Assembly: GCA_021740905.1 (NCBI GenBank) | Contig: JAIOYV010000013.1 | Location: 1 to 64,000 of the forward strand | Direction: 5' to 3' | Origin: Bacteroidales bacterium | GTDB lineage: Bacteria > Bacteroidota > Bacteroidia > Bacteroidales > M50B96 | Length of the DNA: 64,000 nucleotides | In this document: positions 1 through 64,000 of the stretch, piece by piece | Numbering within the stretch: position 1 is the stretch's first letter | Layout of the letters: every line of letters begins with the position of its first letter | Made by a program: the position numbers and the translations under genes | The notes under the pieces: generated by a model | The model's input: the letters and a program-made list of their open reading frames with translations, nothing else | The model's database searches: none | Told to the model about the DNA's origin: nothing

Positions 1-2003
1 GGCACGTGCCCAGCGATGCCGAATGGTACGAAATGGAAAACTATGTGGATAATACAGTGAACGACCCGGCAGCCATCAATTATCGGGGCACCGATATTCA
101 TCTTAAATTGATAGATGGCGGCAGCACTGGCTTAGACCTTATTTATAGTGGTGTCTACTATGCACCCAATGGAGCTTTCTTTGGAGGTGGCATAACAAAC
201 AGGTTTGGGGTTTATGCAACTTCAACAGAAAATTCGACCAAAACATGGATGCGTACCTTAGACGAAGGCCAAACAGGTATTAAGCGGTCATCCGATCCGA
301 AATCACTTGGGATTTCTGTCCGTTGTATCCAGGATGAAGGAGGTGCTCCGCCTTGTAGCCCGCTGCCAAGCCAGGCTAATGCAGGTGCCGATCAGTTAAA
401 TATCGTGGGCACTTCGACTGTCCTTAATGCAGTTTCGCCAAGTGTAGGCACCGGCCAATGGTCGATTGCAAGTGGTACTGGAGGTAGTTTCTCAAATTCG
501 GCTTCAAACACAAGCACGTTCAATGGAGTTGCAGGGGAAACGTATCAGTTGACCTGGACTGTTTCAAATAATTGTGGTAGTACTAGCGACCAGGTAGAAA
601 TCAGTTTCTATCTGTGCTCTCCAACACCAAGCCAGGCCAATGCAGGTGCTGACCAGTTAAATATTGTGGGCACTTCAACTGTTCTTAATGCACTTTCGCC
701 AAGTGTAGGCACCGGCCAATGGTCGATTGCAAGTGGTACTGGAGGTAGTTTCTCAAATTCGGCTTCAAACACAAGCACCTTCTTTGGTGTAGCCGGTGAA
801 ACATATCAGTTGACCTGGACTGTTTCAAATAATTGTGGTAGTACTAGCGACCAGGTAGAAATCAGCTTCTATCTCTGTTCGCCACAACCAAGCCAAGCCA
901 ATGCTGGCACCGATCAGTTGAATGTTGTAGGCACTTCGGTCACTTTGCTTGGCAATGTTCCAACTCAAGGAAACGGGCAGTGGTCGATTGCCAGTGGGAC
1001 TGGTGGTTATTTCTCCAACCCATTTTCAAACTCAAGTACCTTCAATGGAATAGCCGGGCAATCCTATCTCTTGACCTGGACTATTTCGACTACTTGCGGC
1101 AGCACGAGCGACTCGGTAGCAATCAGTTTCTACCTTTGTTCACCGCAACCTAATGCCAATGCAGGAGCCGACATTTTGAATATTCAGGTCGACTCTGTTG
1201 TGCTTGGGGCAAATATCCCTCCCTCGCCTGGTACAGGACTTTGGATTATTAATAGTGGGACCGGAGGAAGCTTCTCCGATCCAACTTCAAATACAAGTGT
1301 TTTTTATGGCACTTTGAACGAAAGCTACGAACTGGTCTGGACCGTGACTACAGCATGTGGGTCAGCCAGTGATATAGTAACAATAAGCTTCGTTTTCGCA
1401 TGTGGTTCTCCTTTGCTTGATACCCGTGACAACCAGGAGTACAATACCTTACAATTCGGCACCCAATGTTGGATGGCCAGTAGCCTGAACTATGGAACTT
1501 ATGTTCCGATATCAGCAGGGGCAAGTCAGGCCAACCTGACGGCCGAAAAATTTTGCTATGATAACCTGATACAAAATTGCGACACCTTTGGGGCAATGTA
1601 TTCGTGGGCAGAATTGATGAACTACACTACCCAGGCAGGGACACAAGGGCTATGCCCATCGGGTTGGCACGTGCCTACGGATTATGAGTGGTACATCCTT
1701 GAGAATTATCTCGATACTACTGTTATTTATGATCCAACAACACTGGGTTGGAGAGGGACTGATGTGGGCACCAAGCTAAGGCTTAATGGCAGTTCAGGCA
1801 TGAATTTAAGGTTAAGTGGACAGACGGTCAACACTCAATTTCTAAACCTGGGGGTTTGGGGCTACTATGCTACTTCAACAACATACCCTCTGGGTGGCCC
1901 TACAGGTCATATTGTGCGCAAACTCGAATCGTCCGAAAACAGGATCAAGCGTACGTATAATACCATTTCGTATGCATCGAATGTACGTTGTCTGAAAAAC
2001 TAA
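1..2003 (+). CDS. FISUMP surface protein with four tandem Ig/PKD-like repeats (5' end outside window)
   Basis: The open frame enters from the left edge: the first codons read HVPSDAEWY, the continuation of the GWHVP motif of a FISUMP (Fibrobacter succinogenes major paralogous, TIGR02145) domain, so the GTG at position 6 is not the real start. In order the visible part holds the C-terminal half of one FISUMP domain (to about base 340), four 87-residue Ig/PKD-like repeats beginning at the SQANAGADQ motif (bases 366-1409), and a complete second FISUMP domain (about base 1395 to the end) with CWMASSLNYG, GLCPSGWHVPTDYEW and a terminal VRCLKN. FISUMP proteins are abundant, probably extracellular proteins of unknown role. 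No catalytic residues or T9SS tail are visible. A paralogue follows 43 bases downstream, so the two were probably made by duplication. Confidence 0.85.
   Translation, partial: HVPSDAEWYEMENYVDNTVNDPAAINYRGTDIHLKLIDGGSTGLDLIYSGVYYAPNGAFFGGGITNRFGVYATSTENSTKTWMRTLDEGQTGIKRSSDPKSLGISVRCIQDEGGAPPCSPLPSQANAGADQLNIVGTSTVLNAVSPSVGTGQWSIASGTGGSFSNSASNTSTFNGVAGETYQLTWTVSNNCGSTSDQVEISFYLCSPTPSQANAGADQLNIVGTSTVLNALSPSVGTGQWSIASGTGGSFSNSASNTSTFFGVAGETYQLTWTVSNNCGSTSDQVEISFYLCSPQPSQANAGTDQLNVVGTSVTLLGNVPTQGNGQWSIASGTGGYFSNPFSNSSTFNGIAGQSYLLTWTISTTCGSTSDSVAISFYLCSPQPNANAGADILNIQVDSVVLGANIPPSPGTGLWIINSGTGGSFSDPTSNTSVFYGTLNESYELVWTVTTACGSASDIVTISFVFACGSPLLDTRDNQEYNTLQFGTQCWMASSLNYGTYVPISAGASQANLTAEKFCYDNLIQNCDTFGAMYSWAELMNYTTQAGTQGLCPSGWHVPTDYEWYILENYLDTTVIYDPTTLGWRGTDVGTKLRLNGSSGMNLRLSGQTVNTQFLNLGVWGYYATSTTYPLGGPTGHIVRKLESSENRIKRTYNTISYASNVRCLKN
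366..1409 (+). repeat. Four tandem 261-bp coding repeats
   Basis: Copies start at 366, 627, 888 and 1149, each 261 bases (87 codons), with the phase kept. Copies 1 and 2 share an identical 85-base block (433-517 and 694-778) that includes synonymous positions. Copies 3 and 4 have diverged. This points to recent duplication or gene conversion of the first two units. Confidence 0.9.
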
Positions 2004-2046
2004 GAATATATACATCAACAGCTTTATTTTTTATTATAAAGATTTT

Positions 2047-5000
2047 ATGAAAAAGTATATCCTTCTGATTTTGTTTCTGGCCACACAAGTCGTTTTGTTG
2101 TCACAAACGCCTGATTTCATAAACTATCAGGCAATTGCCCGGAATGCATCAGGCGATATATTCTTCAATCACAATGTGTCTGTCCAAATTCGGATCCTTC
2201 AGGGTCCCGATTTGGCCAGCACAGTATATACCGAAAACTTCTATACCCAAAGCAATGAATTTGGTGTGATCCAATTTTCAATTGGTACGGGTGTGGTACA
2301 ATATGGTAATTTCAATTCAATCGATTGGTCGCAGGCCGGTTATTCAATTTGGATGGGGCTGGATGCCACAGGTGGAAACAATTTCAGACCCATGGGGACT
2401 GACCAATTCGTATCAGTGCCCTATGCTTTTTATGCTGAATCGAGTGGTACTTCGTTCCAGTATTTTGGCTTGTTAAGTTATTCTCAAAGCGAGATCGACA
2501 GCTTGATTGCGAATCCGGGCACTGTGGTTTACAACGTTACTACCTCTTGTGTGAATTTTTTCAACGGAGTAACTTGGACCTCCCTTTGCGGAGACCAAAT
2601 GTGTACGCCCATGCCCTCCCTAGCAAATGCCGGAACAGACCAGAACATTTTTGGTGTGATCACGAACCTTGCTGGAAGTTACCCTGACTTTGGGAATAAT
2701 GAAATTGGGATTTGGAGTATAATTTCAGGCTTGGGTGGTGTAATCAATGAACCGGGGAAACCAAATTCTGTTTTTTCAGGAATAACCGGGGAAACCTACC
2801 AATTAAAATGGACCATTAGTACAATATGCGGCTCAAGTTCCGATGTAGTTTCCATCGAGTTTTTAGCTTGTGATGATGGTAACCCTTGTACCAACGATTA
2901 TCTCACCAACGGCGTATGCCAAAACGAAATTATTGCAGTTACTGTAGCCAATGCCGGGCCTAATCAGCCTGGTGCTCTCAATCCGGTCAATCTTGAAGCC
3001 GACCCAGCCCTTATTGGATTTGGATATTGGTCTATCGTTAGTGGAACCGGAGGGTCGATTGGCGATTCGTTAGATTACCATTCAACTTTTGAAGGGATTG
3101 CAGGAACAACCTACAAACTTGTCTGGCATGTAGAACACCTGTGCGGCGCATCGAGCGATACGGTTGTCATTACGGTTGAATACCCCTTTGCTTGTGGGGA
3201 TAGTTTGATCGACATCCGCGACAATCAAACATACACTACCATTGAAATAAACGGGCATTGTTGGATGACTGAAAACCTAAATTATGGTGGCTTTGTCTCC
3301 TCGTCCCAGGGGCAATCGGATAACTCGATCCCCGAAAAATACTGTTATGGGAACAACCAGGCAAAATGTCTTACACAGGGAGGTCTTTACACCTGGAACG
3401 AGCTGATGCGATACAATACCTTTGAATATGCACAGGGCCTTTGTCCGAACGGCTGGCATGTGCCTACCGATTTGGAATGGTATGGGCTTGAGAATTTTGT
3501 CGACCCTTCAGTAAGCAACCCAACAGCAATTGGCATTCGCGGAACCGACGTAGGGACCAAATTGTTGATTGGCGGAAGCAGTGGCGTAGACATTGTTTAC
3601 AGCGGTACTTACTACCCACCCGACAATAAATTTTATGGTTCGGGCACCTTCAACAAGTTTGGAAATTATGCTACCTCTTCGGTAGAAGGGGGTTATTCCT
3701 GGATGCGTATATTCAGCGAATCGCAGTCAGGGATTGCGCGGTCAGCCGACTCCAAATCACTAGGCTATGCAGTACGTTGTATAAAAAATTATAGCTCTCA
3801 ACCCTGTGTGCCATTCCCAAGCCGGGCCAATGCGGGTCCCGACCAGCGCATAGATTCTACGGGTACGGTTACCCTATCGGCCACCAACCCGGCATTAGGA
3901 TCAGGGAAATGGACAGTAGCTTATGGCACGGGCGGAAGCTTTTCGAATGATACCTTGCCAAACAGTACATTTAATGGTACACCCGGGCAAAACTACCGGC
4001 TTGTCTGGACAGTATCTACGGTTTGCAGCAGTACAAGCGATACCATGTTTGTTTATGCGGCCCATCCTCCCTTCGAGAACGTAATAAAAACCAGATGGAA
4101 TTCTGCTTTGTACGACAACAACGGGAATAAGGAAATCATCGACCTTGAAGCCATTCCCAGACCCGTACAGGGAGGTCATGCTTATTCGTTTGCCAGTGGT
4201 GCAAAAGTGAATACCGGATTAAATTTTGGCGGTCTGGATTATTTCCAGTGGGAGTTCGATATTAAAAAATCGGCAGGGAATATTGCCTCTCTTGCACAAG
4301 TTGGAAGTGGAAATTCGAAGATTCAGTTTTGTTGGTGGTACGACGGATCCCTATATGTGCAAATAGGCACCCTATATGGCGGCACCAATTCGACCTTGTA
4401 CGACAGCTTGATCCACATAAAAGTAGTTTACGACGGTGTAATGCCCAACAATGCGGCAAAGCTGAAAATTTACATAAATGATGAATTACAAACGCTAAGT
4501 TTCTCCGGCAGTATTCCAAATTTCACACCCGCTATCGCAAGCAATTTTATTTTTGGTGCAGGGCCAAACGTATCGCCGGTCTTTAAATTTGCTAATTTCA
4601 AAAACATTCACCGGTATGGTGCATTGCTCAACTTCTATAAGTGCGACGAGCAAAAAGGAACAGTTTCTTTCGATTGCACCGGAGGTTCGGCTGGCACCAT
4701 AACAAATGCCCCGGCAGGCTTTCATTGCCAGGACAATGATTTTATTCCCTGGGCCGACCGATATGGGTATTCTGAAGATAATATACTCGTAGGACGCATT
4801 ATCCCAATTTCGGTGAACTCACCCGGAAATCATACTTCATTTGACATAAACGGACAAGTTCCAAGCTACTTAGGGCAGATTGGGGCAAATTTAGAAATTG
4901 TCGGAAATCCATGCATCAAAGGAAACGGTGTAAATACTTTCGTACAGTTCAATTTCACCGAGGTCGCAAACATTGCTTCAGTGGAAGTTCGTTATTTCAA

Positions 5001-6264
5001 TGGTTCGGCTTGGGTTACAGTAACCGATATAGCTTCTACCGGCACCAGTGTGCCTGGATTATGGCGCATTACAGGACCAAATTTCTTCTTGCTCGCCGAT
5101 GGAACGAATTATTTCAACAATAAAGTAAGTGCCTTGATATGCCGATCGTCAAGTGGCGAAGAAATTATCCATGCGAACTTTTCCGAAACCCGAGCAACCA
5201 AAGCATTTAACCGTGCCCGCCATACCCGCGACGGCGATGGTGTCTATATGAATTTTACACCTAGTCAATTTGTATCCGATGACAAGGCTTATCCTGTAGC
5301 CATAGTAGAAGGTTACGATTTATGGGAATACGATTTCGATTTAGGTACTTACATTGTTGTGGCTTACCATACCGATGGGACGCCTTTATTAACCGACGGT
5401 GATAGCTGGACCGACTATAGTTGGGTGTCAAACCAGCCACCCGCTTCGGGCACTGAGTTCCATAATGGGGCACCTTCGAAACTCCAGTTGGCCAGCAACC
5501 AGGATGTTTTGGATGCCGACCTCGATGGCGTATTTTCAACGAGTACAGCGACTCTTAAAAAGCTCTCTTTTACCGATATAAAACAAGCCAACCTGAACCC
5601 CTTATATTTCCAGTATGGAAATCGCAAGCTTAAAGAAATGGTACTGTATAGCCATGAACTAACAGGAGATGAATCGACCGAAGCAAATACTTTTTTCCGG
5701 GTAAAGGAAAAAGACAATTTTGTTTTTCACGGCGATAGCCACACAGCAGGCTTATTTCAAAAGGCCGGATGGAATTTCCCGAGCCAATACTTCCGTATGT
5801 ATGAAAATAGGTACCAGATGACAAATTTGGCTGTTTCCGGTTGGACAAGCGCACAACTTTTAGCCGATATAGGCAATATCACCGCGTTGTACGATCCTAC
5901 CAAAGACGACAATTATGCGATTATTCTTATAGGTGCAAATGATATTATGAACACCATAGCCTCGCCAAATCAACTGTACGTCAATTTACAGGAGATATGG
6001 GCAACTTGCCGGGCCTCAGGATTTTTTGTTGTAGCTGTAACCCTGTTGCCTCATACTGCCCAACAAGCAAATATGGATGCAATAAACATATTGATCAAAA
6101 GCGATCCCACCCTTTATGATCTGCTTTTGGACCTTACCTTAGACCCCGACATTGGAGTAAATGGAGCCGATCTGGGACCCTTTTATACTGGCGATCACAT
6201 TCACCTAAAAGAAGAGGGGGCCAGGAAAATAGCCGAAATGTTACATGCCCTGTTGCCTGAATGA
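2047..6264 (+). CDS. Secreted FISUMP protein with C-terminal SGNH/GDSL hydrolase domain
   Basis: 1405 residues. A signal peptide (about residues 1-19) is followed by the FINYQAIARN...VPYAFYAES N-terminal module common in Bacteroidota surface proteins (20-135), Ig/PKD-like domains of the same family as in the preceding gene (about 186-375), a FISUMP domain (about 381-582), another Ig-like domain (595-680), a region resembling a LamG/concanavalin-like fold (about 690-860), an unrecognised stretch, and an SGNH hydrolase (about 1225-1405). The hydrolase has all blocks: GDSH with Ser1231, the VSG glycine, GAND with Asn1298, and DHIH with Asp1383/His1386. SGNH enzymes remove acyl or acetyl groups from esters, so a surface deacetylase or esterase acting on polysaccharide is plausible, but the substrate is unknown. 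No T9SS tail is visible. The start is supported by the signal peptide directly after an AT-rich leader. Confidence 0.85.
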   Translation: MKKYILLILFLATQVVLLSQTPDFINYQAIARNASGDIFFNHNVSVQIRILQGPDLASTVYTENFYTQSNEFGVIQFSIGTGVVQYGNFNSIDWSQAGYSIWMGLDATGGNNFRPMGTDQFVSVPYAFYAESSGTSFQYFGLLSYSQSEIDSLIANPGTVVYNVTTSCVNFFNGVTWTSLCGDQMCTPMPSLANAGTDQNIFGVITNLAGSYPDFGNNEIGIWSIISGLGGVINEPGKPNSVFSGITGETYQLKWTISTICGSSSDVVSIEFLACDDGNPCTNDYLTNGVCQNEIIAVTVANAGPNQPGALNPVNLEADPALIGFGYWSIVSGTGGSIGDSLDYHSTFEGIAGTTYKLVWHVEHLCGASSDTVVITVEYPFACGDSLIDIRDNQTYTTIEINGHCWMTENLNYGGFVSSSQGQSDNSIPEKYCYGNNQAKCLTQGGLYTWNELMRYNTFEYAQGLCPNGWHVPTDLEWYGLENFVDPSVSNPTAIGIRGTDVGTKLLIGGSSGVDIVYSGTYYPPDNKFYGSGTFNKFGNYATSSVEGGYSWMRIFSESQSGIARSADSKSLGYAVRCIKNYSSQPCVPFPSRANAGPDQRIDSTGTVTLSATNPALGSGKWTVAYGTGGSFSNDTLPNSTFNGTPGQNYRLVWTVSTVCSSTSDTMFVYAAHPPFENVIKTRWNSALYDNNGNKEIIDLEAIPRPVQGGHAYSFASGAKVNTGLNFGGLDYFQWEFDIKKSAGNIASLAQVGSGNSKIQFCWWYDGSLYVQIGTLYGGTNSTLYDSLIHIKVVYDGVMPNNAAKLKIYINDELQTLSFSGSIPNFTPAIASNFIFGAGPNVSPVFKFANFKNIHRYGALLNFYKCDEQKGTVSFDCTGGSAGTITNAPAGFHCQDNDFIPWADRYGYSEDNILVGRIIPISVNSPGNHTSFDINGQVPSYLGQIGANLEIVGNPCIKGNGVNTFVQFNFTEVANIASVEVRYFNGSAWVTVTDIASTGTSVPGLWRITGPNFFLLADGTNYFNNKVSALICRSSSGEEIIHANFSETRATKAFNRARHTRDGDGVYMNFTPSQFVSDDKAYPVAIVEGYDLWEYDFDLGTYIVVAYHTDGTPLLTDGDSWTDYSWVSNQPPASGTEFHNGAPSKLQLASNQDVLDADLDGVFSTSTATLKKLSFTDIKQANLNPLYFQYGNRKLKEMVLYSHELTGDESTEANTFFRVKEKDNFVFHGDSHTAGLFQKAGWNFPSQYFRMYENRYQMTNLAVSGWTSAQLLADIGNITALYDPTKDDNYAIILIGANDIMNTIASPNQLYVNLQEIWATCRASGFFVVAVTLLPHTAQQANMDAINILIKSDPTLYDLLLDLTLDPDIGVNGADLGPFYTGDHIHLKEEGARKIAEMLHALLPE

Positions 6265-6343
6265 TATCAAGGAATGGAATGGGTGGGTGACATTATCTAC
6301 TCTTCTGATAAAACGATGTTGAGGATAAAGAATTATATGAATT

Positions 6344-6403
6344 TGGAGTGATGGAGTATTGGGGGGTGGTTTGGCAATTGCGACCCAATACTCCATCACT
6401 CCA
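6344..6403. repeat. Perfect 20-bp inverted repeat, 20-base spacer
   Basis: Arms 6344-6363 and 6384-6403 are exact reverse complements (arm begins TGGAGTGATGGAGTATT). A half-site sharing CCCAATACTCCATCAC lies at 54191-54206 and a degenerate one near 29671-29700, so this is a dispersed family. It could end transcription of the preceding gene, but there is no T-run after it. Confidence 0.8.
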
Positions 6404-6511
6404 GAAAAATTAATAGAGGGAAAACAATTCTCTGAAAAAGTGGATTTTGTAGTACACTCAAATAAGATTATTCCCCTTAAGATTTCATTTTCAGAATATA
6501 AAAAATAGTTG

Positions 6512-6519
6512 TAGGTTTG
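6512..6519 (+). promoter_or_regulatory. Candidate -7 box of the rimP-nusA-infB promoter
   Basis: TAGGTTTG matches the Bacteroidota -7 consensus TAnnTTTG. A weak TTTC lies where the -33 TTTG would be expected (about 27 bases upstream). It would start transcription before the hairpin at 6544-6565. Confidence 0.45.
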
Positions 6520-6543
6520 CAGCCGAATGTGAAGGAGAAATAG

Positions 6544-6565
6544 ATAGGGGACCAGAGTCCCCTAT
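6544..6565 (+). promoter_or_regulatory. Leader hairpin directly before rimP
   Basis: ATAGGGGAC (6544-6552) pairs perfectly with GTCCCCTAT (6557-6565) around a CAGA tetraloop and is followed by TTTAT, ending 16 bases before the rimP ATG. The position suggests an attenuator or a translational control element of the operon. The function is inferred. Confidence 0.5.
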
Positions 6566-6581
6566 TTTATTGCAGATTAGC

Positions 6582-7049
6582 ATGATAAAGATTGATGAAA
6601 TAAAAGGCATAGTTGCAGACCAAATGGAAGGGACAGATTTATTCCTTGTTGATTTGCAAATTTCGACATCGAATAAGATTTCGGTTGTGATTGATAGCTG
6701 GGGTTCTGTTTCGATTGACGACTGTGTGTCTATTAGCAGAAAAATTGAAGGTTCGCTCGATAGGGACAAAGAAGATTTTGCACTGGAAGTGTCATCGGCA
6801 GGCCTTGATCATCCCTTTATGGTTTTCGACCAATATAAAAAAAATATTGACCGGAATGTGCAGGTTATAACCCTCGATGGCGTAAAGACGACAGGAAAAT
6901 TGCTGACTGTAACCAATGAGGGGATTGAATTGGAGTATGAAAAGAAAGTAAAAGTGGAAGGGAAGAAGAAGAAAGAAATTCGTGTTGAAAAAAGCCCTTT
7001 CCTGTTTAGTAATATTAAAGCGACAAAAGTTGAAATTTCATTTAAGTAA
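6582..7049 (+). CDS. rimP: Ribosome maturation factor RimP
   Basis: 155 residues from the ATG at 6582; an in-frame TTG 12 bases upstream is less likely. RimP helps 30S subunit assembly. The N-terminal alpha/beta domain (about 1-75) carries the SIDDCVSISRKIEG and FALEVSSAGLDHPF family motifs. The C-terminal SH3-like domain contains a lysine-rich insertion (KKVKVEGKKKKEIRVEK), common in Bacteroidota versions. It is followed 17 bases later by nusA and then infB, the conserved operon order, and this context supports the call. Confidence 0.93.
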   Translation: MIKIDEIKGIVADQMEGTDLFLVDLQISTSNKISVVIDSWGSVSIDDCVSISRKIEGSLDRDKEDFALEVSSAGLDHPFMVFDQYKKNIDRNVQVITLDGVKTTGKLLTVTNEGIELEYEKKVKVEGKKKKEIRVEKSPFLFSNIKATKVEISFK

Positions 7050-7066
7050 AGTCAAAATTTGAAACA

Positions 7067-8305
7067 ATGGAAAACCTGAATTTAATTGATACCTTTTCTG
7101 AGTTTAAAGAGCTTAAAAATATCGATAGGGCTACCATGATGCGTGTCCTAGAGGATGTATTCAGGGGCTTGTTAGTGAAAAAATTCGGAACCGACGAGAA
7201 TTTTGACATCATTATCAATATCGACAAGGGAGACTTCGAGATTTGGCGCAACCGCGAAGTGGTAGAAGACGATGAGATAGAAGACGAGAACCTGCAGATA
7301 CGATTGTCGGAAGCTCTGAAAGTAGATTCGGATTACGAAGCCGGCGAAGATTTTACCGATGAAGTTAAATTAGCCGACTTTGGCCGCAGGGCTATTTTAT
7401 CCTTGCGTCAAAATCTTACCTCGCGGATCCTCGAACTTGAGAAAGACCACGTATACATAAAGTATAGCGACCGTGTTGGCGACATTATCACTGGCGAAGT
7501 GTACCAGGTTTGGAAACGCGAAATCCTTGTTCTCGACGACGAGGGCAACGAACTCATTCTTCCTAAGACCGAGCAAATCCCTACCGATTATTTCCGAAAG
7601 GGTGACGCATTACGTGCTGTAGTCGTGAAAGTGGATATGCGAAACAATAGCCCACTCATTATACTTTCGCGTACTTCACCCGTTTTTCTTGAGCGTTTGT
7701 TCGAAAACGAAGTACCCGAAATTTTCGATGGCCTTATCACCATCAAGAAAATTGTACGGATGCCAGGCGAGCGCGCCAAAGTAGCCGTCGAATCTTACGA
7801 CGAGCGCATTGACCCGGTGGGTGCTTGTGTTGGGATGAAGGGATCGCGTATCCATGGCATTGTCCGTGAGTTGAAGAACGAGAATATCGATGTAATCAAT
7901 TATACAAGCAATATACAATTGTATATTACAAGGGCATTGAACCCTGCAAAAATAAGTTCGATAGAGGTACATGCCGATACGATGAAAGCCGAAGTGTACC
8001 TTAAACCCGACCAGGTTTCTCTGGCAATCGGGAAAGGCGGCCTGAACATTAAACTGGCAGGACAACTTACGGGCTACGAAATTGATGTATTTAGGGATGT
8101 AGAAGGTGAAGACGATGAAGATGTTGACATTGAAGAATTCTCTGATGAAATTGAAAGCTGGATCATTGATGAATTAAAGGCAATTGGCTGTGATACGGCC
8201 AGGAGTGTGTTGGATTTATCAGTTGAGGATTTAGTAAAAAGGACAGACCTTGAGGAAGAAACGATTCTGGAGTTGGTCAAAATTTTCAAGTCAGAATTTG
8301 AATAA
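7067..8305 (+). CDS. nusA: Transcription termination/antitermination factor NusA
   Basis: 412 residues. The RNA-polymerase-binding N-terminal domain (about 1-130) is followed by an S1 domain (about 137-200, GDIITGEVYQVW), and two KH domains (about 205-345) with GACVGMKGSRI and the second KH loop VSLAIGKGG. The C-terminus has an acidic linker (GEDDEDVDIEEF) and a helix-hairpin-helix-like segment (IDELKAIGCDTARSVLDLS, about 365-412). The short C-terminus is typical of this phylum. NusA binds the elongating polymerase and nascent RNA and modulates pausing and termination. It lies second in rimP-nusA-infB. Confidence 0.95.
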   Translation: MENLNLIDTFSEFKELKNIDRATMMRVLEDVFRGLLVKKFGTDENFDIIINIDKGDFEIWRNREVVEDDEIEDENLQIRLSEALKVDSDYEAGEDFTDEVKLADFGRRAILSLRQNLTSRILELEKDHVYIKYSDRVGDIITGEVYQVWKREILVLDDEGNELILPKTEQIPTDYFRKGDALRAVVVKVDMRNNSPLIILSRTSPVFLERLFENEVPEIFDGLITIKKIVRMPGERAKVAVESYDERIDPVGACVGMKGSRIHGIVRELKNENIDVINYTSNIQLYITRALNPAKISSIEVHADTMKAEVYLKPDQVSLAIGKGGLNIKLAGQLTGYEIDVFRDVEGEDDEDVDIEEFSDEIESWIIDELKAIGCDTARSVLDLSVEDLVKRTDLEEETILELVKIFKSEFE

Positions 8306-8509
8306 TTTTTTATTCACAGCATTTTTACTCACTTTTGAAACTTTATTGTGGGATTACAAAGAAACCCTATTGGGAAGTTAGTTCCCCGATCCGTTGTACG
8401 GATAGGTAAACGGTTATTTGAAAGACTATTTAAGGATAAAAAAAACGAGTTGTCGTTGGGAGCAATACCCGCAACAAAATTAAACGGCAGCTCAGAACGA
8501 AAGTTATAT

Positions 8510-11500
8510 ATGGCAACAGGCGGTAAAGGGACAAGATTAAACAGGATTGCACGGGATCTTAACGTGGGCATTGTAACTATTGTCGAGTTTTTGCATAAAA
8601 AAGGACTTGATATAGATGCCGACCCAAACAGTAAAGTGCCTGCCGAATACTATGATCTTCTGGTAAAAGAGTATAGTTCCGACAGTGAAATAAAGAAGGA
8701 ATCGGAAAAACTTATGCGCAGCATACGCATGAGAAAACAAACCCTTACCCTCGAATCGCAAGAGGCTGAAGAAGAATACGAAGAAGAGGAAGTTGAAGAA
8801 ACTCCTGTTGAAGAGCCAAAGAAAGCCCCCATCGCGGCAGCTCCCCAAAAAGAAACAATAACAAAAAAACCGGTCGTAGAAAAGGTCGAACAACCTGAGC
8901 CTAAAGCCGAAGAATCGAAGAAAACAATTCAAACACCAGCCATTGTTGAAGAAAAGCCAGCTTCGACAGAAGAAACCAAGGAAACGGTAAAGGCCCAGGT
9001 GGTTGAAGAGTCCATGCATGTGGAAAAGGTGGATGCCCTTATTGCGAAAAAGAAATCGAAACCCTCAACAAAAGAAACTGTAAAAGAGGATTCTGCCCCA
9101 GACGATACGAAAAAACCAAAAACAGTCGATGAGACAATATCGTCCGAGGCTATTTCCGGTGCAATAATAAAGGAAGAAGAAAAACCTATCCAAGTTGTCA
9201 AACCGGCCGAAGAAGCTATATCCGAGACTGTAATTCAGGAAATTAAAGTTCCTGATCCCGTGGAAAAAGAAAAAGTAGAAAAACCTGCAAGCCCCATTGC
9301 CGAAACTGAAATATCCACTACTGGGGAAGCAGTGCCTGAAACTACAATACCTGAAGCAAAAGAAAAAGTTACACCTGAGCAAGAATCGCTACCTGAACCA
9401 AAAGAAGAAACTGAACTTGTGGAGGAAGAAGTTGCTGAAGGAGAATTTGATGTCGATGATGAAGATATTGTAGTTGATGAAGAATCGCTACCTGGCGAGT
9501 TTAAAGTAGTTGGTAAAATTGATCTATCCACTATAAACCAGAAAACCAGGCCATCGAAAAAAAGCAGGAAAGAAAAGGAAAAAGAAAGGGTAGAGAAGGA
9601 AAGAGCCAAGAAAGATGCACAATCAGAATGGCGCAAAAAAATCCAGAAAATCCATTCTCCAGAGCCTGCAGTTGGTGCTAAAAAAGAGCATGACAAGAAG
9701 AAATTGGTCAAACGGCCTGTTGAGAAGTATGAGCCTGAAACGGGCAACGTAATTAAAACAGAATTCAAAAAACTTTCCGGCCCAACCGTAGTAGGGAAAA
9801 TTGAACTTCCTGCTAAAGAAAAGAAAAAAGCCAAAATAAAACCAGTTGCGTCCTCAACCGATAATGAAAGCCAAATCAGCAAAAAGCGGAGAAAGCGGAT
9901 AAGGAAAGACCGTGTTGATATTGACAAAAAGGATGCTCCAGCAGCAAGCGATAAGAAATTCCCCCTTTCAAAAGCAAAACCAAAAAAGAAACCACTCAGA
10001 ACTGAAGTATCAGAAGAAGATGTCCAGAAGCAAATTAAAGATACACTGGCTCGTCTGACATCCAAAGGGAAATCGAAAGGTGCAAAACACCGCCGTACCA
10101 AAAGAGATGATGTAAGGGCACGTCACCTTGAGGACATGGAAAAGGAGGAACTGGAAAAGAATATCCTCAAAGTTTCCGAATTTGTTTCTGTGAATGAGCT
10201 GGCCACTATGATGGATATACCTGTCAACAAAGTGATCGCAGCTTGCATGAGTCTGGGCTTATTTGTTTCCATTAACCAGAGGCTCGATGCTGAAACAATG
10301 ACCCTGGTGGCCGAAGAATTTGGTTATGAGGTGCAGTTTACTACTGTTGATCTCGAAGAAAATTTTGTTGAAGAAGATAATGAAGAAGACCTGATTCCTC
10401 GTCCGCCTATTGTAACCGTAATGGGACACGTCGATCATGGTAAAACTTCACTGCTCGATTATATCCGTAAAGCCAATGTAATTGCTGGTGAGGCTGGGGG
10501 GATAACCCAGCATATTGGTGCCTACACGGTTGAACTGTCCAGTGGAAAAAATATTACTTTCCTCGATACTCCTGGTCACGAAGCTTTTACTGCCATGCGT
10601 GCAAGGGGTGCCAAAGTAACGGACTTCGCCATTGTTGTAGTGGCTGCCGACGATAATGTGATGCCACAAACTGTTGAGGCCATCAACCACGCTTCGGCTG
10701 CCGGTGTCCCTATCATATTTGCCATCAACAAAGTGGACAAGCCTGGGGCAAACCCAGAAAAGATTAAAGAGTCTTTAGCCAGCATGAATTACCTGGTCGA
10801 AGATTGGGGTGGAAAATATCAATCGCAGGAAATATCGGCAAAGTTCGGCACCAACGTGGATGATTTGCTGGAGAAAGTCCTTTTAGAAGCAGAAATGCTC
10901 GATTTGAAAGGCAATCCGAATAAAGCTGCCCATGGGACTATCATTGAATCTTCTTTAGATAAAGGGAGAGGTTATGTGGCCACTATCCTGGTGCAATCAG
11001 GAACCCTGAAGGTGGGCGATATTATCCTTGCCGGAAGCTATACCGGAAACGTCAAGGCCATGTTCAACGAGCGGGGCAATAAAATCTTAACGGCTGGACC
11101 TTCAGTTCCGGCGCTTGTACTCGGATTAAACGGGGCCCCACAGGCCGGCGATACCTTCCATGTGATGAGCAGCGAACGGGATGCCCGCGAAATTGCCAAC
11201 AAACGTGAGCAATTGATGCGTGAGCAAAGTCTCCGTACACAAAAACATATTACCCTCGACGAAATTGGACGCCGTCTTGCATTAGGCGATTTCCACGAAA
11301 TAAATATCATTGTGAAAGGCGACGTGGATGGTTCTATCGAAGCACTTTCCGACTCGCTGATAAAACTGTCGACCGATTCGGTACAAGTAAATATCAAACA
11401 CAAAGCCGTAGGGCAGATATCCGAATCGGACATTATGCTTGCCATGGCTTCCAATGCCATTGTTGTCGGTTTCCAGGTAAGGCCCTCGCTGAGTGCCCGT

Positions 11501-11905
11501 AAGCTGGCCGAAAAGGAAGAAATCGATATTCGTCTCTATTCCATTATATACGATGCCATTAATGAAATGCGCGACGCGATGGAAGGCATGTTATCGCCCG
11601 AATTGAAAGAGGAAATCGTGGCCACTCTCGAAGTGCGTGAGGTTTTCAAGATCACCAAAGTGGGCACCATTGCCGGCTGTATCGTGAAAGAAGGAAAGAT
11701 AAACCGGAACACCAGAATTCGTCTCATACGCGAAGGCATTGTAGTGTACACCGGCGAACTTGGCTCGTTAAAGCGTTTTAAAGATGACGTGAAAGAAGTG
11801 ACCATAGGCTACGAATGTGGGTTGAACATTACCAATTTCAACGATATCAAAGAAGGCGATATCATTGAAGGTTTCACAGAAGTAGAAGTAAAGAAAAAGC
11901 TATAA
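8510..11905 (+). CDS. infB: Translation initiation factor IF-2
   Basis: 1131 residues from ATG 8510 ([20 protein letters not shown]), which matches the conserved IF-2 N-terminal start. The frame stays open back to a GTG at 8348, but those 54 codons do not look like IF-2. An N-terminal IF2_N subdomain (3-55) is followed by a long charged Glu/Lys/Pro linker (about 90-520), a second IF2_N segment (about 545-600), then the GTPase: G1 GHVDHGKT (639-646), G2 [11 protein letters not shown]3 DTPGH (686-690), G4 NKVD (740-743) and G5 SAKFG, followed by domains II, III and IV. IF-2 brings initiator tRNA to the 30S subunit and promotes subunit joining. It is the last gene of the operon and is followed by a hairpin terminator. 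Confidence 0.96.
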
Positions 11906-11920
11906 GCTGAATGAGATATG

Positions 11921-11952
11921 AAAAAGCCTCGCATTGAATGTGGGGCTTTTTT
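11921..11952 (+). terminator. Rho-independent terminator after infB
   Basis: AAAAAGCCTC (11921-11930) pairs with GGGGCTTTTT (11942-11951) with one G-U pair, and the right arm runs into the T-tract. It lies 15 bases after the infB stop. Confidence 0.8.
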
Positions 11953-11961
11953 GCACCATAT

Positions 11962-12020
11962 TTTTGCAACAAGGACAATCCCATCCTTGTTTAAAGGAAG
12001 AGTTGGTTTGGATGAAAAGA
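11962..12020. repeat. Dispersed repeat, copy 1 (see 38381-38440)
   Basis: About 59 bases starting TTTTGCAACAAGGACAA and ending GGATGAAAAGAA align along their length with 38381-38440. The copies differ at scattered positions. Both sit between genes, next to terminator-like sequences. Confidence 0.7.
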
Positions 12021-12051
12021 AAGTACATTCCTATTCCTATTCAACTTCATC

Positions 12052-14016
12052 TCAAAATCGTGATATAGGTGCAGATGGATGAAAGAAAATATCCTCAAAA
12101 TGAACATTCATTTCCTCGTCAATCTTCAACAAAATCGACTGATAAGGTTTGAATACCAAATCTATTTCTTTGCCTTTTCCATTCAAATTTATGCTGATGT
12201 TTAGGGTGCTGTCTTTTTCGCAAAACGATTGCCCGTAAGCCAATGGGTATTTCAATTCTTGCGAAAGGGGATGTGAGAAAAAGAGTAGATATTGCCCATC
12301 AACTTCCCTGCACCAATAATCAAGTGGAGGGTCGCACTGGATAAAAGATGCTGGAATATCAATATCTGAAAGGTTCTGACCTACATTTTCAAGGCTTATT
12401 AATTTGTTCAGCAAATCGCTATAATCATTGCTTTTCAAATAGCCTGGTTCTTTCGGAAGCTTTTTCAAACAAACGGGGAATCCTTTGCCTGCTAGGTCAA
12501 GAATTGCATGTAAGGCTTCACTGTCAAGATAATCCACATTCATATATAAAAATGAAAAAGCTGCATCGCCACATACGAGCTTGCCATTTTCCAACTTCGA
12601 TTTCTTAAGAAAACCCTGGTTGATCCAAAGCGGGGCATAGCCATTCAATTCATCAGCCGGTTTGATGTATCGCAACTCATACGCACCCCATGCCCAGGGA
12701 AGTTGCAACTCTTCTGGGTATGCACCCTGAACCCATGCATCTTCGAGCGGAAGATAAACGGCGGCCTGCGAAAATGCTTTTCCCATTTTCATGGCCGATG
12801 ATACCTTTTGCAGATAATTGTTGAAGGCAGGAAGCTCGTTGGCAAAATGGCTGTCTGACCCTACTTGCACCGATGCGTAAAAAATGTTGCTGTCTTTTTC
12901 ACCATTGAAGGGCATTCCGTGCCAGAATATTTGGTTCACACCATGGGCAAACAAGGCATCGGCCAGGAGTTTTAGATCGGCCATTTGTTCCATTTTTTGA
13001 TAAGGACCGGGTCCTGGCCAACGCTTCCAGCCATACAAACAGGTAAAGGTTTCGGAAGATACTTCAGTTTTTGAAGAGAGTGCTGCAGCCGATGCCGGTA
13101 TCCTTGAAAATTCCGGCTCAAATAAAATGGCCTCGGACTCGGGCACATCAACCGCCGCAAATGCATCGAGCAAATCGGCTGGAGCACCACCGCATTGGGC
13201 ACGGGAAAAGGAATTGTGCCGGTGGCTTGTTTCAGTGAATGGCTTGTAGAACTCCTCAATCACAAAATCCGAAACCAGTTTCATATAGTCGTAATTGACC
13301 TGGGCATTGGCAGAATCGTACAATTTCTCCATAAAATTTGTTATGTCGTAGCCATAGCGTTGCTCAAAAACCGAATCGAACCCTGCTGTCCAAATCCTTT
13401 GTGTTTCCACCTCCCACGAATCGCAAAACCAGGCAGAGGGTTTGCCTTCGAGAGCTGGGTCAAGCCCGGCGAAGATTGAATCAGCATAATGTTGAAAAGC
13501 TTTTTTGTCGAGGTGGTTCAATACACGGCCTTTCACGGGGTGTTCCCACGAAAACCTGATCCATTGGCTACACTCACTGTCGCCCCATAATCTTGTGGCA
13601 TCCTGATCATCTACAAAGCTGCCCCCAAAAGGCCACAGACTTCCGAAAGTAAAATCGCAACTCAAGCCAATCTCGGTGGCATACGATTTGGCAAACAGGA
13701 CGGCCTCAGCCCATGCTTTGCCTAAAAACTTGTATCGTGTCTTGGCTGTATCTCCACAGTAAGGATATACCCAGGCAATCTCGACCCCGCCAAAATTATT
13801 CTTTTTCAACCAATCGAGTTGGTACACTATGTCGTCCTTCTCGATTTCATCGGCAAACCACCACCAACGGGTATAGGGTTTGGAATCAGGGTAAAAATAG
13901 TATTGATCGGCCATCTTTTCATCAGAAGGGTCCTGACAATCAACAAAAATGAAAAGAGAAAATCCAATAGCTGCCAAAATAATTGCCGCGCTTCTTTTAA
14001 AAACCCACTTTTTCAT
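12052..14016 (-). CDS. GH106-like (alpha-L-rhamnosidase superfamily) exported glycoside hydrolase
   Basis: 654 residues from the ATG whose complement lies at 14014-14016; the frame is open 15 codons further, but this Met is followed by a Lys-rich hydrophobic export signal. KPYTRWWWFADEIEKDDI and the NNFGGVEIAWVYP segment resemble the conserved start of the GH106 catalytic barrel, and FCDSWEVETQRIWTAGF with RYGYDI resembles the DSWE...RRGYDL region of that family. The N-terminal hydrophobic stretch ends in VDC (Cys27), which could be lipidated although Asp before the Cys is atypical. The family cleaves rhamnosyl or related sugars from plant or microbial polysaccharide. The exact substrate is unknown. 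No SusC/SusD pair is near, so it is not in a classic polysaccharide utilisation locus. It converges with infB. Confidence 0.7.
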   Translation of the reverse strand: MKKWVFKRSAAIILAAIGFSLFIFVDCQDPSDEKMADQYYFYPDSKPYTRWWWFADEIEKDDIVYQLDWLKKNNFGGVEIAWVYPYCGDTAKTRYKFLGKAWAEAVLFAKSYATEIGLSCDFTFGSLWPFGGSFVDDQDATRLWGDSECSQWIRFSWEHPVKGRVLNHLDKKAFQHYADSIFAGLDPALEGKPSAWFCDSWEVETQRIWTAGFDSVFEQRYGYDITNFMEKLYDSANAQVNYDYMKLVSDFVIEEFYKPFTETSHRHNSFSRAQCGGAPADLLDAFAAVDVPESEAILFEPEFSRIPASAAALSSKTEVSSETFTCLYGWKRWPGPGPYQKMEQMADLKLLADALFAHGVNQIFWHGMPFNGEKDSNIFYASVQVGSDSHFANELPAFNNYLQKVSSAMKMGKAFSQAAVYLPLEDAWVQGAYPEELQLPWAWGAYELRYIKPADELNGYAPLWINQGFLKKSKLENGKLVCGDAAFSFLYMNVDYLDSEALHAILDLAGKGFPVCLKKLPKEPGYLKSNDYSDLLNKLISLENVGQNLSDIDIPASFIQCDPPLDYWCREVDGQYLLFFSHPLSQELKYPLAYGQSFCEKDSTLNISINLNGKGKEIDLVFKPYQSILLKIDEEMNVHFEDIFFHPSAPISRF

Positions 14017-14113
14017 AGTTTTTAGTTTGATAAGAATTGTACCAAAAGTAGGAAAAATCACATCATTTCAGGCAAAAAGACAATTTTACACAAGATAAGA
14101 AAAGGCTTTTTTT

Positions 14114-14121
14114 TACTTTTG
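14114..14121 (+). promoter_or_regulatory. Candidate promoter -7 box for the S46 peptidase gene
   Basis: TACTTTTG matches TAnnTTTG. The start codon is about 119 bases downstream. The -33 region has only TTTTA. Confidence 0.3.
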
Positions 14122-14239
14122 CACGAAAATGACAATGGTACGGAAACCAACCTAATTATAATTTGTTTTATGTTGATTGATCCTTTTGTTAATTCAAATC
14201 GAAATTGAATCTTAGCACATTTATATAATCTATCGAATA

Positions 14240-16387
14240 ATGAAAAAAATACTTTTACTATCACTCCTAACAATTACTATTTTATCAAGCTCTTTGCGTG
14301 CCGACGAGGGCATGTGGTTGCCCCTCTTTATCGAGCGGTTGAATTATGCCGACATGCAAAAATTGGGGTTGAAACTTACCCCCGAAGAAATTTATAGTGT
14401 AAACCATTCCAGCCTAAAAGATGCTATTGTACAGTTTGGTGGTGGGTGCACGGGCGAAATTATTTCTGATCAAGGTTTGCTATTGACAAACCACCATTGC
14501 GGGCTGGGGCAAATCCAGGAGCATAGTTCAATCGAGCACGATTACCTGACAAACGGTTTTTGGGCCATGAATAAAGACGAAGAGCTGGCCAACCCAGGCC
14601 TCTCGGTTTCATTTCTTGTCAGAATGGAAGATGTGACAGCCCTAATTGCTGATAGTCTTTTTGCCGATTCTTCCGAAACATACAGGATGAAAACTATTCA
14701 GCGTATTTCAAGCAGATTACAAAAGGCCGCCGAAGAAGGCAATCATTATAAGGTACAGGTCAAACCCTTTTTTGGAGGAAACGAATTTTACCTTTTTGTA
14801 TATGAAGTTTTTACCGATGTGCGTTTGGTTGGGGCACCGCCCTGGGGCATCGGGAAATATGGAGCCGACACCGACAACTGGATGTGGCCACGTCACAAAG
14901 GCGATTTCTCCTTGTTCAGGGTTTATAGTGGCCCCGATGGTAAACCTGCAGACTATTCAAAAGATAATATCCCTCTGAAACCAAAACATTTCCTTCCGGT
15001 TTCGACCGGCGGAATCAAAGAAGGCGATTTTGCCATGACCATAGGCTTTCCTGGTAGGACAACTCGCTATATGACCTCGAAAGGGGTGGAGCAATTGCTA
15101 AACGAAAACCTGCCAGCCGTAATTGATGTGCGCACCAAAAAGCTAGATATTTACCGGGCTTCGATGGACGTAAGCGATGATGTGCGAATTAAGTATGCCT
15201 CGAAACAAGCCCGTACATCCAACTATTGGAAATACGCCATCGGCCAGGTAAAACAACTAAAGCAAAACAAAATTATTGAGCGCAAGCTGGCCCTTGAAAA
15301 TGACATTAGCGAATGGATTGCAAATGATGAAACCAGAAAACAACAGTATGGCAAGGCCCTGGACAACATAAAAGAAGGCTACGAAATTTTGAGCGTGTTC
15401 AATGTGGCCAACCAATATTTCATGGAGGCCATTTACCAGGGCAGCGAAATCCTGGCCTTTGCATACAGGATGAACGACCTGGCGAAAATTGCCCGGGGAA
15501 ATGTCAAGCCAGACCTAATTCCAAGAACCAAAGAACGTCTAAAGTCCACTATCGAAAAATACTTTGCCGACTACGACCTTGAAACCGACAAGAAGGTTTT
15601 TGCAGCCATGATGGAATTGTACAACGCCAATGTCCCGATAGGTTTGCAACCCGATGAATTTATCAGGATCAACAAAAAATATAAGGGCAATTATGAAAAA
15701 TTTGCCGACAAGCTATTTGACAAATCAAATCTTGCCCATCTCGAAACCAGTCTTGCTATGTTGGACAAACCAAAGTCTATATTAAAAGACCCTGCCTTTG
15801 AATTGATGGATGCTTTTTTCTCGCAATACATCGGGCGGCAGGCCAGCACTAACGAAGGCTATTCGTTGATAGAAGTGGGCGACAGAGAGTTTATCGATGC
15901 CTTGCGCAAAATGGATCCTGAAAAAAAATACTACCCGGATGCCAATTTTACCATGCGTGTAAGCTATGGCCAGGTGAAGGATTATTACCCCTGCGATGCC
16001 GTTCATTACGATTATTACACAACCATGGATGGGGTGATGGAAAAAGAAAAACCAGGCGATTGGGAATTCGATGTACCTGCCAAATTGAAAGAACTCTATG
16101 AAAATAAATCCTATGGGTCTTATGCCACTGAGGATGGCGAAATGATGGTCAACTTTATCACCACCAACGATATTACCGGTGGCAACTCCGGTAGCCCGGT
16201 AATTGATGGTGAAGGAAATTTAGTTGGCCTGGCATTCGATGGTAACTGGGAAGCTATGAGTGGCGATGTGTCGTTCGAAAAAGAATTGCAACGAACAATT
16301 TGTGTGGATATCCGATTTGTATTGTTTGTCATCCACAAATATGCCGGGGCGAAGCATTTGATTGAAGAGATGACGTTGGTAAATTAG
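14240..16387 (+). CDS. S46 family dipeptidyl peptidase (DPP7/DPP11 type)
   Basis: 715 residues with a signal peptide (about 1-21) and the S46 hallmark RADEGMWLP right after it. The chymotrypsin-like double barrel carries the catalytic His in TNHHC (His85/His86), the GADTDNWMWPRH and KGDF region, and the catalytic Ser650 in GGNSGSP. In Porphyromonas gingivalis enzymes, a residue 18 positions after the catalytic Ser decides specificity: Gly in DPP7 (hydrophobic P1) and Arg in DPP11 (acidic P1). Here the sequence reads FDGNWEAMSG, placing Gly668 at that site and suggesting DPP7-like specificity. Such periplasmic enzymes release dipeptides for amino-acid-using Bacteroidota. The length is normal for the family. 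Confidence 0.92.
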   Translation: MKKILLLSLLTITILSSSLRADEGMWLPLFIERLNYADMQKLGLKLTPEEIYSVNHSSLKDAIVQFGGGCTGEIISDQGLLLTNHHCGLGQIQEHSSIEHDYLTNGFWAMNKDEELANPGLSVSFLVRMEDVTALIADSLFADSSETYRMKTIQRISSRLQKAAEEGNHYKVQVKPFFGGNEFYLFVYEVFTDVRLVGAPPWGIGKYGADTDNWMWPRHKGDFSLFRVYSGPDGKPADYSKDNIPLKPKHFLPVSTGGIKEGDFAMTIGFPGRTTRYMTSKGVEQLLNENLPAVIDVRTKKLDIYRASMDVSDDVRIKYASKQARTSNYWKYAIGQVKQLKQNKIIERKLALENDISEWIANDETRKQQYGKALDNIKEGYEILSVFNVANQYFMEAIYQGSEILAFAYRMNDLAKIARGNVKPDLIPRTKERLKSTIEKYFADYDLETDKKVFAAMMELYNANVPIGLQPDEFIRINKKYKGNYEKFADKLFDKSNLAHLETSLAMLDKPKSILKDPAFELMDAFFSQYIGRQASTNEGYSLIEVGDREFIDALRKMDPEKKYYPDANFTMRVSYGQVKDYYPCDAVHYDYYTTMDGVMEKEKPGDWEFDVPAKLKELYENKSYGSYATEDGEMMVNFITTNDITGGNSGSPVIDGEGNLVGLAFDGNWEAMSGDVSFEKELQRTICVDIRFVLFVIHKYAGAKHLIEEMTLVN

Positions 16388-16537
16388 TTGGGAAGTTCTG
16401 AGTTGAGAGTTCTGAGTTGAATAGGGAATTGAGGAATTAGGGAAATATGTGATTAGGAAATGGATGAGTGAGCCATTCTAAATAAGGTTGAGACGAAACA
16501 ACGACCCAATACAAACTGTTTGATTCGAAATACAAAA

Positions 16538-17398
16538 ATGGAAACAACAAAACAAAATTCAAGGATAAAACCCGACTGGCTGAAAATACGGCTACCGCTT
16601 GGGGAGAATGTTCGAAAGGTCAGTGGGATCATCAAAGAACATAAACTGCACACCATCTGCACCAGTGGGAGTTGTCCCAACCAGGCTGAATGTTGGGGTG
16701 CTGGTACTGCTACGTTTATGATACTGGGCGATGTGTGCACCCGTGCCTGCAAATTCTGCGATGTGAAAACCGGGCGGCCCGGCCCGGTCGATATAATGGA
16801 ACCGGGAAGGATCGCCAAGTCAATCTCATTGCTGAAACTGAAACATGCTGTCATTACTTCTGTTGACCGAGATGATCTGGAGGATGGCGGGGCTTCCATC
16901 TGGGCTGAGACAATCCGACTGACAAAAGAGAAAAACCCAGGGCTGACCATGGAAGTTTTGATACCTGACTTTAATGGAATCCATAAGCATATACAGGAAG
17001 TGATCGATACCGGCCCCGATGTAATCTCGCACAATATGGAAACTGTGCGAAGGCTGACACCTGAAATAAGGACGAAAGCAAAATACGACCTGAGCTTGAA
17101 AGTATTGGAATTTATTTCACAATCAGGCATTGTTTGCAAATCGGGTATCATGCTGGGCTTGGGCGAAACCGAGGAGGAAGTTATCCAAACCATGGACGAC
17201 CTGCGGGCTGTTGATGTCCAGGTGATGACCATCGGGCAGTACCTTCAACCAACAAGAAATCACATTGAGGTAAAAGAATATATCCACCCCGATGTATTTA
17301 AAAAGTACGAAGAAATTGGCCTGAGCAAAGGATTTCGGTTTGTAGAAAGTGGCCCTTTGGTAAGAAGTTCATACCATGCCGAGAAGCATGTGAGGTAA
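16538..17398 (+). CDS. lipA: Lipoyl synthase
   Basis: 286 residues from ATG 16538; an in-frame TTG 18 bases upstream is less likely. This radical SAM enzyme inserts two sulfurs into protein-bound octanoyl groups to make lipoate. The auxiliary cluster cysteines are in CTSGSCPNQAEC (Cys41, Cys46, Cys52) and the radical SAM cluster cysteines in CTRACKFC (Cys67, Cys71, Cys74). Other family motifs are VDRDDLEDGG, SHNMETVRRLTP, GLGETEEEV, QYLQPT and the C-terminal RSSYHAEK that supplies a Ser ligand to the auxiliary cluster. It is followed after about 200 bases by lipB on the same strand, and the substrate E2 protein is encoded at 51.6 kb. Confidence 0.97.
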   Translation: METTKQNSRIKPDWLKIRLPLGENVRKVSGIIKEHKLHTICTSGSCPNQAECWGAGTATFMILGDVCTRACKFCDVKTGRPGPVDIMEPGRIAKSISLLKLKHAVITSVDRDDLEDGGASIWAETIRLTKEKNPGLTMEVLIPDFNGIHKHIQEVIDTGPDVISHNMETVRRLTPEIRTKAKYDLSLKVLEFISQSGIVCKSGIMLGLGETEEEVIQTMDDLRAVDVQVMTIGQYLQPTRNHIEVKEYIHPDVFKKYEEIGLSKGFRFVESGPLVRSSYHAEKHVR

Positions 17399-17404
17399 CT
17401 TGAT

Positions 17405-17437
17405 ACTTAGTTAGCATCTTAGAAATGCTAAGTAAGT
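17405..17437. repeat. Palindromic repeat of the ACTTAGCAT family
   Basis: Arms 17405-17417 (ACTTAGTTAGCAT) and 17425-17437 (ATGCTAAGTAAGT) pair with one mismatch. Related palindromes lie at 21556, 43824 and 45154. This one sits in the lipA-lipB gap. Confidence 0.75.
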
Positions 17438-17600
17438 TCACACGAAAGAATCTAAAACATAAAAATGCCGCTATGACACAAAAGCACGAAGAACCACAAA
17501 AGTTTAATAACACAAGTTTTACCTTAGTGAAACTTAGTGTTCTTAGTGCCTTAGTGGTGAAATTTTTATTCCGCTCCATCTATTTATCACTTTATCATCC

Positions 17601-18305
17601 ATGAACAAAACAACTCACTTCGAAGACCTCGGCGCTCGTGAATACAAAGATACATGGGACTACCAGGAAAAACTATTTAAGCATTTAGTTGACTTAAAAG
17701 GCACAAATGCAAAACTTCCAGTTAGCGAACGCGAAGTAACCCCCAACCACCTTTTATTTGTTGAGCACCCCAACGTTTACACCCTCGGCAAAAGTGGTTC
17801 AGAAGCCAATCTGCTCATCAACTTTGTGGAGATGCAAAACATTGAAGCCACTTTTTTCAAGACCAATCGGGGCGGCGATATAACTTACCACGGCCCCGGG
17901 CAAGTTGTGGGCTACCCGATCCTCGACCTTGAAAATTTTGATCTAGGTTTGAAAGAATATATTCACGCTCTGGAGGAAGTAATCATCCTCACACTAAAAG
18001 ATTATGGCATTGATGCAGGCAGGCTCGATGGTGCCACCGGGGTTTGGCTCGACCCTGATAATAAAATGAAAAACCGGAAAATTTGTGCCATCGGGGTGAA
18101 GTCGAGCAGATTTGCCACCATGCACGGCTTCGCTTTCAATGTAAACACCAACCTCGACTTTTTCGGCTATATCAACCCCTGTGGCTTCACCGACAAATCA
18201 GTTACCTCCCTTGAAAAGGAACTGGGACGGAAACAGGATTTTGAAGCCATTAAAATGAAAGTAAAGGAAAAGTTTGTGGCCGTTTTTGGGATGGAGTTTC
18301 TATAG
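17601..18305 (+). CDS. lipB: Octanoyl-[ACP]:protein N-octanoyltransferase
   Basis: 234 residues. LipB moves octanoate from acyl carrier protein to lipoyl-domain lysines, the step before LipA. The family signature RGGDITYHGPGQ is at residues 90-101, the catalytic Lys at GVKSS (Lys167), and the catalytic Cys in NPCGFTDK (Cys193). Length and motif order are normal. The ATG start follows a sequence with no obvious Shine-Dalgarno, as is usual in this phylum. The lipA-lipB neighbour pair supports the assignment. Confidence 0.96.
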   Translation: MNKTTHFEDLGAREYKDTWDYQEKLFKHLVDLKGTNAKLPVSEREVTPNHLLFVEHPNVYTLGKSGSEANLLINFVEMQNIEATFFKTNRGGDITYHGPGQVVGYPILDLENFDLGLKEYIHALEEVIILTLKDYGIDAGRLDGATGVWLDPDNKMKNRKICAIGVKSSRFATMHGFAFNVNTNLDFFGYINPCGFTDKSVTSLEKELGRKQDFEAIKMKVKEKFVAVFGMEFL

Positions 18306-18424
18306 ATAAGTAGGCAATCCTCAGTAGGAAGTGCGCAGTTGGAAAATGGGTTTTATATAAATGTCAATTATCTGATACAAACCCAATTTTACTCGCTAAA
18401 AAACTATTCAACTACTCAACTGAA

Positions 18425-19039
18425 TTAAAACAGCCCGTGGATATTAGCATCAATCTTCGTAATCACACCTCGCAGGTCTTCAGGGCGGGAGAAATAATCG
18501 GTGTTGTCCACATCCACTATCATGAGCTTGCCCAGGTTGTAGGATTCTATCCAGGCTTCGTAGCGTTCGTTTAGTCTTTTTAGGTAGTCGATGCGGATAG
18601 TGTTTTCGTATTCCCGCCCACGTTGTTGTATCTGGTTGACAAGTGTAGGCACAGAACCCCGCAGGTAAATAAGTAGATCAGGCGGATCAATCAACGATAC
18701 CATTGAATTGAAAAGGGTGTAGTAATTCTCAAAATCGCGGGTCGACATTAATCCCATCGAGTGAAGGTTTGGGGCAAAAATGAAGGCATCCTCATAAATC
18801 GTCCGGTCCTGGATGATGGTTTTCCCCGATTTCCGAATTTCGAGTATCTGGTTGAAGCGGCTATTCAGAAAATAAATCTGAAGATTGAACGACCAACGTT
18901 GCATGTCGTTGTAAAAATCGTTCAAGTAGGGGTTGTCATCCACGTCCTCGTAATGAGGTTCCCAGCCATAATGCTTTGCCAATAAACCTGTAAGGGTGGT
19001 TTTTCCCGATCCGATATTTCCTGCTACTGCAATGTGCAT
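18425..19039 (-). CDS. Deoxynucleoside kinase (dNK/dGK-dAK family)
   Basis: 204 residues. This is a nucleotide salvage enzyme that phosphorylates deoxynucleosides with ATP. It begins MHIAVAGNIGSGKTTL (P-loop GNIGSGKT, 7-14), then shows the substrate-binding EDVDDNPYLNDFY segment, the DRTIYEDAFIF motif that contains the ERS-like catalytic/recognition region, and a LID-like arginine region (QQRGREYENTIRIDYL). The length matches bacterial deoxyadenosine/deoxyguanosine kinases. The preferred base cannot be read from sequence alone. It converges with lipB and is transcribed away from the sigma factor gene. Confidence 0.9.
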   Translation of the reverse strand: MHIAVAGNIGSGKTTLTGLLAKHYGWEPHYEDVDDNPYLNDFYNDMQRWSFNLQIYFLNSRFNQILEIRKSGKTIIQDRTIYEDAFIFAPNLHSMGLMSTRDFENYYTLFNSMVSLIDPPDLLIYLRGSVPTLVNQIQQRGREYENTIRIDYLKRLNERYEAWIESYNLGKLMIVDVDNTDYFSRPEDLRGVITKIDANIHGLF

Positions 19040-19167
19040 AATTCATTTTTTTAAGTGTGACAAAGTACAAAAAATAACAGGAACCCGCTTGTGTTTAAAA
19101 CTGAAAAATATCAATTGAAAGAATATCCTTCCAAATGAAATACCTCTCAGGATATGTAAAAACATTG

Positions 19168-19175
19168 TAAATTTG
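19168..19175 (+). promoter_or_regulatory. Candidate -7 box for the ECF sigma operon
   Basis: TAAATTTG matches TAnnTTTG, about 90 bases before the sigma factor GTG start. No clear TTTG is found at the -33 position, so it may be weak or auxiliary. Confidence 0.35.
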
Positions 19176-19265
19176 CCCATTAGCCCTACTTATCAAACTT
19201 TCAATTCGAAGAGGTGAAAGCTTTTTTTGTAAACATCGACAAAGGACAACAGAAATTAACATTGA

Positions 19266-19844
19266 GTGAACGAGCAGGAATTCATCAAAACATTAAAATC
19301 GGGCAGCGAAAAGGCTTTCGGGGAATTGGTTGAAAAATACCAGGGCCTCGTAACCAATACCTGTTATGGTTTTGTGATGAATAAGGATGATGCCGACGAC
19401 CTGGCTCAGGAAGTTTTTGTTGAAGCCCATCAGGGCTTGGCCAACTTCAGGGAGGATTCAAAGATATCGACCTGGCTGTACCGGATCGCCATCAATAAGT
19501 CGATTGATGAGATCAGAAGAAAAACCCGGAAGAAACGCTTTGCCTACCTTACAAGTTTGTTTGGAAAAGAAGACCATCCCCTGCCTATTGCCGATCACAA
19601 TTCGCCAAACCCGCATCAGCAAATGGAATCGGAAGAGCGATTAGCAATACTCAACTCAGCTATCGACAAATTGCCAGGCAACCAGGCCATCGCATTTCGT
19701 TTAAGTAAATTCGAAGGCCTGGGAGGAAAAGAAATTGCCGAAATTATGGATACCAGCATCCCCTCGGTCGATGCACTCATACACCGGGCTAAAGCAAATC
19801 TGAAAAGGCAACTTTATTCGGGATACAGTCAAGGGAAATTTTAA
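19266..19844 (+). CDS. ECF-type RNA polymerase sigma-70 factor
   Basis: 192 residues with a GTG start at 19266; no better start is present. Region 2 (about 10-85) contains EKYQGLVTNTCYGFV, the DADDLAQEVFVEAHQ polymerase-binding segment and STWLYRIAINKSID. Region 4 (about 125-180) contains the LPGNQAIAFRLSKFEGLGGKEIAEIMD helix-turn-helix and SVDALIHRAKANLKR. No sigma 1.1 or 3 region is seen, which fits the extracytoplasmic-function class. It is followed by a small single-span membrane protein and two Spy/CpxP-like proteins in the same direction, so it probably responds to an envelope or metal signal sensed by them. Confidence 0.93.
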   Translation: MNEQEFIKTLKSGSEKAFGELVEKYQGLVTNTCYGFVMNKDDADDLAQEVFVEAHQGLANFREDSKISTWLYRIAINKSIDEIRRKTRKKRFAYLTSLFGKEDHPLPIADHNSPNPHQQMESEERLAILNSAIDKLPGNQAIAFRLSKFEGLGGKEIAEIMDTSIPSVDALIHRAKANLKRQLYSGYSQGKF

Positions 19845-20002
19845 CTGTCGCAAGAAATCAAATTGAAAAACGACAAAGTAGTCAGGAAATGAGGAATTAA
19901 GGAATTGAGAAATTGAGAAATTAGGAAATTAAGGAAATGTGGAGTTGGGTAATTAAGGGAATAGGGAATTGAAAATGGGAGTGTTAAAATAGAAATGATA
20001 GG

Positions 20003-20338
20003 ATGATGGCAAGAGATGAAATAGAACAAAAAGTAGAGAAAATCCTGCAAAGTGCAGATTCTTTTTCCAGGTATGAAGGAAAACCTTTTCTGTTGACAAG
20101 GGTTATGGCTGCGGTCGAAAATAAAACACAAGCCAAACCCGCCTTCGTCACACACCTGATTTTGCAACCTTATTTGCTTACTTTTATTTTGCTTCTGAAT
20201 ATTTTTTCGGCTATCTATTTCTTTAAAAACAATTCAAGCATCGATCAAAACCGCGAACAATACATCGATCAACTGGCCATAGAATTTTCAATTTCATCCA
20301 ACAGCTATGATCTAACTACATTAATCGGGGAGGAATAA
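20003..20338 (+). CDS. Small single-span membrane protein, putative anti-sigma-like partner
   Basis: 111 residues, not assigned to a family. A hydrophilic N-terminal part (1-50, MMARDEIEQKVEKILQSADSFSRYEG) precedes one hydrophobic span (about 55-75, LTFILLLNIFSAIYFF) and a short C-terminal tail. The N-terminal cytoplasmic segment plus one span is the layout of anti-sigma factors, and the gene lies between an ECF sigma factor and periplasmic Spy/CpxP-type proteins (stop 20338, next start 20340). No zinc-binding anti-sigma motif is visible. The gap before it (19845-20002) consists of short AATTGAGGAAT-like repeats. The role is inferred from layout and context. Confidence 0.7.
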   Translation: MMARDEIEQKVEKILQSADSFSRYEGKPFLLTRVMAAVENKTQAKPAFVTHLILQPYLLTFILLLNIFSAIYFFKNNSSIDQNREQYIDQLAIEFSISSNSYDLTTLIGEE

Positions 20339-20339
20339 A

Positions 20340-20924
20340 ATGGACTATTTCAGCAATAAGAAAATTTATGTGTGGGCATTGGTCATTCTTGTGTTACTCA
20401 ATATTTTCAGCCTGTCGGCACTTTTTATTCAGCATAAAAGAATAAGCAATTTTATGATGATGAATAACCGGCCCGGTGACAGGACTCCACGATTTGACAA
20501 GATGGAGCATTTCATGAAAAAGGAAATTGGTTTTTCCAAGAGCCAGATCGATAGCTTCAGGTTATCGAGGAAAGCAAACTCAGAGGCAATGCAATACTTG
20601 AATATGGAAATCCACAAAAAGAAAAAACAATTAATGGATGGTGCCTTTGATGAGAGTCTTAACGAGGATGAATCCCAAAAGTTGATTCGCGAAATTGCTG
20701 ATTTGCAAACAAAGGTTGAAGAAATAAGTCAAAAACACCTGATGGAAATGAGCCGTCTTTGCCGTCCGGATCAAAAAGAAAAATTGAAACACTTGCTGGA
20801 AGAGGCAATGGTAAAACACCGACCAGATTTCCATGACCGGGATCAGTGGCATAAGGGTGTCAATCGAAATAAAAAAGAGGATGGAGATCATAAAAAAATC
20901 AAACCGAATAGAGAAACCCATTAG
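20340..20924 (+). CDS. Membrane-anchored periplasmic metal-sensor/Spy-like protein
   Basis: 194 residues. An N-terminal uncleaved anchor (about 9-31, VWALVILVLLNIFSLSALFI) is followed by a Met/Lys/Asp-rich helical periplasmic domain. GFSKSQIDSFRLSRK and the long helix NEDESQKLIREIADLQTKVEEISQKHLMEMS resemble the CnrX/ZraP-type 'heavy metal resistance' family (PF13801-like), which senses metal or misfolded protein in the periplasm. It begins one base after the stop of the upstream membrane protein, so the two are translationally linked. His/Asp residues near the C-terminus (HRPDFHDRDQWH) could bind metal. The family call is from motif and helix pattern only. Confidence 0.75.
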   Translation: MDYFSNKKIYVWALVILVLLNIFSLSALFIQHKRISNFMMMNNRPGDRTPRFDKMEHFMKKEIGFSKSQIDSFRLSRKANSEAMQYLNMEIHKKKKQLMDGAFDESLNEDESQKLIREIADLQTKVEEISQKHLMEMSRLCRPDQKEKLKHLLEEAMVKHRPDFHDRDQWHKGVNRNKKEDGDHKKIKPNRETH

Positions 20925-20963
20925 TTTATAACAATAGAATTATTCACTTAAAAAAAGAAAATC

Positions 20964-21494
20964 ATGAAAAGTAAACTGTTTTTAGTCGTAGCAATTATGC
21001 TCATTGGAGCAGGGATTAGCCTGGGCCAGAAAGAAAAATCAGAAAAGGAAGATGCCCCCTGCCCTATGGCCGAAAAGCATCATTTCAAAGGTGACAAACA
21101 CCTTGGGCCTCACATCCCTGATCTAACCGAAGCACAGGAAAAACAAATGCAGACCCTCCGCCTAAAATTTGGGCAGGATGTGCTCCCGCTTAAAAATGAG
21201 ATGAAAGAAAAGGAAGCCCGGTTAATCAGCCTTAAAACTGCAAAGGATATTGACATAGCGGCCATTAACAAGCAAATTGAAGAAATCGGTCAAGTCAAAA
21301 TCAACCTTGAAAAAAAACATGCCGCCCTCGAACAGGAAATGCGAAAAGTACTTACCGATGAACAACGTTTGCATTTCGATATGCGCATGAGCCAGAAGGA
21401 TGACTTTGACGGGCCAGAAAAGAGAATGGAAAAACGGATGGACAAGAAAATGGAAAAACGGATGGAGAAGAGACTGCACGACAGGGAAGAATAG
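20964..21494 (+). CDS. Spy/CpxP-family periplasmic chaperone-like protein
   Basis: 176 residues with a signal peptide (about 1-21). Two LTxxQ-type motifs, the family signature, are present: LTEAQEKQMQTLR (about 54-66) and LTDEQRLHFDMRM (about 131-143), flanking a long charged helix. A His-rich stretch HHFKGDKHLGPH (39-50) with CP before it may bind metal. The C-terminus is a run of KRMEKRMDKKMEKRMEKR repeats. Spy/CpxP proteins are ATP-independent periplasmic chaperones or stress sensors. It is the last gene of the sigma operon, 39 bases after the previous stop. A perfect hairpin lies at 21556. Confidence 0.82.
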   Translation: MKSKLFLVVAIMLIGAGISLGQKEKSEKEDAPCPMAEKHHFKGDKHLGPHIPDLTEAQEKQMQTLRLKFGQDVLPLKNEMKEKEARLISLKTAKDIDIAAINKQIEEIGQVKINLEKKHAALEQEMRKVLTDEQRLHFDMRMSQKDDFDGPEKRMEKRMDKKMEKRMEKRLHDREE

Positions 21495-21555
21495 TTGACA
21501 GTTTTCAGTCGGCAGTAAGTAGCCTGTAACCCAATGATGGAATTTGACCCACGAA

Positions 21556-21590
21556 AACTCACTTAGCATCTTCGAGATGCTAAGTGAGTT
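21556..21590. repeat. Perfect 16-bp palindrome (ACTTAGCAT family)
   Basis: AACTCACTTAGCATCT (21556-21571) pairs exactly with AGATGCTAAGTGAGTT (21575-21590) around a three-base TCG loop. It lies between the Spy-like gene and the CotH gene and may end transcription, though there is no T-run. Confidence 0.85.
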
Positions 21591-21691
21591 AGGATGAAAC
21601 ATTTTTGAAAGGTTTGAAAAACTATAAACCAAGATTGAAATAGCCGGAAATAACCCAACGGTTTTTTTCTTTTAAAAATATTATTCAAAAT

Positions 21692-23977
21692 ATGAATAGG
21701 AAGAGTTTTCAGTTTTCATTTATCGCAGCAGCCATTTTTATGATCCTCGGCACCACGGCAAAAGCACAGGATTTATACGACATCAACAACTTCACAATTG
21801 TCGAACTTAATTTTCAGCAAAGCAACTGGGACCAGCTGTTGGACAACCTTGTTTCCGCCGGACAAGAGGGTCGATTGCTTGGTACGGCCACCGTAAATGG
21901 AGTTTTTTTCGACAGCGTAGGTGTTCGTTACAAAGGCAATAGTTCCTACCAGGCCAACCAAACAAAGAATCCGCTCAATATAAAACTCGACTACACAATT
22001 AAAAACCAGGAATATGATGGTCATGGCACCCTAAAGCTTTCGAATGTTTTTAAAGACCCTACTTTTGTGCGCGAAGTGTTGAGTTACGAGATTCTCCAAA
22101 ATTATTTACCGGCCAGCAAAGCCAATTATGCAAAAGTGTATATCAATGGGAACTATATCGGATTTTATGTAAGTGTTCAATCGGTCGACAAATATTTTAT
22201 CTCTAACCATTTCTCGAACAACGACCAGGCTTTTTTTAAAGGGGAACTGACAAACTCAGGCCCCCCAACAACCCCCAAAGTATGGGGCTATTTTGGGGCA
22301 GATTCGAGCAACTATTCCAACTACTACGAATTGGAATCGGACTATGGTTGGGATAAGTTGGTCACCTTTCTGAACATATTGAATAACCAGCCTCAAAATG
22401 TGGAAGATTACCTGAACGTGGACAGGCATTTATGGATGCTTGCCTTCGATATTCTTTGTGTGAACCTCGACGCACCAGTCAATTTTGGGCACAACTATTA
22501 TTTGTATGAGGATAATGCAGGGCGTTTTAATCCAATTATGTGGGATTTGAACGAAAACTTTGGGGTATTCGGAAATCTAATGGGGCAAGGGCCTGGCAGC
22601 GTCAACCTTCCCGAACTTGATCTTTACCTGAACAGCGCCAACAACAATTATCCTATCATCAAGCAAATCTTCATTAACCCTCAATATAAGCGAATGTATG
22701 TCGCACACCTGAAAACCATTATGGAGGATTTTTTCGCAAATCCGGTTTATATGACACGTGCCAACGAACTTCAAACACTTATTGCCACCGAGGTCCAAAA
22801 CGATCCCAATAAACTTTATTCTGATGCCTGGTTTACCAGCAATTTAACGACCTCCGTTGGCTCAGGGCAATCATTTCCCGGAATTCAATCCCTGATGCAG
22901 TCGAGAATGATTTTTTTAAATTCGCAATCCGACCTCCAAGCTATCCAACCTACTATTTCAGGACAAGAATTTGAACCAGCACAGATTGTTGCCAACACTA
23001 CTTTTACAATCCGCACAACTGTCGCAACTGCCAGCACCGTTTGGCTGGGCATGAAAGCCACAGGAAGCGAGCAATTCACAAAGCAGCAAATGTTCGACGA
23101 TGGCCTGAACAATGACCTCCTGGCCAACGACGGAATCTACGGCACAAGCCTAAGTGTCGACCCCGGAAGCTACCAATATTATTTTTATGCTGAAAACAGC
23201 GATGCTGGCCGATTCTATCCCGCGCGGGCCGAATACGAATTCCTGGAATTTTCCACCTCCGGCAATCTGGTCATCAATGAATTTATGGCCTCGAATCAAA
23301 GTACTATGGCCGACCAGGATGGCGAATTCGACGATTGGGTGGAAATTTATAATAATGGAACTGCACCATTGAATTTACTAAACTATGCCCTTTCCGACGA
23401 TGGAGCGGAGCCAGCGAAATGGATGTTCCCGGATACCACAATCGCAGCCAATGGCTATATGATTATTTGGGCCGACAAGGATAGCTTGCAAGATGGACTA
23501 CATGCAAACTTCAAATTATCGGCATCGGGCGAAAGCATTATCCTGAGCGACAACCTGGGTGGGCTACTCGACCAAATTCTATACACCTTCCAGCAAACCG
23601 ATGTTACCACGGGTCGCTATCCAAATGGGACAGGTAGCTTTATTGAAATGTCCCCCACTTTCAGTTCTGAAAATATGAGTACTGTTTCTGTTGAAGAAGA
23701 TTTTTTGGATGAAAGAAAAACCGAATTGTATCCTTGTTTTCCAAACCCATTCAATCAATCGACCACAGTTCAATTTTTCCTTTCAAAAGAAGAAAAAGTG
23801 AAACTTGGTGTATTCAATATGATGGGAACAGAGATTCGTGAAATCGAAAATTCGACCCTTCATAAAGGAGAATACGCTTATGCCATACATGGCGATGGTA
23901 TAGGATCGGGGATTTATCTGGTGGTAATGACAACTTCAGAAAGCAGGTATAGTCGAAGGGTTGTGGTGGTTAAGTGA
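21692..23977 (+). CDS. Secreted CotH-kinase/lamin-tail-domain protein with T9SS tail
   Basis: 761 residues. A signal peptide (about 1-25) leads into a CotH kinase domain (about 35-330), with VRYKGNSSY, PLNIKLDY, GTLKLSNVFKDPTFVREVLSYEI, and PIMWDLNENFG containing the acidic catalytic/metal-binding region. CotH proteins are atypical protein kinases of the spore-coat CotH class. A lamin-tail domain follows (about 528-645: VINEFMASNQ, DDWVEIYNNG, YMIIWAD). The last ~85 residues are a type A T9SS sorting domain (YPCFPNPFNQST...GIYLVVMTT...RRVVVVK), predicting export and surface attachment. The target of the kinase is unknown. The lamin-tail domain may bind nucleic acid or polysaccharide. Confidence 0.9.
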   Translation: MNRKSFQFSFIAAAIFMILGTTAKAQDLYDINNFTIVELNFQQSNWDQLLDNLVSAGQEGRLLGTATVNGVFFDSVGVRYKGNSSYQANQTKNPLNIKLDYTIKNQEYDGHGTLKLSNVFKDPTFVREVLSYEILQNYLPASKANYAKVYINGNYIGFYVSVQSVDKYFISNHFSNNDQAFFKGELTNSGPPTTPKVWGYFGADSSNYSNYYELESDYGWDKLVTFLNILNNQPQNVEDYLNVDRHLWMLAFDILCVNLDAPVNFGHNYYLYEDNAGRFNPIMWDLNENFGVFGNLMGQGPGSVNLPELDLYLNSANNNYPIIKQIFINPQYKRMYVAHLKTIMEDFFANPVYMTRANELQTLIATEVQNDPNKLYSDAWFTSNLTTSVGSGQSFPGIQSLMQSRMIFLNSQSDLQAIQPTISGQEFEPAQIVANTTFTIRTTVATASTVWLGMKATGSEQFTKQQMFDDGLNNDLLANDGIYGTSLSVDPGSYQYYFYAENSDAGRFYPARAEYEFLEFSTSGNLVINEFMASNQSTMADQDGEFDDWVEIYNNGTAPLNLLNYALSDDGAEPAKWMFPDTTIAANGYMIIWADKDSLQDGLHANFKLSASGESIILSDNLGGLLDQILYTFQQTDVTTGRYPNGTGSFIEMSPTFSSENMSTVSVEEDFLDERKTELYPCFPNPFNQSTTVQFFLSKEEKVKLGVFNMMGTEIREIENSTLHKGEYAYAIHGDGIGSGIYLVVMTTSESRYSRRVVVVK

Positions 23978-24094
23978 ATAAATCATGCCTGATTATTCTT
24001 GAAGCCCAACAAAATATGGATAGAGGGTAATTCTTAAAGATTCCTCACTTTATTCAGAAAAACCTACCATATTTAATAATGACTAAAAGATGGA

Positions 24095-27000
24095 CTAAAA
24101 GAACGACGACAGAAAATCCATCTGCCTGATATTTTCGAGCTGTTGCTTTTTGTTTACATCGCGGTTGGCCAGGGCTGTTTCAGTGAAATAGGTATGTTTT
24201 TCGATAAACCCGATTTGTCTTTTCAACCATTCATCTACCGACTTTATGCGTTTGCGTTCGTACAGTTCCATAAAAAGATCGCGCGAAATAGGGATGAAAT
24301 CGCGCCTGCCCAGATAATCGAGGTCAGCATCGCACATTATCATTTCGAGTTTGTTTTTAGGACTCGGTGGAACTTTGGTGGTCATTATCAAATTGCTTAT
24401 AAGCTCGATCTGCTCTCTGGTGTATTGAAACCGGGGTAGTATTTCACGGGCAAGCTTTACTCCATAAATCTCATGGTTATCGTATCCAATGGTGAAGCCA
24501 CTATCGTGAAACAAGGCAGCCGTTTTCAAAAGAATAATTTCTTCGTTGCTGATCCCTTCGGCTTGTGCTATTAATTCGGCTTGCATGCATACATCAATGG
24601 TATGTTGCAAATTATGATAGTAGAGATTTTTGGGCAATTCCTTCTCAAGCTTTTCAAGCATGTAATCGTAGAGGTCTTTGTACCGGATTTCAAATAAGTG
24701 GAAACGCAATTTACTGTTTGGGATTGTACCGTATGCATCTTCTGCAAAACCTTTTTTGATTGAATTTACGATATACATTTTTAGTTCGGCACCGGCTTTT
24801 TCTCGAATAGTGCCATGATATTCGCAATCGAAATAGTCTTTGGCTAAGTTGAAAGTTGTTTCCGAGATATTGATCTTGCCAACTTTGCCTTGCGACTCCA
24901 TGCGGCTAGCAGAGTTTACGGTTACTCCCCAAATATCGTATGAATACCGCTTTGTGCCGATCACCCCCGCAATGGCCGGTCCTGAGTGGATTCCGATACG
25001 CAGGCCCCAGTTCAAATGGCTGGTTTTCTCATTGTCGAACTCGAATTCCTTCATATACTCCCTGATTTCGAGTGCTGCCAGTATTACCTCAATGGGATTG
25101 GTCCTGTCTTTTTCAGGGATTCCACCGGCACACATATAGCCATCGCCAATGGTTTTTATTTTTTCGATCCGGTACTTTCCCACAATAGTATCGAAACGAA
25201 GGAACAATTCTTCCAGCTTGTGAACCAAAAGAGAGGGGTCGATAAGTTCTGCAATCTCGGTAAAGCCTTGTATGTCGGTAAACAAAACACTTACAAGGTC
25301 GAATTTGTGGATCGAAGCTTTGCCTTTTATTTTCAGTTCATCAGCAATTTGCTGCGGAAGCATGTTCACAAGAAGGTCTTCGGCACGTTCAATTTCTTTC
25401 AGCAATTCATCGGTACGTTCCTTAATAATTTTTTCAAGTTTGTTTTTCTCCTTTGCAAATTGATAACTACGGTACCGGAAAAAGATTATCAGGAAAACTA
25501 TCAGAAAAATACCATAAACAATATAGGCGATAATGGTTTGATAGAAGGGAGCCAGAATCGTAAATTCAATTTTAGCTTCCTTGTATTCTGCACCGTATAC
25601 ATTTTTGGCCTTCACGCAAAAGACATACTTACCGGGCCTTAGAAAATTATACTCTTTTCGCGTAAGGTAACTCCAGTCCGACCATTTATCATCAAAATTC
25701 TCAAGAAAAATTTTATACAACATGGTTTCGTTGCCTAGATAAGCAGGACAAACGTAGTCGAACTGCATTGAATTAAAATGTGGCTCTATTTTTATATTAT
25801 TCTTTTTGATGCTATAATCGATCATTGGATTTAATGGGATTATCGAGTCATTGCCAAGAACTATCCTTTTAATCAATATTGTATGCTCAGTGCTATCGGT
25901 TTGCAAAATATCCCTGTCGAACCGGATCAGTCCATCGGCCCCACCAATCCACAGTATCCTGGCATCTTCCACATAAAATGTCTCCACGGTGAAATCGCTG
26001 ATTTTATTAAAAGGGGCAGTAATCAAATTATAAGTCTCTGTTGCCTCATCGAAAAAAGCTACCATGGTCTCTTTCTTAAATGTTTTGTTCGACCCTCTCG
26101 ACATAATAAGTGATTTTGTCTCTGATTCGTAAATAGGAAACACCCAGCGATCTTTTGCTGTTGAGCTTATCCCAATCAAAGTATCGTCGTAAAACTTGGA
26201 GCCTTGGGGGTCGAACCGATACAAATGGCCCGATTCAGTCGAAAACAACATCCCCATTCTGGTATTATAAACATCAATCCATCCATGATCGGGGGGCAGC
26301 ATGGAGTTTTCACCAAAATGTGTAACCTTCATGGACTGGTTGTATTTCTTCGGCGAGTTTATTTGAAAAACCCCATACGTATTTGAACCTAACCAGATAT
26401 CGCCATTTTCGGCCAATGCCATAGTGCGTATTGAGCCTTTAATCTTGGAAATTGGCCCCAGGTTTCGGAAAATTCCATTTTCGTATTGCAAAGCAGAAAA
26501 TCCAAACAAGCCGCCAATAAATAGTAAATCGGGATGTTCTGGTGAAAACAATGCACAACGTAATTGTTGATCATACACAAGTTTGGCTTCTGCCCCATCT
26601 ATCGAATAGATACCATTGTCAGTTATGGCATACATTTTATCTTTGAATTCGATAAATTGATACACCATAGCCGACACATCTTTTACTTGGGAGAATGATT
26701 TAATGTTAGAATTAAAATCTATTACCTCCTCAGATGTATTATGCTTCAACATAAAAGCACCCGAAAGAGTACCCGCATATAGTTGGCCTTTATGCCTGAC
26801 AACCGACAAAACAGCACCTTGCAAGCCAGTTAAAAAACCAAAATAAGTAAAATGACTGGGGTACTCAATTTTCGAAATCCCATTTCTAAGCCCGGCCCAA
26901 ATATTGCCCGATTTATCGTTAAATAAACAATATATGCTATTGTCGTTCAGTCCATTATTCTTGTTCAAGTGAATAATTACCTGCCCCTTTTTGTCAAGGA

Positions 27001-27841
27001 TTATGATTCCCTTGTCATTGGTGCCAAAAGCAATGGTGCTATCTTTTAAAACAACGCCACGGGCATAATTAAAGCGACTCAAATATTGGTCTGCCTGGGT
27101 GTGATATTGCGTGACTTCGTTAAAATCATACTCCAAAAAGTAGGGCAGGCTGTTCAGTTTAATTAAAATAGAATTACCATAAGAAAGGATATCCTGAATA
27201 TCCTTCCCCTTAAAATATTCTCCCGAAGGCAATTGGACTATCCGATTGTTTTCAAATTTCGACAATCCCAATTTCGAATGGTTTATAAAAAGGCTCTCAC
27301 CTGTGGAAAAAACAGTAAGTGGTGAATGATTGGAATCGAGCAATTCAATTACATCGTTGTGGTAATAATACAATTCCTCGTTGGTTTCGAAAAAAACATC
27401 TTTGCCATAGGAAACTACATTAAATATAGCATCGAAATTGGTAGGTTTCCAGAACTTATCTTTTAATGAGAAAAAAGAAGTAAGCCCTGTGCTGTCGCGA
27501 TCCAGATAACCAAATTCGTTGAATGCCCCCACATAAACACGTCCATCGTCGCAACTAGTGAGGTAAGGCCAACCTTGAATTTCTATCAATCGCCAGGAAA
27601 GATCGTCGTATTCCAGGATACCACTCATATTGCCAAAATACATCACTCCTTTTGCGTCTTGGGTAACCGAAAAATTCTGAGGATCAGTGCCATATTCTTT
27701 CGAAGGGTAGTTCCTAATATAGGGTAAGCCTAACTCGTATTCTTGTGCCCTCAGGCTATCGGTATAAAAAAAAAGAAGATATATTAGTAGAAAAACAATA
27801 AATGAATCAAATTTTAATTTATTTTTACAGAAATTGCTCAT
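24095..27841 (-). CDS. Periplasmic propeller sensor fused to class III adenylate cyclase and HD domain
   Basis: 1248 residues from the Met at 27841; the frame is open 47 codons further upstream, but this Met begins a clear signal/anchor. Layout: Reg_prop-type beta-propeller (about 35-660, e.g. NGLNDNSIYCLFNDKSGNIW), a Y_Y_Y domain (about 695-765), one membrane span (about 768-790), a coiled-coil with NMLPQQIADEL (826-836), a class III cyclase domain (about 850-1035) and an HD domain (about 1070-1215). The cyclase has both metal Asp residues (FTDIQGF Asp856; TIGDGYM Asp900), the adenine-selecting Lys896/Asp969 pair (not the Glu/Cys of guanylate cyclases), and Asn976/Arg980. The HD motifs are His1080, His1112-Asp1113 and a downstream CDADLDYLG. 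In hybrid two-component sensors the same front end is joined to a kinase. Here it would control a cyclic nucleotide. It is divergent from a stress protein gene. Confidence 0.9.
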   Translation of the reverse strand: MSNFCKNKLKFDSFIVFLLIYLLFFYTDSLRAQEYELGLPYIRNYPSKEYGTDPQNFSVTQDAKGVMYFGNMSGILEYDDLSWRLIEIQGWPYLTSCDDGRVYVGAFNEFGYLDRDSTGLTSFFSLKDKFWKPTNFDAIFNVVSYGKDVFFETNEELYYYHNDVIELLDSNHSPLTVFSTGESLFINHSKLGLSKFENNRIVQLPSGEYFKGKDIQDILSYGNSILIKLNSLPYFLEYDFNEVTQYHTQADQYLSRFNYARGVVLKDSTIAFGTNDKGIIILDKKGQVIIHLNKNNGLNDNSIYCLFNDKSGNIWAGLRNGISKIEYPSHFTYFGFLTGLQGAVLSVVRHKGQLYAGTLSGAFMLKHNTSEEVIDFNSNIKSFSQVKDVSAMVYQFIEFKDKMYAITDNGIYSIDGAEAKLVYDQQLRCALFSPEHPDLLFIGGLFGFSALQYENGIFRNLGPISKIKGSIRTMALAENGDIWLGSNTYGVFQINSPKKYNQSMKVTHFGENSMLPPDHGWIDVYNTRMGMLFSTESGHLYRFDPQGSKFYDDTLIGISSTAKDRWVFPIYESETKSLIMSRGSNKTFKKETMVAFFDEATETYNLITAPFNKISDFTVETFYVEDARILWIGGADGLIRFDRDILQTDSTEHTILIKRIVLGNDSIIPLNPMIDYSIKKNNIKIEPHFNSMQFDYVCPAYLGNETMLYKIFLENFDDKWSDWSYLTRKEYNFLRPGKYVFCVKAKNVYGAEYKEAKIEFTILAPFYQTIIAYIVYGIFLIVFLIIFFRYRSYQFAKEKNKLEKIIKERTDELLKEIERAEDLLVNMLPQQIADELKIKGKASIHKFDLVSVLFTDIQGFTEIAELIDPSLLVHKLEELFLRFDTIVGKYRIEKIKTIGDGYMCAGGIPEKDRTNPIEVILAALEIREYMKEFEFDNEKTSHLNWGLRIGIHSGPAIAGVIGTKRYSYDIWGVTVNSASRMESQGKVGKINISETTFNLAKDYFDCEYHGTIREKAGAELKMYIVNSIKKGFAEDAYGTIPNSKLRFHLFEIRYKDLYDYMLEKLEKELPKNLYYHNLQHTIDVCMQAELIAQAEGISNEEIILLKTAALFHDSGFTIGYDNHEIYGVKLAREILPRFQYTREQIELISNLIMTTKVPPSPKNKLEMIMCDADLDYLGRRDFIPISRDLFMELYERKRIKSVDEWLKRQIGFIEKHTYFTETALANRDVNKKQQLENIRQMDFLSSFF

Positions 27842-27917
27842 TAAAAATAGTATGTTTTGTAAACGTAAAAAAGACTGATAAATATAAATATTATAATTCG
27901 ACATAAACCAATTGACT

Positions 27918-28775
27918 ATGAAAGATGCTAAAAAAACTATTATCGTGCCTTGCGACTTTACCGAAGTGTGCCAATATGCCACCGATTATGCTGTAAGGAT
28001 CTCCCGCTTATTGGGGACAGACTTCACTTTGGTGCATATTGTTGACGAAGGTGGATTTTTTGCGAATGAAGAAAAAAGGAAAAAAGCGGTTGAAGCAGCC
28101 ACCAAAAAACTGGAGAAAATTGCCGACAGAACTTATGAGGAACACAAAGAAAGGCCCAAAATAATTGCCAGGATCGGGAATATTTATTCAACCATAAACG
28201 AAATTGCCGACGAACTTGAAGCCCGAATGGTATTGATGGGCATACATGAATTTAAGGGGATGCAAAAAATTACAGGAAGCCATGCACTAAAAGTAATGGC
28301 CGGATCGAAAATCCCCTATATTGCTATTCCTGGGGCTTATGTGTACAGGGCCGACAACGATATTGTATTCCCTGTCGACCATAAGGTTGAGAATAAAGAG
28401 AAACTGGTATGGGCTAACTATATGGCCAAGACCTTCGACTCGAAGATTCACATAATTACGGCCAACCATAGCGATGAACTTCTGAAGAAAAAAATCAATG
28501 CAAACCTCATTTTTGCCAAAAAATATTTGGACGAAAAAGGCATCAAATATGAGATTACCACTGCGGAAAAAGGAGTGAACTTTGCCGAGGCTGTAGTTAA
28601 ATTTGCCACAGACATGAACACGAACCTTATCCTGATTATGATAACCAAAGAGATTGGCTTTCAAGACTTCCTGCTTGGTGCCGACGAGCAAAAGATAATT
28701 TTCAACGATGGCAAGATTTCAGTTATGTGTGTGAACCCACGGACAGATTTACGTAAGTCGGGAGGCTTTAATTAG
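27918..28775 (+). CDS. Tandem-domain universal stress protein
   Basis: 285 residues from ATG 27918 (a TTG six bases earlier is in frame). It consists of two Usp folds, about 5-145 (KKTIIVPCDFTEVCQYATDYAVRI start, MGIHEFKGM and TGSHALKVMAGSKIP loop) and about 150-283 (DNDIVFPVDHKVENKEKLVWA, LILIMITKEIGFQDFLLGADEQ). Usp proteins bind nucleotides or dimerise during stress. Some mycobacterial ones bind cAMP. The gene is divergent from the cyclase-HD gene with only 76 bases between their starts, so a shared control region is likely. Whether this protein responds to the cyclase product is a hypothesis. Confidence 0.85.
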   Translation: MKDAKKTIIVPCDFTEVCQYATDYAVRISRLLGTDFTLVHIVDEGGFFANEEKRKKAVEAATKKLEKIADRTYEEHKERPKIIARIGNIYSTINEIADELEARMVLMGIHEFKGMQKITGSHALKVMAGSKIPYIAIPGAYVYRADNDIVFPVDHKVENKEKLVWANYMAKTFDSKIHIITANHSDELLKKKINANLIFAKKYLDEKGIKYEITTAEKGVNFAEAVVKFATDMNTNLILIMITKEIGFQDFLLGADEQKIIFNDGKISVMCVNPRTDLRKSGGFN

Positions 28776-29036
28776 TCGGCAGTCGGGATTCTTCAGTTGA
28801 CAATCTTCAGTCAGCAGTCAACAGTTGGCATAGGTTCGAGGGGATTGTATAATGAATGGGATTTGATTGAATGTGGCAGGAGTCAAAATAAAAATAAATA
28901 CTGAACATTGAATATTGAATATTGAATGAGAGGTGAGATGACGATGGCAGTCTAATGCCTACTGCCTGGTGCCTACTTAGAACTGCCAACTGAAGTTTGC
29001 AATCATGCTCAAACTATACCCAGATATAATTATTCC

Positions 29037-29642
29037 ATGAAAAAGCTCATATTCGCTACCAACAACCCCCATAAATTAAAAGAAATCCAACATGCCCTCA
29101 AAGGTATTTTTGAAGTTATCAGTCTGGCTGATTTGGATTTCGAGGAAGAAATACCCGAAACCCACGAGACCATAGAAGAAAATGCCTCGGAAAAATCATA
29201 TTTCATCTACAAGCGCTTTGGCATAAATTGCTTTGCCGACGATACCGGACTCGAAATTGAAGCCTTGAACGGAGAGCCTGGCGTGTACTCGGCCCGCTAT
29301 GCCGGTGATAATCCAACCTTCGCGGACAATATGAACAAGGTGATGAAATTGCTTGATGGCAAGGAAAACCGAAATGCTTGTTTCCGGACAGTGATTTCCC
29401 TCATTATCGATGGGAAAGAAACACAGTTTGAGGGCCGGGTAGATGGAAAAATTCTGACCAAAAAACACGGGCTGGATGGTTTTGGCTACGACCCCATTTT
29501 TCAACCCACAGGCTACACCGAAAGCTTTGCCGAAATGGATTTAGATCTGAAAAACGAAATCAGCCACCGGGGCAAGGCAGTGAAAAAATTGGTGAAATTC
29601 CTTTTGGAAATTGATGGACAACAAAATCCTTCCAAAAAATAA
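29037..29642 (+). CDS. rdgB: Non-canonical purine NTP pyrophosphatase (RdgB/HAM1)
   Basis: 201 residues. It cleaves ITP, dITP and XTP to the monophosphate so they are not incorporated into nucleic acid. Signatures in order: ATNNPHKLKEI (7-17), FADDTGLEIEALNGEPGVYSARYAG (from residue 66; DDTG 68-71 in the active site), and the C-terminal GLDGFGYDPIF, SFAEM and NEISHRGKA motifs. Length and order are normal. The gap before it (28776-29036) holds CAGTCGGCAGT- and TTGAATATTGAATA-type short repeats and no gene. Confidence 0.96.
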   Translation: MKKLIFATNNPHKLKEIQHALKGIFEVISLADLDFEEEIPETHETIEENASEKSYFIYKRFGINCFADDTGLEIEALNGEPGVYSARYAGDNPTFADNMNKVMKLLDGKENRNACFRTVISLIIDGKETQFEGRVDGKILTKKHGLDGFGYDPIFQPTGYTESFAEMDLDLKNEISHRGKAVKKLVKFLLEIDGQQNPSKK

Positions 29643-29828
29643 AGGAGAATAAAACTGCAAACGATACTGAATTGGAGTAATGGAATGTTGGAATATTGGA
29701 ACCCAAGTGGCAAAACACACCCCAATATTAATCAAGCAAAGCTTTACCTTCGCAACACCACATCACTACTAAATTATGCTCCCTAGTTAATGTTGCCCCC
29801 CCGTCCATAATTATTTGGGTGATAATTG

Positions 29829-29836
29829 TAGATTTG
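29829..29836 (+). promoter_or_regulatory. Candidate -7 box for the PBP1A gene
   Basis: TAGATTTG matches TAnnTTTG, 33 bases before the ATG at 29869. A TTTG at 29814-29817 is closer than the usual -33 spacing. Confidence 0.4.
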
Positions 29837-29868
29837 TAACTATTTTTGCTAAAAATTTGAAATTGAGC

Positions 29869-32295
29869 ATGAGCGACAATCAGGAGATACATAATTTGGA
29901 AGAAAACCTTGCCCCTGGTGAAGGGCTTAACGCTAGAGAACAACAGGCCGAAAGAGCGATACCCCATAAAAAAAGAAGAAAATACCTTCTCTGGTTTTGG
30001 CTTGCCTTCCTTTTTCCAATTGTGTCAGCGATTTTAATATTTACTCTAATTGCGTTTGGGAAGTTAGGATTTATGCCCTCGTTCGAGGAATTGGAAAATC
30101 CGACAACCAATCTGGCCACAGAACTAATTTCTTCTGATGGTGAAATTTTGGGGACTTATTTTAATACGAACCGGTCGAAGGTGGAATATGCCGATTTAGC
30201 CCCTTCCTTAATAAATGCACTGATTGCTACAGAAGATATTCGTTTTCGCGACCATTCAGGCATTGATGCAAGGGCAATTGGCAGGGCCGTATCAGGTGTT
30301 GCATCGGGAGGTACAAAAGGTGGAGGATCGACGATTACCCAGCAATTGGCAAAAATGCTGTTCCCCCGCGACGATCTGAATTTCATTGAATTGATAATAC
30401 GAAAACTACGAGAATGGGTAATAGCTGTAAAGCTCGAAAGAAGCTACACGAAAGATGAAATTATTACCCTATACCTCAACAAGTTCGATTTTAACAACCT
30501 GGCCGTGGGCATTAAAACTGCCTCACGAGTATATTTCAAATCGACCCCCGACTCTCTGAAAATACAGGAAGCCGCCATGCTTGTTGGAATGGCAAAAAAC
30601 CCCTCGCTTTTCAACCCGCTAAGGCGACCCGATACCACATTGCATCGTCGAAATGTGGTCTTAGCGCAAATGCTAAAATATGGCTATCTCGAACAAGCCG
30701 AATACGATTCTGTGAAGTTATTGCCACTTGGGATAAACTACCAGCAGGTCGATCATAAATTAGGCCAGGCCACTTATTTCAGAGAGTATTTACGCGTCAC
30801 ATTGAACCATTCAAAGCCCGACAGGAACAATTACTGGTCGTACAACATGTTTAAAGAAGACTCAGCCGAATGGGAAACAAACCCTCTTTTTGGGTGGTGC
30901 AACAAAAACATGAAAGCCGATAGTACCTATTACGATCTTTATAAAGATGGTCTGAAAGTTTTTACAACCATAGACTCGCGGATGCAGCAATACGCCGAAG
31001 AAGCAGTGGCCGGACATTTAGGTTTGGAATTACAAGATGCCATTTATAAAGAACTCCGGCAGCATAGATATCCTCCCTTTTCCAACGATCTCGAAAAGGA
31101 AGATGCAGATAGGATCATGGAACAATTAAAAAATCGGTGCGAACGCTATCGTGTCCATAAAAAGAATGGCCTTCCGAAAGACACTATCGACAAGCGTTTC
31201 AATACACCGTTTCCCATGAAGGTATTTTCGTGGCAAGGCGATATAGATACGGTGATGACACCGATGGATTCCATTAATTACTACCTCCATTTTCTGCAGG
31301 CAGGTTTTATGTCGATGGACCCGCATACAGGGTTTGTAAAAGCGTATGTAGGTGGGATCAATTACCGGCATTTCAAATACGACCACGTGAAGGTAGGGAA
31401 ACGGCAGGTTGGCTCCACCATAAAACCATTCCTGTATACCATTGCCATGCAGGAAGGATATTCCCCCTGCGATAAGGTTCTTTGTATACCAACTTCATTC
31501 ACCTTGGCCGATGGTACCACATGGACCCCTGAAAATGCCGGACAAGACGAATATGAGGGCAAACAAGTCACCCTTAAATGGGGGCTGGCCAATTCCAATA
31601 ATTATATTTCGGCCTGGTTGATGAAACAATTCAACCCCGATATTTTTGTCAAAATCATGAAAAAAGCCGGGGTGAAAAGTTATATCGATCCAGTGTACTC
31701 AATGATCCTCGGCACTTCTGATATTAGCCTTTACGAGATGGTTGGGGCATACAGCACGTTTGCCAACAAAGGCATTTACACCGAACCCATTTTTGTCACC
31801 AAAATTGAAGACAAACACGGCAATGTGATATCTACTTTCAAACCCAGGATCGAAAATGTGATAAGTGAAGAAACCGCTTACTTAATGTTGAACTTATTGA
31901 TGGGCGTAGTGCGCGAAGGGAGCGGTGTACGGTTAAGGTACAAGTATCAAATGTTCAACGAAATTGGGGGGAAAACCGGAACAACCGACAACCATTCCGA
32001 TGGTTGGTTTATGGGTGTTACACCCGACCTGGTTTCGGGTGGCTGGGTTGGCGGCGAAGTACGGAGCATCCATTTTGAAGGATTAAAACTGGGCCAGGGA
32101 GCTAATATGGCACTGCCTATCTGGGCACTTTACATGGAAAAAGTATATGCCGATTCGCTCAACTTAGGCATATCAAAAGAAGATTTCGAAAAGCCTTCGC
32201 GACCCTACAATTTCAACCTTGATTGCGACAAAGCTGGCAACAACTCGAAAAACAATTATGATTTGAACAACTATAACAATCATTTTTTCAACTAG
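29869..32295 (+). CDS. Class A penicillin-binding protein (PBP1A-like)
   Basis: 808 residues from ATG 29869 (MSDNQEIHN); an upstream in-frame start at 29815 is unlikely. After a cytoplasmic charged segment there is one span (about 40-64). The GT51 glycosyltransferase domain contains ATEDIRFRDHSGIDARA (catalytic Glu122), GGSTITQQLAK (152-162) and LNKFDFNN. The transpeptidase domain has the active-site STIKPF (Ser516, Lys519), the SNN motif in LANSNNYIS and KTGTTD (702-704 KTG). It polymerises glycan strands and cross-links peptides in peptidoglycan at the inner membrane. It ends in an Asn-rich tail (NNSKNNYDLNNYNNHF). Confidence 0.95.
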   Translation: MSDNQEIHNLEENLAPGEGLNAREQQAERAIPHKKRRKYLLWFWLAFLFPIVSAILIFTLIAFGKLGFMPSFEELENPTTNLATELISSDGEILGTYFNTNRSKVEYADLAPSLINALIATEDIRFRDHSGIDARAIGRAVSGVASGGTKGGGSTITQQLAKMLFPRDDLNFIELIIRKLREWVIAVKLERSYTKDEIITLYLNKFDFNNLAVGIKTASRVYFKSTPDSLKIQEAAMLVGMAKNPSLFNPLRRPDTTLHRRNVVLAQMLKYGYLEQAEYDSVKLLPLGINYQQVDHKLGQATYFREYLRVTLNHSKPDRNNYWSYNMFKEDSAEWETNPLFGWCNKNMKADSTYYDLYKDGLKVFTTIDSRMQQYAEEAVAGHLGLELQDAIYKELRQHRYPPFSNDLEKEDADRIMEQLKNRCERYRVHKKNGLPKDTIDKRFNTPFPMKVFSWQGDIDTVMTPMDSINYYLHFLQAGFMSMDPHTGFVKAYVGGINYRHFKYDHVKVGKRQVGSTIKPFLYTIAMQEGYSPCDKVLCIPTSFTLADGTTWTPENAGQDEYEGKQVTLKWGLANSNNYISAWLMKQFNPDIFVKIMKKAGVKSYIDPVYSMILGTSDISLYEMVGAYSTFANKGIYTEPIFVTKIEDKHGNVISTFKPRIENVISEETAYLMLNLLMGVVREGSGVRLRYKYQMFNEIGGKTGTTDNHSDGWFMGVTPDLVSGGWVGGEVRSIHFEGLKLGQGANMALPIWALYMEKVYADSLNLGISKEDFEKPSRPYNFNLDCDKAGNNSKNNYDLNNYNNHFFN

Positions 32296-32445
32296 GGGAT
32301 TGAAATAGCGAAGTTTGGGTGTACGACAAATTCCACCAGTAAAATTGTTCTTATTAATTTGTGAATCTCCCTACTACACTTTAATTCATGTTTTGAAACA
32401 AACTTTTTAATAATTAACGGCTCTGTATCGGGCAAATTAACGCGT

Positions 32446-33483
32446 ATGTCGAACATTGTTTCCTGTGCCGAATTTCTTACACTTCAACAAAAAAACATAG
32501 CTATTGTTGATGTCCGGACCCCTGCCGAATATAAGCTTGGTCATATTCCTCAGGCATTCAACGTCCCTCTTTTTTCTGATGAAGAAAGAGTTGTGGTTGG
32601 CACAAAGTACAAACAGGAGAATAAAGAAGCGGCCATTCTTCAAGGATTGGATTATGTAGGGCCAAAAATGTCGGGGTTCATAAAATCCCTTCAAAGGATT
32701 ACCCAAAAAAAGGAAGTTTTGCTGCATTGCTGGCGTGGTGGCCATCGTAGCCGGAGCATGGCCTGGTTGTTCGAGTTAGTTGGATATACAGTTTATATTC
32801 TTGATGGGGGCTACAAGGCATATCGAAATTTTATGCTTGAATCGTTCTCGCAAAGGGCTAATCTAATAATTTTAGGCGGGATGACAGGCAGTGGTAAGTC
32901 CGACATCCTTAATGCCATACATTCGTTTGGGCATCAAATTATCGACCTCGAATCGATCGCACATCACAAAGGCTCGGCATTTGGCGCAATTGGACAAAAG
33001 GAACAACCAACACCCCAACAGTTCGAGAATAATTTGTTTGCAATTTGGCAAGGCCTGGATTTATCGAAAGTAATTTGGCTCGAAGATGAAAGCGCTTCCA
33101 TTGGGAAAACATCCATTCCCAGTCCACTATTTCAACAAATACGTAGTAGTAAAGTCATTAAGATTGAAGTTGAAAAAGACCTTCGAGTCAAAAGGCTGGT
33201 AAGCGAATATGCCGTATTCGGAAAAGATGAATTGAAAATGGCCGTTCGGAAAATTGAAAAACGGCTTGGGAATCTGTCCACGATGAATTGTTTGGAAGCC
33301 ATCGACAACGACGATTTCGAAACGGCTGTAACGCATATTTTAAGGTACTACGACAAAGCTTATTCAAAAGGGTTGTCGAACAGAGACCAGGAAACGGTAT
33401 ACTCTCTCTCGGTCGAAGGCTCAGATACGATGGAAACAGCCCGGAAAATAATACAGTTTGCGAAAGAGAAATCATTGATCTAA
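32446..33483 (+). CDS. mnmH: tRNA 2-selenouridine synthase (MnmH/SelU)
   Basis: 345 residues. The N-terminal rhodanese domain (about 5-125) carries IVDVRTPAEY and the catalytic Cys in LLHCWRGGHRSRSM (Cys95). The C-terminal part has a P-loop, GGMTGSGKS (144-152), and the ESIAHHKGSAFG motif. The enzyme turns 2-thiouridine at the tRNA wobble position into 2-selenouridine using selenophosphate, via a geranylated intermediate. Its presence implies that a selenophosphate synthase (selD) exists elsewhere in the genome; none is in this window. No operon partner is evident: the genes on both sides are over 100 bases away. Confidence 0.95.
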   Translation: MSNIVSCAEFLTLQQKNIAIVDVRTPAEYKLGHIPQAFNVPLFSDEERVVVGTKYKQENKEAAILQGLDYVGPKMSGFIKSLQRITQKKEVLLHCWRGGHRSRSMAWLFELVGYTVYILDGGYKAYRNFMLESFSQRANLIILGGMTGSGKSDILNAIHSFGHQIIDLESIAHHKGSAFGAIGQKEQPTPQQFENNLFAIWQGLDLSKVIWLEDESASIGKTSIPSPLFQQIRSSKVIKIEVEKDLRVKRLVSEYAVFGKDELKMAVRKIEKRLGNLSTMNCLEAIDNDDFETAVTHILRYYDKAYSKGLSNRDQETVYSLSVEGSDTMETARKIIQFAKEKSLI

Positions 33484-34072
33484 ACAAACAGGTTGTCCGA
33501 TGTAATCCTCTTTATTGTAGATTGCCAGAGGAATGTGGTATTGGTTATTGAGTCCAACTACGCTATCTCGCCTGAAACGAGACCATGGATAAATATTGGG
33601 GTGGATACGACAAAATCCACTTTATTTTTAGAACGACCATCTTCGATTCACCTACATAAATAATTGTCAATGATTGATTGTGACCACTCCCTCACTGGGT
33701 GAACGACAAATTTCCATCAACAAAATCTTATTATTGAATTAAACGAATCACACAAATTATTACCAGCCTAAGGCAGGTGAAATTCGATCAATTCGATGAA
33801 GAAAATATTTTCTGATGTTTGAAATGGGAAATTTGTCGTAGCCCTCACTCCAATACGACATTACTCCAAAGTCTTTTTTCAGCAAAGCTTGATTTTGTCT
33901 TATACCCCAAAATACTAAGCCCCAATTCTGTCCGTTTAGCTGTGTGAAAAAGAAAATTGTTCCTGTCTGTGGCCTAACACAAAGGCTAATACCTTTAAAT
34001 ATAGGCAATAACTTTAGGTTTGCTATTTTTTTATTAATTTTGCATGGCTATTTTAGGAACAAAAAAGTGTAG
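33484..34072. other. 589-base intergenic region with dispersed repeats
   Basis: There is no convincing gene; an 82-codon minus-strand frame (33760-34008) has no recognisable content. It carries ACGACAAAATCCAC-type repeat copies (about 33598-33625 and 33694-33725) related to ones at 6434, 32319 and 48312. A TAATTTTG box (34035-34042) lies about 30 bases before the next start and is a plausible promoter -7 element. Confidence 0.6.
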
Positions 34073-34897
34073 ATGGAAAAAACAAAAATATTGTATATAT
34101 CGCAAGAAATTACTCCGTATCTGCCTGAGAGTGAAATGTCCATGATTGGACGTCACCTGCCACAGGGAATACAGGAGATGGGTAAAGAAATAAGGACTTT
34201 CATGCCGCGTTTTGGATGTGTGAACGAGCGGAGGAATCAATTGCATGAAGTCATACGACTATCAGGTATGAACTTGATTATTAACGATACAGACCACCCA
34301 TTGATCATCAAGGTGGCATCGATCCAGGCAGCTCGCATGCAAGTTTATTTTATCGATAATGAGGATTATTTTTACCGCAAACATGTGTTCGGCGATGATG
34401 ATGGTAATGAGTTTGCCGACAACGATGAACGTACAATTTTCTTTACTCGTGGAGTATTGGAAACTGTCAAGAAATTGCGCTGGTCGCCCGATATTGTCCA
34501 TTGTCATGGATGGTTTACCGCCCTTGTGCCCTTGTACCTAAAAAAAGCATTTAAAGAAGACCCCTTATTTCACGAATCGAAAATCGTATATTCTGTGTAC
34601 GACGATGAATTTCACCGGCCCATGAACGATTCGTTTGTCGAAAAATTGATTATCGAGGGGGTAGAAGAAGAAGATATTGCAGGCTTGAAAACCCCTAACT
34701 ACCAAAACCTAAGCGAACTGGCCATTAATTTCGCAGATGCGGTAATTTATGGGTCGGATAATATCAGTCCAAATCTTAAAAAATTCATCGAATCGACCAA
34801 CAAACCTGTTTTACCGAATATGGAACTCGATAAAATAGTAGACGAATATTCAAAATTTTACGATAAGCTCTTAGAAGGAGTCTACGAACATGTTTAA
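34073..34897 (+). CDS. Orphan GT5 N-terminal domain protein (glycogen-synthase-like)
   Basis: 274 residues resembling only the N-terminal Rossmann half of glycogen/starch synthase: ILYISQEITPYLPESEMS at the start, YFIDNEDYFYRK, and SPDIVHCHGWFTALVPLYLKK (the HxHDWHT-like motif). The usual KxGGL ADP-glucose-binding motif near the start is absent (LPESEMSMIG is there instead), and the C-terminal GT-B half is missing, although length and ending (LEGVYEHV) do not suggest a recent truncation. Similar orphan domains are widely seen in Bacteroidota next to DUF4270 genes, as here (8-base overlap). It is unlikely to be an active glycogen synthase and may be regulatory or structural. Confidence 0.85.
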   Translation: MEKTKILYISQEITPYLPESEMSMIGRHLPQGIQEMGKEIRTFMPRFGCVNERRNQLHEVIRLSGMNLIINDTDHPLIIKVASIQAARMQVYFIDNEDYFYRKHVFGDDDGNEFADNDERTIFFTRGVLETVKKLRWSPDIVHCHGWFTALVPLYLKKAFKEDPLFHESKIVYSVYDDEFHRPMNDSFVEKLIIEGVEEEDIAGLKTPNYQNLSELAINFADAVIYGSDNISPNLKKFIESTNKPVLPNMELDKIVDEYSKFYDKLLEGVYEHV

Positions 34898-36245
34898 TAA
34901 AATGCGCTACATCAACCAATTGTATTTATTATTTCTGATTTCAATTTTTGCAGTCTTGCAGTCATGCACCGATGGCGACAACATTATTGGCAAGGATATT
35001 TTACCTCCCAGCGATGAAGTGCTCCTGGATTATTCCGAAGGTTTTGCCATTGAGAGCTATACCCTTTCTATCGACTCGTTGATCTCGGACGATGGTGCTT
35101 TTAGTTCGGCCCGCCCCTACAATTTGCTAGGTTCTTATAACGACCCCGTTTTTGGGCAGTCGGATGCCGGATTTTTGACCGAGGTTCGCCTGTCGAAAAA
35201 CCAGGTAAATTTTGAAGATGATTTTGTGCCCGATTCCCTGGTATTAAGCCTTGAGTTGAAAAGCATTTATGGGGAGCCTCGGCAAAGTGGACCTCTCGAA
35301 ATATTTGTTTATCAACTTAGTGATTCCATAGAATTAGATAGCAGCTATGCTTCCAACATGGATGCGTCGCCCTACTTCGATGAAGCCAGCCCCTTAGCAC
35401 ATTTTCAATATGCCCCGTTGTACATCGATTCGGTGCTGACTATCAGGATTGACAACCAGGAGCTACTAGACATTTTTAAAGATACTTTTAACCTCTACGA
35501 CAATGAGAATTTTAAGAAAGTATTCTATGGATTCTATTTAAAAACAGGCACTATTACTAATTCGGGTTCAATTGTAGCATTCAACCTACTTTCAGAATTA
35601 AGCAAGCTTAGCCTCCACTACCATTATTATACGGGGTCGCCCATCGTGTCGCCTTCTGAACGTTTGCAATTCGATTTGCTGATAAATGAAAAATGTGCCC
35701 GCATCAATTTATTCGACCACGATTATCAAAATGCGCAATCACCTATTCAACATATAGATGATCCCCAAGCCAACGATACCTTGATATATGTACAGGCAAT
35801 GGCCGGGTTAAAATCAAAGATTTCATTCCCAAATATTGAACAATGGGCCGAATCCATTAAAGTTGGTTCTGGTAATTTGGCGATAACCCGGGCACGTTTA
35901 TATATTCCTGTCCTGGAAAACTCGACCGATAAATACACGCCACCACCGAGCCTCAACCTCTTTAATATAAACGATGATGGAGAGGAAGAAAATTTCCCTG
36001 ACCTTATCAGTAATGGCACCTTGTACAGCGAATATTTCAATGGTTTATACAATGAGGATATCAGTGCGTACGAGTTCAATATTGCTCAATATATCCAAAA
36101 AGTTATCAGCGGTGAAATTCCAAATAATGGATTTTATATTGCTCCCTATCTCTCTACAAATATTAGCTCAGCCAACCGGGTCATCCTTAAAAGTGGTAGT
36201 GCAGTAGATGGAATAAAACTTTACATTTCATATATTGGCCTTTAA
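34890..36245 (+). CDS. DUF4270 family lipoprotein
   Basis: 451 residues. The start overlaps the end of the GT5 gene by 8 bases, giving translational coupling; a second Met at residue 5 is also possible. A lipoprotein signal ends in FAVLQSC (Cys26), so it is lipid-anchored. The body has the DUF4270 pattern: GSYNDPVFGQSDAGFLTEVRL, FVPDSLVLSLEL, ARINLFDHDY and a C-terminal NRVILKSGSAVDGIKLYISY. The role is unknown in general; the repeated DxLVLSL/beta-strand pattern suggests a beta-rich surface or periplasmic protein. glmS follows after 180 bases, the same neighbourhood as in other Bacteroidota. Confidence 0.88.
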   Translation: MFNKMRYINQLYLLFLISIFAVLQSCTDGDNIIGKDILPPSDEVLLDYSEGFAIESYTLSIDSLISDDGAFSSARPYNLLGSYNDPVFGQSDAGFLTEVRLSKNQVNFEDDFVPDSLVLSLELKSIYGEPRQSGPLEIFVYQLSDSIELDSSYASNMDASPYFDEASPLAHFQYAPLYIDSVLTIRIDNQELLDIFKDTFNLYDNENFKKVFYGFYLKTGTITNSGSIVAFNLLSELSKLSLHYHYYTGSPIVSPSERLQFDLLINEKCARINLFDHDYQNAQSPIQHIDDPQANDTLIYVQAMAGLKSKISFPNIEQWAESIKVGSGNLAITRARLYIPVLENSTDKYTPPPSLNLFNINDDGEEENFPDLISNGTLYSEYFNGLYNEDISAYEFNIAQYIQKVISGEIPNNGFYIAPYLSTNISSANRVILKSGSAVDGIKLYISYIGL

Positions 36246-36308
36246 CCTTGCTTTTCACGTTCTGAAGATTTTGCCAACCCTGGTCATAATGATCAGAAAT
36301 ATGTAGGT

Positions 36309-36343
36309 TTTGCTTAATACCCCGATTTAATTATTTATTTTTG
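36309..36343 (+). promoter_or_regulatory. Promoter of glmS
   Basis: TTTG (36309-36312) and TATTTTTG (36336-36343) fit the Bacteroidota -33/-7 consensus TTTG/TAnnTTTG with 23 bases between the boxes. The transcript would have a leader of roughly 70-80 bases before ATG 36426. No glmS ribozyme sequence was recognised. Confidence 0.6.
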
Positions 36344-36425
36344 CCGACGTAAATGTGAGTAGGAAGGAGTATTGCTACAAATATATATTTTTAAAGTACC
36401 GTATTGATTATATAATTATATTATT

Positions 36426-38261
36426 ATGTGTGGAATTGTAGGTTATATTGGTGATAAAGAAGCATATCCAATATTAATAAATGGGTTAAAACGTCTTGAA
36501 TACAGAGGCTATGATTCGGCTGGTATCGCATTGATCAATTCACAGACAAATACCTATAAGGTTAAAGGAAAAGTAAGTGATTTAGAGAAGTTTGTTCAAG
36601 GAAAAGATATCAGTGGGAAAATAGGGATAGGACATACACGCTGGGCTACTCATGGCGAACCAAACGATGCCAACGCCCATCCACACGCATCATCAAAAGG
36701 AAATTTTATTGTTATCCATAATGGCATTATCGAAAACTATTCAACCTTAAAAGAGACGCTGATAAAAAATGGGTATACTTTCAAAAGCGACACCGACACA
36801 GAAGTGTTGGCCAACCTTATCGAATACATATACGAGGGGGAAGGAATTTCTGCGGAAGATGCCGTTAGGTATGCATTACAAGAAGTATCAGGGGCGTATG
36901 CTCTTGTCGTAGTCGCCAAGGACGAACAGGATAAGCTTATTGCCGCACGCAAAGGAAGTCCGCTCGTAATTGGCATTGGTGAAGGCGAATATTTTCTGGC
37001 CTCGGATGCCACACCTATTATCGAGCACACGAAAAGTGTAATCTATCTGAACGATCTTGACGTCGCAGTGATTACCAAGCACGAACTAAACCTGAAAACT
37101 CTCAAAAATGATAAAATCACACCCAAAGTACAAAAGCTTGATCTTGAAATTGGAGAAATAGAAAAAGGTGGTTTTGATCATTTTATGTTGAAAGAAATTT
37201 TTGAACAACCACAAACCATTACAAATACACTTCGCGGTAGGATATCTGCCGATTTGAAAGATATTCATCATGGTGGGATTTCCGGGGTAATACCGCAACT
37301 GGTGGCAGCCAAAAGGTTAATCATTATTGCATGTGGGACATCGTGGCATGCTGGTTTGGTTGGTGAATATATATTTGAAGAATTTGCCCGCCTCCCTGTT
37401 GAGGTGGAATATGCTTCTGAATTTAGGTACAGAAATCCTGTCATTTATAAAGATGATGTGGTAATTGCCATAAGCCAGAGTGGTGAAACCGCCGATACCC
37501 TTGCCGCTATTAATCTGGCAAAAAGATCGGGCGCACTAGTACTGGGTGTTTGCAATGTAGTTGGCTCGTCCATCTCGCGCGAAACCGATGCTGGGATATA
37601 CACGTATGCCGGGCCGGAAATCGGTGTGGCTTCTACTAAAGCGTTCACCTCGCAAGTTACGGCACTTACTTTTCTTGCCCTTATGATAGCCCACCGCCGC
37701 GAAACCATCAAACAGGAAGACTATGAAAGGATAATTGCCGCCATGGTCGAAATCCCCAAAAAAATAGAAGCATTGTTGCAAAACAATGACCAGTTCAAAA
37801 AAATTGCAGCCCTTTATAAAGATGCTGATAATTTCCTTTACCTGGGCCGTGGTTATTTTTTCCCGGTTGCTTTAGAAGGAGCTCTAAAATTGAAAGAAAT
37901 TTCCTACATCCATGCTGAAGGATATCCGGCAGCTGAGATGAAACATGGCCCAATTGCCCTGATCGATGAAAAAATGCCGGTGGTGGTAATTGCAGCCAAA
38001 GATAAATCATACGAAAAAATCGTCAGCAATATCCAGGAAGTGAAAGCGCGAAAAGGGATTGTAATCGCTATTGTGACCGAAGGCGACACGGTGATCAAGA
38101 AAATGGCCGACCATGTATTGGAAATCCCTCACACAGAAGATGTTTTGGCCCCTATCTTAGCAGTCATACCCTTGCAGTTGCTGTCGTACCACATCGCCGT
38201 ATTACGTGGCTGCAATGTCGACCAGCCACGTAACCTGGCCAAGTCGGTGACTGTGGAGTAG
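36426..38261 (+). CDS. glmS: Glutamine-fructose-6-phosphate aminotransferase (isomerizing)
   Basis: 611 residues. It makes glucosamine-6-phosphate from fructose-6-phosphate and glutamine, the first step to UDP-GlcNAc for peptidoglycan and surface sugars. The Ntn glutaminase domain starts at Cys2 (MCGIVGYIG) after Met removal and has YRGYDSAG, GHTRWATHG and NGIIENY. Two SIS domains follow (CGTSWHAGL, SQSGETADT, YLGRGYFFPVALEGALKLKEISYIHAEGY) and the C-terminus DQPRNLAKSVTVE is the conserved end containing the active-site loop Lys. It is the last gene of this plus-strand group. Confidence 0.98.
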   Translation: MCGIVGYIGDKEAYPILINGLKRLEYRGYDSAGIALINSQTNTYKVKGKVSDLEKFVQGKDISGKIGIGHTRWATHGEPNDANAHPHASSKGNFIVIHNGIIENYSTLKETLIKNGYTFKSDTDTEVLANLIEYIYEGEGISAEDAVRYALQEVSGAYALVVVAKDEQDKLIAARKGSPLVIGIGEGEYFLASDATPIIEHTKSVIYLNDLDVAVITKHELNLKTLKNDKITPKVQKLDLEIGEIEKGGFDHFMLKEIFEQPQTITNTLRGRISADLKDIHHGGISGVIPQLVAAKRLIIIACGTSWHAGLVGEYIFEEFARLPVEVEYASEFRYRNPVIYKDDVVIAISQSGETADTLAAINLAKRSGALVLGVCNVVGSSISRETDAGIYTYAGPEIGVASTKAFTSQVTALTFLALMIAHRRETIKQEDYERIIAAMVEIPKKIEALLQNNDQFKKIAALYKDADNFLYLGRGYFFPVALEGALKLKEISYIHAEGYPAAEMKHGPIALIDEKMPVVVIAAKDKSYEKIVSNIQEVKARKGIVIAIVTEGDTVIKKMADHVLEIPHTEDVLAPILAVIPLQLLSYHIAVLRGCNVDQPRNLAKSVTVE

Positions 38262-38317
38262 GTTTGTTTAGAGTTCATCCCCATCTAAGTTTTCGTTTTC
38301 ATAGCTTTTTTTCTCCG

Positions 38318-38421
38318 CCCCCTTTAAAAAGGGGGACTGTGGTTGTTTCAGAGACAAGACAGTAGTAATTTACCACTTAATTTTGCAACAGGGACAAGCC
38401 CTTCCTTATTTTAAGGAAGGG
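38318..38421. repeat. Two palindromes after glmS
   Basis: CCCCCTTT (38318-38325) pairs with AAAGGGGG (38328-38335), and CCCTTCCTTA (38399-38408) pairs with TAAGGAAGGG (38412-38421). The first could act as a transcription end for glmS. The second lies inside the dispersed repeat at 38381-38440. Confidence 0.65.
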
Positions 38422-38440
38422 TTGGGATGGATGAAAAAAT
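38381..38440. repeat. Dispersed repeat, copy 2 (see 11962-12020)
   Basis: TTTTGCAACAGGGACAAGCC... through GGATGAAAAAAT aligns along its length with 11962-12020, with scattered differences. It is followed by tandem AACTCAGAAC units (38485-38526), a third type of short repeat seen reversed at 16388-16425. Confidence 0.7.
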
Positions 38441-38526
38441 GCTGTGGGTGCGTGTCTCGGGATTGGATGCCTACTAGAGACCGCCAAACTCAGAACTCAG
38501 AACTCAGAACTTTTCAACTCAGAACT

Positions 38527-40437
38527 TTACAGCAGGATGGCTTTGTGAAAATATTTTTTCCCTTTCATACATACTTCAACATAAAATAAACCTTTGGTTT
38601 GAATAGGTATATTGTATTTGCGCCCAATAGCTTCAACAGGGTTGTCTGTATGAACAAGCCTTCCATGGCTATCGTACCAATTTATTTGAAGGATTGTATT
38701 TTTGGAAGAAATGGATAGATAATCACTTGCCGGGTTTGGGTGAATTTTCACATCATCGCCATCGGCAATGTCCTGGATTCCTTCGACAACACTTAAAAGC
38801 GAGGCCTCATCGACCAAGATAGGTGTACGATCGGCATTTTCATACATGGCCTTAAAAGAATCGATCCGTGACGAGGAGTAACTGAACAATTCCGACAACC
38901 ATTTATCATTCGCAGTTTGATAATGAAGTTTTGTCGATACCTGCAGGTCATCGATATTACCAGCCAAAGGGATATGAAAATGCACAATATCGCTGCCATT
39001 TCCTTCGATCCCGTTGTCGTGGTTGAAATCGGTGTCGTTTGCAGCTGTTCCCACAATTTTAACCGTGTCGTAGCTGGTGTGTGAAACTGAAAAACCACTT
39101 GGCACCAGCCTGTTGTCTTTTAGATGCGAATCGGCGTAGAGCAAAACAGTGGTCTGGTTTCCTTGGAAATCGGCCATCACCATCTCGTAAATCTGAACCT
39201 GATCCTCAGACTTGATCACATTATAATGAGGTTCGTAACCGGAATCTTCATCTATCAATTTAAAATCAGAGTTATATTTACCACTATGGAAGAGTGTATC
39301 GCCCCAGGTATCGATGACCACCAATTCAAGAAACGCACGACGGATGGGAAATCCTGACGGGAATTTATGCCCTGTAAGATTTGCTAATTCCACGTCGACA
39401 AATAGGCTGTCGGGTGTGCGGTTGATTTCTTCTAATTGCATATCGACACTATTATTCTGAAGCAAATTCAAGGTGCGCGAAATAGTGGTGTCGAATTGGG
39501 CTTCGGTGGCTGTAACGCCCAGCGCGGTTGTATTCATCTTCAAAAGCCTTTGCATGAAGATGTTTGCCCCTACCAGAAAATGTTTTCCAAAAGGTGTCCG
39601 TGTATCGTTAAACCATCCAGGCATCGATGAAATTACCACAGGATTAGTTATTTCGGGCACATGGCAGCTTTGGCAGCTTGAGCCGTTGGCAGGATACGAA
39701 GAGTTTAACCACTCGTGATAGATGGCCTGTTCCACAAAGGAATTTCCTGTTGGAGTTCCGGTATTGTCAACCGAATGAGTGATAAGCGTATGACAGGATG
39801 CACATAATTTTGAAGATTTAACATGAGGACTGTAGGTTGGTGTATATCCAGTATTGTTGATCATAGGGCCGGTAAATGGAAAAGTGAAAGGCCCCCAAAT
39901 TTCATGCTGGTCGCCGGAAATAAAATCACCTGAAAAATTCCCCATGGACCCGGGTGTTATTTGGTGACAAATCGTGCAAGTCACCCCATCGCGGGCAATG
40001 GCGTTGGCATCCATTTCAGCCATACTATAGCTTGCTTGCCCATTGTGGTGGGCATCGGCATTGGCAGCAGGTGCATGACAACGTGTGCACTTATCCTCGA
40101 TGGCCGCCTGCAAGCCCGGGTTCACCAGCACTTCGTGGCTTACCTTTGCCTGCCATAGTGGGTCTTTAGCTGCATTGGCCATCATGGTTGACCGCCAGTC
40201 ACTTAAAATTCCAACATGATTGCCCTGGTTGTCGGTAATGTTTTCGTGACACATCAAACATTCTCCACTGGCCGCAAAGAGGGTATTAAACCCCGTTGGC
40301 AGATTTGTTGATTTACTGCTTTTTTCACTCAATTGGTCATGTTCCCCTCTGTACCGATGCCGGTTTTGTTGGAATCCGAAAATGACAAATGCAAGTACTG
40401 GGACTATAACTAATGATATTCTACTGGTTGGCTTCAT
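38527..40437 (-). CDS. Pentaheme c-type cytochrome with T9SS sorting tail
   Basis: 636 residues. After an N-terminal signal (about 1-23) come five CxxCH haem-binding motifs: CLMCH (60-64), CTRCH (117-121), CTICH (154-158), CASCH (212-216) and CQSCH (255-259). The central part (about 300-540) has no haem motifs and looks beta-rich, with LTGHKFPSGFPIRRAFLEL, a motif common in multihaem cytochromes of the c554/octahaem type. The last ~80 residues form a T9SS type A tail (IHPNPASDYLSI...KGLFYVEVCMKGKKYFHKAILL). The protein is thus predicted to be exported across the outer membrane and to carry haem on the cell surface or outside, suggesting extracellular electron transfer. It is convergent with glmS. 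Confidence 0.9.
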   Translation of the reverse strand: MKPTSRISLVIVPVLAFVIFGFQQNRHRYRGEHDQLSEKSSKSTNLPTGFNTLFAASGECLMCHENITDNQGNHVGILSDWRSTMMANAAKDPLWQAKVSHEVLVNPGLQAAIEDKCTRCHAPAANADAHHNGQASYSMAEMDANAIARDGVTCTICHQITPGSMGNFSGDFISGDQHEIWGPFTFPFTGPMINNTGYTPTYSPHVKSSKLCASCHTLITHSVDNTGTPTGNSFVEQAIYHEWLNSSYPANGSSCQSCHVPEITNPVVISSMPGWFNDTRTPFGKHFLVGANIFMQRLLKMNTTALGVTATEAQFDTTISRTLNLLQNNSVDMQLEEINRTPDSLFVDVELANLTGHKFPSGFPIRRAFLELVVIDTWGDTLFHSGKYNSDFKLIDEDSGYEPHYNVIKSEDQVQIYEMVMADFQGNQTTVLLYADSHLKDNRLVPSGFSVSHTSYDTVKIVGTAANDTDFNHDNGIEGNGSDIVHFHIPLAGNIDDLQVSTKLHYQTANDKWLSELFSYSSSRIDSFKAMYENADRTPILVDEASLLSVVEGIQDIADGDDVKIHPNPASDYLSISSKNTILQINWYDSHGRLVHTDNPVEAIGRKYNIPIQTKGLFYVEVCMKGKKYFHKAILL

Positions 40438-40831
40438 CGTATTTAATTATTTAGATGTGTAAATATATTAAAACTAATGATGGCTTTTATCCTGATATGG
40501 AATTTATACCGGTTCTAAATTACCTGATTAAAAAAGAGACAGAGTGAAATGAAGGAGATCCTTCACTTTGTTTTGAAAATCAAGGGTTCTATTATTAGGG
40601 GAGGCAATGGCTAATAGGGATAGTAACTAAGCTTGTCAATAATTTTGTTTCTCATTCGATATTCTATCAATATAGGTGCGAGTGGCAGTAATTCAGGCAT
40701 CGTCATCTTACAACCCGCGACCCGAAACCCAAAACACGAAACCCGAAACCTTTTATGTTAACGTAGGTTAAGGTTTTTCCATTGAATGAAACTGTTTCGT
40801 ACTTTTATATCCTGAAAAGCAAAAAGGCTGA
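40438..40831. other. Intergenic region between cytochrome and histidine kinase genes
   Basis: 394 bases between divergent genes; no gene seen. It contains a run of tandem ACCCGAAAC-type units (about 40715-40755, written ACCCGAAACCC, ACACGAAACCC). A near -7 box TACTTTTA (40800-40807) precedes the kinase start. Confidence 0.6.
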
Positions 40832-42478
40832 ATGAAAAAGAAACTAAGGATAATAGCAATCATGATCGGGCTGGCACTGGCGGGGATCATTTACTTTCAG
40901 GTGCAGTGGTTGCGAAGTTCGTACAATATATGGCAGAAGCAGTTCGACACAAATGTGCGCGAGGCCCTGACCGCTGCCATCGAGAACAACTTACAAGATA
41001 AACTCATCAGCCTGTCGAAGATTTACAGCTTTGGCAATGGGGCAGGTCAAACAACCATCAAAATTGTTTCAACCGACAGTGTGCTGGATTTGACGAACGT
41101 ATTTTTTAAATTGGACAAATCGGATCTTGTACACACCGAAGATTTCTCGGGAATAAAAAAATTGACTCTTCTTTCCGACAGTTTAAATAGGTCATTCAAA
41201 GAAGGAATAAGTGCTTTAGAAGACAGTTTTAAAATCAAGTATAATGAAGGGTTTAGTGATTTTAAAGCAGATTTTGACATTAAGGTGGAGGTCTTGGATT
41301 CTGTAAAGAGAAGCATTTCTGACAGTCTTGTTTGCGACTCGGTATTCGTAGGTAAGAACCGCCCCACGTTTATAGTTTCTTCCGAATCATGGCTTGATAC
41401 AATAGCCGATCAACTTATTGAAACGAAAATTAAATGGAGCGAAAAAAGCTACAGCGATTTTAGGGAATCGCTTTTGGAAGAACTGCACAATTTCGATATT
41501 AATTTACCATTTTCACTCGGGGTGTATAATCTCGAAAGCCACACTTTCGAGTATATAAACCCGGAAAGCTGTGACACCAGTTTGTTGCAAAGTGGTTACA
41601 AAGCCCCTTTGCTGGGGAACAAGGATACAGCAAATTTTGCCAGCTTGTATTTCCCCGATCAGAAATCATACATTTTAAAAAAGCTTTTGCCATTGCTTAT
41701 CGGATCGTTTCTACTGTTTTTTATCGTGGCCGGGAGTTTTGCTTTTATGTTCCGTACTATTTTCAGGCAAAAAAAGCTTTCCGAAATAAAAAGCGATTTT
41801 GTGAATAACATGACCCACGAATTGAAGACCCCCATTTCCACAGTATCGTTAGCCCTGGAAGCCTTGCAGGATTTCGATGGGTTGAAAGACAAGCAACGCA
41901 CCGAAAAGTACCTGAACATTGCCCGTAGCGAAAACAACAGGTTGGGCTTGCTGGTCAACAAAATCCTAAAGATGTCGACCTACGAACAGCATGATCTACA
42001 ATTGCACATAGAAGAATGTAACATAACCGAGTGCCTCGAAAATGTATGTAAAAATTTCGATGTTCAGCTCCGACAAGCCAACGGAAACCTCATCAAAGAG
42101 TTTATGGCCGACAGACCAGTAATCCGGGCCGACCGGGTCCATTTCAACAACGTAATCTATAACCTTCTCGACAATGCCATGAAGTATTCCAACGAAAGCC
42201 CCGAAGTAAAGGTGTCGACCCGAAATGTTGAAAATGGCATATTAATAGAGGTGGCCGACAATGGGCCCGGGATTTCAAAACAGCATCAGCAAAAAATATT
42301 TGAGAAATTTTACCGGATCCCAAGCGGAGATCTGCACAAAGTGAAAGGGCATGGACTGGGCCTGAGCTATGTGAAAAAAATAGTGGAAGCCCACGGAGGG
42401 AGTATTTCTGTGGAAAGTAAGCCCGACAAAGGGAGTCGGTTTAGATTGCTTTTTCCACAAGAACATGCCCGGATATAA
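40832..42478 (+). CDS. Sensor histidine kinase
   Basis: 548 residues. One N-terminal span (about 5-23), a large periplasmic sensor region (about 30-280, no known domain recognised, rich in DS-x2-D repeats), a second span (about 285-307) and a cytoplasmic kinase. HisKA has the phosphorylation site His329 in VNNMTHELKTPIST. The ATPase domain has an N box NVIYNLLDNAMKYS, G1 DNGPGI and G2 GHGLGLSYVKKIVEAHGG. It lies 47 bases upstream of its OmpR-type regulator, and the two form a two-component system of unknown stimulus. Confidence 0.94.
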   Translation: MKKKLRIIAIMIGLALAGIIYFQVQWLRSSYNIWQKQFDTNVREALTAAIENNLQDKLISLSKIYSFGNGAGQTTIKIVSTDSVLDLTNVFFKLDKSDLVHTEDFSGIKKLTLLSDSLNRSFKEGISALEDSFKIKYNEGFSDFKADFDIKVEVLDSVKRSISDSLVCDSVFVGKNRPTFIVSSESWLDTIADQLIETKIKWSEKSYSDFRESLLEELHNFDINLPFSLGVYNLESHTFEYINPESCDTSLLQSGYKAPLLGNKDTANFASLYFPDQKSYILKKLLPLLIGSFLLFFIVAGSFAFMFRTIFRQKKLSEIKSDFVNNMTHELKTPISTVSLALEALQDFDGLKDKQRTEKYLNIARSENNRLGLLVNKILKMSTYEQHDLQLHIEECNITECLENVCKNFDVQLRQANGNLIKEFMADRPVIRADRVHFNNVIYNLLDNAMKYSNESPEVKVSTRNVENGILIEVADNGPGISKQHQQKIFEKFYRIPSGDLHKVKGHGLGLSYVKKIVEAHGGSISVESKPDKGSRFRLLFPQEHARI

Positions 42479-42525
42479 TAAAATTATCTTGATACTGATG
42501 TCTCAATACTATTATCTTTTTATGA

Positions 42526-43218
42526 ATGAAACACAAAATACTAATTGTTGAAGACGACCCAAACCTAGGGATCATCGTAAAAGAAAGCTTTGAGACCCGT
42601 GGCTTTGAAGCCAGGTTGAGCGAAAATGGGAAAAAGGGCTATGCTGAATATGTGCGCTGGAAACCCGATGTGTGCATACTCGACATAATGATGCCCGAAA
42701 AAGACGGCTTTACACTGGCCGAAGAAATCCGTGCCACCGACCAACATACGCCCATCATTTTTCTTACAGCCCGCTCTTTCAACGAGGATGTGTTGAAGGC
42801 TTTTGCCATTGGTGCCGACGATTACATCAAAAAACCTTTTTCGATGGAAGAGCTGATCTATCGCACAAAGGCTATCCTGAAACGCCTATCGGGAACAGGA
42901 TTGGAATTCAGCAAAACCTTTGAATACCCACTTGGGAAATACCAGTTCGATTACCGGCACCTTACCCTTACCTTCAACAACAAACAGCAAAAGCTTACCT
43001 CGCGCGAGGCCGACTTGCTAAAACTATTGTGCGATCACAAAAACCAGGTCCTCGACCGGGGTGAAACCCTGAAAAAACTTTGGGGCGACGATAACTTTTT
43101 CAATGGCCGCAGCCTCGATGTCTTCATCACCAAAATTAGGAAATACCTGAAGAATGATGATGATGTTGAAATAATCAATGTGCGGGGGAAAGGGTATAAG
43201 TTGATTGGGGACGATTGA
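42526..43218 (+). CDS. OmpR/PhoB-type response regulator
   Basis: 230 residues. The receiver domain (about 3-118) has the acidic pocket EDDPN, phosphoacceptor Asp53 in CILDIMMPEKDGF, switch Thr in FLTARS and Lys in IKKPF. The winged-helix DNA-binding domain (about 135-228) has LTSREADLLKLLCDHKNQV, RSLDVFITKIRKYL and the final NVRGKGYKLI. It is paired with the kinase just upstream and probably regulates transcription of nearby and distant genes. Confidence 0.96.
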   Translation: MKHKILIVEDDPNLGIIVKESFETRGFEARLSENGKKGYAEYVRWKPDVCILDIMMPEKDGFTLAEEIRATDQHTPIIFLTARSFNEDVLKAFAIGADDYIKKPFSMEELIYRTKAILKRLSGTGLEFSKTFEYPLGKYQFDYRHLTLTFNNKQQKLTSREADLLKLLCDHKNQVLDRGETLKKLWGDDNFFNGRSLDVFITKIRKYLKNDDDVEIINVRGKGYKLIGDD

Positions 43219-43250
43219 GTATCTTTATGGTATTATTTAAACCAATAGAA

Positions 43251-43799
43251 ATGAAAAAAACAGAAATAGTACAGCTATCCATAATTATTTTCGGGATACT
43301 TATAATTGTCCGTTCTATCGAGGTTTTTGTTACACAGGTGGGCATAATAATTGGTTATTCCGATCAGGATCATGGTTCTAACATTCCAATCATTGCATTT
43401 ACCGGAGGATTGTTACTGATGATTTTGATTGGAGTTGCCCTGGTTCGAAAATCTCTATGGCTTTCCAAAATTATAATTAAGGTCCAGGATGAGGATGAAT
43501 TATCCGTTCCGATTCGGATGACCCGTTTGGATCTATTATCGATAGTTATATTAATAATAAGTATCTATTTCCTTATTATCGGATTTCCGACTTTTTTTTC
43601 ATCAGCCGCTAATTTGGTTGTGCTTTTTTTCGCTGACTACTCCTATTTTAAGGAAATATATCAGACTCATGTTTGGCAAATCCTTCAGTACATTTTAATT
43701 ATCCTGATGTTTTTTCGGGCAAAATCAATATCTATTTGGATTGATAAAAATGTGATCGGAATTGGGTCGAGCAATAATGAGAAAATAGATGAGCCGTAA
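43251..43799 (+). CDS. Integral membrane protein of unknown function
   Basis: 182 residues from ATG 43251 (MKKTEIVQLS), the best of several in-frame starts. Four predicted membrane spans (about 7-28, 48-68, 98-120, 143-160) with short loops, and a Gly/Asn-rich C-terminal tail. No family was recognised. It lies 32 bases after the response regulator, in the same direction, so may be in its operon. Base usage is clearly more AT-rich than in the two-component genes, like the following accessory stretch. Confidence 0.75.
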   Translation: MKKTEIVQLSIIIFGILIIVRSIEVFVTQVGIIIGYSDQDHGSNIPIIAFTGGLLLMILIGVALVRKSLWLSKIIIKVQDEDELSVPIRMTRLDLLSIVILIISIYFLIIGFPTFFSSAANLVVLFFADYSYFKEIYQTHVWQILQYILIILMFFRAKSISIWIDKNVIGIGSSNNEKIDEP

Positions 43800-43823
43800 G
43801 TTTTACAGAAAGGTGAAAGTCCC

Positions 43824-43856
43824 ACTTACTAAGCATCTTTAAAATGCTCAGCAAGT
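43824..43856. repeat. Palindrome of the ACTTAGCAT family, right end of the membrane protein gene
   Basis: ACTTACTAAGCAT (43824-43836) pairs with ATGCTCAGCAAGT (43844-43856) with two mismatches of G-T type. It sits 29 bases before the end of the next gene. Confidence 0.7.
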
Positions 43857-43885
43857 AGTTAAGTAAATTGGCATCCTATTTTACA

Positions 43886-45061
43886 TTACTTATTAATTTT
43901 AACTTTTTTGTAAAATTCATAATTATCTGTCCCGTTTTTGTCCGAGGGATCTGGTTGACAAATTATCTGTAGTGTGTAATAATCGGGATATAGGTTGACT
44001 TCAAGAGCTGAGAAGGTGCTTTTAGTAATGATTGATGCGAGATGCTCTACCTTGTCTTTTTCAACATTATAATATTTAAATTTAAATTTAAAGTCATTGA
44101 CCAAGGTTGATGGATGTGCTTCAAGCTTTATTTTTATGAAGTAAGAAGATTTTATAAAATCGTATTGAAGGTTGTATTCAATATTGGACAGCCTGAAACT
44201 TACAGGCTTATCGTTCTGTTTTTCTACCAGCTTAAAATATTTTGCAGGAAGCAAAATCGACACATTCGAATCGAGAAATTGGATATTTCCTTTTGGCAAC
44301 AAATAATCATCCAATAAATCCGGTACATCCAAACTATTATATGCAAGGAAAAAATCAGCAATATTATCACGGGTTTTAATAGGATCCTTATCCTTTAAAA
44401 AAGCAACATAAGCCGAATAGTTGCAATCGGCATGGGGCATTGCTACACGAATCGAATCGCATATATTGGCAAATACGGTAGTGGTGTCGACATGGATGTT
44501 GTTTTTCGCATTAATGGTTTGTAAATACTTAATCTCTTTGTATGATTTTTTGCTGTAATAATCGAACGGAATATATCTATTTATAAAATTTGATAATACC
44601 TCATTGTTGGATACTCCAGCGATAAGTTTGATATACAAAAAGTTCATGCCATTATCTTCTGGATCAAAATCTTGAAAAGTGAAATTGCTGTAATAGGCTT
44701 TTACTCGCCACTCGAAATTAGACAATATACTGGTTGTATAAAGTTTTTCTTTCAGGTTTTTCTCGAATGATATTTTTAGGTCAGTGCCGAAAAATTCGAA
44801 CATATAGTTTTTTTTTACTATCAGTTCGAGCTGGTTGAAGGAGGCAGCACCACTAGGATCATGACTATTCTGTAAGTCCCTGTAAAACATGTAATCAGCC
44901 GAATGCCTACACCAGTCTTTCATAAATCCAAGTTCAAGTGGAAAACCTTCAAATTCCTGATTGAGAAAAATATTTGATAGCGAAGGATAATACCGACGGG
45001 ATGACTGTGCAAGCAGGTTGACAGAAATTAAAAGGAAGATCAACAGAAATCTAAAATTCAC
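43886..45061 (-). CDS. Secreted protein of unknown function (GTG start)
   Basis: 391 residues. The frame is open 41 codons further upstream (to 45184), but a clear signal peptide begins at the GTG whose complement lies at 45059-45061 (MNFRFLLIFLLISVNLLAQ), so I chose that start. The mature protein (from about residue 19) has QSSRRYYPSLSNIFLNQEF and many aromatic residues, and no recognised domain or T9SS tail. It contains several Cys (KDWCRH, ANICDSI, HADCNY) that could form disulfides. Base composition is AT-rich. Two family palindromes flank the gene at 43824 and 45154. Its function cannot be told from sequence. Confidence 0.7.
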   Translation of the reverse strand: MNFRFLLIFLLISVNLLAQSSRRYYPSLSNIFLNQEFEGFPLELGFMKDWCRHSADYMFYRDLQNSHDPSGAASFNQLELIVKKNYMFEFFGTDLKISFEKNLKEKLYTTSILSNFEWRVKAYYSNFTFQDFDPEDNGMNFLYIKLIAGVSNNEVLSNFINRYIPFDYYSKKSYKEIKYLQTINAKNNIHVDTTTVFANICDSIRVAMPHADCNYSAYVAFLKDKDPIKTRDNIADFFLAYNSLDVPDLLDDYLLPKGNIQFLDSNVSILLPAKYFKLVEKQNDKPVSFRLSNIEYNLQYDFIKSSYFIKIKLEAHPSTLVNDFKFKFKYYNVEKDKVEHLASIITKSTFSALEVNLYPDYYTLQIICQPDPSDKNGTDNYEFYKKVKINK

Positions 45062-45153
45062 GGTTTTTAAATTTAGTAATACAGTAAACAAAAATAGGTA
45101 ATTTTTTTGTTCGGTAAAGGTGGCGCGACTGGAATGAAGGGAACAGAATGCCC

Positions 45154-45186
45154 ACTTGCTAAACATCACAAAGATGTTTAGCAAGT
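45154..45186. repeat. Perfect 14-bp palindrome of the ACTTAGCAT family
   Basis: ACTTGCTAAACATC (45154-45167) pairs exactly with GATGTTTAGCAAGT (45173-45186). With the copy at 43824 it brackets the unknown secreted gene. Confidence 0.8.
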
Positions 45187-45293
45187 AGATAAAGGAAATG
45201 ACACCATCCTACTCATTAAAAACCTGCCAGATTCTCTGAAATACATTCCGCTCTCTTGGTCAAAACTTAAAAAAAAACTTTCACTAGCCCTTT

Positions 45294-45400
45294 TATACCA
45301 ATTGTGTATTAAAATGCGCTGAAAGCCATTTTAATATTTACAATGGTAAATGCCGGTATATACCTGCCTGTCCGGCAGGCAGGTTTGAAGGGGCTTTAGG
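45294..45400. repeat. Dispersed repeat copy A, with 21-base palindromic insertion
   Basis: The segment starting TATACCAATTGTGTATTAAA and ending GGGGCTTTAGG aligns with 60905-60990 with few differences. Copy A differs by an extra unit of exactly 21 bases at 45363-45383: arm CCTGCCTG, five-base centre TCCGG, arm CAGGCAGG. Removing it restores the alignment. Confidence 0.85.
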
Positions 45401-45419
45401 GCAATTTAATATAAAACTT

Positions 45420-45454
45420 TTTGGATAAAAAGATATCTGTTATTTTTATCTTTG
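45420..45454 (+). promoter_or_regulatory. Promoter of the ATPase cassette
   Basis: TTTG (45420-45423) and TATCTTTG (45447-45454) match the Bacteroidota -33/-7 boxes with the same 23-base gap as at glmS. The ATG is 21 bases downstream of the -7 box, so the leader is very short. Confidence 0.65.
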
Positions 45455-45474
45455 TAAAAATAACACTTTATAAA

Positions 45475-46644
45475 ATGGATCACTTAAAAGTAAAATCGTT
45501 TGGACCTATTGGAGAAGCTGATATAAAATTTGGTGATCTCACCTTATTGATAGGTCCACAAGCAAGTGGAAAGAGTATTCTACTTCAACTTGTAAAGTTG
45601 ATTATAGACAAAAATAATATCCCATCAGTACTGAAACAAAATAATTACGAGTGGGGCAATAAAAAGGAAAATTTCTTGGACTTGTTTTTTGGTGAAAGTA
45701 TGTCTTCAGTCTGGAATCCAGACACTAAAATTTACTCTGATGAAAAGGAATATGTTATAAGGTCATTTCTAGCGAAACAAGGAGTTAGAGAAGCTTCAAG
45801 AACCGAAAAACTCTTTTATATCCCTGCTCAACGTGTTGTGACAATGAGTCAGGGTTGGCCTAGAGCTTTCGGTACATTTGATATCGGAGACCCATTTGTT
45901 CTGAAACAATTTAGTGAGTCTATTCGAGTGCTTATGGAGAAAGAAACCATAATTGGAGACAGTGACAATAGCAATGTTTTTCCAAAACCCAATCGCATTA
46001 AAGAACCACTTAGAAAAATATTGGATGAAAGCATCTTTCATGGTGCCAAAGTAGAATCAGATAATTCAAGTTTAAAAAGAAGATTTCTGTTGAAAGTTGG
46101 TGAAAGCAAACTCCCTTTTATGACATGGAGTGCTGGTCAGAAAGAATTTATGCCCTTACTCCTTTCACTTTATTATCTGATGCCTGCCTCAAAAGTAAGA
46201 TTGAAAAATGACATAAAAACAGTAATTATCGAAGAGCCTGAAATGGGATTGCATCCAAAAGCAATCCAAGCCTTGATGGTTGTTTTTCTAGAACTTATTG
46301 CAAGAGGCTACAGGTTAATTATCTCAACACATTCTCCCGTATTGTTAGAGTTACTTTGGGCTATGAATTATATTAAAAACTTCGGCGGCACCCCTGGTGA
46401 TCTATTCGAACTGTTCTCACTTGAAAAGAATGCTTCAATAGCAAAAACATTCAATACTATTATCAATGAGAAAACTTTTGCAACCTACTTTTTTGATCAA
46501 AACAATAAAGGTGTTGACGTTCGGAATATTTCATCCCTTGACGCTAGCAGCGATGATATGGCAACCTCCAATTGGGGCGGACTTACAGATTTTGCATCTA
46601 AAGCAGGAGATATTGTATCAAAACTTGTAGCAAATGAAAAGTAA
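45475..46644 (+). CDS. RecF/OLD-like ABC-type ATPase (AAA_21/AAA15 class)
   Basis: 389 residues from ATG 45475 (MDHLKVKSFGPIGEADIKFG). The full ABC-type head is present: Walker A GPQASGKS (27-34, Lys33), an ABC-signature-like SAGQKE (about 224), Walker B VIIEEPEMGLHPKA (about 262-275, with the second Glu catalytic) and the H-loop STHSPVL (about 290). A FYIPAQR motif (about 122) resembles the conserved IPA/LPAER segment of AAA15 ATPases in phage-defence and abortive infection systems (AbiL, PARIS, Septu-like). There is no long coiled-coil hinge. Its stop overlaps the next start by 11 bases, so the two proteins are coupled. AT-rich codon use differs from the housekeeping genes, in keeping with recent acquisition. 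Defence role is inferred, not shown. Confidence 0.85.
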   Translation: MDHLKVKSFGPIGEADIKFGDLTLLIGPQASGKSILLQLVKLIIDKNNIPSVLKQNNYEWGNKKENFLDLFFGESMSSVWNPDTKIYSDEKEYVIRSFLAKQGVREASRTEKLFYIPAQRVVTMSQGWPRAFGTFDIGDPFVLKQFSESIRVLMEKETIIGDSDNSNVFPKPNRIKEPLRKILDESIFHGAKVESDNSSLKRRFLLKVGESKLPFMTWSAGQKEFMPLLLSLYYLMPASKVRLKNDIKTVIIEEPEMGLHPKAIQALMVVFLELIARGYRLIISTHSPVLLELLWAMNYIKNFGGTPGDLFELFSLEKNASIAKTFNTIINEKTFATYFFDQNNKGVDVRNISSLDASSDDMATSNWGGLTDFASKAGDIVSKLVANEK

Positions 46645-47116
46645 AAAATACAAACCCAATAAGAAGAAGACATTTAAACAAGCTATCGAAGCCACAGAGG
46701 AGGTTCGATTTTGTTATAAAGAAGGCAAATCGGCAATTTTAAATAGAGAACGAAACAAAGTTGAATTATCGGATCCTAGAAAATGCGGAGGAAGTTTATT
46801 TATAGATCAATGTCTGATTGAACAAAATTTATATGCTCAGGATAATCGTTGGGATTATGCTATTGATTATAATGGAGAGGTGTTTTTCTTTGAAGTACAT
46901 ACTGCAAATACTCGAGAGGTTAGGACTGTATTAAATAAGCTTTCATGGTTGAAAGATTGGCTTAATCAAAAAGCTCCCGAAATAAATATTTTGAAAGCTA
47001 AAACCTCATTTTATTGGGTACAATCAAACGGATCTCACATTCTTAAAAATTCTTCTCAAGAAAGAGAAGTTCTTCAAGAGGGGTTAAAACCGATTTCAAA
47101 ACTAGTTCTTAAATAA
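46634..47116 (+). CDS. Partner of the ATPase, nuclease-like candidate (D...EVH motif)
   Basis: 160 residues, not assigned to a known family. A basic start (MKSKKYKPNKKKTFKQAIEA) is followed by GGSLFIDQCLIEQNLYAQ and a beta hairpin WDYAIDYNGEVFFFEVHTAN, where the Asp (about residue 75) and E-V-H (about 87-89) have the spacing of a PD-(D/E)xK nuclease core with His in place of Lys. KTSFYWVQSNGSH is a third strand. The gene begins 11 bases before the stop of the ATPase gene and nothing else follows it, so they form a two-gene unit. Nuclease activity is a hypothesis. Alternatives are an RNase-like toxin or a small effector regulated by the ATPase. Confidence 0.7.
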   Translation: MKSKKYKPNKKKTFKQAIEATEEVRFCYKEGKSAILNRERNKVELSDPRKCGGSLFIDQCLIEQNLYAQDNRWDYAIDYNGEVFFFEVHTANTREVRTVLNKLSWLKDWLNQKAPEINILKAKTSFYWVQSNGSHILKNSSQEREVLQEGLKPISKLVLK

Positions 47117-47152
47117 CATGAGTAACAACACGTCTAGTATAGTGTCAAAAGT

Positions 47153-47179
47153 CTGGTCTTTTTGCAGAGAAAGAACCAG
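47153..47179 (+). terminator. Weak hairpin after the cassette
   Basis: CTGGTCTTT (47153-47161) pairs with AAAGAACCAG (47170-47179) except for one bulge. It is about 37 bases after the last stop. There is no T-run after it, so it is a weak terminator candidate. Confidence 0.35.
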
Positions 47180-47350
47180 GCATTTAACCCTAATTAGTCA
47201 TGTTTCTTCATAATATTGGGTGGTATTGAAAGCGATAACTTCATTTCTCCTGACTCGGGGATAGAGGGAAATGAACCTCCCATCCCATTTTCTTCATCAA
47301 TCTTACTCTTCATTAATTCAGTCGCAATAATCCAGCTTTAATAAAAACAC

Positions 47351-48229
47351 TCAACCACCCGGATGCTTTTGTGTCAAATCCCCCAATGCTGATTCAATAT
47401 CAGGATAATCGAACTTGAAGCCATTCGATTGGAGTTTTTCTGGAATTACCCAGGGGGCATTTACCATGATTGATGATGCCTCGCCATACAGCAAACGGAG
47501 GATGAATGGGGGGACGATGAAAAAGCTGGGACGTTTCAAGACTTTCCCCAATGCCTTCGAAAATTCTTTGTTGGTGACAGGTTTTGGTGCAACCAGATTA
47601 TAAATACCGTTTGCATTTTTGTTGTTGATGAAATATTGAATGGCATTCATCAAGTCCTTAATGTGAATAAACGACAAGGGCTGCATCCCTTTGCCAATAC
47701 GGCCACCAACTCCCATTTTAAAGGGCCGTGCCATAGTGGGGAAGGCCCCACCTTTTTTGGCCAGTACCACACCAAGTCGCATGATAACCACCCGGATATT
47801 GTGCAGTCCGGTAAATTGCAAATTGCATTTTTCCCAGTCTTGAACCAGGTGGCCAACAAAATTAGGATCGAACGATTGGCTTTCTTCCGAGTGGATTTTT
47901 TCCGATGTTTCGTAAATGCCAATAGCGGAAGCTGCAATATATAAAAGTGGCCTGTCCTTTAGTAATTTAAATGCAGTGTATATTTTCTCGGATGTGTCGA
48001 CGCGGCTGCTCCTTAATTTTCTCTTATAGGATTGCGTCCATCTCTTTAACAAAGGTGCTCCGGCAAGGTTTATCAGCACATCGGCTTCGCGAAAAAACTC
48101 CTTAAATTCGTGAATGTTGCGCTTAAAATGCTTCCTCCCCAATGGCACTACCTCGTGCCCCTCAGCCTCGAACATTTCTTTCAGGGCACTACCAATCAAA
48201 CCACTTGCACCACTAATTACAACCCTCAT
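47351..48229 (-). CDS. TIGR01777 family SDR oxidoreductase/epimerase-like protein
   Basis: 292 residues. The extended SDR fold starts with the nucleotide-binding MRVVISGASGLIGSAL (GxxGxxG), continues with EADVLINLAGAPLLKRW, and has the family-specific C-terminal DUF1731 (FILRLLYGEASSIMVNAPWVIPEKLQSNGFKFDYPDI), as in the sulA-type or YfcH proteins of unknown substrate. The length is normal for the family. No operon partner is close. Such proteins are thought to act as NAD(P)-dependent epimerases. Confidence 0.9.
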   Translation of the reverse strand: MRVVISGASGLIGSALKEMFEAEGHEVVPLGRKHFKRNIHEFKEFFREADVLINLAGAPLLKRWTQSYKRKLRSSRVDTSEKIYTAFKLLKDRPLLYIAASAIGIYETSEKIHSEESQSFDPNFVGHLVQDWEKCNLQFTGLHNIRVVIMRLGVVLAKKGGAFPTMARPFKMGVGGRIGKGMQPLSFIHIKDLMNAIQYFINNKNANGIYNLVAPKPVTNKEFSKALGKVLKRPSFFIVPPFILRLLYGEASSIMVNAPWVIPEKLQSNGFKFDYPDIESALGDLTQKHPGG

Positions 48230-48558
48230 CGATCATCCTTCTTATTGCAAAAAATCAAGCCGCAAAAATATCAATTCTATTGTCGTTTGAAAAGGGATAG
48301 GAATGTTTTTGTTGTGGGTGTACAACAAAATAAACGAATTGAAATAATTGCCGATAGTGATTGTTTTATGAGATCAGATTCCTGCCCCGCCACTGCGGTG
48401 GTTTCATCCAAGCCGAATTACTTTCCATATTGTTTCATTTTCTATTTTACCAAAAATTGGTTACCTTTCGCAAGCTTCTGACACACATTCTCATTGAAGG
48501 GAGAAATGGTTTGGCGTAATTGATGAAATTTATTTAAAATATTAAAAAACTCATAGCT
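48230..48558. other. Intergenic region before the SprB-repeat protein
   Basis: 329 bases, no gene. It holds a GTGGGTGTACAACAAAAT unit (about 48312-48330) related to the ACGACAAAA repeat family and a short CCGCCACTGCGGTGG palindrome (about 48388-48402). Confidence 0.5.
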
Positions 48559-50655
48559 ATGAAAAGCAAATTTTTTCATTTTATATTATTTGTTTCCTTT
48601 CTGTTTTTGACTGTTACCTTGTCGGCGAGTGCCCCTTTCATGCCTTCATCAACAGGCTCTCAATCGACTAATCTTTTCTCCGATGTGTTTCTCATTCAAG
48701 GCATAAGTTGTCCGGGTGCCAACAATGCGGTGGCCGTTGTTGCCACCTTCACAGGCCAGCCACCCTACACGTTTTTGTGGAGTACGGGCGACACCACTGA
48801 TCTTGTCAATAACTTATCCGCCGGTTTTTATACCATAACAGTAACCGAAGCGCAGGGGGCTGTTGATATCCTGGAGCTATTCGTCCCACCTCCAGACCCT
48901 ATCCTTATTACCATCACTCAAATTGGTGCCGACTCGTTAGTGGCGGAGGCAAGCGGAGGCATGCCGCCTTATTCCTATGTTTGGTCAAATGGTTTTCAGG
49001 CACCTCAAATTGGCAATCTTCCTAATGGTTTGTATGAAGTTACAGTTACTGATGCAAACTTATGTTCACAAACTGAAAATTACGAAATTGCGGCCACCGG
49101 GCCAGGCTGGGTAATTTACCCCAACTCCCAATATCATAGCATTGTAATTCCCAGTCAAGCAGATCTTACGGTGAATGGAGACCCTCTGGAACCCGGCGAT
49201 CAGATTGGTGTTTTTTACGATTCGTCCGGAACACTTGCCTGTGGTGGCATTTTGGTTTGGCAAGGTGTAAGCGATACCCTTTTGGCTTATGGTGATATTT
49301 TTACAACCACCTCTGTTGTTGAAGGTTTTTACCCAGGGGAGCAATTTACCTGGAAGATTTGGGATGCTTCGCGAGATGAGGTATTTAAAGCCTTAGTAGA
49401 ATACAATCCTACCGCATTTCCAAATGCCGGGAACTATTCCCAATCTGGCGAAAGTGGAATTATAAAGCTACAAGGATATGCCGAGCAGTTTGTTGGCATA
49501 AATGAAGGATGGGGCATTATGTCTACTTACATCGATCCATTTGAAACCGATATCAATGCTGTTTTATCTTCCATTTATCAGAATTTGATCATCTTAAAAG
49601 ATGAAAACGGAGAGGTTGTTTATCCGGCCTGGAACCTAAACACCATTGGATCGCTTATAATTGGTGAAGGATACCAGATTAAAATGAACACATTAGGGGG
49701 GACGAAAACAACATTTGTTTTGTACATAAATGGCATAAGGGTCGATCCTGATACAGAAATTATTTTACATCCGGGCTGGAATATAATTTCCTTTTTACAC
49801 AAAGAACCTTATCCAATTACTACAATGCTCCAAAGTATCGATACAGTAACTGGAATTGTAAAAGATGAATTGGGAAACCCCTACATTCCAGACGATTCGC
49901 CCTGGGTGCCCCCATTAATCCCTTTGAATAATATCGGCGATATGCAACCCGGTAAAGGCTATAAAATAAAAATCATTGCTAGCAACGATGTTATCCTGAT
50001 GTACCCACCTCCCCCGACGAAAAAATATGAGGTTCCTACAAATATGCCCACTCCGCCAGAACATTTCAATGGGGTCATCAATACAGGAAACAATCACACC
50101 ATGATAATCCCTGTCAATGCGCTGCCGTTCGATCCCGAAAAAGGGGATGAGATTGCTGTGCTTTCCAACAGCCAAATTGTTGGGGCAGCTCAACTTCACC
50201 AGGATTATTTCTGCGTGGCGGTTTTTGGCGATGATGAAACCATTAAAGAGAAAGATGGGCCAGTAGATGGCAATGTATTGCATTTCAGGTATTGGGACAA
50301 TTCGGAACAATGCGAAATAGAATTCAGGGTATGCGAATGGATTGAGGGCGATGATGTGTATGAAATCGACAAAATCAGCATTGCAGGGGAAACTGAATTC
50401 AAAAACGAAAGCGATCAGGTTACCATTTCGGTATATCCTAATCCCAACATGGGCGATTTTAGTTTGCTGTTCGATGGTGTTGAAGAAATTTCCAACCTGG
50501 AAATTACCAATACGCTGGGTCAGGTATTGTACGAATCATCCGAAATTATTACATCCAATCAGGTACTGGAATTTAGCGATTTTATTCCTGGTGTCTATTA
50601 TGCAAAAGTGAAATTCAACGAAACGACAATCCTGAAAAAGATAATTGTTCAGTAA
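48559..50655 (+). CDS. Secreted SprB-repeat/T9SS type A protein of unknown role
   Basis: 698 residues. A signal peptide (about 1-24) is followed by two SprB-like repeats (about 45-115 and 118-178, e.g. PPYTFLWSTGDTTDLVNNLSAG and PPYSYVWSNGFQAPQIGNLP), as in adhesins such as the gliding adhesin SprB, then a beta-rich body with GYQIKMNTLG and GKGYKIKI segments, and a final T9SS type A sorting tail (about 620-698: SVYPNPNMGDFSLLF...GVYYAKVKFNETTILKKIIVQ). It should be exported and attached to the surface. A strong terminator follows at once. Confidence 0.88.
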   Translation: MKSKFFHFILFVSFLFLTVTLSASAPFMPSSTGSQSTNLFSDVFLIQGISCPGANNAVAVVATFTGQPPYTFLWSTGDTTDLVNNLSAGFYTITVTEAQGAVDILELFVPPPDPILITITQIGADSLVAEASGGMPPYSYVWSNGFQAPQIGNLPNGLYEVTVTDANLCSQTENYEIAATGPGWVIYPNSQYHSIVIPSQADLTVNGDPLEPGDQIGVFYDSSGTLACGGILVWQGVSDTLLAYGDIFTTTSVVEGFYPGEQFTWKIWDASRDEVFKALVEYNPTAFPNAGNYSQSGESGIIKLQGYAEQFVGINEGWGIMSTYIDPFETDINAVLSSIYQNLIILKDENGEVVYPAWNLNTIGSLIIGEGYQIKMNTLGGTKTTFVLYINGIRVDPDTEIILHPGWNIISFLHKEPYPITTMLQSIDTVTGIVKDELGNPYIPDDSPWVPPLIPLNNIGDMQPGKGYKIKIIASNDVILMYPPPPTKKYEVPTNMPTPPEHFNGVINTGNNHTMIIPVNALPFDPEKGDEIAVLSNSQIVGAAQLHQDYFCVAVFGDDETIKEKDGPVDGNVLHFRYWDNSEQCEIEFRVCEWIEGDDVYEIDKISIAGETEFKNESDQVTISVYPNPNMGDFSLLFDGVEEISNLEITNTLGQVLYESSEIITSNQVLEFSDFIPGVYYAKVKFNETTILKKIIVQ

Positions 50656-50658
50656 AGA

Positions 50659-50692
50659 AAACGAGGCCGGTGAATTAGAACCGGCCTCGTTT
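50659..50692 (+). terminator. Strong hairpin terminator after the SprB-repeat gene
   Basis: AAACGAGGCCGGT (50659-50671) pairs exactly with ACCGGCCTCGTTT (50680-50692) around an eight-base loop and is followed by a T-rich tract. The left arm starts 3 bases after the stop codon, so this is specific to the gene. Confidence 0.9.
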
Positions 50693-50737
50693 CTTTTAAT
50701 ATGTTTCCATCTGGCTTAAATTGATATTTGATTAGTC

Positions 50738-50835
50738 TCATTCAATTACCAATCGTTCCATAATACTCTCTTTCCCCGAGTTGATTTTCAGGAAATAAAG
50801 CCCCTTGTCGAAGTGCGAAACATCGATCCAACTAG
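50738..50835 (-). pseudogene. Remnant of a T9SS sorting tail
   Basis: Read on the minus strand, these bases encode ASWIDVSHFDKGLYFLKI, continuing NSGKESIMERLVIE and a TGA stop (complement of 50738-50740), the exact pattern of a T9SS type A tail end. No upstream gene body is attached: the acetyltransferase gene ends at 50837 in a different frame. It is the last ~32 codons of a lost secreted protein, left by deletion. Confidence 0.85.
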
Positions 50836-50836
50836 C

Positions 50837-51370
50837 CTAAAAAGACCTGATCTTTTGTAGCGTATACTCATTTAGCCAACCTTCCGAAGTCCTTACCCAA
50901 TCCTTTTTAAGGCCAATAATATCGAAGCCCATCTGCTCGAAAAGGTGGAGGCTGGCTTCGTTATTTTCCAAAATGTTGCAATACAGCTGGTGCAAGCCCA
51001 AAGTGGCAAAGCCATAGTCGATGGTAAGGATCAATGCCTCGCTCGCAATTCCTTTATTGCGTTGGCTTGCATCGATAACAATCCCTAAACCGGCCCTTTG
51101 ATGATAAGGCTCAAAATCAAAAATATCTATACTTCCTACCGGGAATTCCAACTCATCTTCCTTTAAATCGATCATCAACCTCAATTGCTTGACCTGGAAA
51201 ATATCGAGATGCGATTTTTTGATGTACTCCTTTAACAGGAATTTTGAAATGGGGGTGATGGTATTACTTATTTCCCAAAGGCTCTGATCGTTTTCCCATT
51301 TGTAAAGGATGTCGAGATCGGAAGGCTCTGGAGCTCTTAACTTTAGCTGTTCGCTTTCTATTGTTAACAT
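50837..51370 (-). CDS. GNAT family N-acetyltransferase (RimJ/RimL-like)
   Basis: 177 residues. The GNAT fold is shown by LKLRAPEPSDLDILYKWEND at the start, FPVGSIDIFDFEP, the acetyl-CoA site in QRAGLGIVIDASQRNKGIASEAL (pyrophosphate loop QxxGxA-like NKGIAS) and LHQLYCNILENNEASLHLFEQMGF at the end. RimJ/RimL-type enzymes acetylate ribosomal protein or amino-acid substrates. The specific target is not known. Its stop abuts a decayed T9SS tail, suggesting local rearrangement. Confidence 0.93.
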   Translation of the reverse strand: MLTIESEQLKLRAPEPSDLDILYKWENDQSLWEISNTITPISKFLLKEYIKKSHLDIFQVKQLRLMIDLKEDELEFPVGSIDIFDFEPYHQRAGLGIVIDASQRNKGIASEALILTIDYGFATLGLHQLYCNILENNEASLHLFEQMGFDIIGLKKDWVRTSEGWLNEYTLQKIRSF

Positions 51371-51650
51371 AAGAAATATCCCTCATTGATTTGCTGGGAT
51401 AAAGTTATGAAATTATTCTGTAGGTAATAAATAGTTTTTTTGGACTTATTCACAATTTGTAAACAGTCTTCATCCGCAGTTGCCACCCATTCGCTTTCTT
51501 AAAAGAATGAAATTCGAAATTGGGCAGTTAACCAGATTTGATATAGGTCTCTCCTCAATTTCCAATTTCTGATCACACACATCATCCAATTTTCCAACAC
51601 CTTGCCGACTACAAACTACCGACTGAGTCCTGCCGGCAGAGGTCTGAGGA

Positions 51651-53000
51651 CTAAGCTTTCCTGTCCATGTTCCAATTTTCGAGATAATCAGAAATCCGCT
51701 TTAGGAATTGACCACCCAATGCGCCATCCACAACTCTGTGGTCGTACGATAAGGAGAGCACCATGATATGCCTAATGCCAATAAAATCGCCCTGGGGAGT
51801 TTCAACCACAGCAGGTTTTTTCTTTATCGCTCCCACACCCAGAATGGCGACTTCGGGCTGGTTTATTATGGGCGTTCCTGTAATGTTATCGAACGATCCG
51901 AAATTGGTAATGGTAAAAGTCCCGCCTTGTATTTCGTCGGGCAGAAGCTTTGCCTTTCTTGCACGTACTGCCAAGTCGTTCACCGATCTGGCAAGGCCAA
52001 CCAGGTTCAAGCGGTCGGCATTTTTAATTACCGGTACAATCAAGTTCCCGTTCGGCAGGGCTGTGGCCATACCAATATTAATATTTCTTTTTAGGATGAT
52101 CTTTGATCCATCAACCGACACGTTTACATTTGGAAAGTCGCGCAAAGCACGGGCGGCTGCTTCAATAAAAATAGGGGTGAAAGTAATTTTCTCACCTTCA
52201 CGCTTTTGAAATTCATCTTTATGGGTATTTCTCCAGTTTACCAAATCGGTCACATCGGCCTCTACAAATGAGGTGACATGGGGCGATATCTGTACTGATT
52301 TAACCATGTGGTCGGCAATGAGTTTCCGCATACGGTCCATTTCAATAATCTGGTCGCCATCGCCAACTGTAATTGGTGCCGATTTTATCGGAAGGGGATC
52401 TGCTTTCACCAGCGATTCACCTTTGCTCACAGGGTCATTCATCGACTTTGGCACTCGGATACCCAAATCCGATTTCCCACGGTTATCGACATAAAGCAAC
52501 ACATCTTGTTTGGTAATCCTTCCGTCCTGCCCCGATCCCGAAATTGCATCCAATTCAACTAAACTAATGTTTTCGCTATTTGCAATATTGCGCACCAATG
52601 GGGATAAAAACTTGCCAGTTGGAGTCCTGCTTCCAACCGTATTGGGCGAATCATCATCGTTTTCCGTTTCTATTATGCTTTTGTCGGGCGTGGCAAACGT
52701 GTTTATTTCTGGTGCAGGAGCATTGATTTTGTCGGACTCATCTTTCGAAACCGTATCCCCCTCTGTTGTAATAATTGCAATTACATCGCCAACTTTGGGT
52801 ACATCCCCTTCGTTGAAAAACACTTTTGCAAGAATACCATCGGCTGGCGACGGGATTTCAGAATCCACCTTATCGGTTGCAACTTCCACAATCGATTCAT
52901 CCTCTTCAACCTTTTCTCCTTCCTTTTTTATCCATTTGGTAAGGGTTGCTTCTATAATGCCTTCTCCCATTGGCGGGAGATATACTTCAATTTTTGCCAT
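51651..53000 (-). CDS. Dihydrolipoamide acyltransferase (E2) of a 2-oxo acid dehydrogenase
   Basis: 449 residues. It transfers acyl groups from lipoamide to CoA in an E1-E2-E3 complex. The lipoyl domain (1-80) has the modification site Lys44 in VATDKVDSE. A peripheral subunit-binding domain follows (about 132-172: FLSPLVRNIA, GSGQDGRITKQDV) and the catalytic domain (about 215-449) ends with SYDHRVVDGALGGQF (His421, Asp425). Which oxo acid (pyruvate, branched-chain or 2-oxoglutarate) cannot be read reliably; a single lipoyl domain and no neighbouring E1 or E3 leave this open. The lipA and lipB products in this window would lipoylate it. Confidence 0.92.
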   Translation of the reverse strand: MAKIEVYLPPMGEGIIEATLTKWIKKEGEKVEEDESIVEVATDKVDSEIPSPADGILAKVFFNEGDVPKVGDVIAIITTEGDTVSKDESDKINAPAPEINTFATPDKSIIETENDDDSPNTVGSRTPTGKFLSPLVRNIANSENISLVELDAISGSGQDGRITKQDVLLYVDNRGKSDLGIRVPKSMNDPVSKGESLVKADPLPIKSAPITVGDGDQIIEMDRMRKLIADHMVKSVQISPHVTSFVEADVTDLVNWRNTHKDEFQKREGEKITFTPIFIEAAARALRDFPNVNVSVDGSKIILKRNINIGMATALPNGNLIVPVIKNADRLNLVGLARSVNDLAVRARKAKLLPDEIQGGTFTITNFGSFDNITGTPIINQPEVAILGVGAIKKKPAVVETPQGDFIGIRHIMVLSLSYDHRVVDGALGGQFLKRISDYLENWNMDRKA

Positions 53001-53364
53001 ATCTTTAGATTCTATAATTTGCTTTTAGTTAGCCTGATCACTTTATTGTTCAAACAACGATACAAAGTTAGTTGTTCCCATGTTTCTAAAAAAGCCTGAA
53101 TCAATTTTTTGTTCAACATCAATTCACTACAACGGAGTTATTTCGAAATAACTTGACCGCTTCTATGAGTTCTTTTTCTCTTTAACTAACCAAAACTATT
53201 TTTTTCTTCAACAAAACAAACCAATTTTAGAAGTGTTCACGGCGAATTGGGTTACGGGCTATCAGGCAGATGGAAGTCGTGGGATGATTTAAAATTTCTC
53301 CCGGCAAATGCTCCGGTGCTTCATTGCAAGGGAAAAGAGAAAAAGGACTTGATCCCTTTTTGCT
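53001..53364. other. Intergenic region with an 18-base palindrome
   Basis: 364 bases, no gene. It has a TAACTTTG box on the minus strand (complement of 53063-53070), a likely -7 element for the E2 gene, and a perfect palindrome AGTTATTTCGAAATAACT at 53136-53153, about 135 bases upstream of the E2 start, which could be an operator. Confidence 0.6.
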
Positions 53365-54066
53365 TCAATCAACATCCTTCTCCTTCCAGTTGTATACAAT
53401 TTTGATAGAATTATCAAACGAATCGCTAGGACCGGGTGTAAGCCTTTGTTTTTCAGCCTCCTCTTCTTCCTCAATTTCCCATGAATATTTTCTGCGTTGA
53501 GGGCCTTCTTTCCGGTAATAAATGGCCAGTCCAAGTCCACTTAACAATCCCATGGCATGGGCCTCGAAAGAAATTTTTGGGTCGTTGGGGAAGATGCCCC
53601 AGATCAATCCACCGTACATAAAGGCCACAGCCAGGGCGATGGCCAACAATCGGTTATCCTGGCGGAGTGCCCCGCTAAAAAATAAAAAAGCGGCGAAAGC
53701 ATACACCAGTCCGCTGGCCCCTATATGGTAACTTGGCCGTCCGATAAGCCACACAAAAATACCCGTGGCCAACCAAGACACAATAACCACCCGGTGGCCA
53801 ATGCCCCGATAAAAATACAGTATGGCTACCCACAAAATAAACACCGGGACCGAATTTGAAATAAGATGTTTAAAATCGCCGTGAAGGAATGGGGAGGTGA
53901 CGATCCCGGGCAGGCCATACAACTCCCGGGGGAAAATGCCCAACCAGGCAAAACTTTCGTTCGAAGCCAGCTCAAAAAGCTTGACCAACCAGATTACGAG
54001 TAAAAAAAGGCCGGGGAAAACCAGGCTATGATAGATTTTTTGTTTTTCGTTTAGTACTTTGCTCAT
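53365..54066 (-). CDS. Rhomboid family intramembrane serine protease
   Basis: 233 residues from the Met at 54066 (MSKVLNEKQK). About six membrane spans are visible. The rhomboid core is clear: HGDFKHLISNSVPVF (64-78), the catalytic Ser118 in HIGASGLVYAF (GxSG) and the catalytic His170 in SFEAHAMGLLSG. A cytoplasmic acidic C-terminal tail (EEEEEAEKQ) follows. Rhomboids cleave membrane-spanning substrates within the bilayer. The substrate is unknown. A Bacteroidota-type promoter lies upstream (54123-54158, minus). Confidence 0.93.
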   Translation of the reverse strand: MSKVLNEKQKIYHSLVFPGLFLLVIWLVKLFELASNESFAWLGIFPRELYGLPGIVTSPFLHGDFKHLISNSVPVFILWVAILYFYRGIGHRVVIVSWLATGIFVWLIGRPSYHIGASGLVYAFAAFLFFSGALRQDNRLLAIALAVAFMYGGLIWGIFPNDPKISFEAHAMGLLSGLGLAIYYRKEGPQRRKYSWEIEEEEEAEKQRLTPGPSDSFDNSIKIVYNWKEKDVD

Positions 54067-54436
54067 AAGGCCGACCCCTATCAATATTGTTGCCGTTCAT
54101 GATTTCCTGTTCTTTTGTCAGGCAAATATATGTTTTAATGATAAGTAAAAGATTCAAAAAAACTTTCACTTACAGTATTTTGTCCCACAACCCAATACTC
54201 CATCACCCAGATTTCTGTGAATTCTCATTTCATGGTGGAAGATTTTTTTTCAACCCCGGGCAACGTTTTTAACCTCGATTTTGTCTGTGCCGATAAATTT
54301 GGATTAACTTATTGATAAGTGGTGGAAAGAACTGAAAGATCAGGCATTGAAGAAGGAGGAAATTCAGAAAAGTGGATTTAATTTCATATACTTGTACGCT
54401 TATTTTTGATCAACGATTTTATCAAATTTAAATATA
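54067..54436. other. Intergenic region before the two-gene secreted operon
   Basis: 370 bases, no gene. It holds a minus-strand promoter for the rhomboid gene (TTTG, complement of 54155-54158, and TATATTTG, complement of 54123-54130, close to the consensus spacing) and a half-site of the TGGAGTGATGG inverted-repeat family (54191-54206). Confidence 0.65.
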
Positions 54437-54859
54437 ATGAAAAGAAAAGCAGCAGTGTTAATTGGCCTAAGTATCTTGTTAAGTATGACGGGCTTGGCGT
54501 TGATGGCTCAACAAAGCAAATCGAATGTGACTGTGTTTGTCGAATCGCAGAAAGATTTTCTGGAAGATTATGCGGGAGAAACCATTTTCCATTTTCATAT
54601 CCTTTTCGACGATCGCTTCACCAATGCCAAAGAAATTAGGGAAACGACAGAAACAATCCCTGATGTGATAAAACTCGGCATCAAGAATTCTCCCGACATG
54701 AAAACCGGAAGATATTTATGCTACCTCAAAACATCCTCACAGAAACCGCAAGATACCTTTGACCTTTTTCTGAATAAATTCAATATCAGCTCTATTTCGC
54801 TGGAAGGCAAAGAGGTATCTGTAAAAGAATTCAACTCAAAAATAAATAACTTAAAATAA
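54437..54859 (+). CDS. Small secreted protein of unknown function, upstream partner of a T9SS type B protein
   Basis: 140 residues with a signal peptide (about 1-24, ending LALMAQQ). The mature part has VTVFVESQKDFLEDYAGETI and FNISSISLEGKEVSVKEFNSK, with no family recognised. It ends 6 bases before the next start on the same strand, so it is very probably co-transcribed with the 1942-residue gene and could assist its export or folding, or bind to it. Nothing shows a catalytic function. Confidence 0.72.
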   Translation: MKRKAAVLIGLSILLSMTGLALMAQQSKSNVTVFVESQKDFLEDYAGETIFHFHILFDDRFTNAKEIRETTETIPDVIKLGIKNSPDMKTGRYLCYLKTSSQKPQDTFDLFLNKFNISSISLEGKEVSVKEFNSKINNLK

Positions 54860-54865
54860 ACAGTC

Positions 54866-57800
54866 ATGAAAAGCTATTTTAAAAGTTTGCTCGTATTGGT
54901 GTTTGCAGCAGTATTGCTGGCAGGCACTATGGAAGATGCCTTCGCACAGACACCCAGCCAAATATCAGCCCCGGCCGGAACTTCGCGTATTCCTTCCGAT
55001 TATGTGGATACATCTATCCCCGATGATCCAGTCTTCATTTTTTGTTCGCCAGATGCCAACGGCGATTCCGTGTTAGGGACCCTCTCGGTAAGTGGTGGTG
55101 CTCCTTTATGTAACTTTGTATGGGGATTGTACGATCCTGATCCTTTAAACATTGCTACCTATCAGACATTTGTCCCTTTCCTTACTGAGAATAACCAACC
55201 CTCTTCGTTGGTTTCCGGTCTTCAATCTGGTTTTTATCAGGTCATCGTTACCACAAACGTAGGTGCAACCAACGAGGCCAAGCATTGCCGTCGCGCCCAT
55301 GTATTTGTGAACGAAACCATTATTGACTTCGATCCCATTGCAGCCGGCTGTCAGCCCTTTTCGCTAACAGGTGGGATTATTGATGCCGTGAATGATTTTA
55401 CCATTTACGACCCGCCCCCAACTCCATTTGAGGTGGACTCGAACACCACTATCAAAGTTTGTTTCTGGGCCGACCATACTTTTGTGTCCGACCTTGGATT
55501 TTACCTGATTGGGCCTGCCGGAAACCGTGTCGACCTATTGCCGCCTGTTTCGGCATGGGACCAGGGAGCACAGGTAACCACTTTGGATATTAGTGTTGTT
55601 ACCGATTGCGACCCCCTCGACTATTACACCAATTGTAACTCGGGCAACCACCTTCAGAATTTCTGTTTCACTTCGGCTCAGCCTGCAGGCGACCCTAATT
55701 TTACACCCTGTGTTTGCGATATGTCAGCTCCATTGACTGGGACTTTTGCTTCCTGTGGACCCTGGGATGGTATATATGGCAACATGGCCTCGCAAGGGGG
55801 TTGGAAAGTACAGATATACGACTGTACCCCTGCCGATGTGGGCTACCTTCAAAAAGTAACCATTTCATTTACCGGACAAAGCGAATGTGGACAGACTACT
55901 TATGAATACGATTCAGGCCCTATCAATGTGTCCATAACCGACAATGCTTGTACACCGGCTACTGCTGCAACATACACTGTTCCGTTAAAAACCACTTCGT
56001 CGCATACTATTACCAACGAAGTTACTGCCCAATGGTCTAGTTATCCGGTAGCCTGGAACACTGCTGCTTGGGGGTCACAAGATTTTGCCCTTAACCCAAC
56101 CCCAAGTATTAACCCCGAACCCCTTACAAGTACCACTTTCTGCCTTACCGTTTTCGATCATTTGTACGATACATTAGGAAACGAAATCACACAGACCAAC
56201 TTTCCTTTATACAATCAGTGCCAGCCGCAGGTTTGCCAATATTACGAAACCCTTCCTACCGATGCAACTATAACCTGGTATCCCCAGTATATTTGTAAAA
56301 ACTCACCACCGGTACAGCTAATTCCCCTATTCTATAGTGGGTCGTGGACTGCCAATGGTGGACAACCCTGGCCTAATGGGCCGGTCACTTCGAACGGTTG
56401 GTTCTATCCCAACCAGGCTTTGCTCGGCGACAATACGATCAATTATGCCTTTAGCGGTGTTTGTGCCGATGACGAGACTGTGATCATTAATGTGGTAGAT
56501 GCGCCAGTTGTTTCCAATGTCCAGAAAATATGCAACGGCACCAATACCCAGTTCCAGGTTACATTTACTGTGGTAGGTGGAAACCCGGGTTCGTATGAAT
56601 TCCTTAATAGCTCCGATAGTACTGTTTTCCCCGGTAACTATCTTGGCACAACCTTCACCAGTGGATGGATCAACAGCCCCAGCAATTATAGCATCATAGT
56701 TACCGACAACTGGGATTGCGACCCCTCTATTGTTGCAGGATACCATAATTGTACCTGTACTTCTCATGCCGGGGATATGCCAACGGCACTTGTTGCCCTT
56801 TGCGAAACCGACCAAACCAATGTGCAGGTATTACCAGGCCCCGGAGGGAACCCTTCGTACACCCTTGATGCAAACGACGGGTGGGAATATTTCCTACATA
56901 CTGGTCAGTTTGGTGTTTTGGGCACGGTGCTGGGCCATAATACAACGGGTATTTTCCAGTTTATTCCCGGGCAAATGAATTACAACCAGGTGTACTACAT
57001 ATCGCATGTGGTTGGAAACAACACATCGGGCGACCCTGCCAATCCATTAGTGAGTACAACGGATGGATGTTTATCTGTTTCGCAGGGAACCCCTGTAAAG
57101 TGGTACAAACTTCCGACTGCCTACGCAGGACTTAATGATTATACTTGTGGAAAAACCATTCAATTAGATGCCGATACCGCCAATGTTGGTGTAGGTACGT
57201 GGAGCTGCTTAACTGCATCAGGTGTAATTTATGCGCCCAACTTCAACGAACCCAAAACTTCGGTAGTCGTTCCTTATTTTGACACCAATCAGTTTGGATG
57301 CCTGTTGAATACCAATTTCACGTTCCGTTGGACTATAAACAATGGCCCCTGCCAGCACTTCGACGATGTTACCGTAACCATGAAACCTGTACCTAACGCA
57401 TTTGCAGGGAACGATTTCTCGATATGCGGTATGGTAGCCAACTTACAAGCCGAATGGAGCAGTTTGTGTGGGCCAACAGGTCAAAGCGAAGGCGAATGGT
57501 TGGGTTCGGGCAACATTACCGACCCTTTGGCCCTAATTACTGAAGTCAATGTTTTCAACCCGGGTTCGTACACCTACGTATGGCGCGAATACAACGGCGA
57601 ATGTGAAGATGAAGATCAGGTAACCATAACCTTTATTAAACAACCTCTTGTTGATGCCAACCACGATGACTCGATTTGTGGTAATGTTTATGCCCTTCAG
57701 GCAAATTCGACTATGGGCGTTGGATGGTGGGATGGCCCGTTAAACACTAGTTATGCTAGCTCAACTTCTCCACACACCAATGCGACCATAGCTTTCAACG

Positions 57801-60694
57801 GTCTGAGCGAAGTTACGGCAACTTTTACATGGACAGAACAAAATGCGTTCTGTACCGCTTCCGACGATGTGACCATTGTTTACTCCACCGTGCCCAATGC
57901 AGCAGCCGGAAACGATGTCCAGGTCTGTGGTACTTCCTTTACTTTCGATGCCGATATAATTGGCTATGAATACGCCCTCGGTACATGGAAAACCGACTTC
58001 ATTACGGCCACTTTCGACGACAAGCACGATCCGGCCGCCACGGTTACTTTACCCAATACGGGTTCGTTCCCGGGGTCGACACCATCAGGGACGTTTGGTG
58101 ATACCTCGTGGATTGCACTGCCGTTTACCTGGATTATGGACAATAACCGGTGTACCGACGAGGATGTTGTGCTGATTTCCTTCTTCCAAACTCCTACAGC
58201 AAATGCAGGCCACGACACTTCGGTATGCGGGAAAAAGTATTTTATGACGGCCAAATACAGTATTGGTAATTCAAAAGGGAAATGGTCGATGGTTTCCGGG
58301 CCAAGTTCAGTGCCACCAACATGGCAAGACGATACAAAACCCACATCCTGGGTACAAGTGCCTCAGCATGGGCAGTATGTATTCAAATGGAAAGAAGACA
58401 ACCAGCTAAAACAAACCTGTACTTCGTCTGATGAGGTTACTGTTTTCTTTATCGAAATACCCAATGTGGATGCCGGGCCCGACAGGTATATCTGTGGCAC
58501 CGATTTCGAACTTGAAGCTATAGCCAGTACCGGAAACGGGCAGTGGCTACCTACATCGGCTCAAATAACCGATATTCTCGATCCAAATTCACCTACCCAT
58601 TACGGGCTTACGGGCACCAACGAGGTAGTAACCTATGTTTGGCAGGAATACAACGAATACAATGGCATCCAATGTGTTGATTATGATTCAGTAGAAATTG
58701 TTTACATGATTGTGCCCGATGCCGAGGTGTCATTTACAGCGGGTGTTAGTACCGACCACGTTTGCGGTAAAACCGAAATGCCTTTTGATAATATTATTCA
58801 AGCTGTTGCACCAGGCATTACAGGCCCTAATGTGACCGCTTATTGGTCGGCCAACGATTCCGAATTTTATCCTAATTCTCTTGCAAAAGACCCCGATAGT
58901 GTAAGGGTTGGTAATTATGGGGTACACACGTTTTACTGGAATGTAGAGAATCATCATGGCGATTCAGTGTGTCTCGACTACGATTCGCTTATAGTCGATT
59001 TTATTAAACAACCAGTAGCAAACCCGGGCCCCTTATTCGACACAGCTTGTATCGACTCGGTGTACAGCCCCTATTATCACTTACAGGGATCGTGGTCGGT
59101 AAACCTAATGCCATTCACACCACCGGGTGTTGCACCTGATAGCCTGGCCGGAAAATGGATTACCACTGCCCCTACCGGGGTCACTTTCTTGCATATCAAT
59201 GCCACTGATACTTTCCCGAACGATACTTTGCCCAAAAACTGGGTGCATGTTACACCCATCGACTATATTAACCCGGATGTGTACGAATTTATATGGCAGG
59301 AAGAACATTACGGTGCCCCGATAAATGGAGAACCCCGTAACTTGTGTACTGATATTGCCTCGACTACTGTAATGTTTGCACCACGTCCAAGTGGAAAAAT
59401 TGAAACTGATTTCCCTCAGCATCCTCCTTTTTGTATTGGTTATCCGGCAAAGATAAAAGCAAAAGAAAATACCGGGGTCGTAAATTGGGATTGGTCTGAT
59501 ATTGACGGTGGGATCATAGTAAGTTCAGAAACCGGCACACCCCAGGACCCGGGGAAAGGCCCCATATATGTGAAATGGTCCAATGCTGAAAAATTGGAAG
59601 AACACGCAGTACGGCTTATTACCACAAACAAATGGGCGTGTAAATCGATGGCTGATGCTGTTATAATAGCCGAACCCGACACAGTAGCAGTAGAAATATC
59701 GGATGATTCGGAACCCGCCAAATGCGGGGATGCAAGTGGATCTATTCTATTATTGGCACCCACTTCGCAGAGCAACACCTATAATTGGATCGATAGTCTT
59801 TCTGTTACCTACACCGACCACAGTGCAGATATGCAGGAAAATCTTATGACCGGTGATTATTTCTTTAGTGCAAACTCCTTGTCGACTGTGACTCCGAACC
59901 CTGAGAATACACGTTGTACCGACACATTTATGATACTTGTACATGACACTGGATATATGGCAGCCTTGTTTTATATTCCGGCAGATACCTTTGGTTTCGC
60001 ACCGTTTACTTGTGATTTTAGCAACTTGTCATATACAACTGACAGTACCTATAAAAATAATAAACCAAATTATCTTCACATTAATAATGTTTTTGATTAT
60101 TATAATCAGCTTGGGATGGCTCCATTTGATGAAAATGCTGAATATGAGTGGAGATTTTATCATGTTCGTTTCGATTCGTTACCCGATTTTGAAACCCAGG
60201 CAGAAATCTTCCCTTGGGAAGACCCAATCGAAATAGATGGGGAGACTGTGTTTTCGGATGCGAACCCATCTATCACGTTCAAAGAGGCAGGCTATTATAA
60301 AGTCCAATTGGTTACAAGAAGTGAATTTGGATGCCTCGACACCATTGTGATAGGGTATCCATTTACCGATGCCAAATCGGATATCGTACCCGGTGTAAAT
60401 GTATTCACACCCAATGGCGATGGACAAAACGATCTCCTTGAGTTCGAAACTGCGACTCTCCGCAGTATGCACGGACAAATCTTCAGTCGCTGGGGCAAGC
60501 TCGTTTATGAGTGGACCTGGAATACTGAAACGGGTGAACCAGACCCAGGTTGGTGGGACGGCAAACTCAGCAATGGGCAAGATGCCACGCCTGGTGTTTA
60601 CTTCTATGTAATTGAAGGGGTGGGCCTCGACGATACCGAATTCTCAGGTAAAGAATACGCCAAAGCTTTCCACCTGATACGCGAAAAACAATAG
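54866..60694 (+). CDS. Giant T9SS type B surface protein with P-domain and PKD-like repeats
   Basis: 1942 residues. A signal peptide (about 1-28) precedes a P-domain-like region (about 150-345: TIKVCFWADHTFVSDLGFYLIGPAG, GGWKVQIYDC, LQKVTISFTG), as in proprotein convertases. From about residue 750 to 1385, at least eight repeats of the form xAGxDxxxCGxxxxLxA follow (starts near 752, 844, 929, 1010, 1112, 1201, 1286, 1385), of the same Ig/PKD-like family as the FISUMP proteins at the left edge. The last ~100 residues are a T9SS type B (gliding-motility-associated) sorting domain (VNVFTPNGDGQND...GVYFYVIEG). It should be surface-exposed, probably adhesive. A strong terminator follows. Confidence 0.9.
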   Translation: MKSYFKSLLVLVFAAVLLAGTMEDAFAQTPSQISAPAGTSRIPSDYVDTSIPDDPVFIFCSPDANGDSVLGTLSVSGGAPLCNFVWGLYDPDPLNIATYQTFVPFLTENNQPSSLVSGLQSGFYQVIVTTNVGATNEAKHCRRAHVFVNETIIDFDPIAAGCQPFSLTGGIIDAVNDFTIYDPPPTPFEVDSNTTIKVCFWADHTFVSDLGFYLIGPAGNRVDLLPPVSAWDQGAQVTTLDISVVTDCDPLDYYTNCNSGNHLQNFCFTSAQPAGDPNFTPCVCDMSAPLTGTFASCGPWDGIYGNMASQGGWKVQIYDCTPADVGYLQKVTISFTGQSECGQTTYEYDSGPINVSITDNACTPATAATYTVPLKTTSSHTITNEVTAQWSSYPVAWNTAAWGSQDFALNPTPSINPEPLTSTTFCLTVFDHLYDTLGNEITQTNFPLYNQCQPQVCQYYETLPTDATITWYPQYICKNSPPVQLIPLFYSGSWTANGGQPWPNGPVTSNGWFYPNQALLGDNTINYAFSGVCADDETVIINVVDAPVVSNVQKICNGTNTQFQVTFTVVGGNPGSYEFLNSSDSTVFPGNYLGTTFTSGWINSPSNYSIIVTDNWDCDPSIVAGYHNCTCTSHAGDMPTALVALCETDQTNVQVLPGPGGNPSYTLDANDGWEYFLHTGQFGVLGTVLGHNTTGIFQFIPGQMNYNQVYYISHVVGNNTSGDPANPLVSTTDGCLSVSQGTPVKWYKLPTAYAGLNDYTCGKTIQLDADTANVGVGTWSCLTASGVIYAPNFNEPKTSVVVPYFDTNQFGCLLNTNFTFRWTINNGPCQHFDDVTVTMKPVPNAFAGNDFSICGMVANLQAEWSSLCGPTGQSEGEWLGSGNITDPLALITEVNVFNPGSYTYVWREYNGECEDEDQVTITFIKQPLVDANHDDSICGNVYALQANSTMGVGWWDGPLNTSYASSTSPHTNATIAFNGLSEVTATFTWTEQNAFCTASDDVTIVYSTVPNAAAGNDVQVCGTSFTFDADIIGYEYALGTWKTDFITATFDDKHDPAATVTLPNTGSFPGSTPSGTFGDTSWIALPFTWIMDNNRCTDEDVVLISFFQTPTANAGHDTSVCGKKYFMTAKYSIGNSKGKWSMVSGPSSVPPTWQDDTKPTSWVQVPQHGQYVFKWKEDNQLKQTCTSSDEVTVFFIEIPNVDAGPDRYICGTDFELEAIASTGNGQWLPTSAQITDILDPNSPTHYGLTGTNEVVTYVWQEYNEYNGIQCVDYDSVEIVYMIVPDAEVSFTAGVSTDHVCGKTEMPFDNIIQAVAPGITGPNVTAYWSANDSEFYPNSLAKDPDSVRVGNYGVHTFYWNVENHHGDSVCLDYDSLIVDFIKQPVANPGPLFDTACIDSVYSPYYHLQGSWSVNLMPFTPPGVAPDSLAGKWITTAPTGVTFLHINATDTFPNDTLPKNWVHVTPIDYINPDVYEFIWQEEHYGAPINGEPRNLCTDIASTTVMFAPRPSGKIETDFPQHPPFCIGYPAKIKAKENTGVVNWDWSDIDGGIIVSSETGTPQDPGKGPIYVKWSNAEKLEEHAVRLITTNKWACKSMADAVIIAEPDTVAVEISDDSEPAKCGDASGSILLLAPTSQSNTYNWIDSLSVTYTDHSADMQENLMTGDYFFSANSLSTVTPNPENTRCTDTFMILVHDTGYMAALFYIPADTFGFAPFTCDFSNLSYTTDSTYKNNKPNYLHINNVFDYYNQLGMAPFDENAEYEWRFYHVRFDSLPDFETQAEIFPWEDPIEIDGETVFSDANPSITFKEAGYYKVQLVTRSEFGCLDTIVIGYPFTDAKSDIVPGVNVFTPNGDGQNDLLEFETATLRSMHGQIFSRWGKLVYEWTWNTETGEPDPGWWDGKLSNGQDATPGVYFYVIEGVGLDDTEFSGKEYAKAFHLIREKQ

Positions 60695-60716
60695 ATTAAT
60701 AAATAGGTAATAGAGA

Positions 60717-60745
60717 AAGGCCCGCTTTACAGCGGGCCTTTTTTT
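60717..60745 (+). terminator. Strong hairpin terminator
   Basis: AAGGCCCGCT (60717-60726) pairs exactly with AGCGGGCCTT (60731-60740) around a TTAC loop, followed by a run of seven Ts. It is about 22 bases after the stop codon. Confidence 0.95.
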
Positions 60746-61213
60746 ATTTGCCCCCGTGCAAGTGTCTTTTTTGTGCATTGGTACAATTGTGCGTTTTCGT
60801 AAAATAGGATAAAGCCAAATCTGGTGACTTCCTCGGCTACGGTCTAGCACAAACCCTTTAACTCAAAATTTTAATAATCTCTTTCGGAGTTTTTGATGGA
60901 AGATTATACCAATTGTATATTATAATGCGCTGAAAGCCTTTTTAATATTTACAATGGTAAATGCTGATACATATTTGAAGGGGCTTTAGGAGAGGATCGA
61001 ACTAAAGGCGTATTTCAAATAGTAATCGGTATTACTCATACGGCTGCATCGAGGGCCAGGGTATATTCGAGAATACCCTGTACTTCGTGTTTTTCATGGT
61101 TTGAATTAGTTTATAATATTTCAAATAATGTACTTCTTGCTACTCAGTTTAACAAAGGTAAGGTTTATTCCAATACGCTGGCGTGTATTTTCAATCCCTG
61201 TTCCCCACCAATC
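60746..61213. other. Intergenic region with repeats between convergent genes
   Basis: 468 bases, no gene. It contains dispersed repeat copy B (60905-60990), an AGTAAT/ATTACT hairpin (61021-61036) and a CAGGGTAT/ATACCCTG hairpin (61057-61064 with 61073-61080), each perfect. Confidence 0.7.
60905..60990. repeat. Dispersed repeat copy B
   Basis: It aligns with 45294-45400 but lacks the 21-base palindromic unit present there at 45363-45383. The flanks on both sides of the missing unit (ATAC/CATA and TTTGAAGG) match. Confidence 0.85.
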
Positions 61214-62749
61214 TCAATACTTCACAAACTTCTTACTAACAGAAAAATACTCCCCCTTTAGTGAAATAAAATAGATGCCTGCAGGTTGGGCTTGTAAGGA
61301 CAAAATAAATTCATGCTTGCCAATAGCTTGCTCTTCTATATCCATCTGTTGAATCAGGTTTTGTTTTGAGTCTAAAATTTCTATTTGCAAAGAACTTGGA
61401 GCTGTGAGGAAAATCTCTGCGGTTATTTCGCTGGAGGCCGGGTTGGGTTTAAGTTTCAGGCTTTTCATTTTATTGAATGGCTTTGGTGATTGAATGGAAA
61501 CTGTGGGCGAAAACAATTCATCCAAATTAAAAGTGTCTGGTTCGTTCTGATAGCCGGGGATTCCGTTGTGATGCCAAGCCAGCAACAACTCCCTGTCGTC
61601 GGGGCAGAATTGCATAAACTGGATATTGCCCGAACCTGAGTTTGAATACAGGCGCATTTTTTCCCAATTATCAGCCTTGCTTATCCCGGTGCTATCAGTG
61701 AACGAGGAGACTATGCCATTGTACCGCGAACAGTAGTGGAGGTGGTCGTTTCGTTTTATTTCATAGTTGGCCGCATAGAGGTTGTCACCGGGGATGTTGT
61801 CAGGGTAATTATTATATCGAAAAGTATGGGTTGGAGTATTGGGTGTTACCTCTGCCACCAGTGCAATCAGGCTGTCGGTTATGTGGTCGGCTTCGGCAAG
61901 GGCTGTAATAATGTAGCCTTCGGAATAACCATGCGAAGAAGCTGCCAAAGCCGAGCGGACATCGTTCACATTTTGCACACCATCACTATTGTAATCGATT
62001 TTTTCGAGTGCCCGGCGCAGGCTAAACCAGATAGGGTCATAAGGCGGGTTCATCGTACTTGGCTCGTTGAAATCGGAGAGCATGTGTTGAAAAGTTGCCA
62101 TGCCACCATCATTTACCCCCGATAAAACCGACATTTGCCCGGCAAAGCCAATCATGGCCCAGGGCTGTTCATCAGTTTCTGAAGGAATGTGGATCACTAA
62201 CACTTGGTTATTGGTAAGATAGGGGCTGGCAGTCCAGTCGAGGTGCCGTGAGATAAACGCTTTGCCTGCATCCACGCTGCCTGTGGTGGCCTCGCCCCAG
62301 GTCATCAGGCTTGAACAACCATTTTTCAGTGCTTTTGTTCCGAAGTTGTCGTTCAGGCCCATCAAATCGAGGAAAGTGTTGGCTACCAAAATGTCGAGGT
62401 AGTTACCATTTGCAACACTGAAACCCGCTGCCGTCATCCCATCATAAATAGCCTGGGCTTCGGTAATGTACTCCGGCTGTATACTTAAAACCTGACCCTG
62501 TTGGATCAGTAGCTTTGCACCGGAAAGTCCTGCTCCGAATTGGGGCATTAGGTAGCCTTCGTAAATATTCTTGATTTTATTGGCCAACAGAAATCCATAA
62601 GCATAGCCCCGTTCCTGATGAGTGCCCCATAGTTTTACTACAGTCAAATTATTCTGGTCGGAGATTATTTCGCCATTTACTTGTTGTGAGAATACATTTC
62701 CGAAAGGAAGTAGACTAAAGCAAATCCATAATAGCATAGTTTTTTTCAT
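61214..62749 (-). CDS. C45 peptidase-like (acyl-transferase type Ntn) secreted protein with T9SS tail
   Basis: 511 residues. A signal peptide (about 1-21) leads to a domain with LWGTHQERGYAYGFLL and the autoprocessing/nucleophile site LKNGCSSLMTWGEATT (Cys145), then AFISRHLDW (RxxD, 168-171) typical of C45/acyl-CoA:6-aminopenicillanate acyltransferase-like Ntn hydrolases. Substrates of such secreted versions are unknown; amide bonds or acyl-homoserine lactones are possible. The last ~75 residues form a T9SS type A tail (LKPNPASSEITAEIFL...GIYFISLKGEYFSVSKKFVKY). The processing Cys and the RxxD are both present, so the enzyme looks intact. Confidence 0.85.
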   Translation of the reverse strand: MKKTMLLWICFSLLPFGNVFSQQVNGEIISDQNNLTVVKLWGTHQERGYAYGFLLANKIKNIYEGYLMPQFGAGLSGAKLLIQQGQVLSIQPEYITEAQAIYDGMTAAGFSVANGNYLDILVANTFLDLMGLNDNFGTKALKNGCSSLMTWGEATTGSVDAGKAFISRHLDWTASPYLTNNQVLVIHIPSETDEQPWAMIGFAGQMSVLSGVNDGGMATFQHMLSDFNEPSTMNPPYDPIWFSLRRALEKIDYNSDGVQNVNDVRSALAASSHGYSEGYIITALAEADHITDSLIALVAEVTPNTPTHTFRYNNYPDNIPGDNLYAANYEIKRNDHLHYCSRYNGIVSSFTDSTGISKADNWEKMRLYSNSGSGNIQFMQFCPDDRELLLAWHHNGIPGYQNEPDTFNLDELFSPTVSIQSPKPFNKMKSLKLKPNPASSEITAEIFLTAPSSLQIEILDSKQNLIQQMDIEEQAIGKHEFILSLQAQPAGIYFISLKGEYFSVSKKFVKY

Positions 62750-62824
62750 GATCGTGATAATTGGGTTACAGGCTGTAAATTTATATTATATTTTTGATTT
62801 TTTCGTACAACCATTTAATCTACT

Positions 62825-62832
62825 TACTTTTG
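62825..62832 (+). promoter_or_regulatory. Candidate -7 box for the YCII gene
   Basis: TACTTTTG matches TAnnTTTG, 31 bases before ATG 62856. The -33 TTTG is a little too far (62793-62796). Confidence 0.4.
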
Positions 62833-62855
62833 TCTTCACAAAAAAAAGAAAAACT

Positions 62856-63539
62856 ATGAAACGGATATTTTTAGGTCTTTTCACCATACTGCTTTTACAA
62901 TTTCTTACGACCCCCTTATCGGCGCAAAAACAGAGCCATCTGTTTGTTGTTTTTCTCAACACAAACCCCGACAGGGAAACCCTGCCTAGTGAGGAAGTAG
63001 AGAAACTGCAAGCAGCCCACATAGCCAATATCGACAGCTTATACAAAACAGGGGATTTAGTGGCAGCCGGGCCATTCGACGACGGGGGCGGTATTTTTAT
63101 CCTGGTAGCAAAAGACTCCGCAAAGGCCGAAAAGATTTTCAATACAGATCCTGCGATCCAGGCAGGGCGTTTCAAATTGGAATATTTTCCTTTTAAAATA
63201 AGTGCTGGAGGAATATGCAAATATAAAGAACCGGTAAAAATGAAATCCTACGGTTTTGTGCGCTGGTCTCAGATAGAAGGCAAAGAAATTGAACTTGTTC
63301 AGTATGGACGGTTGCTGGACAAACAAGCCGATTTCTTCACCGAATCGCACCTGCGCGACTCCTTGCTGATAGCAGGCAACTTTGGTCTACGGAACGAAGG
63401 CATCATGCTTTTCAACCTATCTTCAAAAGAAGAAATAAAACTTGTGGTGGAAACCAGCCCAATTCACAATTCCGGCCACTTTACATACAAATTCCGAAAA
63501 CTTTGGACTGCGGAAGGCACTTTTTGCAGGAAGGAATAA
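62856..63539 (+). CDS. Secreted double-YCII-domain protein
   Basis: 227 residues from ATG 62856; a longer open frame exists upstream but overlaps the divergent gene, and this Met begins a signal peptide (about 1-23). Two YCII-like folds follow: about 28-115 (SHLFVVFLNTNPDR, AAHIANIDSLYKTGDLVAAGPF with His55, GIFILVAKDSAKAEKIFNTDP) and about 130-218 (KSYGFVRWSQIEGKEIELV, FFTESHLRDSLLIAGNFG with His165). YCII proteins are small proteins with a conserved His and unclear enzymology (dehalogenase-like chemistry is proposed for a few). Two copies plus export is unusual. It is divergent from the C45 gene. Confidence 0.8.
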   Translation: MKRIFLGLFTILLLQFLTTPLSAQKQSHLFVVFLNTNPDRETLPSEEVEKLQAAHIANIDSLYKTGDLVAAGPFDDGGGIFILVAKDSAKAEKIFNTDPAIQAGRFKLEYFPFKISAGGICKYKEPVKMKSYGFVRWSQIEGKEIELVQYGRLLDKQADFFTESHLRDSLLIAGNFGLRNEGIMLFNLSSKEEIKLVVETSPIHNSGHFTYKFRKLWTAEGTFCRKE

Positions 63540-63558
63540 AAACGCTGTGCTGTCATTT

Positions 63559-63737
63559 GGCTTCGCCGTCATTTTCACTTCGTGAATCATTCGCTTCGCG
63601 TCATTTATTGTCAATTGCGCTTCGCACGTAATTGATAGTCAGACAACATAATAACTATCAATGACAATTGAATGACACCTAATGACGCGCAGCGAATGAC
63701 TATTAATGACGCGCGCAGCGCATTTGACGGCGAAGCC
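63559..63737. repeat. Nested palindrome before holB
   Basis: A 179-base nested inverted repeat. The outermost arms GGCTTCGCCGTCA (63559-63571) and TGACGGCGAAGCC (63725-63737) are exact. Arms 63587-63605 and 63681-63699 (AATGACGCGCAGCGAATGA) differ at one site. ATTGATAGT (63631-63639) and ACTATCAAT (63654-63662) are exact and close to the centre. Further AATGACGCG units occur at 63704. It fills most of the gap between the YCII gene and holB. Confidence 0.88.
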
Positions 63738-63797
63738 TAATGACGCAAAGCAAATGGCAAATAATGTTTATTTTTACTTCCTGAAAAAAATCGGGAT

Positions 63798-64000
63798 ATG
63801 CAGTTTCAAAAAATCATAGGTCAGGAAAAAGTCAAGCAGCGTTTCATCAGGAGCGTAAAAGAAAACCGGATCAGTCATGCACAGTTGCTGACAGGCCCTC
63901 CGGGTGTGGGTAAATTGGCACTCGCCATTGCGTATGCGCAATTTGTGAGCTGCACCAACCGTCAGGAAAATGATTCGTGCGGGGTTTGCCCATCTTGCAA
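63798..64000 (+). CDS. holB: DNA polymerase III delta' subunit (3' end outside window)
   Basis: Only the first 67 residues are present. MQFQKIIGQEKVKQRFIRSVKENRISHAQLL is the start of the clamp-loader AAA+ domain, followed by the degenerate P-loop GPPGVGKLALAIAY (33-46, Leu replacing the Ser/Thr of a canonical Walker A) and the zinc-binding cysteines in SCTNRQENDSCGVCPSC (Cys52, Cys61, Cys64, Cys67). Delta' is a non-ATPase clamp-loader subunit, so the degenerate P-loop fits. The rest of the gene lies beyond the right edge. Confidence 0.9.
   Translation, partial: MQFQKIIGQEKVKQRFIRSVKENRISHAQLLTGPPGVGKLALAIAYAQFVSCTNRQENDSCGVCPSC

Follow-up and report, generated by a model that had tools for sequence, protein, structure and literature searches.

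A Bacteroidales FISUMP protein ends in a predicted lectin-esterase module shared with a tail-fibre-like protein of the same genome

Introduction

The C-terminal domain of the Legionella protein Lcl (Lcl-CTD) binds glycosaminoglycans. Among prophages, receptor-binding proteins (RBPs) with an SGNH domain have demonstrated esterase activity on pNP-acetate (PMC13123978), and the title of another report presents a tailspike as a structural polysaccharide deacetylase (PMC8471582). A further related system is that of the Bdellovibrio mosaic adhesive trimers (MATs), chimeric fibres that the host encodes and whose tips are either phage-like or of the C-type-lectin type; the main text of that report makes no mention of SGNH or GDSL (PMC10769870).

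Here we describe a protein of 1405 amino acids from a Bacteroidales bacterium, encoded in one open frame (2047-6264, forward strand, as are all features of this gene given below) in a window of 64,000 nucleotides, which is the whole stretch of DNA analysed. It resembles FISUMP/Fib_succ_major proteins in its FISUMP domain, signal-like start and Ig-like repeats, but its FISUMP domain is internal and an SGNH tip was not seen in 74 other FISUMP ORFs. Among solved structures, that of Legionella Lcl (PF07603, Lcl_C) comes nearest to the FISUMP model, although the present protein has no collagen-like region and carries multiple other domains and a putative enzyme tip. Like phage SGNH RBPs and tailspike deacetylases (G7C gp63.1, Aristophanes gp41, Klebsiella prophage RBPs), it bears a C-terminal SGNH domain on a fibre-like protein, and its C-terminal module is found on a tail-fibre-like protein too. 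It differs from them in being host-chromosomal and predicted to be exported, and in having neither virion context nor a sequence match in phage records. We favour, with a probability of roughly 55%, the reading that it is a chromosomal Bacteroidota surface adhesin, and that it shares its tip, a module for glycan binding and O-deacetylation, with the fibre of a prophage-like element.

Results

The protein starts with a signal-peptide-like stretch (MKKYILLILFLATQVVLLSQ, 2047-2106) in which no lipobox was seen when the translation was inspected by eye. The N-terminal domain (2074-2403) is weakly similar to that of Bdellovibrio MATs (NF053851), but its score of 25.9 bits (E 7.3e-6) against a curated cut-off of 60 leaves it outside that family, and none of the six NF053851 matches in this genome reached the cut-off. 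Two Ig/PKD-like repeats (2614-3180) and a third Ig-like repeat (3814-4062) flank the FISUMP domain (aa 386-581; 3202-3789), and a module of 732 residues (aa 674-1405; 4066-6261) completes the chain. The pattern of the first two repeats is common to those of the upstream neighbour, a FISUMP and Ig-repeat protein on the forward strand that is truncated by the contig start (6-2003, from ORF and Pfam evidence) and whose repeats match K319L-like_PKD (PF22352, 31.1 bits). Pfam found no match to the T9SS C-terminal sorting domains Por_Secre_tail and CHU_C, and the SGNH domain forms the end of the protein.

Both curated models recognised the FISUMP domain well above their cut-offs (TIGR02145, 97.3 bits, cut-off 41.65; PF09603, 79.2 bits, cut-off 33.9). 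Its structure model (pLDDT 91.9) found its best structural match in Lcl-CTD (8q4e; Z 8.9, 97 residues, 2.3 A, 21% identity); the top rows of the VIA-align comparison were nearly all C-type-lectin-like, and the tip of the MAT Bd2740 (8oks) matched with Z 7.3. Foldseek by itself found nothing at E<=0.001, its best E being 0.25, and its top 15 were all C-type-lectin-like. FISUMP therefore models as a C-type-lectin-like domain, which makes a binding role plausible. Elsewhere in the genome, C141 carries a reverse transcriptase with IGNLTSQ and YVDD motifs. The idea of a DGR acting on FISUMP was discarded, as no template/variable-like repeat pair with FISUMP loci was found; blastn hits to other loci were weak (65-80% identity).

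Within the module we distinguish three parts. The first (4207-4644) is ConA/Laminin_G_3-like: tblastn aligns residues ~721-836 to three loci, L039, L040 and L043, with E-values from 1.9e-11 to 2.6e-9, and Pfam assigns the L040 and L043 proteins to the ConA-like family Laminin_G_3 (PF13385). The middle part (4645-5706) has no known family by Pfam. The last is the SGNH/GDSL hydrolase domain (aa 1227-1393; 5725-6225), assigned by PF13472 (46.1 bits, cut-off 32.9) and PF00657 (30.3 bits, cut-off 23.6). S1231 lies within VFHGDSHTAGL, N1298 within ILIGANDIMNT, and D1383 and H1386 within TGDHIHLK; with G1265 as the block II glycine also in place, no member of the classical S-G-N-H set is missing, and the Asp is there as well. 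Pfam scores and residue blocks together support SGNH/GDSL membership, and from these residues the esterase is predicted to be intact. A single-sequence structure model of aa 1064-1405 had a pLDDT of 33.5, too low to be informative. The only other PF13472 signal in the genome was one weak place on C1. The E-values and the exact residues led us to reject a chance match or a mis-called ORF. The original prediction of a FISUMP protein ending in an SGNH domain with Ser1231, Asn1298, Asp1383 and His1386 was confirmed, and the four residues stand at the predicted positions. Its Ig-like domains are visible by eye, but no Ig family passed the Pfam cut-off; its carbohydrate-binding-type domain received no direct Pfam call, but gained support from the tblastn alignments to the two Laminin_G_3 proteins.

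FISUMP itself is widespread, with 36 matches in this genome (the 1405-aa protein among them) and an occurrence in 305 of the 393 genomes of the order sample. We scanned 74 other FISUMP ORFs for SGNH, a sample biased to strong FISUMP matches: 63 in alignment A5, 8 in a separate scan and 3 later. For A5, 40 regions were chosen mostly for long frames from the ~150 best FISUMP rows of the order sample; they gave 41 ORFs, of which 38 entered the alignment together with 25 of 38 IMG/VR loci. Three frames of >2200 aa were set aside from A5, and one of these, with two further viral ORFs, made up the later three. Outside the scan stood the L117 and L122 frames and the viral loci L068, L079 and L080 (coordinate repeats of L067, L077 and L078), and the motif used yielded no ORF in L094, L100 and L106. 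None of the 74 carried SGNH. A screen of all 63 A5 ORFs for the SGNH motif order gave four candidates, none of which was SGNH on repeat Pfam, and we found no paper in the open-access literature that connects FISUMP with SGNH. Of 38 viral ORFs with FISUMP, 20 have the domain at the very end, within five residues of the C-terminus. Among the matches listed for the 63, which cover 25 of 33 families, catalytic partners were protein kinase (3), caspase (3) and M43 peptidase (1), and Lcl_C (PF07603) matched 8; M43 peptidase accompanied FISUMP in 2 of the 8 separately scanned ORFs.

FISUMP with SGNH was accordingly rejected as a recurring architecture: in everything searched the pairing was unique to this genome, and its use as a guide to FISUMP function in general is not supported. 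The kinase, caspase and peptidase partners also run counter to the premise that FISUMP proteins have no enzyme link. The suggestion of a polymer-binding or polymer-trimming context holds up in part, for this protein, through its lectin-like model and intact SGNH residues, but not as a general FISUMP rule. Since the SGNH domain belongs to a module that also terminates a protein without FISUMP, the unit to be explained is the module and not the FISUMP-SGNH pair.

This second protein, which we call C86, has 1469 residues and is encoded at a different place in the same genome. Its C-terminal half (aa 736-1469) aligns by blastp with aa 674-1405 over the full module length at 39.7% identity (542 bits, E 5.8e-172). 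DNA similarity between the two copies was not significant over the module, and with this level of protein identity it indicates that the copies diverged from one another long ago. Homology begins right after the Ig-like repeat in the 1405-aa protein and right after the SprB repeats in C86, so that the joint is a domain boundary. Conservation is highest in the middle of the module (0.41-0.60 identity per 40 aa over 904-1143), above that of the SGNH blocks (0.33-0.38). At block III, N1298 aligns to S1360 of C86, a Ser for the expected Asn, and therefore the two copies may not share an activity. The loss of this Asn from a module conserved as a whole, together with the better conserved middle domain, could suit a pure adhesin tip, in which SGNH serves as a binding scaffold for attachment or biofilm and keeps its residues with no need for catalysis. 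We regard this as improbable, as every block of the 1405-aa copy retains its residues (Ser, Gly, Asn, Asp, His), which drift would not lead one to expect.

C86 has phage-like surroundings. Its N-terminus matches Phage_fiber_rpt (PF22337, 85.6 bits), and it has PHROG tail-fibre matches as well as host-type SprB repeats. The gene lies between a tRNA-Gln/integrase pair, where the Phage_integrase ORF overlaps tRNA-Gln, and a 168-aa ORF that matches the endolysin phrog_873 (2.5e-35). No capsid or terminase gene was seen near this element because the contig stops 2.3 kb past the fibre gene. The 1405-aa gene is instead chromosomal and adjoins the housekeeping genes rimP, nusA and infB (6570-11905, forward strand), in a neighbourhood where no phage genes were recognised. 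A homologous tip on a fibre with PF22337 repeats makes the protein RBP-like at its tip, yet its location away from phage genes and its signal-like start indicate that it is not a phage RBP. In GC and codon use the module is not clearly unlike the rest of the gene, and these two measures give no sign of recent import. A promoter scan found 18 matches against 11.0 expected (sd 2.7), and we base no argument on this count.

The module appears to be rare, shared, as far as sequence searches reach, by the host surface protein and the fibre-like protein of the prophage-like element. No full-length copy was found in INPHARED phages or GTDB contigs, nor by peptide patterns in IMG/VR; two IMG/VR DNA-pattern hits proved to be chance. 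Scans by pattern overlook diverged relatives. In the order sample, three of the 392 other genomes had the ConA stretch only, and in a phylum sample of 395 genomes, including this one, it occurred in one other; neither sample held a full-length host homologue. The nearest relative of the ConA part, in genome G010, adjoins endolysin- and holin-like ORFs, and the others are ordinary host proteins, e.g. GH20 and PNGase-F-like. As no full-length homologue was found in INPHARED or IMG/VR, the evidence for a phage origin of the module comes from the C86 locus and the G010 ConA stretch.

These host relatives speak for another explanation, namely that the protein is an ordinary secreted esterase that trims polysaccharides, for example by de-acetylating plant or microbial glycans for nutrition, and that a phage captured the host module. 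The intact SGNH domain also speaks for it, as does a GH106 gene on the opposite strand 6 kb downstream, and the host-type SprB repeats on C86 make host-to-phage flow plausible. We nonetheless consider it rather unlikely, given the lack of a full-length host homologue in either sample and of a CAZyme operon around the gene, which is followed by rimP-nusA-infB; FISUMP proteins here also seem adhesin-like rather than CAZyme-like.

Discussion

Under the favoured reading of a surface adhesin with a shared tip, the stalk would consist of the MAT-N-like domain, the Ig-like repeats and the lectin-like FISUMP domain, and the tip would be the ~730-aa module of ConA-like lectin, unassigned middle domain and SGNH esterase, the same type of module that would form the tip of the tail-fibre-like protein. 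The ConA and FISUMP domains may bind a surface or extracellular polysaccharide, from which the SGNH domain would strip O-acetyl groups, as in phage SGNH RBPs. An exchange at the domain boundary may have carried the tip, as a cassette, from one to the other of phage fibre and host adhesin, in either direction. A more specific version, that the bacterium took over the receptor-binding and receptor-editing tip of a phage fibre and shows it on a surface protein of its own, either to deacetylate or occupy the glycan used by such phages and so to edit the receptor against superinfection, or to adhere to kin or prey, seems to us a long shot.

FISUMP is very common yet unexplained, and the model puts it in the C-type-lectin-like group. 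The new point, judging by sequence, is that the SGNH half is shared with a tail-fibre-like protein. If the favoured reading is true, this genome would provide a single-genome case of a ~730-aa lectin-esterase tip in both a prophage-like fibre and a host surface protein. The trading of tips between host adhesins and phage RBPs would then become testable, as would an action of the host copy on the phage receptor.

Results

The reading frame at 2047-6264 (plus strand) encodes 1405 aa. A signal-peptide-like start, recognised by eye, leads into an N-terminal domain with weak likeness to that of the Bdellovibrio mosaic adhesive trimers (MATs; 25.9 bits, cut-off 60). Two Ig-like repeats come next, then FISUMP (aa 386-581) and one further Ig-like repeat. 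The remainder is made up of a ConA-like stretch, a middle domain that belongs to no known family, and SGNH (aa 1227-1393). The original prediction of a FISUMP protein ending in a complete SGNH hydrolase was borne out by domain matches. All four SGNH residues that it named (Ser1231, Asn1298, Asp1383, His1386) are correct, and the block II glycine is present; the feature is real and had been well described.

Contig C86 of this genome encodes a relative that matches the C-terminal module (aa 674-1405) along its full length (39.7% identity, 542 bits, E 5.8e-172); at the DNA level the module shows no significant similarity. This relative makes up the C-terminal half of the 1469 aa encoded by an ORF at L037:4080-8489 (minus strand). 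In both proteins the shared part starts directly after a repeat domain, Ig-like in the window protein and SprB in its relative. Identity peaks between 904 and 1143, in the middle domain, at 0.41-0.60 per 40 aa and is lower in the SGNH part, where the C86 copy has Ser in place of the block III Asn, while all SGNH residues are intact in the window copy. Searches of INPHARED, IMG/VR, GTDB contigs, the 392 other order-sample genomes and the phylum sample yielded no full-length relative. Weaker matches were limited to the ConA stretch; one, in another genome (G010), adjoins endolysin- and holin-like ORFs. Laminin_G_3 occurs at three loci (L040, L041 and L043), at the first two within host-type enzymes.

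The 1469-aa ORF matches PHROG tail-fibre families. Its start consists of repeats of the phage tail-fibre type (PF22337, 85.6 bits), where the DNA holds three 99-nt direct repeats, and its middle carries SprB repeats. About 1.2 kb beyond it lies a tyrosine integrase ORF whose open frame begins inside a tRNA-Gln gene, a common location for prophages. On the opposite side, a 168-aa ORF matches phrog_873 'endolysin' (2.5e-35), beyond which the contig ends (60,800 bases). No capsid or terminase gene is seen before the contig end, and we call the element (L037:1414-10780) prophage-like.

A search for further proteins joining FISUMP to SGNH returned none: the SGNH family was absent from all 74 other FISUMP ORFs scanned (63 from alignment A5, additionally controlled by an SGNH motif screen, plus 8 and 3). 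SGNH is thus no regular FISUMP partner. Catalytic partners in A5 were kinase (3/63), caspase (3/63; kinase and caspase fusions include L124:3466-5100) and M43 peptidase (1/63), the last also in two of the 8 further ORFs; FISUMP-M43 fusions were located in viral contigs. FISUMP itself was found in 305 of 393 order-sample genomes, with 36 matches in the source genome. A 735-kb uncultured phage record holds a FISUMP half-domain (LR756501.1:653726-654013) 47% identical to the window's.

For FISUMP, a model based on 26 sequences, two of them from the window and 24 from IMG/VR loci, reached pLDDT 91.9. Its top VIA-align match was the C-terminal domain of Legionella Lcl (Z 8.9, 97 residues, 2.3 A, 21% identity). 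C-type lectin domains came after it, as did TaqVP, a DGR variable protein (7.5), and Bd2740, a Bdellovibrio fibre tip (7.3). Foldseek gave a best E of only 0.25, with C-type-lectin-like chains in all first 15 places. The Lcl domain is described as binding sulphated glycosaminoglycans (PMC11162425), and listed DGR targets include Fib_succ_major domains, likened to DUF1566 (PMC4159848, PMC8143477). Given the model's likenesses and these reports, a ligand-binding role of FISUMP is well motivated, though the idea is not new. The broader proposal that FISUMP modules work in polymer binding or trimming is right only in part: it gains from the lectin-like model on the binding side, but not from the SGNH pairing.

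Several other loci were observed. An upstream FISUMP gene (6-2003) is cut at the contig start, and a reading frame on contig C64 (G000:C64:1-4435) breaks off within that FISUMP motif too (GWHVPSDA / VPSDAEWYEME); the two contigs may therefore abut there. A protein encoded on contig C66 (L049:888-3215) shares the MAT-N-like start, continues with repeated DNDNDPxNELQTIS segments and ends in a Kelch propeller, another tip on a fibre-like stalk. A reverse transcriptase on contig C141 (L132:4132-5397) carries the DGR-type motifs IGNLTSQ and YVDD and is directly preceded by a 62-nt repeat (84% identical), but a clear template/variable pair involving FISUMP loci was not found. On the minus strand, a GH106 alpha-L-rhamnosidase-like protein (12052-14061) lies 6 kb downstream of the window protein gene, and a Reg_prop/Y_Y_Y sensor protein (24095-27982) ends in guanylate cyclase and HD domains, a pairing that seems to be uncommon.

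Discussion

Because so rare a module occurs twice in one genome, in a host protein and in a tail-fibre-like protein, exchange between the two kinds is the simplest reading of the sequences. The joint lies where one would expect it after a tip swap at a domain boundary. The exchange may have run either way: the host-type SprB repeats within the C86 fibre suggest that parts have passed to phages from their hosts as well. Bdellovibrio MATs offer a precedent for host-encoded chimeric fibres (PMC10769870), although by the cut-off the window protein falls outside that family.

The mechanism that we infer for the window protein itself is as follows: it would be exported, its stalk and FISUMP would keep it at or close to the surface and engage a ligand, and its tip would bind a polysaccharide through the ConA-like part and strip acetyl groups from it with the SGNH domain. 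Phage analogues described are SGNH-domain prophage receptor-binding proteins with esterase activity on pNP-acetate and G7C gp63.1, an LPS O-deacetylase (PMC13123978), as well as the SGNH tailspike deacetylase of phage Aristophanes (PMC8471582). That one tip is common to a surface protein of the host and to a fibre-like protein of a prophage-like element is a more interesting finding than what was proposed for FISUMP, and it is testable.

Follow-up and report, generated by a model that had tools for sequence, protein, structure and literature searches.

The gene at positions 24095..27841 (minus strand) of the window, by which we mean the whole 64,000-nucleotide stretch of Bacteroidales DNA analysed here, raises the question of whether one membrane receptor might both synthesize a cyclic nucleotide and remove it again. 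Its open reading frame starts with an ATG at 27841 and codes for a protein of 1248 residues, as the initial annotation had it for frame, strand, start and length. The protein begins with a hydrophobic signal sequence or anchor seen by hydropathy and direct reading (residues about 9-32, within a hydrophobic stretch at 8-32; 27746..27817, this and the following features being on the minus strand). This is followed by a beta-propeller sensor of the two-component type (about residues 35-695; 25757..27739), recognized by a Reg_prop match above the cut-off (residues 297-317, 1.3e-8) and by the solved propeller sensors 4a2l and 3v9f, a Y_Y_Y domain (701-763; 25553..25741; Pfam, 4.2e-9, above the cut-off), and a single transmembrane span (about 769-790; 25472..25537) with a strong hydropathy signal at about 766-790. 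Pfam and hydropathy thus bear out the front end that had been proposed for this protein. On the cytoplasmic side lie a probable signalling helix or linker resembling HNOBA (about 791-840; 25322..25471), indicated by a weak PF07701 match and by helices in the structural model, a class III adenylate-type cyclase domain (845-1026; 24764..25309; Guanylate_cyc, 2.7e-49, above the cut-off), and a C-terminal HD hydrolase domain (about 1060-1240; 24122..24664; HD, 1078-1173, 2.3e-7, above the cut-off). The Pfam search of the protein returned no match to a histidine kinase or receiver output. We rejected an assembly or frame artefact as the source of this layout because the domain scores are far above chance and the same architecture recurs in independent genomes.

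The cyclase domain scores 167.7 bits against PF00211 (cut-off 21.9) and contains all six canonical residues of the adenylate-type homodimeric enzymes, namely the metal ligands D856 and D900, the purine pair K896 and D969, and the transition-state pair N976 and R980; the purine pair and both metal aspartates are found where the initial annotation had placed them. By every sequence test the domain is a class III adenylate-type cyclase, and it is predicted to synthesize cAMP. The adenylate K/D pair is kept in most relatives, and the partner cyclases of the HD family at large are also adenylate-type, with either Lys/Asp or Lys/Thr at the purine pair, the Lys/Thr combination of some of them being what we take to be the class IIIb version.

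The HD domain scores 31.5 bits against PF01966 (cut-off 22) and retains the H...HD...D residues. Along with H1080 and H1112-D1113, which had been pointed out earlier at these positions, we identified further family-conserved residues that had escaped notice, namely H1076, E1124, D1171, D1173, W1205 and Q1209. The histidines H1076 and H1080, the H1112-D1113 dyad, E1124, D1171 and D1173 are kept in nearly all of 130 HD homologues that we collected. A profile search (profile A1, built from 25 sequences) recovered the family in 104 of 296 Bacteroidota genomes, and the only curated NCBIfam or Pfam entries that apply to it are the generic HD/HDIG ones. Its members occur as free-standing proteins of ~200 residues, or fused to cyclases, PycTM, YitT or TPR proteins. 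The YitT fusions (L047 and L050; L086 and L089) combine the HD domain with a five-span membrane protein (PF02588 + DUF2179) and are encoded near class III cyclases. A second HD domain in the genome from which the window derives (L002, 36-2052; G000:C136) lies in a region where it is joined to a Y_Y_Y-LytS-type kinase by an overlap that is out of frame; just before this HD stands what looks like the C terminus of a class III cyclase, which gives the whole the appearance of a rearranged or decayed receptor.

The initial annotation had left it to a survey to establish how widespread the fusion of the two domains is. A scan of genome contigs recovered 31 relatives, and with later sequence retrieval the number of Bacteroidota chains combining a cyclase and an HD domain rose to ~40. 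Their hosts include members of the family to which the window organism belongs and of further families in the order, as well as Marinifilum, Crocinitomicaceae/Brumimicrobium and a number of other Bacteroidota lineages. Propeller front ends are present in the window protein, L012, L013, L137, L138 and others; the Marinifilum chains have a short membrane or linker front and are about 500 residues long; and a GAF front end is found in L058/L100. The one-chain fusion is present in about 3 of 395 genomes sampled phylum-wide (G000, G041 and G150) and is common among relatives within the window's order. It is hence recurrent but patchy in Bacteroidota. The fusion did not turn out to be a well-described common family, as no curated family or paper naming it was found; our literature search on bacterial class III cyclase-HD fusions, HD-PycTM proteins and HD-type cAMP phosphodiesterases likewise returned nothing on point.

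The association of the two domains extends beyond the single chain. In three loci (L123, L124 and L139) the propeller-cyclase and the HD domain are encoded by separate, overlapping or adjacent genes, and in another (L084) two cyclase genes are followed by a free-standing HD gene. A class III cyclase gene lies within 2.1 kb of 9 of the 31 HD genes lacking a cyclase fusion (0.22 expected) and within 11 kb of 15 of them (0.74 expected), counts that are uncorrected for shared ancestry, although the genes stem from several families. The HD and class III cyclase parts therefore belong together, whether fused, split or nearby, and this co-occurrence lends better support to the earlier suggestion that the HD domain may remove the product of the cyclase. 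The pairing is not invariably one of two intact domains, with the HD catalytic residues being lost in the fused relatives L133 and L140, and the first cyclase metal aspartate in L132, L136 and L141. These sets of losses suggest one-sided decay. Judging from the substituted residues, the two activities are not always retained together, and lineages can apparently tilt towards one of them by residue loss in either domain.

To better understand what the HD domain might act on we compared it with known hydrolases in structure and sequence. An AlphaFold2 model of the domain is confident (pLDDT 93.9), and its top VIA matches are PDE10A and PDE7A, with Z up to 17.4 and an rmsd of 2.9 over 195 residues. 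The match to YpgQ, which we take to be a nucleotide hydrolase, has a Z of 16.2 (rmsd 2.8 over 173 residues), about 1 below the best phosphodiesterase, so that the substrate cannot be read from fold similarity by itself. Foldseek searches with the same model placed 2pq7 and YpgQ at the top and ranked HD hydrolases and class I phosphodiesterases (PDEs) together, and the nearest solved sequences are those of YedJ/YpgQ-type HD hydrolases. A profile-profile comparison of the HD family with a PDE4D/5A/10A profile gave 86% probability over a near full-length alignment, the latter profile comprising three sequences, two of which (PDE4D and PDE10A) were checked against the PDB. As a control, the sister HD family, presumably the one known as COG4339-type, gave 5% with the same profile.

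In this profile alignment, and in it only, Q1209 together with F1212 at +3 falls on the QVGF motif of the class I PDEs. With single-sequence PDE templates the local alignments were shorter and did not extend to the glutamine, so the Q1209 match rests on the three-sequence profile; random seven-sequence subsets of the cyclase-partnered HD domains gave 42-88% with that profile, and placed Q on Q in 5 of 6 cases. The invariant glutamine of the class I PDEs has been described as the purine-scanning residue (PMC5617230). Gln1209 is present in 38 of 38 cyclase-fused and 16 of 18 cyclase-neighboring HD domains but in only 2 of 47 PycTM-fused ones, where the position is mostly Asn and also Ser or Thr. 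The distribution of Gln versus Asn corresponds to one well-supported split of the tree into two subfamilies. We considered repeated co-evolution of this residue with the partner and discarded it, as a single change of partner suffices on the tree. The split fits a difference in specificity and, being single, supplies no independent statistical evidence for one.

Comparable as they are, the HD domain and the class I PDEs (PF00233; PDE4, PDE5, PDE10) are set apart by several features. Both have the helical fold of the HD superfamily, the YHNxxH and HD motifs, the aspartate metal/acid residues and the aligned glutamine with Phe at +3; however, the HD domain is about 200 residues long against about 330, and the third motif histidine of the class I PDEs (HDxxH) is usually Phe or Tyr in the HD family. 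Against PF00233 the window protein scored 11.8 bits (cut-off 24.8), with 0 of 198 genomes yielding a match above the cut-off, and the PS00126 pattern HD[LIVMFY]xHx[AG]xx[NQ]x[LIVMFY], which all 3 of 3 human PDEs match, was found in 0 of the 130 HD homologues. Class I membership was rejected on these two signatures. YHNxxH was likewise set aside as a class I hallmark since the sister family has it too: these presumably COG4339-type phosphohydrolases, the nearest outgroup by sequence, share both the YHNxxH and DADLSILG motifs with the HD family but lack its Q-x-x-F motif. The domain is a member of the HD superfamily that we infer to be class I PDE-like in action while lying outside class I by its signatures.

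The HD domains of the sister subfamily occur in N-terminal fusion with the Pycsar effector PycTM (L103, L105, L109-L111, L114, L116 and L143-L183) in many Bacteroidota, usually as one copy per genome, and the literature that we searched makes no mention of the HD part of these proteins. In two loci from the same genus (L162 and L174) the HD-PycTM gene is directly adjoined by a PycC-like cyclase in which Gln and Ala/Val replace the Lys/Asp of the purine pair.

Another conserved partner of the cyclase-HD genes is a universal stress protein (USP) with tandem domains, which in the window is encoded divergently from the receptor (27918..28775, plus strand). In 18 of 40 cyclase-HD loci, the window included, and across many Bacteroidota families, a homologue lies no more than about 300 bp from the cyclase-HD gene, with the gene order being divergent in some loci and co-directional in others; it also adjoins the separate HD gene of L123 and the free-standing one of L129. 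The nucleotide-binding motif reads GIHE in the USP of the window lineage and GTHG in several relatives, a change that weighs against the part proposed for this USP below. Elsewhere in the same genome (L203; G000:C36:12000-31000) four class III cyclase genes stand in a row, with another USP gene about 0.8 kb beyond. The mycobacterial USPs Rv1636 and MSMEG_3811 bind cAMP (PMC11107214) and share the USP fold with the present proteins, which are encoded beside a cyclase and, at about 280 residues, have twice the Rv1636-type length. Because the Rv1636-like USPs are confined to a few actinobacterial genera (PMC11107214), we put forward cAMP binding by the window USP as a hypothesis by analogy. The 11 proteins with cNMP-binding domains in this genome are further candidate receptors.

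Taken together, sequence and model make it probable, in our judgement, that the window gene codes for an adenylate cyclase under the control of a signal, with a phosphodiesterase for the nucleotide that it makes in the same chain, and that the USP is a candidate receptor or buffer of cAMP. The propeller would sense a periplasmic ligand, perhaps a glycan as the initial annotation suggested, and the signal would pass through the Y_Y_Y domain and the single span to the linker helices, altering them and thereby setting the activity of the dimeric class III cyclase and with it the synthesis of cAMP. At the C terminus, the HD domain would act as a compact bimetal phosphodiesterase related to the class I PDEs, hydrolysing the same 3',5'-cyclic nucleotide in place, a role for which the resemblance to class I PDEs in fold and in the aligned base-binding glutamine provides further, if predictive, support. 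Such a receptor could set the net cAMP in its vicinity, limiting either the duration or the background of the signal, with low basal cAMP, a sharper signal offset and local confinement as the likely consequences, and the neighboring USP could serve as the receptor or buffer for this pool.

HD proteins have many substrates, and the domain might instead act on another nucleotide (a linear one such as a dNTP, ppGpp or a 2',3'-cNMP), being merely co-regulated with the cyclase. Its closeness to the YedJ/YpgQ-type enzymes in sequence and the top Foldseek ranks of 2pq7 and YpgQ point in that direction, but the recurrent coupling to class III cyclases in fused and unfused form, the coupling of the family to Pycsar PycTM effectors, which respond to cyclic mononucleotides, and the Gln and Phe pair aligned with that of the class I PDEs make this unlikely. 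A mainly regulatory HD domain, in which nucleotide binding would control the cyclase and catalysis would be absent or incidental, accords with its position directly after the cyclase and with its retention in the two relatives that have lost HD residues; yet with all metal residues intact in the window protein and nearly all relatives, and with free-standing copies of about 200 residues that have no cyclase in cis, we regard this as improbable.

It is more improbable still, to the point of being a marginal prospect, that the cyclase makes cGMP or a cyclic pyrimidine and that the protein functions in Pycsar-type defence. A weak PADLOC match to PycC (2e-13) and the PycTM fusions of related HD domains speak for it, whereas the K896/D969 adenylate pair contrasts with the Q and A/V found in the PycC-like cyclases beside HD-PycTM genes; moreover, the window protein has no match to PycTM or PycTIR, and no PycTM was seen beside its gene. 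A bolder and rather doubtful extension of the reading that we favor may also be entertained. The whole family could consist of bacterial 3',5'-cNMP phosphodiesterases related to the class I PDEs, with a purine (Gln) subfamily connected with adenylate cyclases and USPs, and with another of pyrimidine type (Asn/Ser/Thr) that serves Pycsar effectors, so that one base-reading residue would set the in-chain off switch for cAMP and for anti-phage signalling.

To our knowledge, the use and removal of cAMP in Bacteroidota are poorly described, and the cyclase-HD family offers a concrete candidate for a cAMP sink physically coupled to its source, with a candidate receptor alongside. More generally, it points to a group of bacterial proteins that has attracted little notice and that would switch off cyclic-nucleotide signals, linking ordinary cyclic-nucleotide sensing with the Pycsar effectors. 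The class I PDEs include many targets of human drugs, and our findings suggest that bacteria possess a compact relative of them that has stayed unannotated.

The window protein is neither a two-component system, nor a Pycsar component, nor an orthologue of the plant CAPE proteins, although it has features in common with each of these. With the hybrid two-component propeller-Y_Y_Y sensors of Bacteroidota it shares the propeller, the Y_Y_Y domain and the single span at the front, but its output is a cyclase and an HD domain in place of their histidine kinase, receiver and HTH. Pycsar systems combine a pyrimidine cyclase with a PycTM or PycTIR effector, and their PycTM effectors are fused to the same HD family, albeit in the sister subfamily; there, a membrane effector goes with Asn/Ser/Thr, whereas in the window an adenylate-type cyclase goes with Gln1209. 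The nearest analogue is CAPE (COMBINED AC with PDE) of Marchantia and other streptophytes, a membrane protein that likewise unites a class III adenylyl cyclase with a phosphodiesterase for cyclic nucleotides (PMC5159850, PMC8115329), the latter activity being predicted in our case. In CAPE a bona fide class I PDE stands at the N terminus and is separated by two spans from the cyclase at the C terminus (PMC5159850), and there is no propeller; the domain order in the window protein is the reverse, with the propeller at the front and an HD domain outside the class I signatures placed C-terminally, straight after the cyclase. An argument similar to the one made above, for low basal levels, sharp offset and local cAMP, has been advanced for CAPE (PMC5159850).
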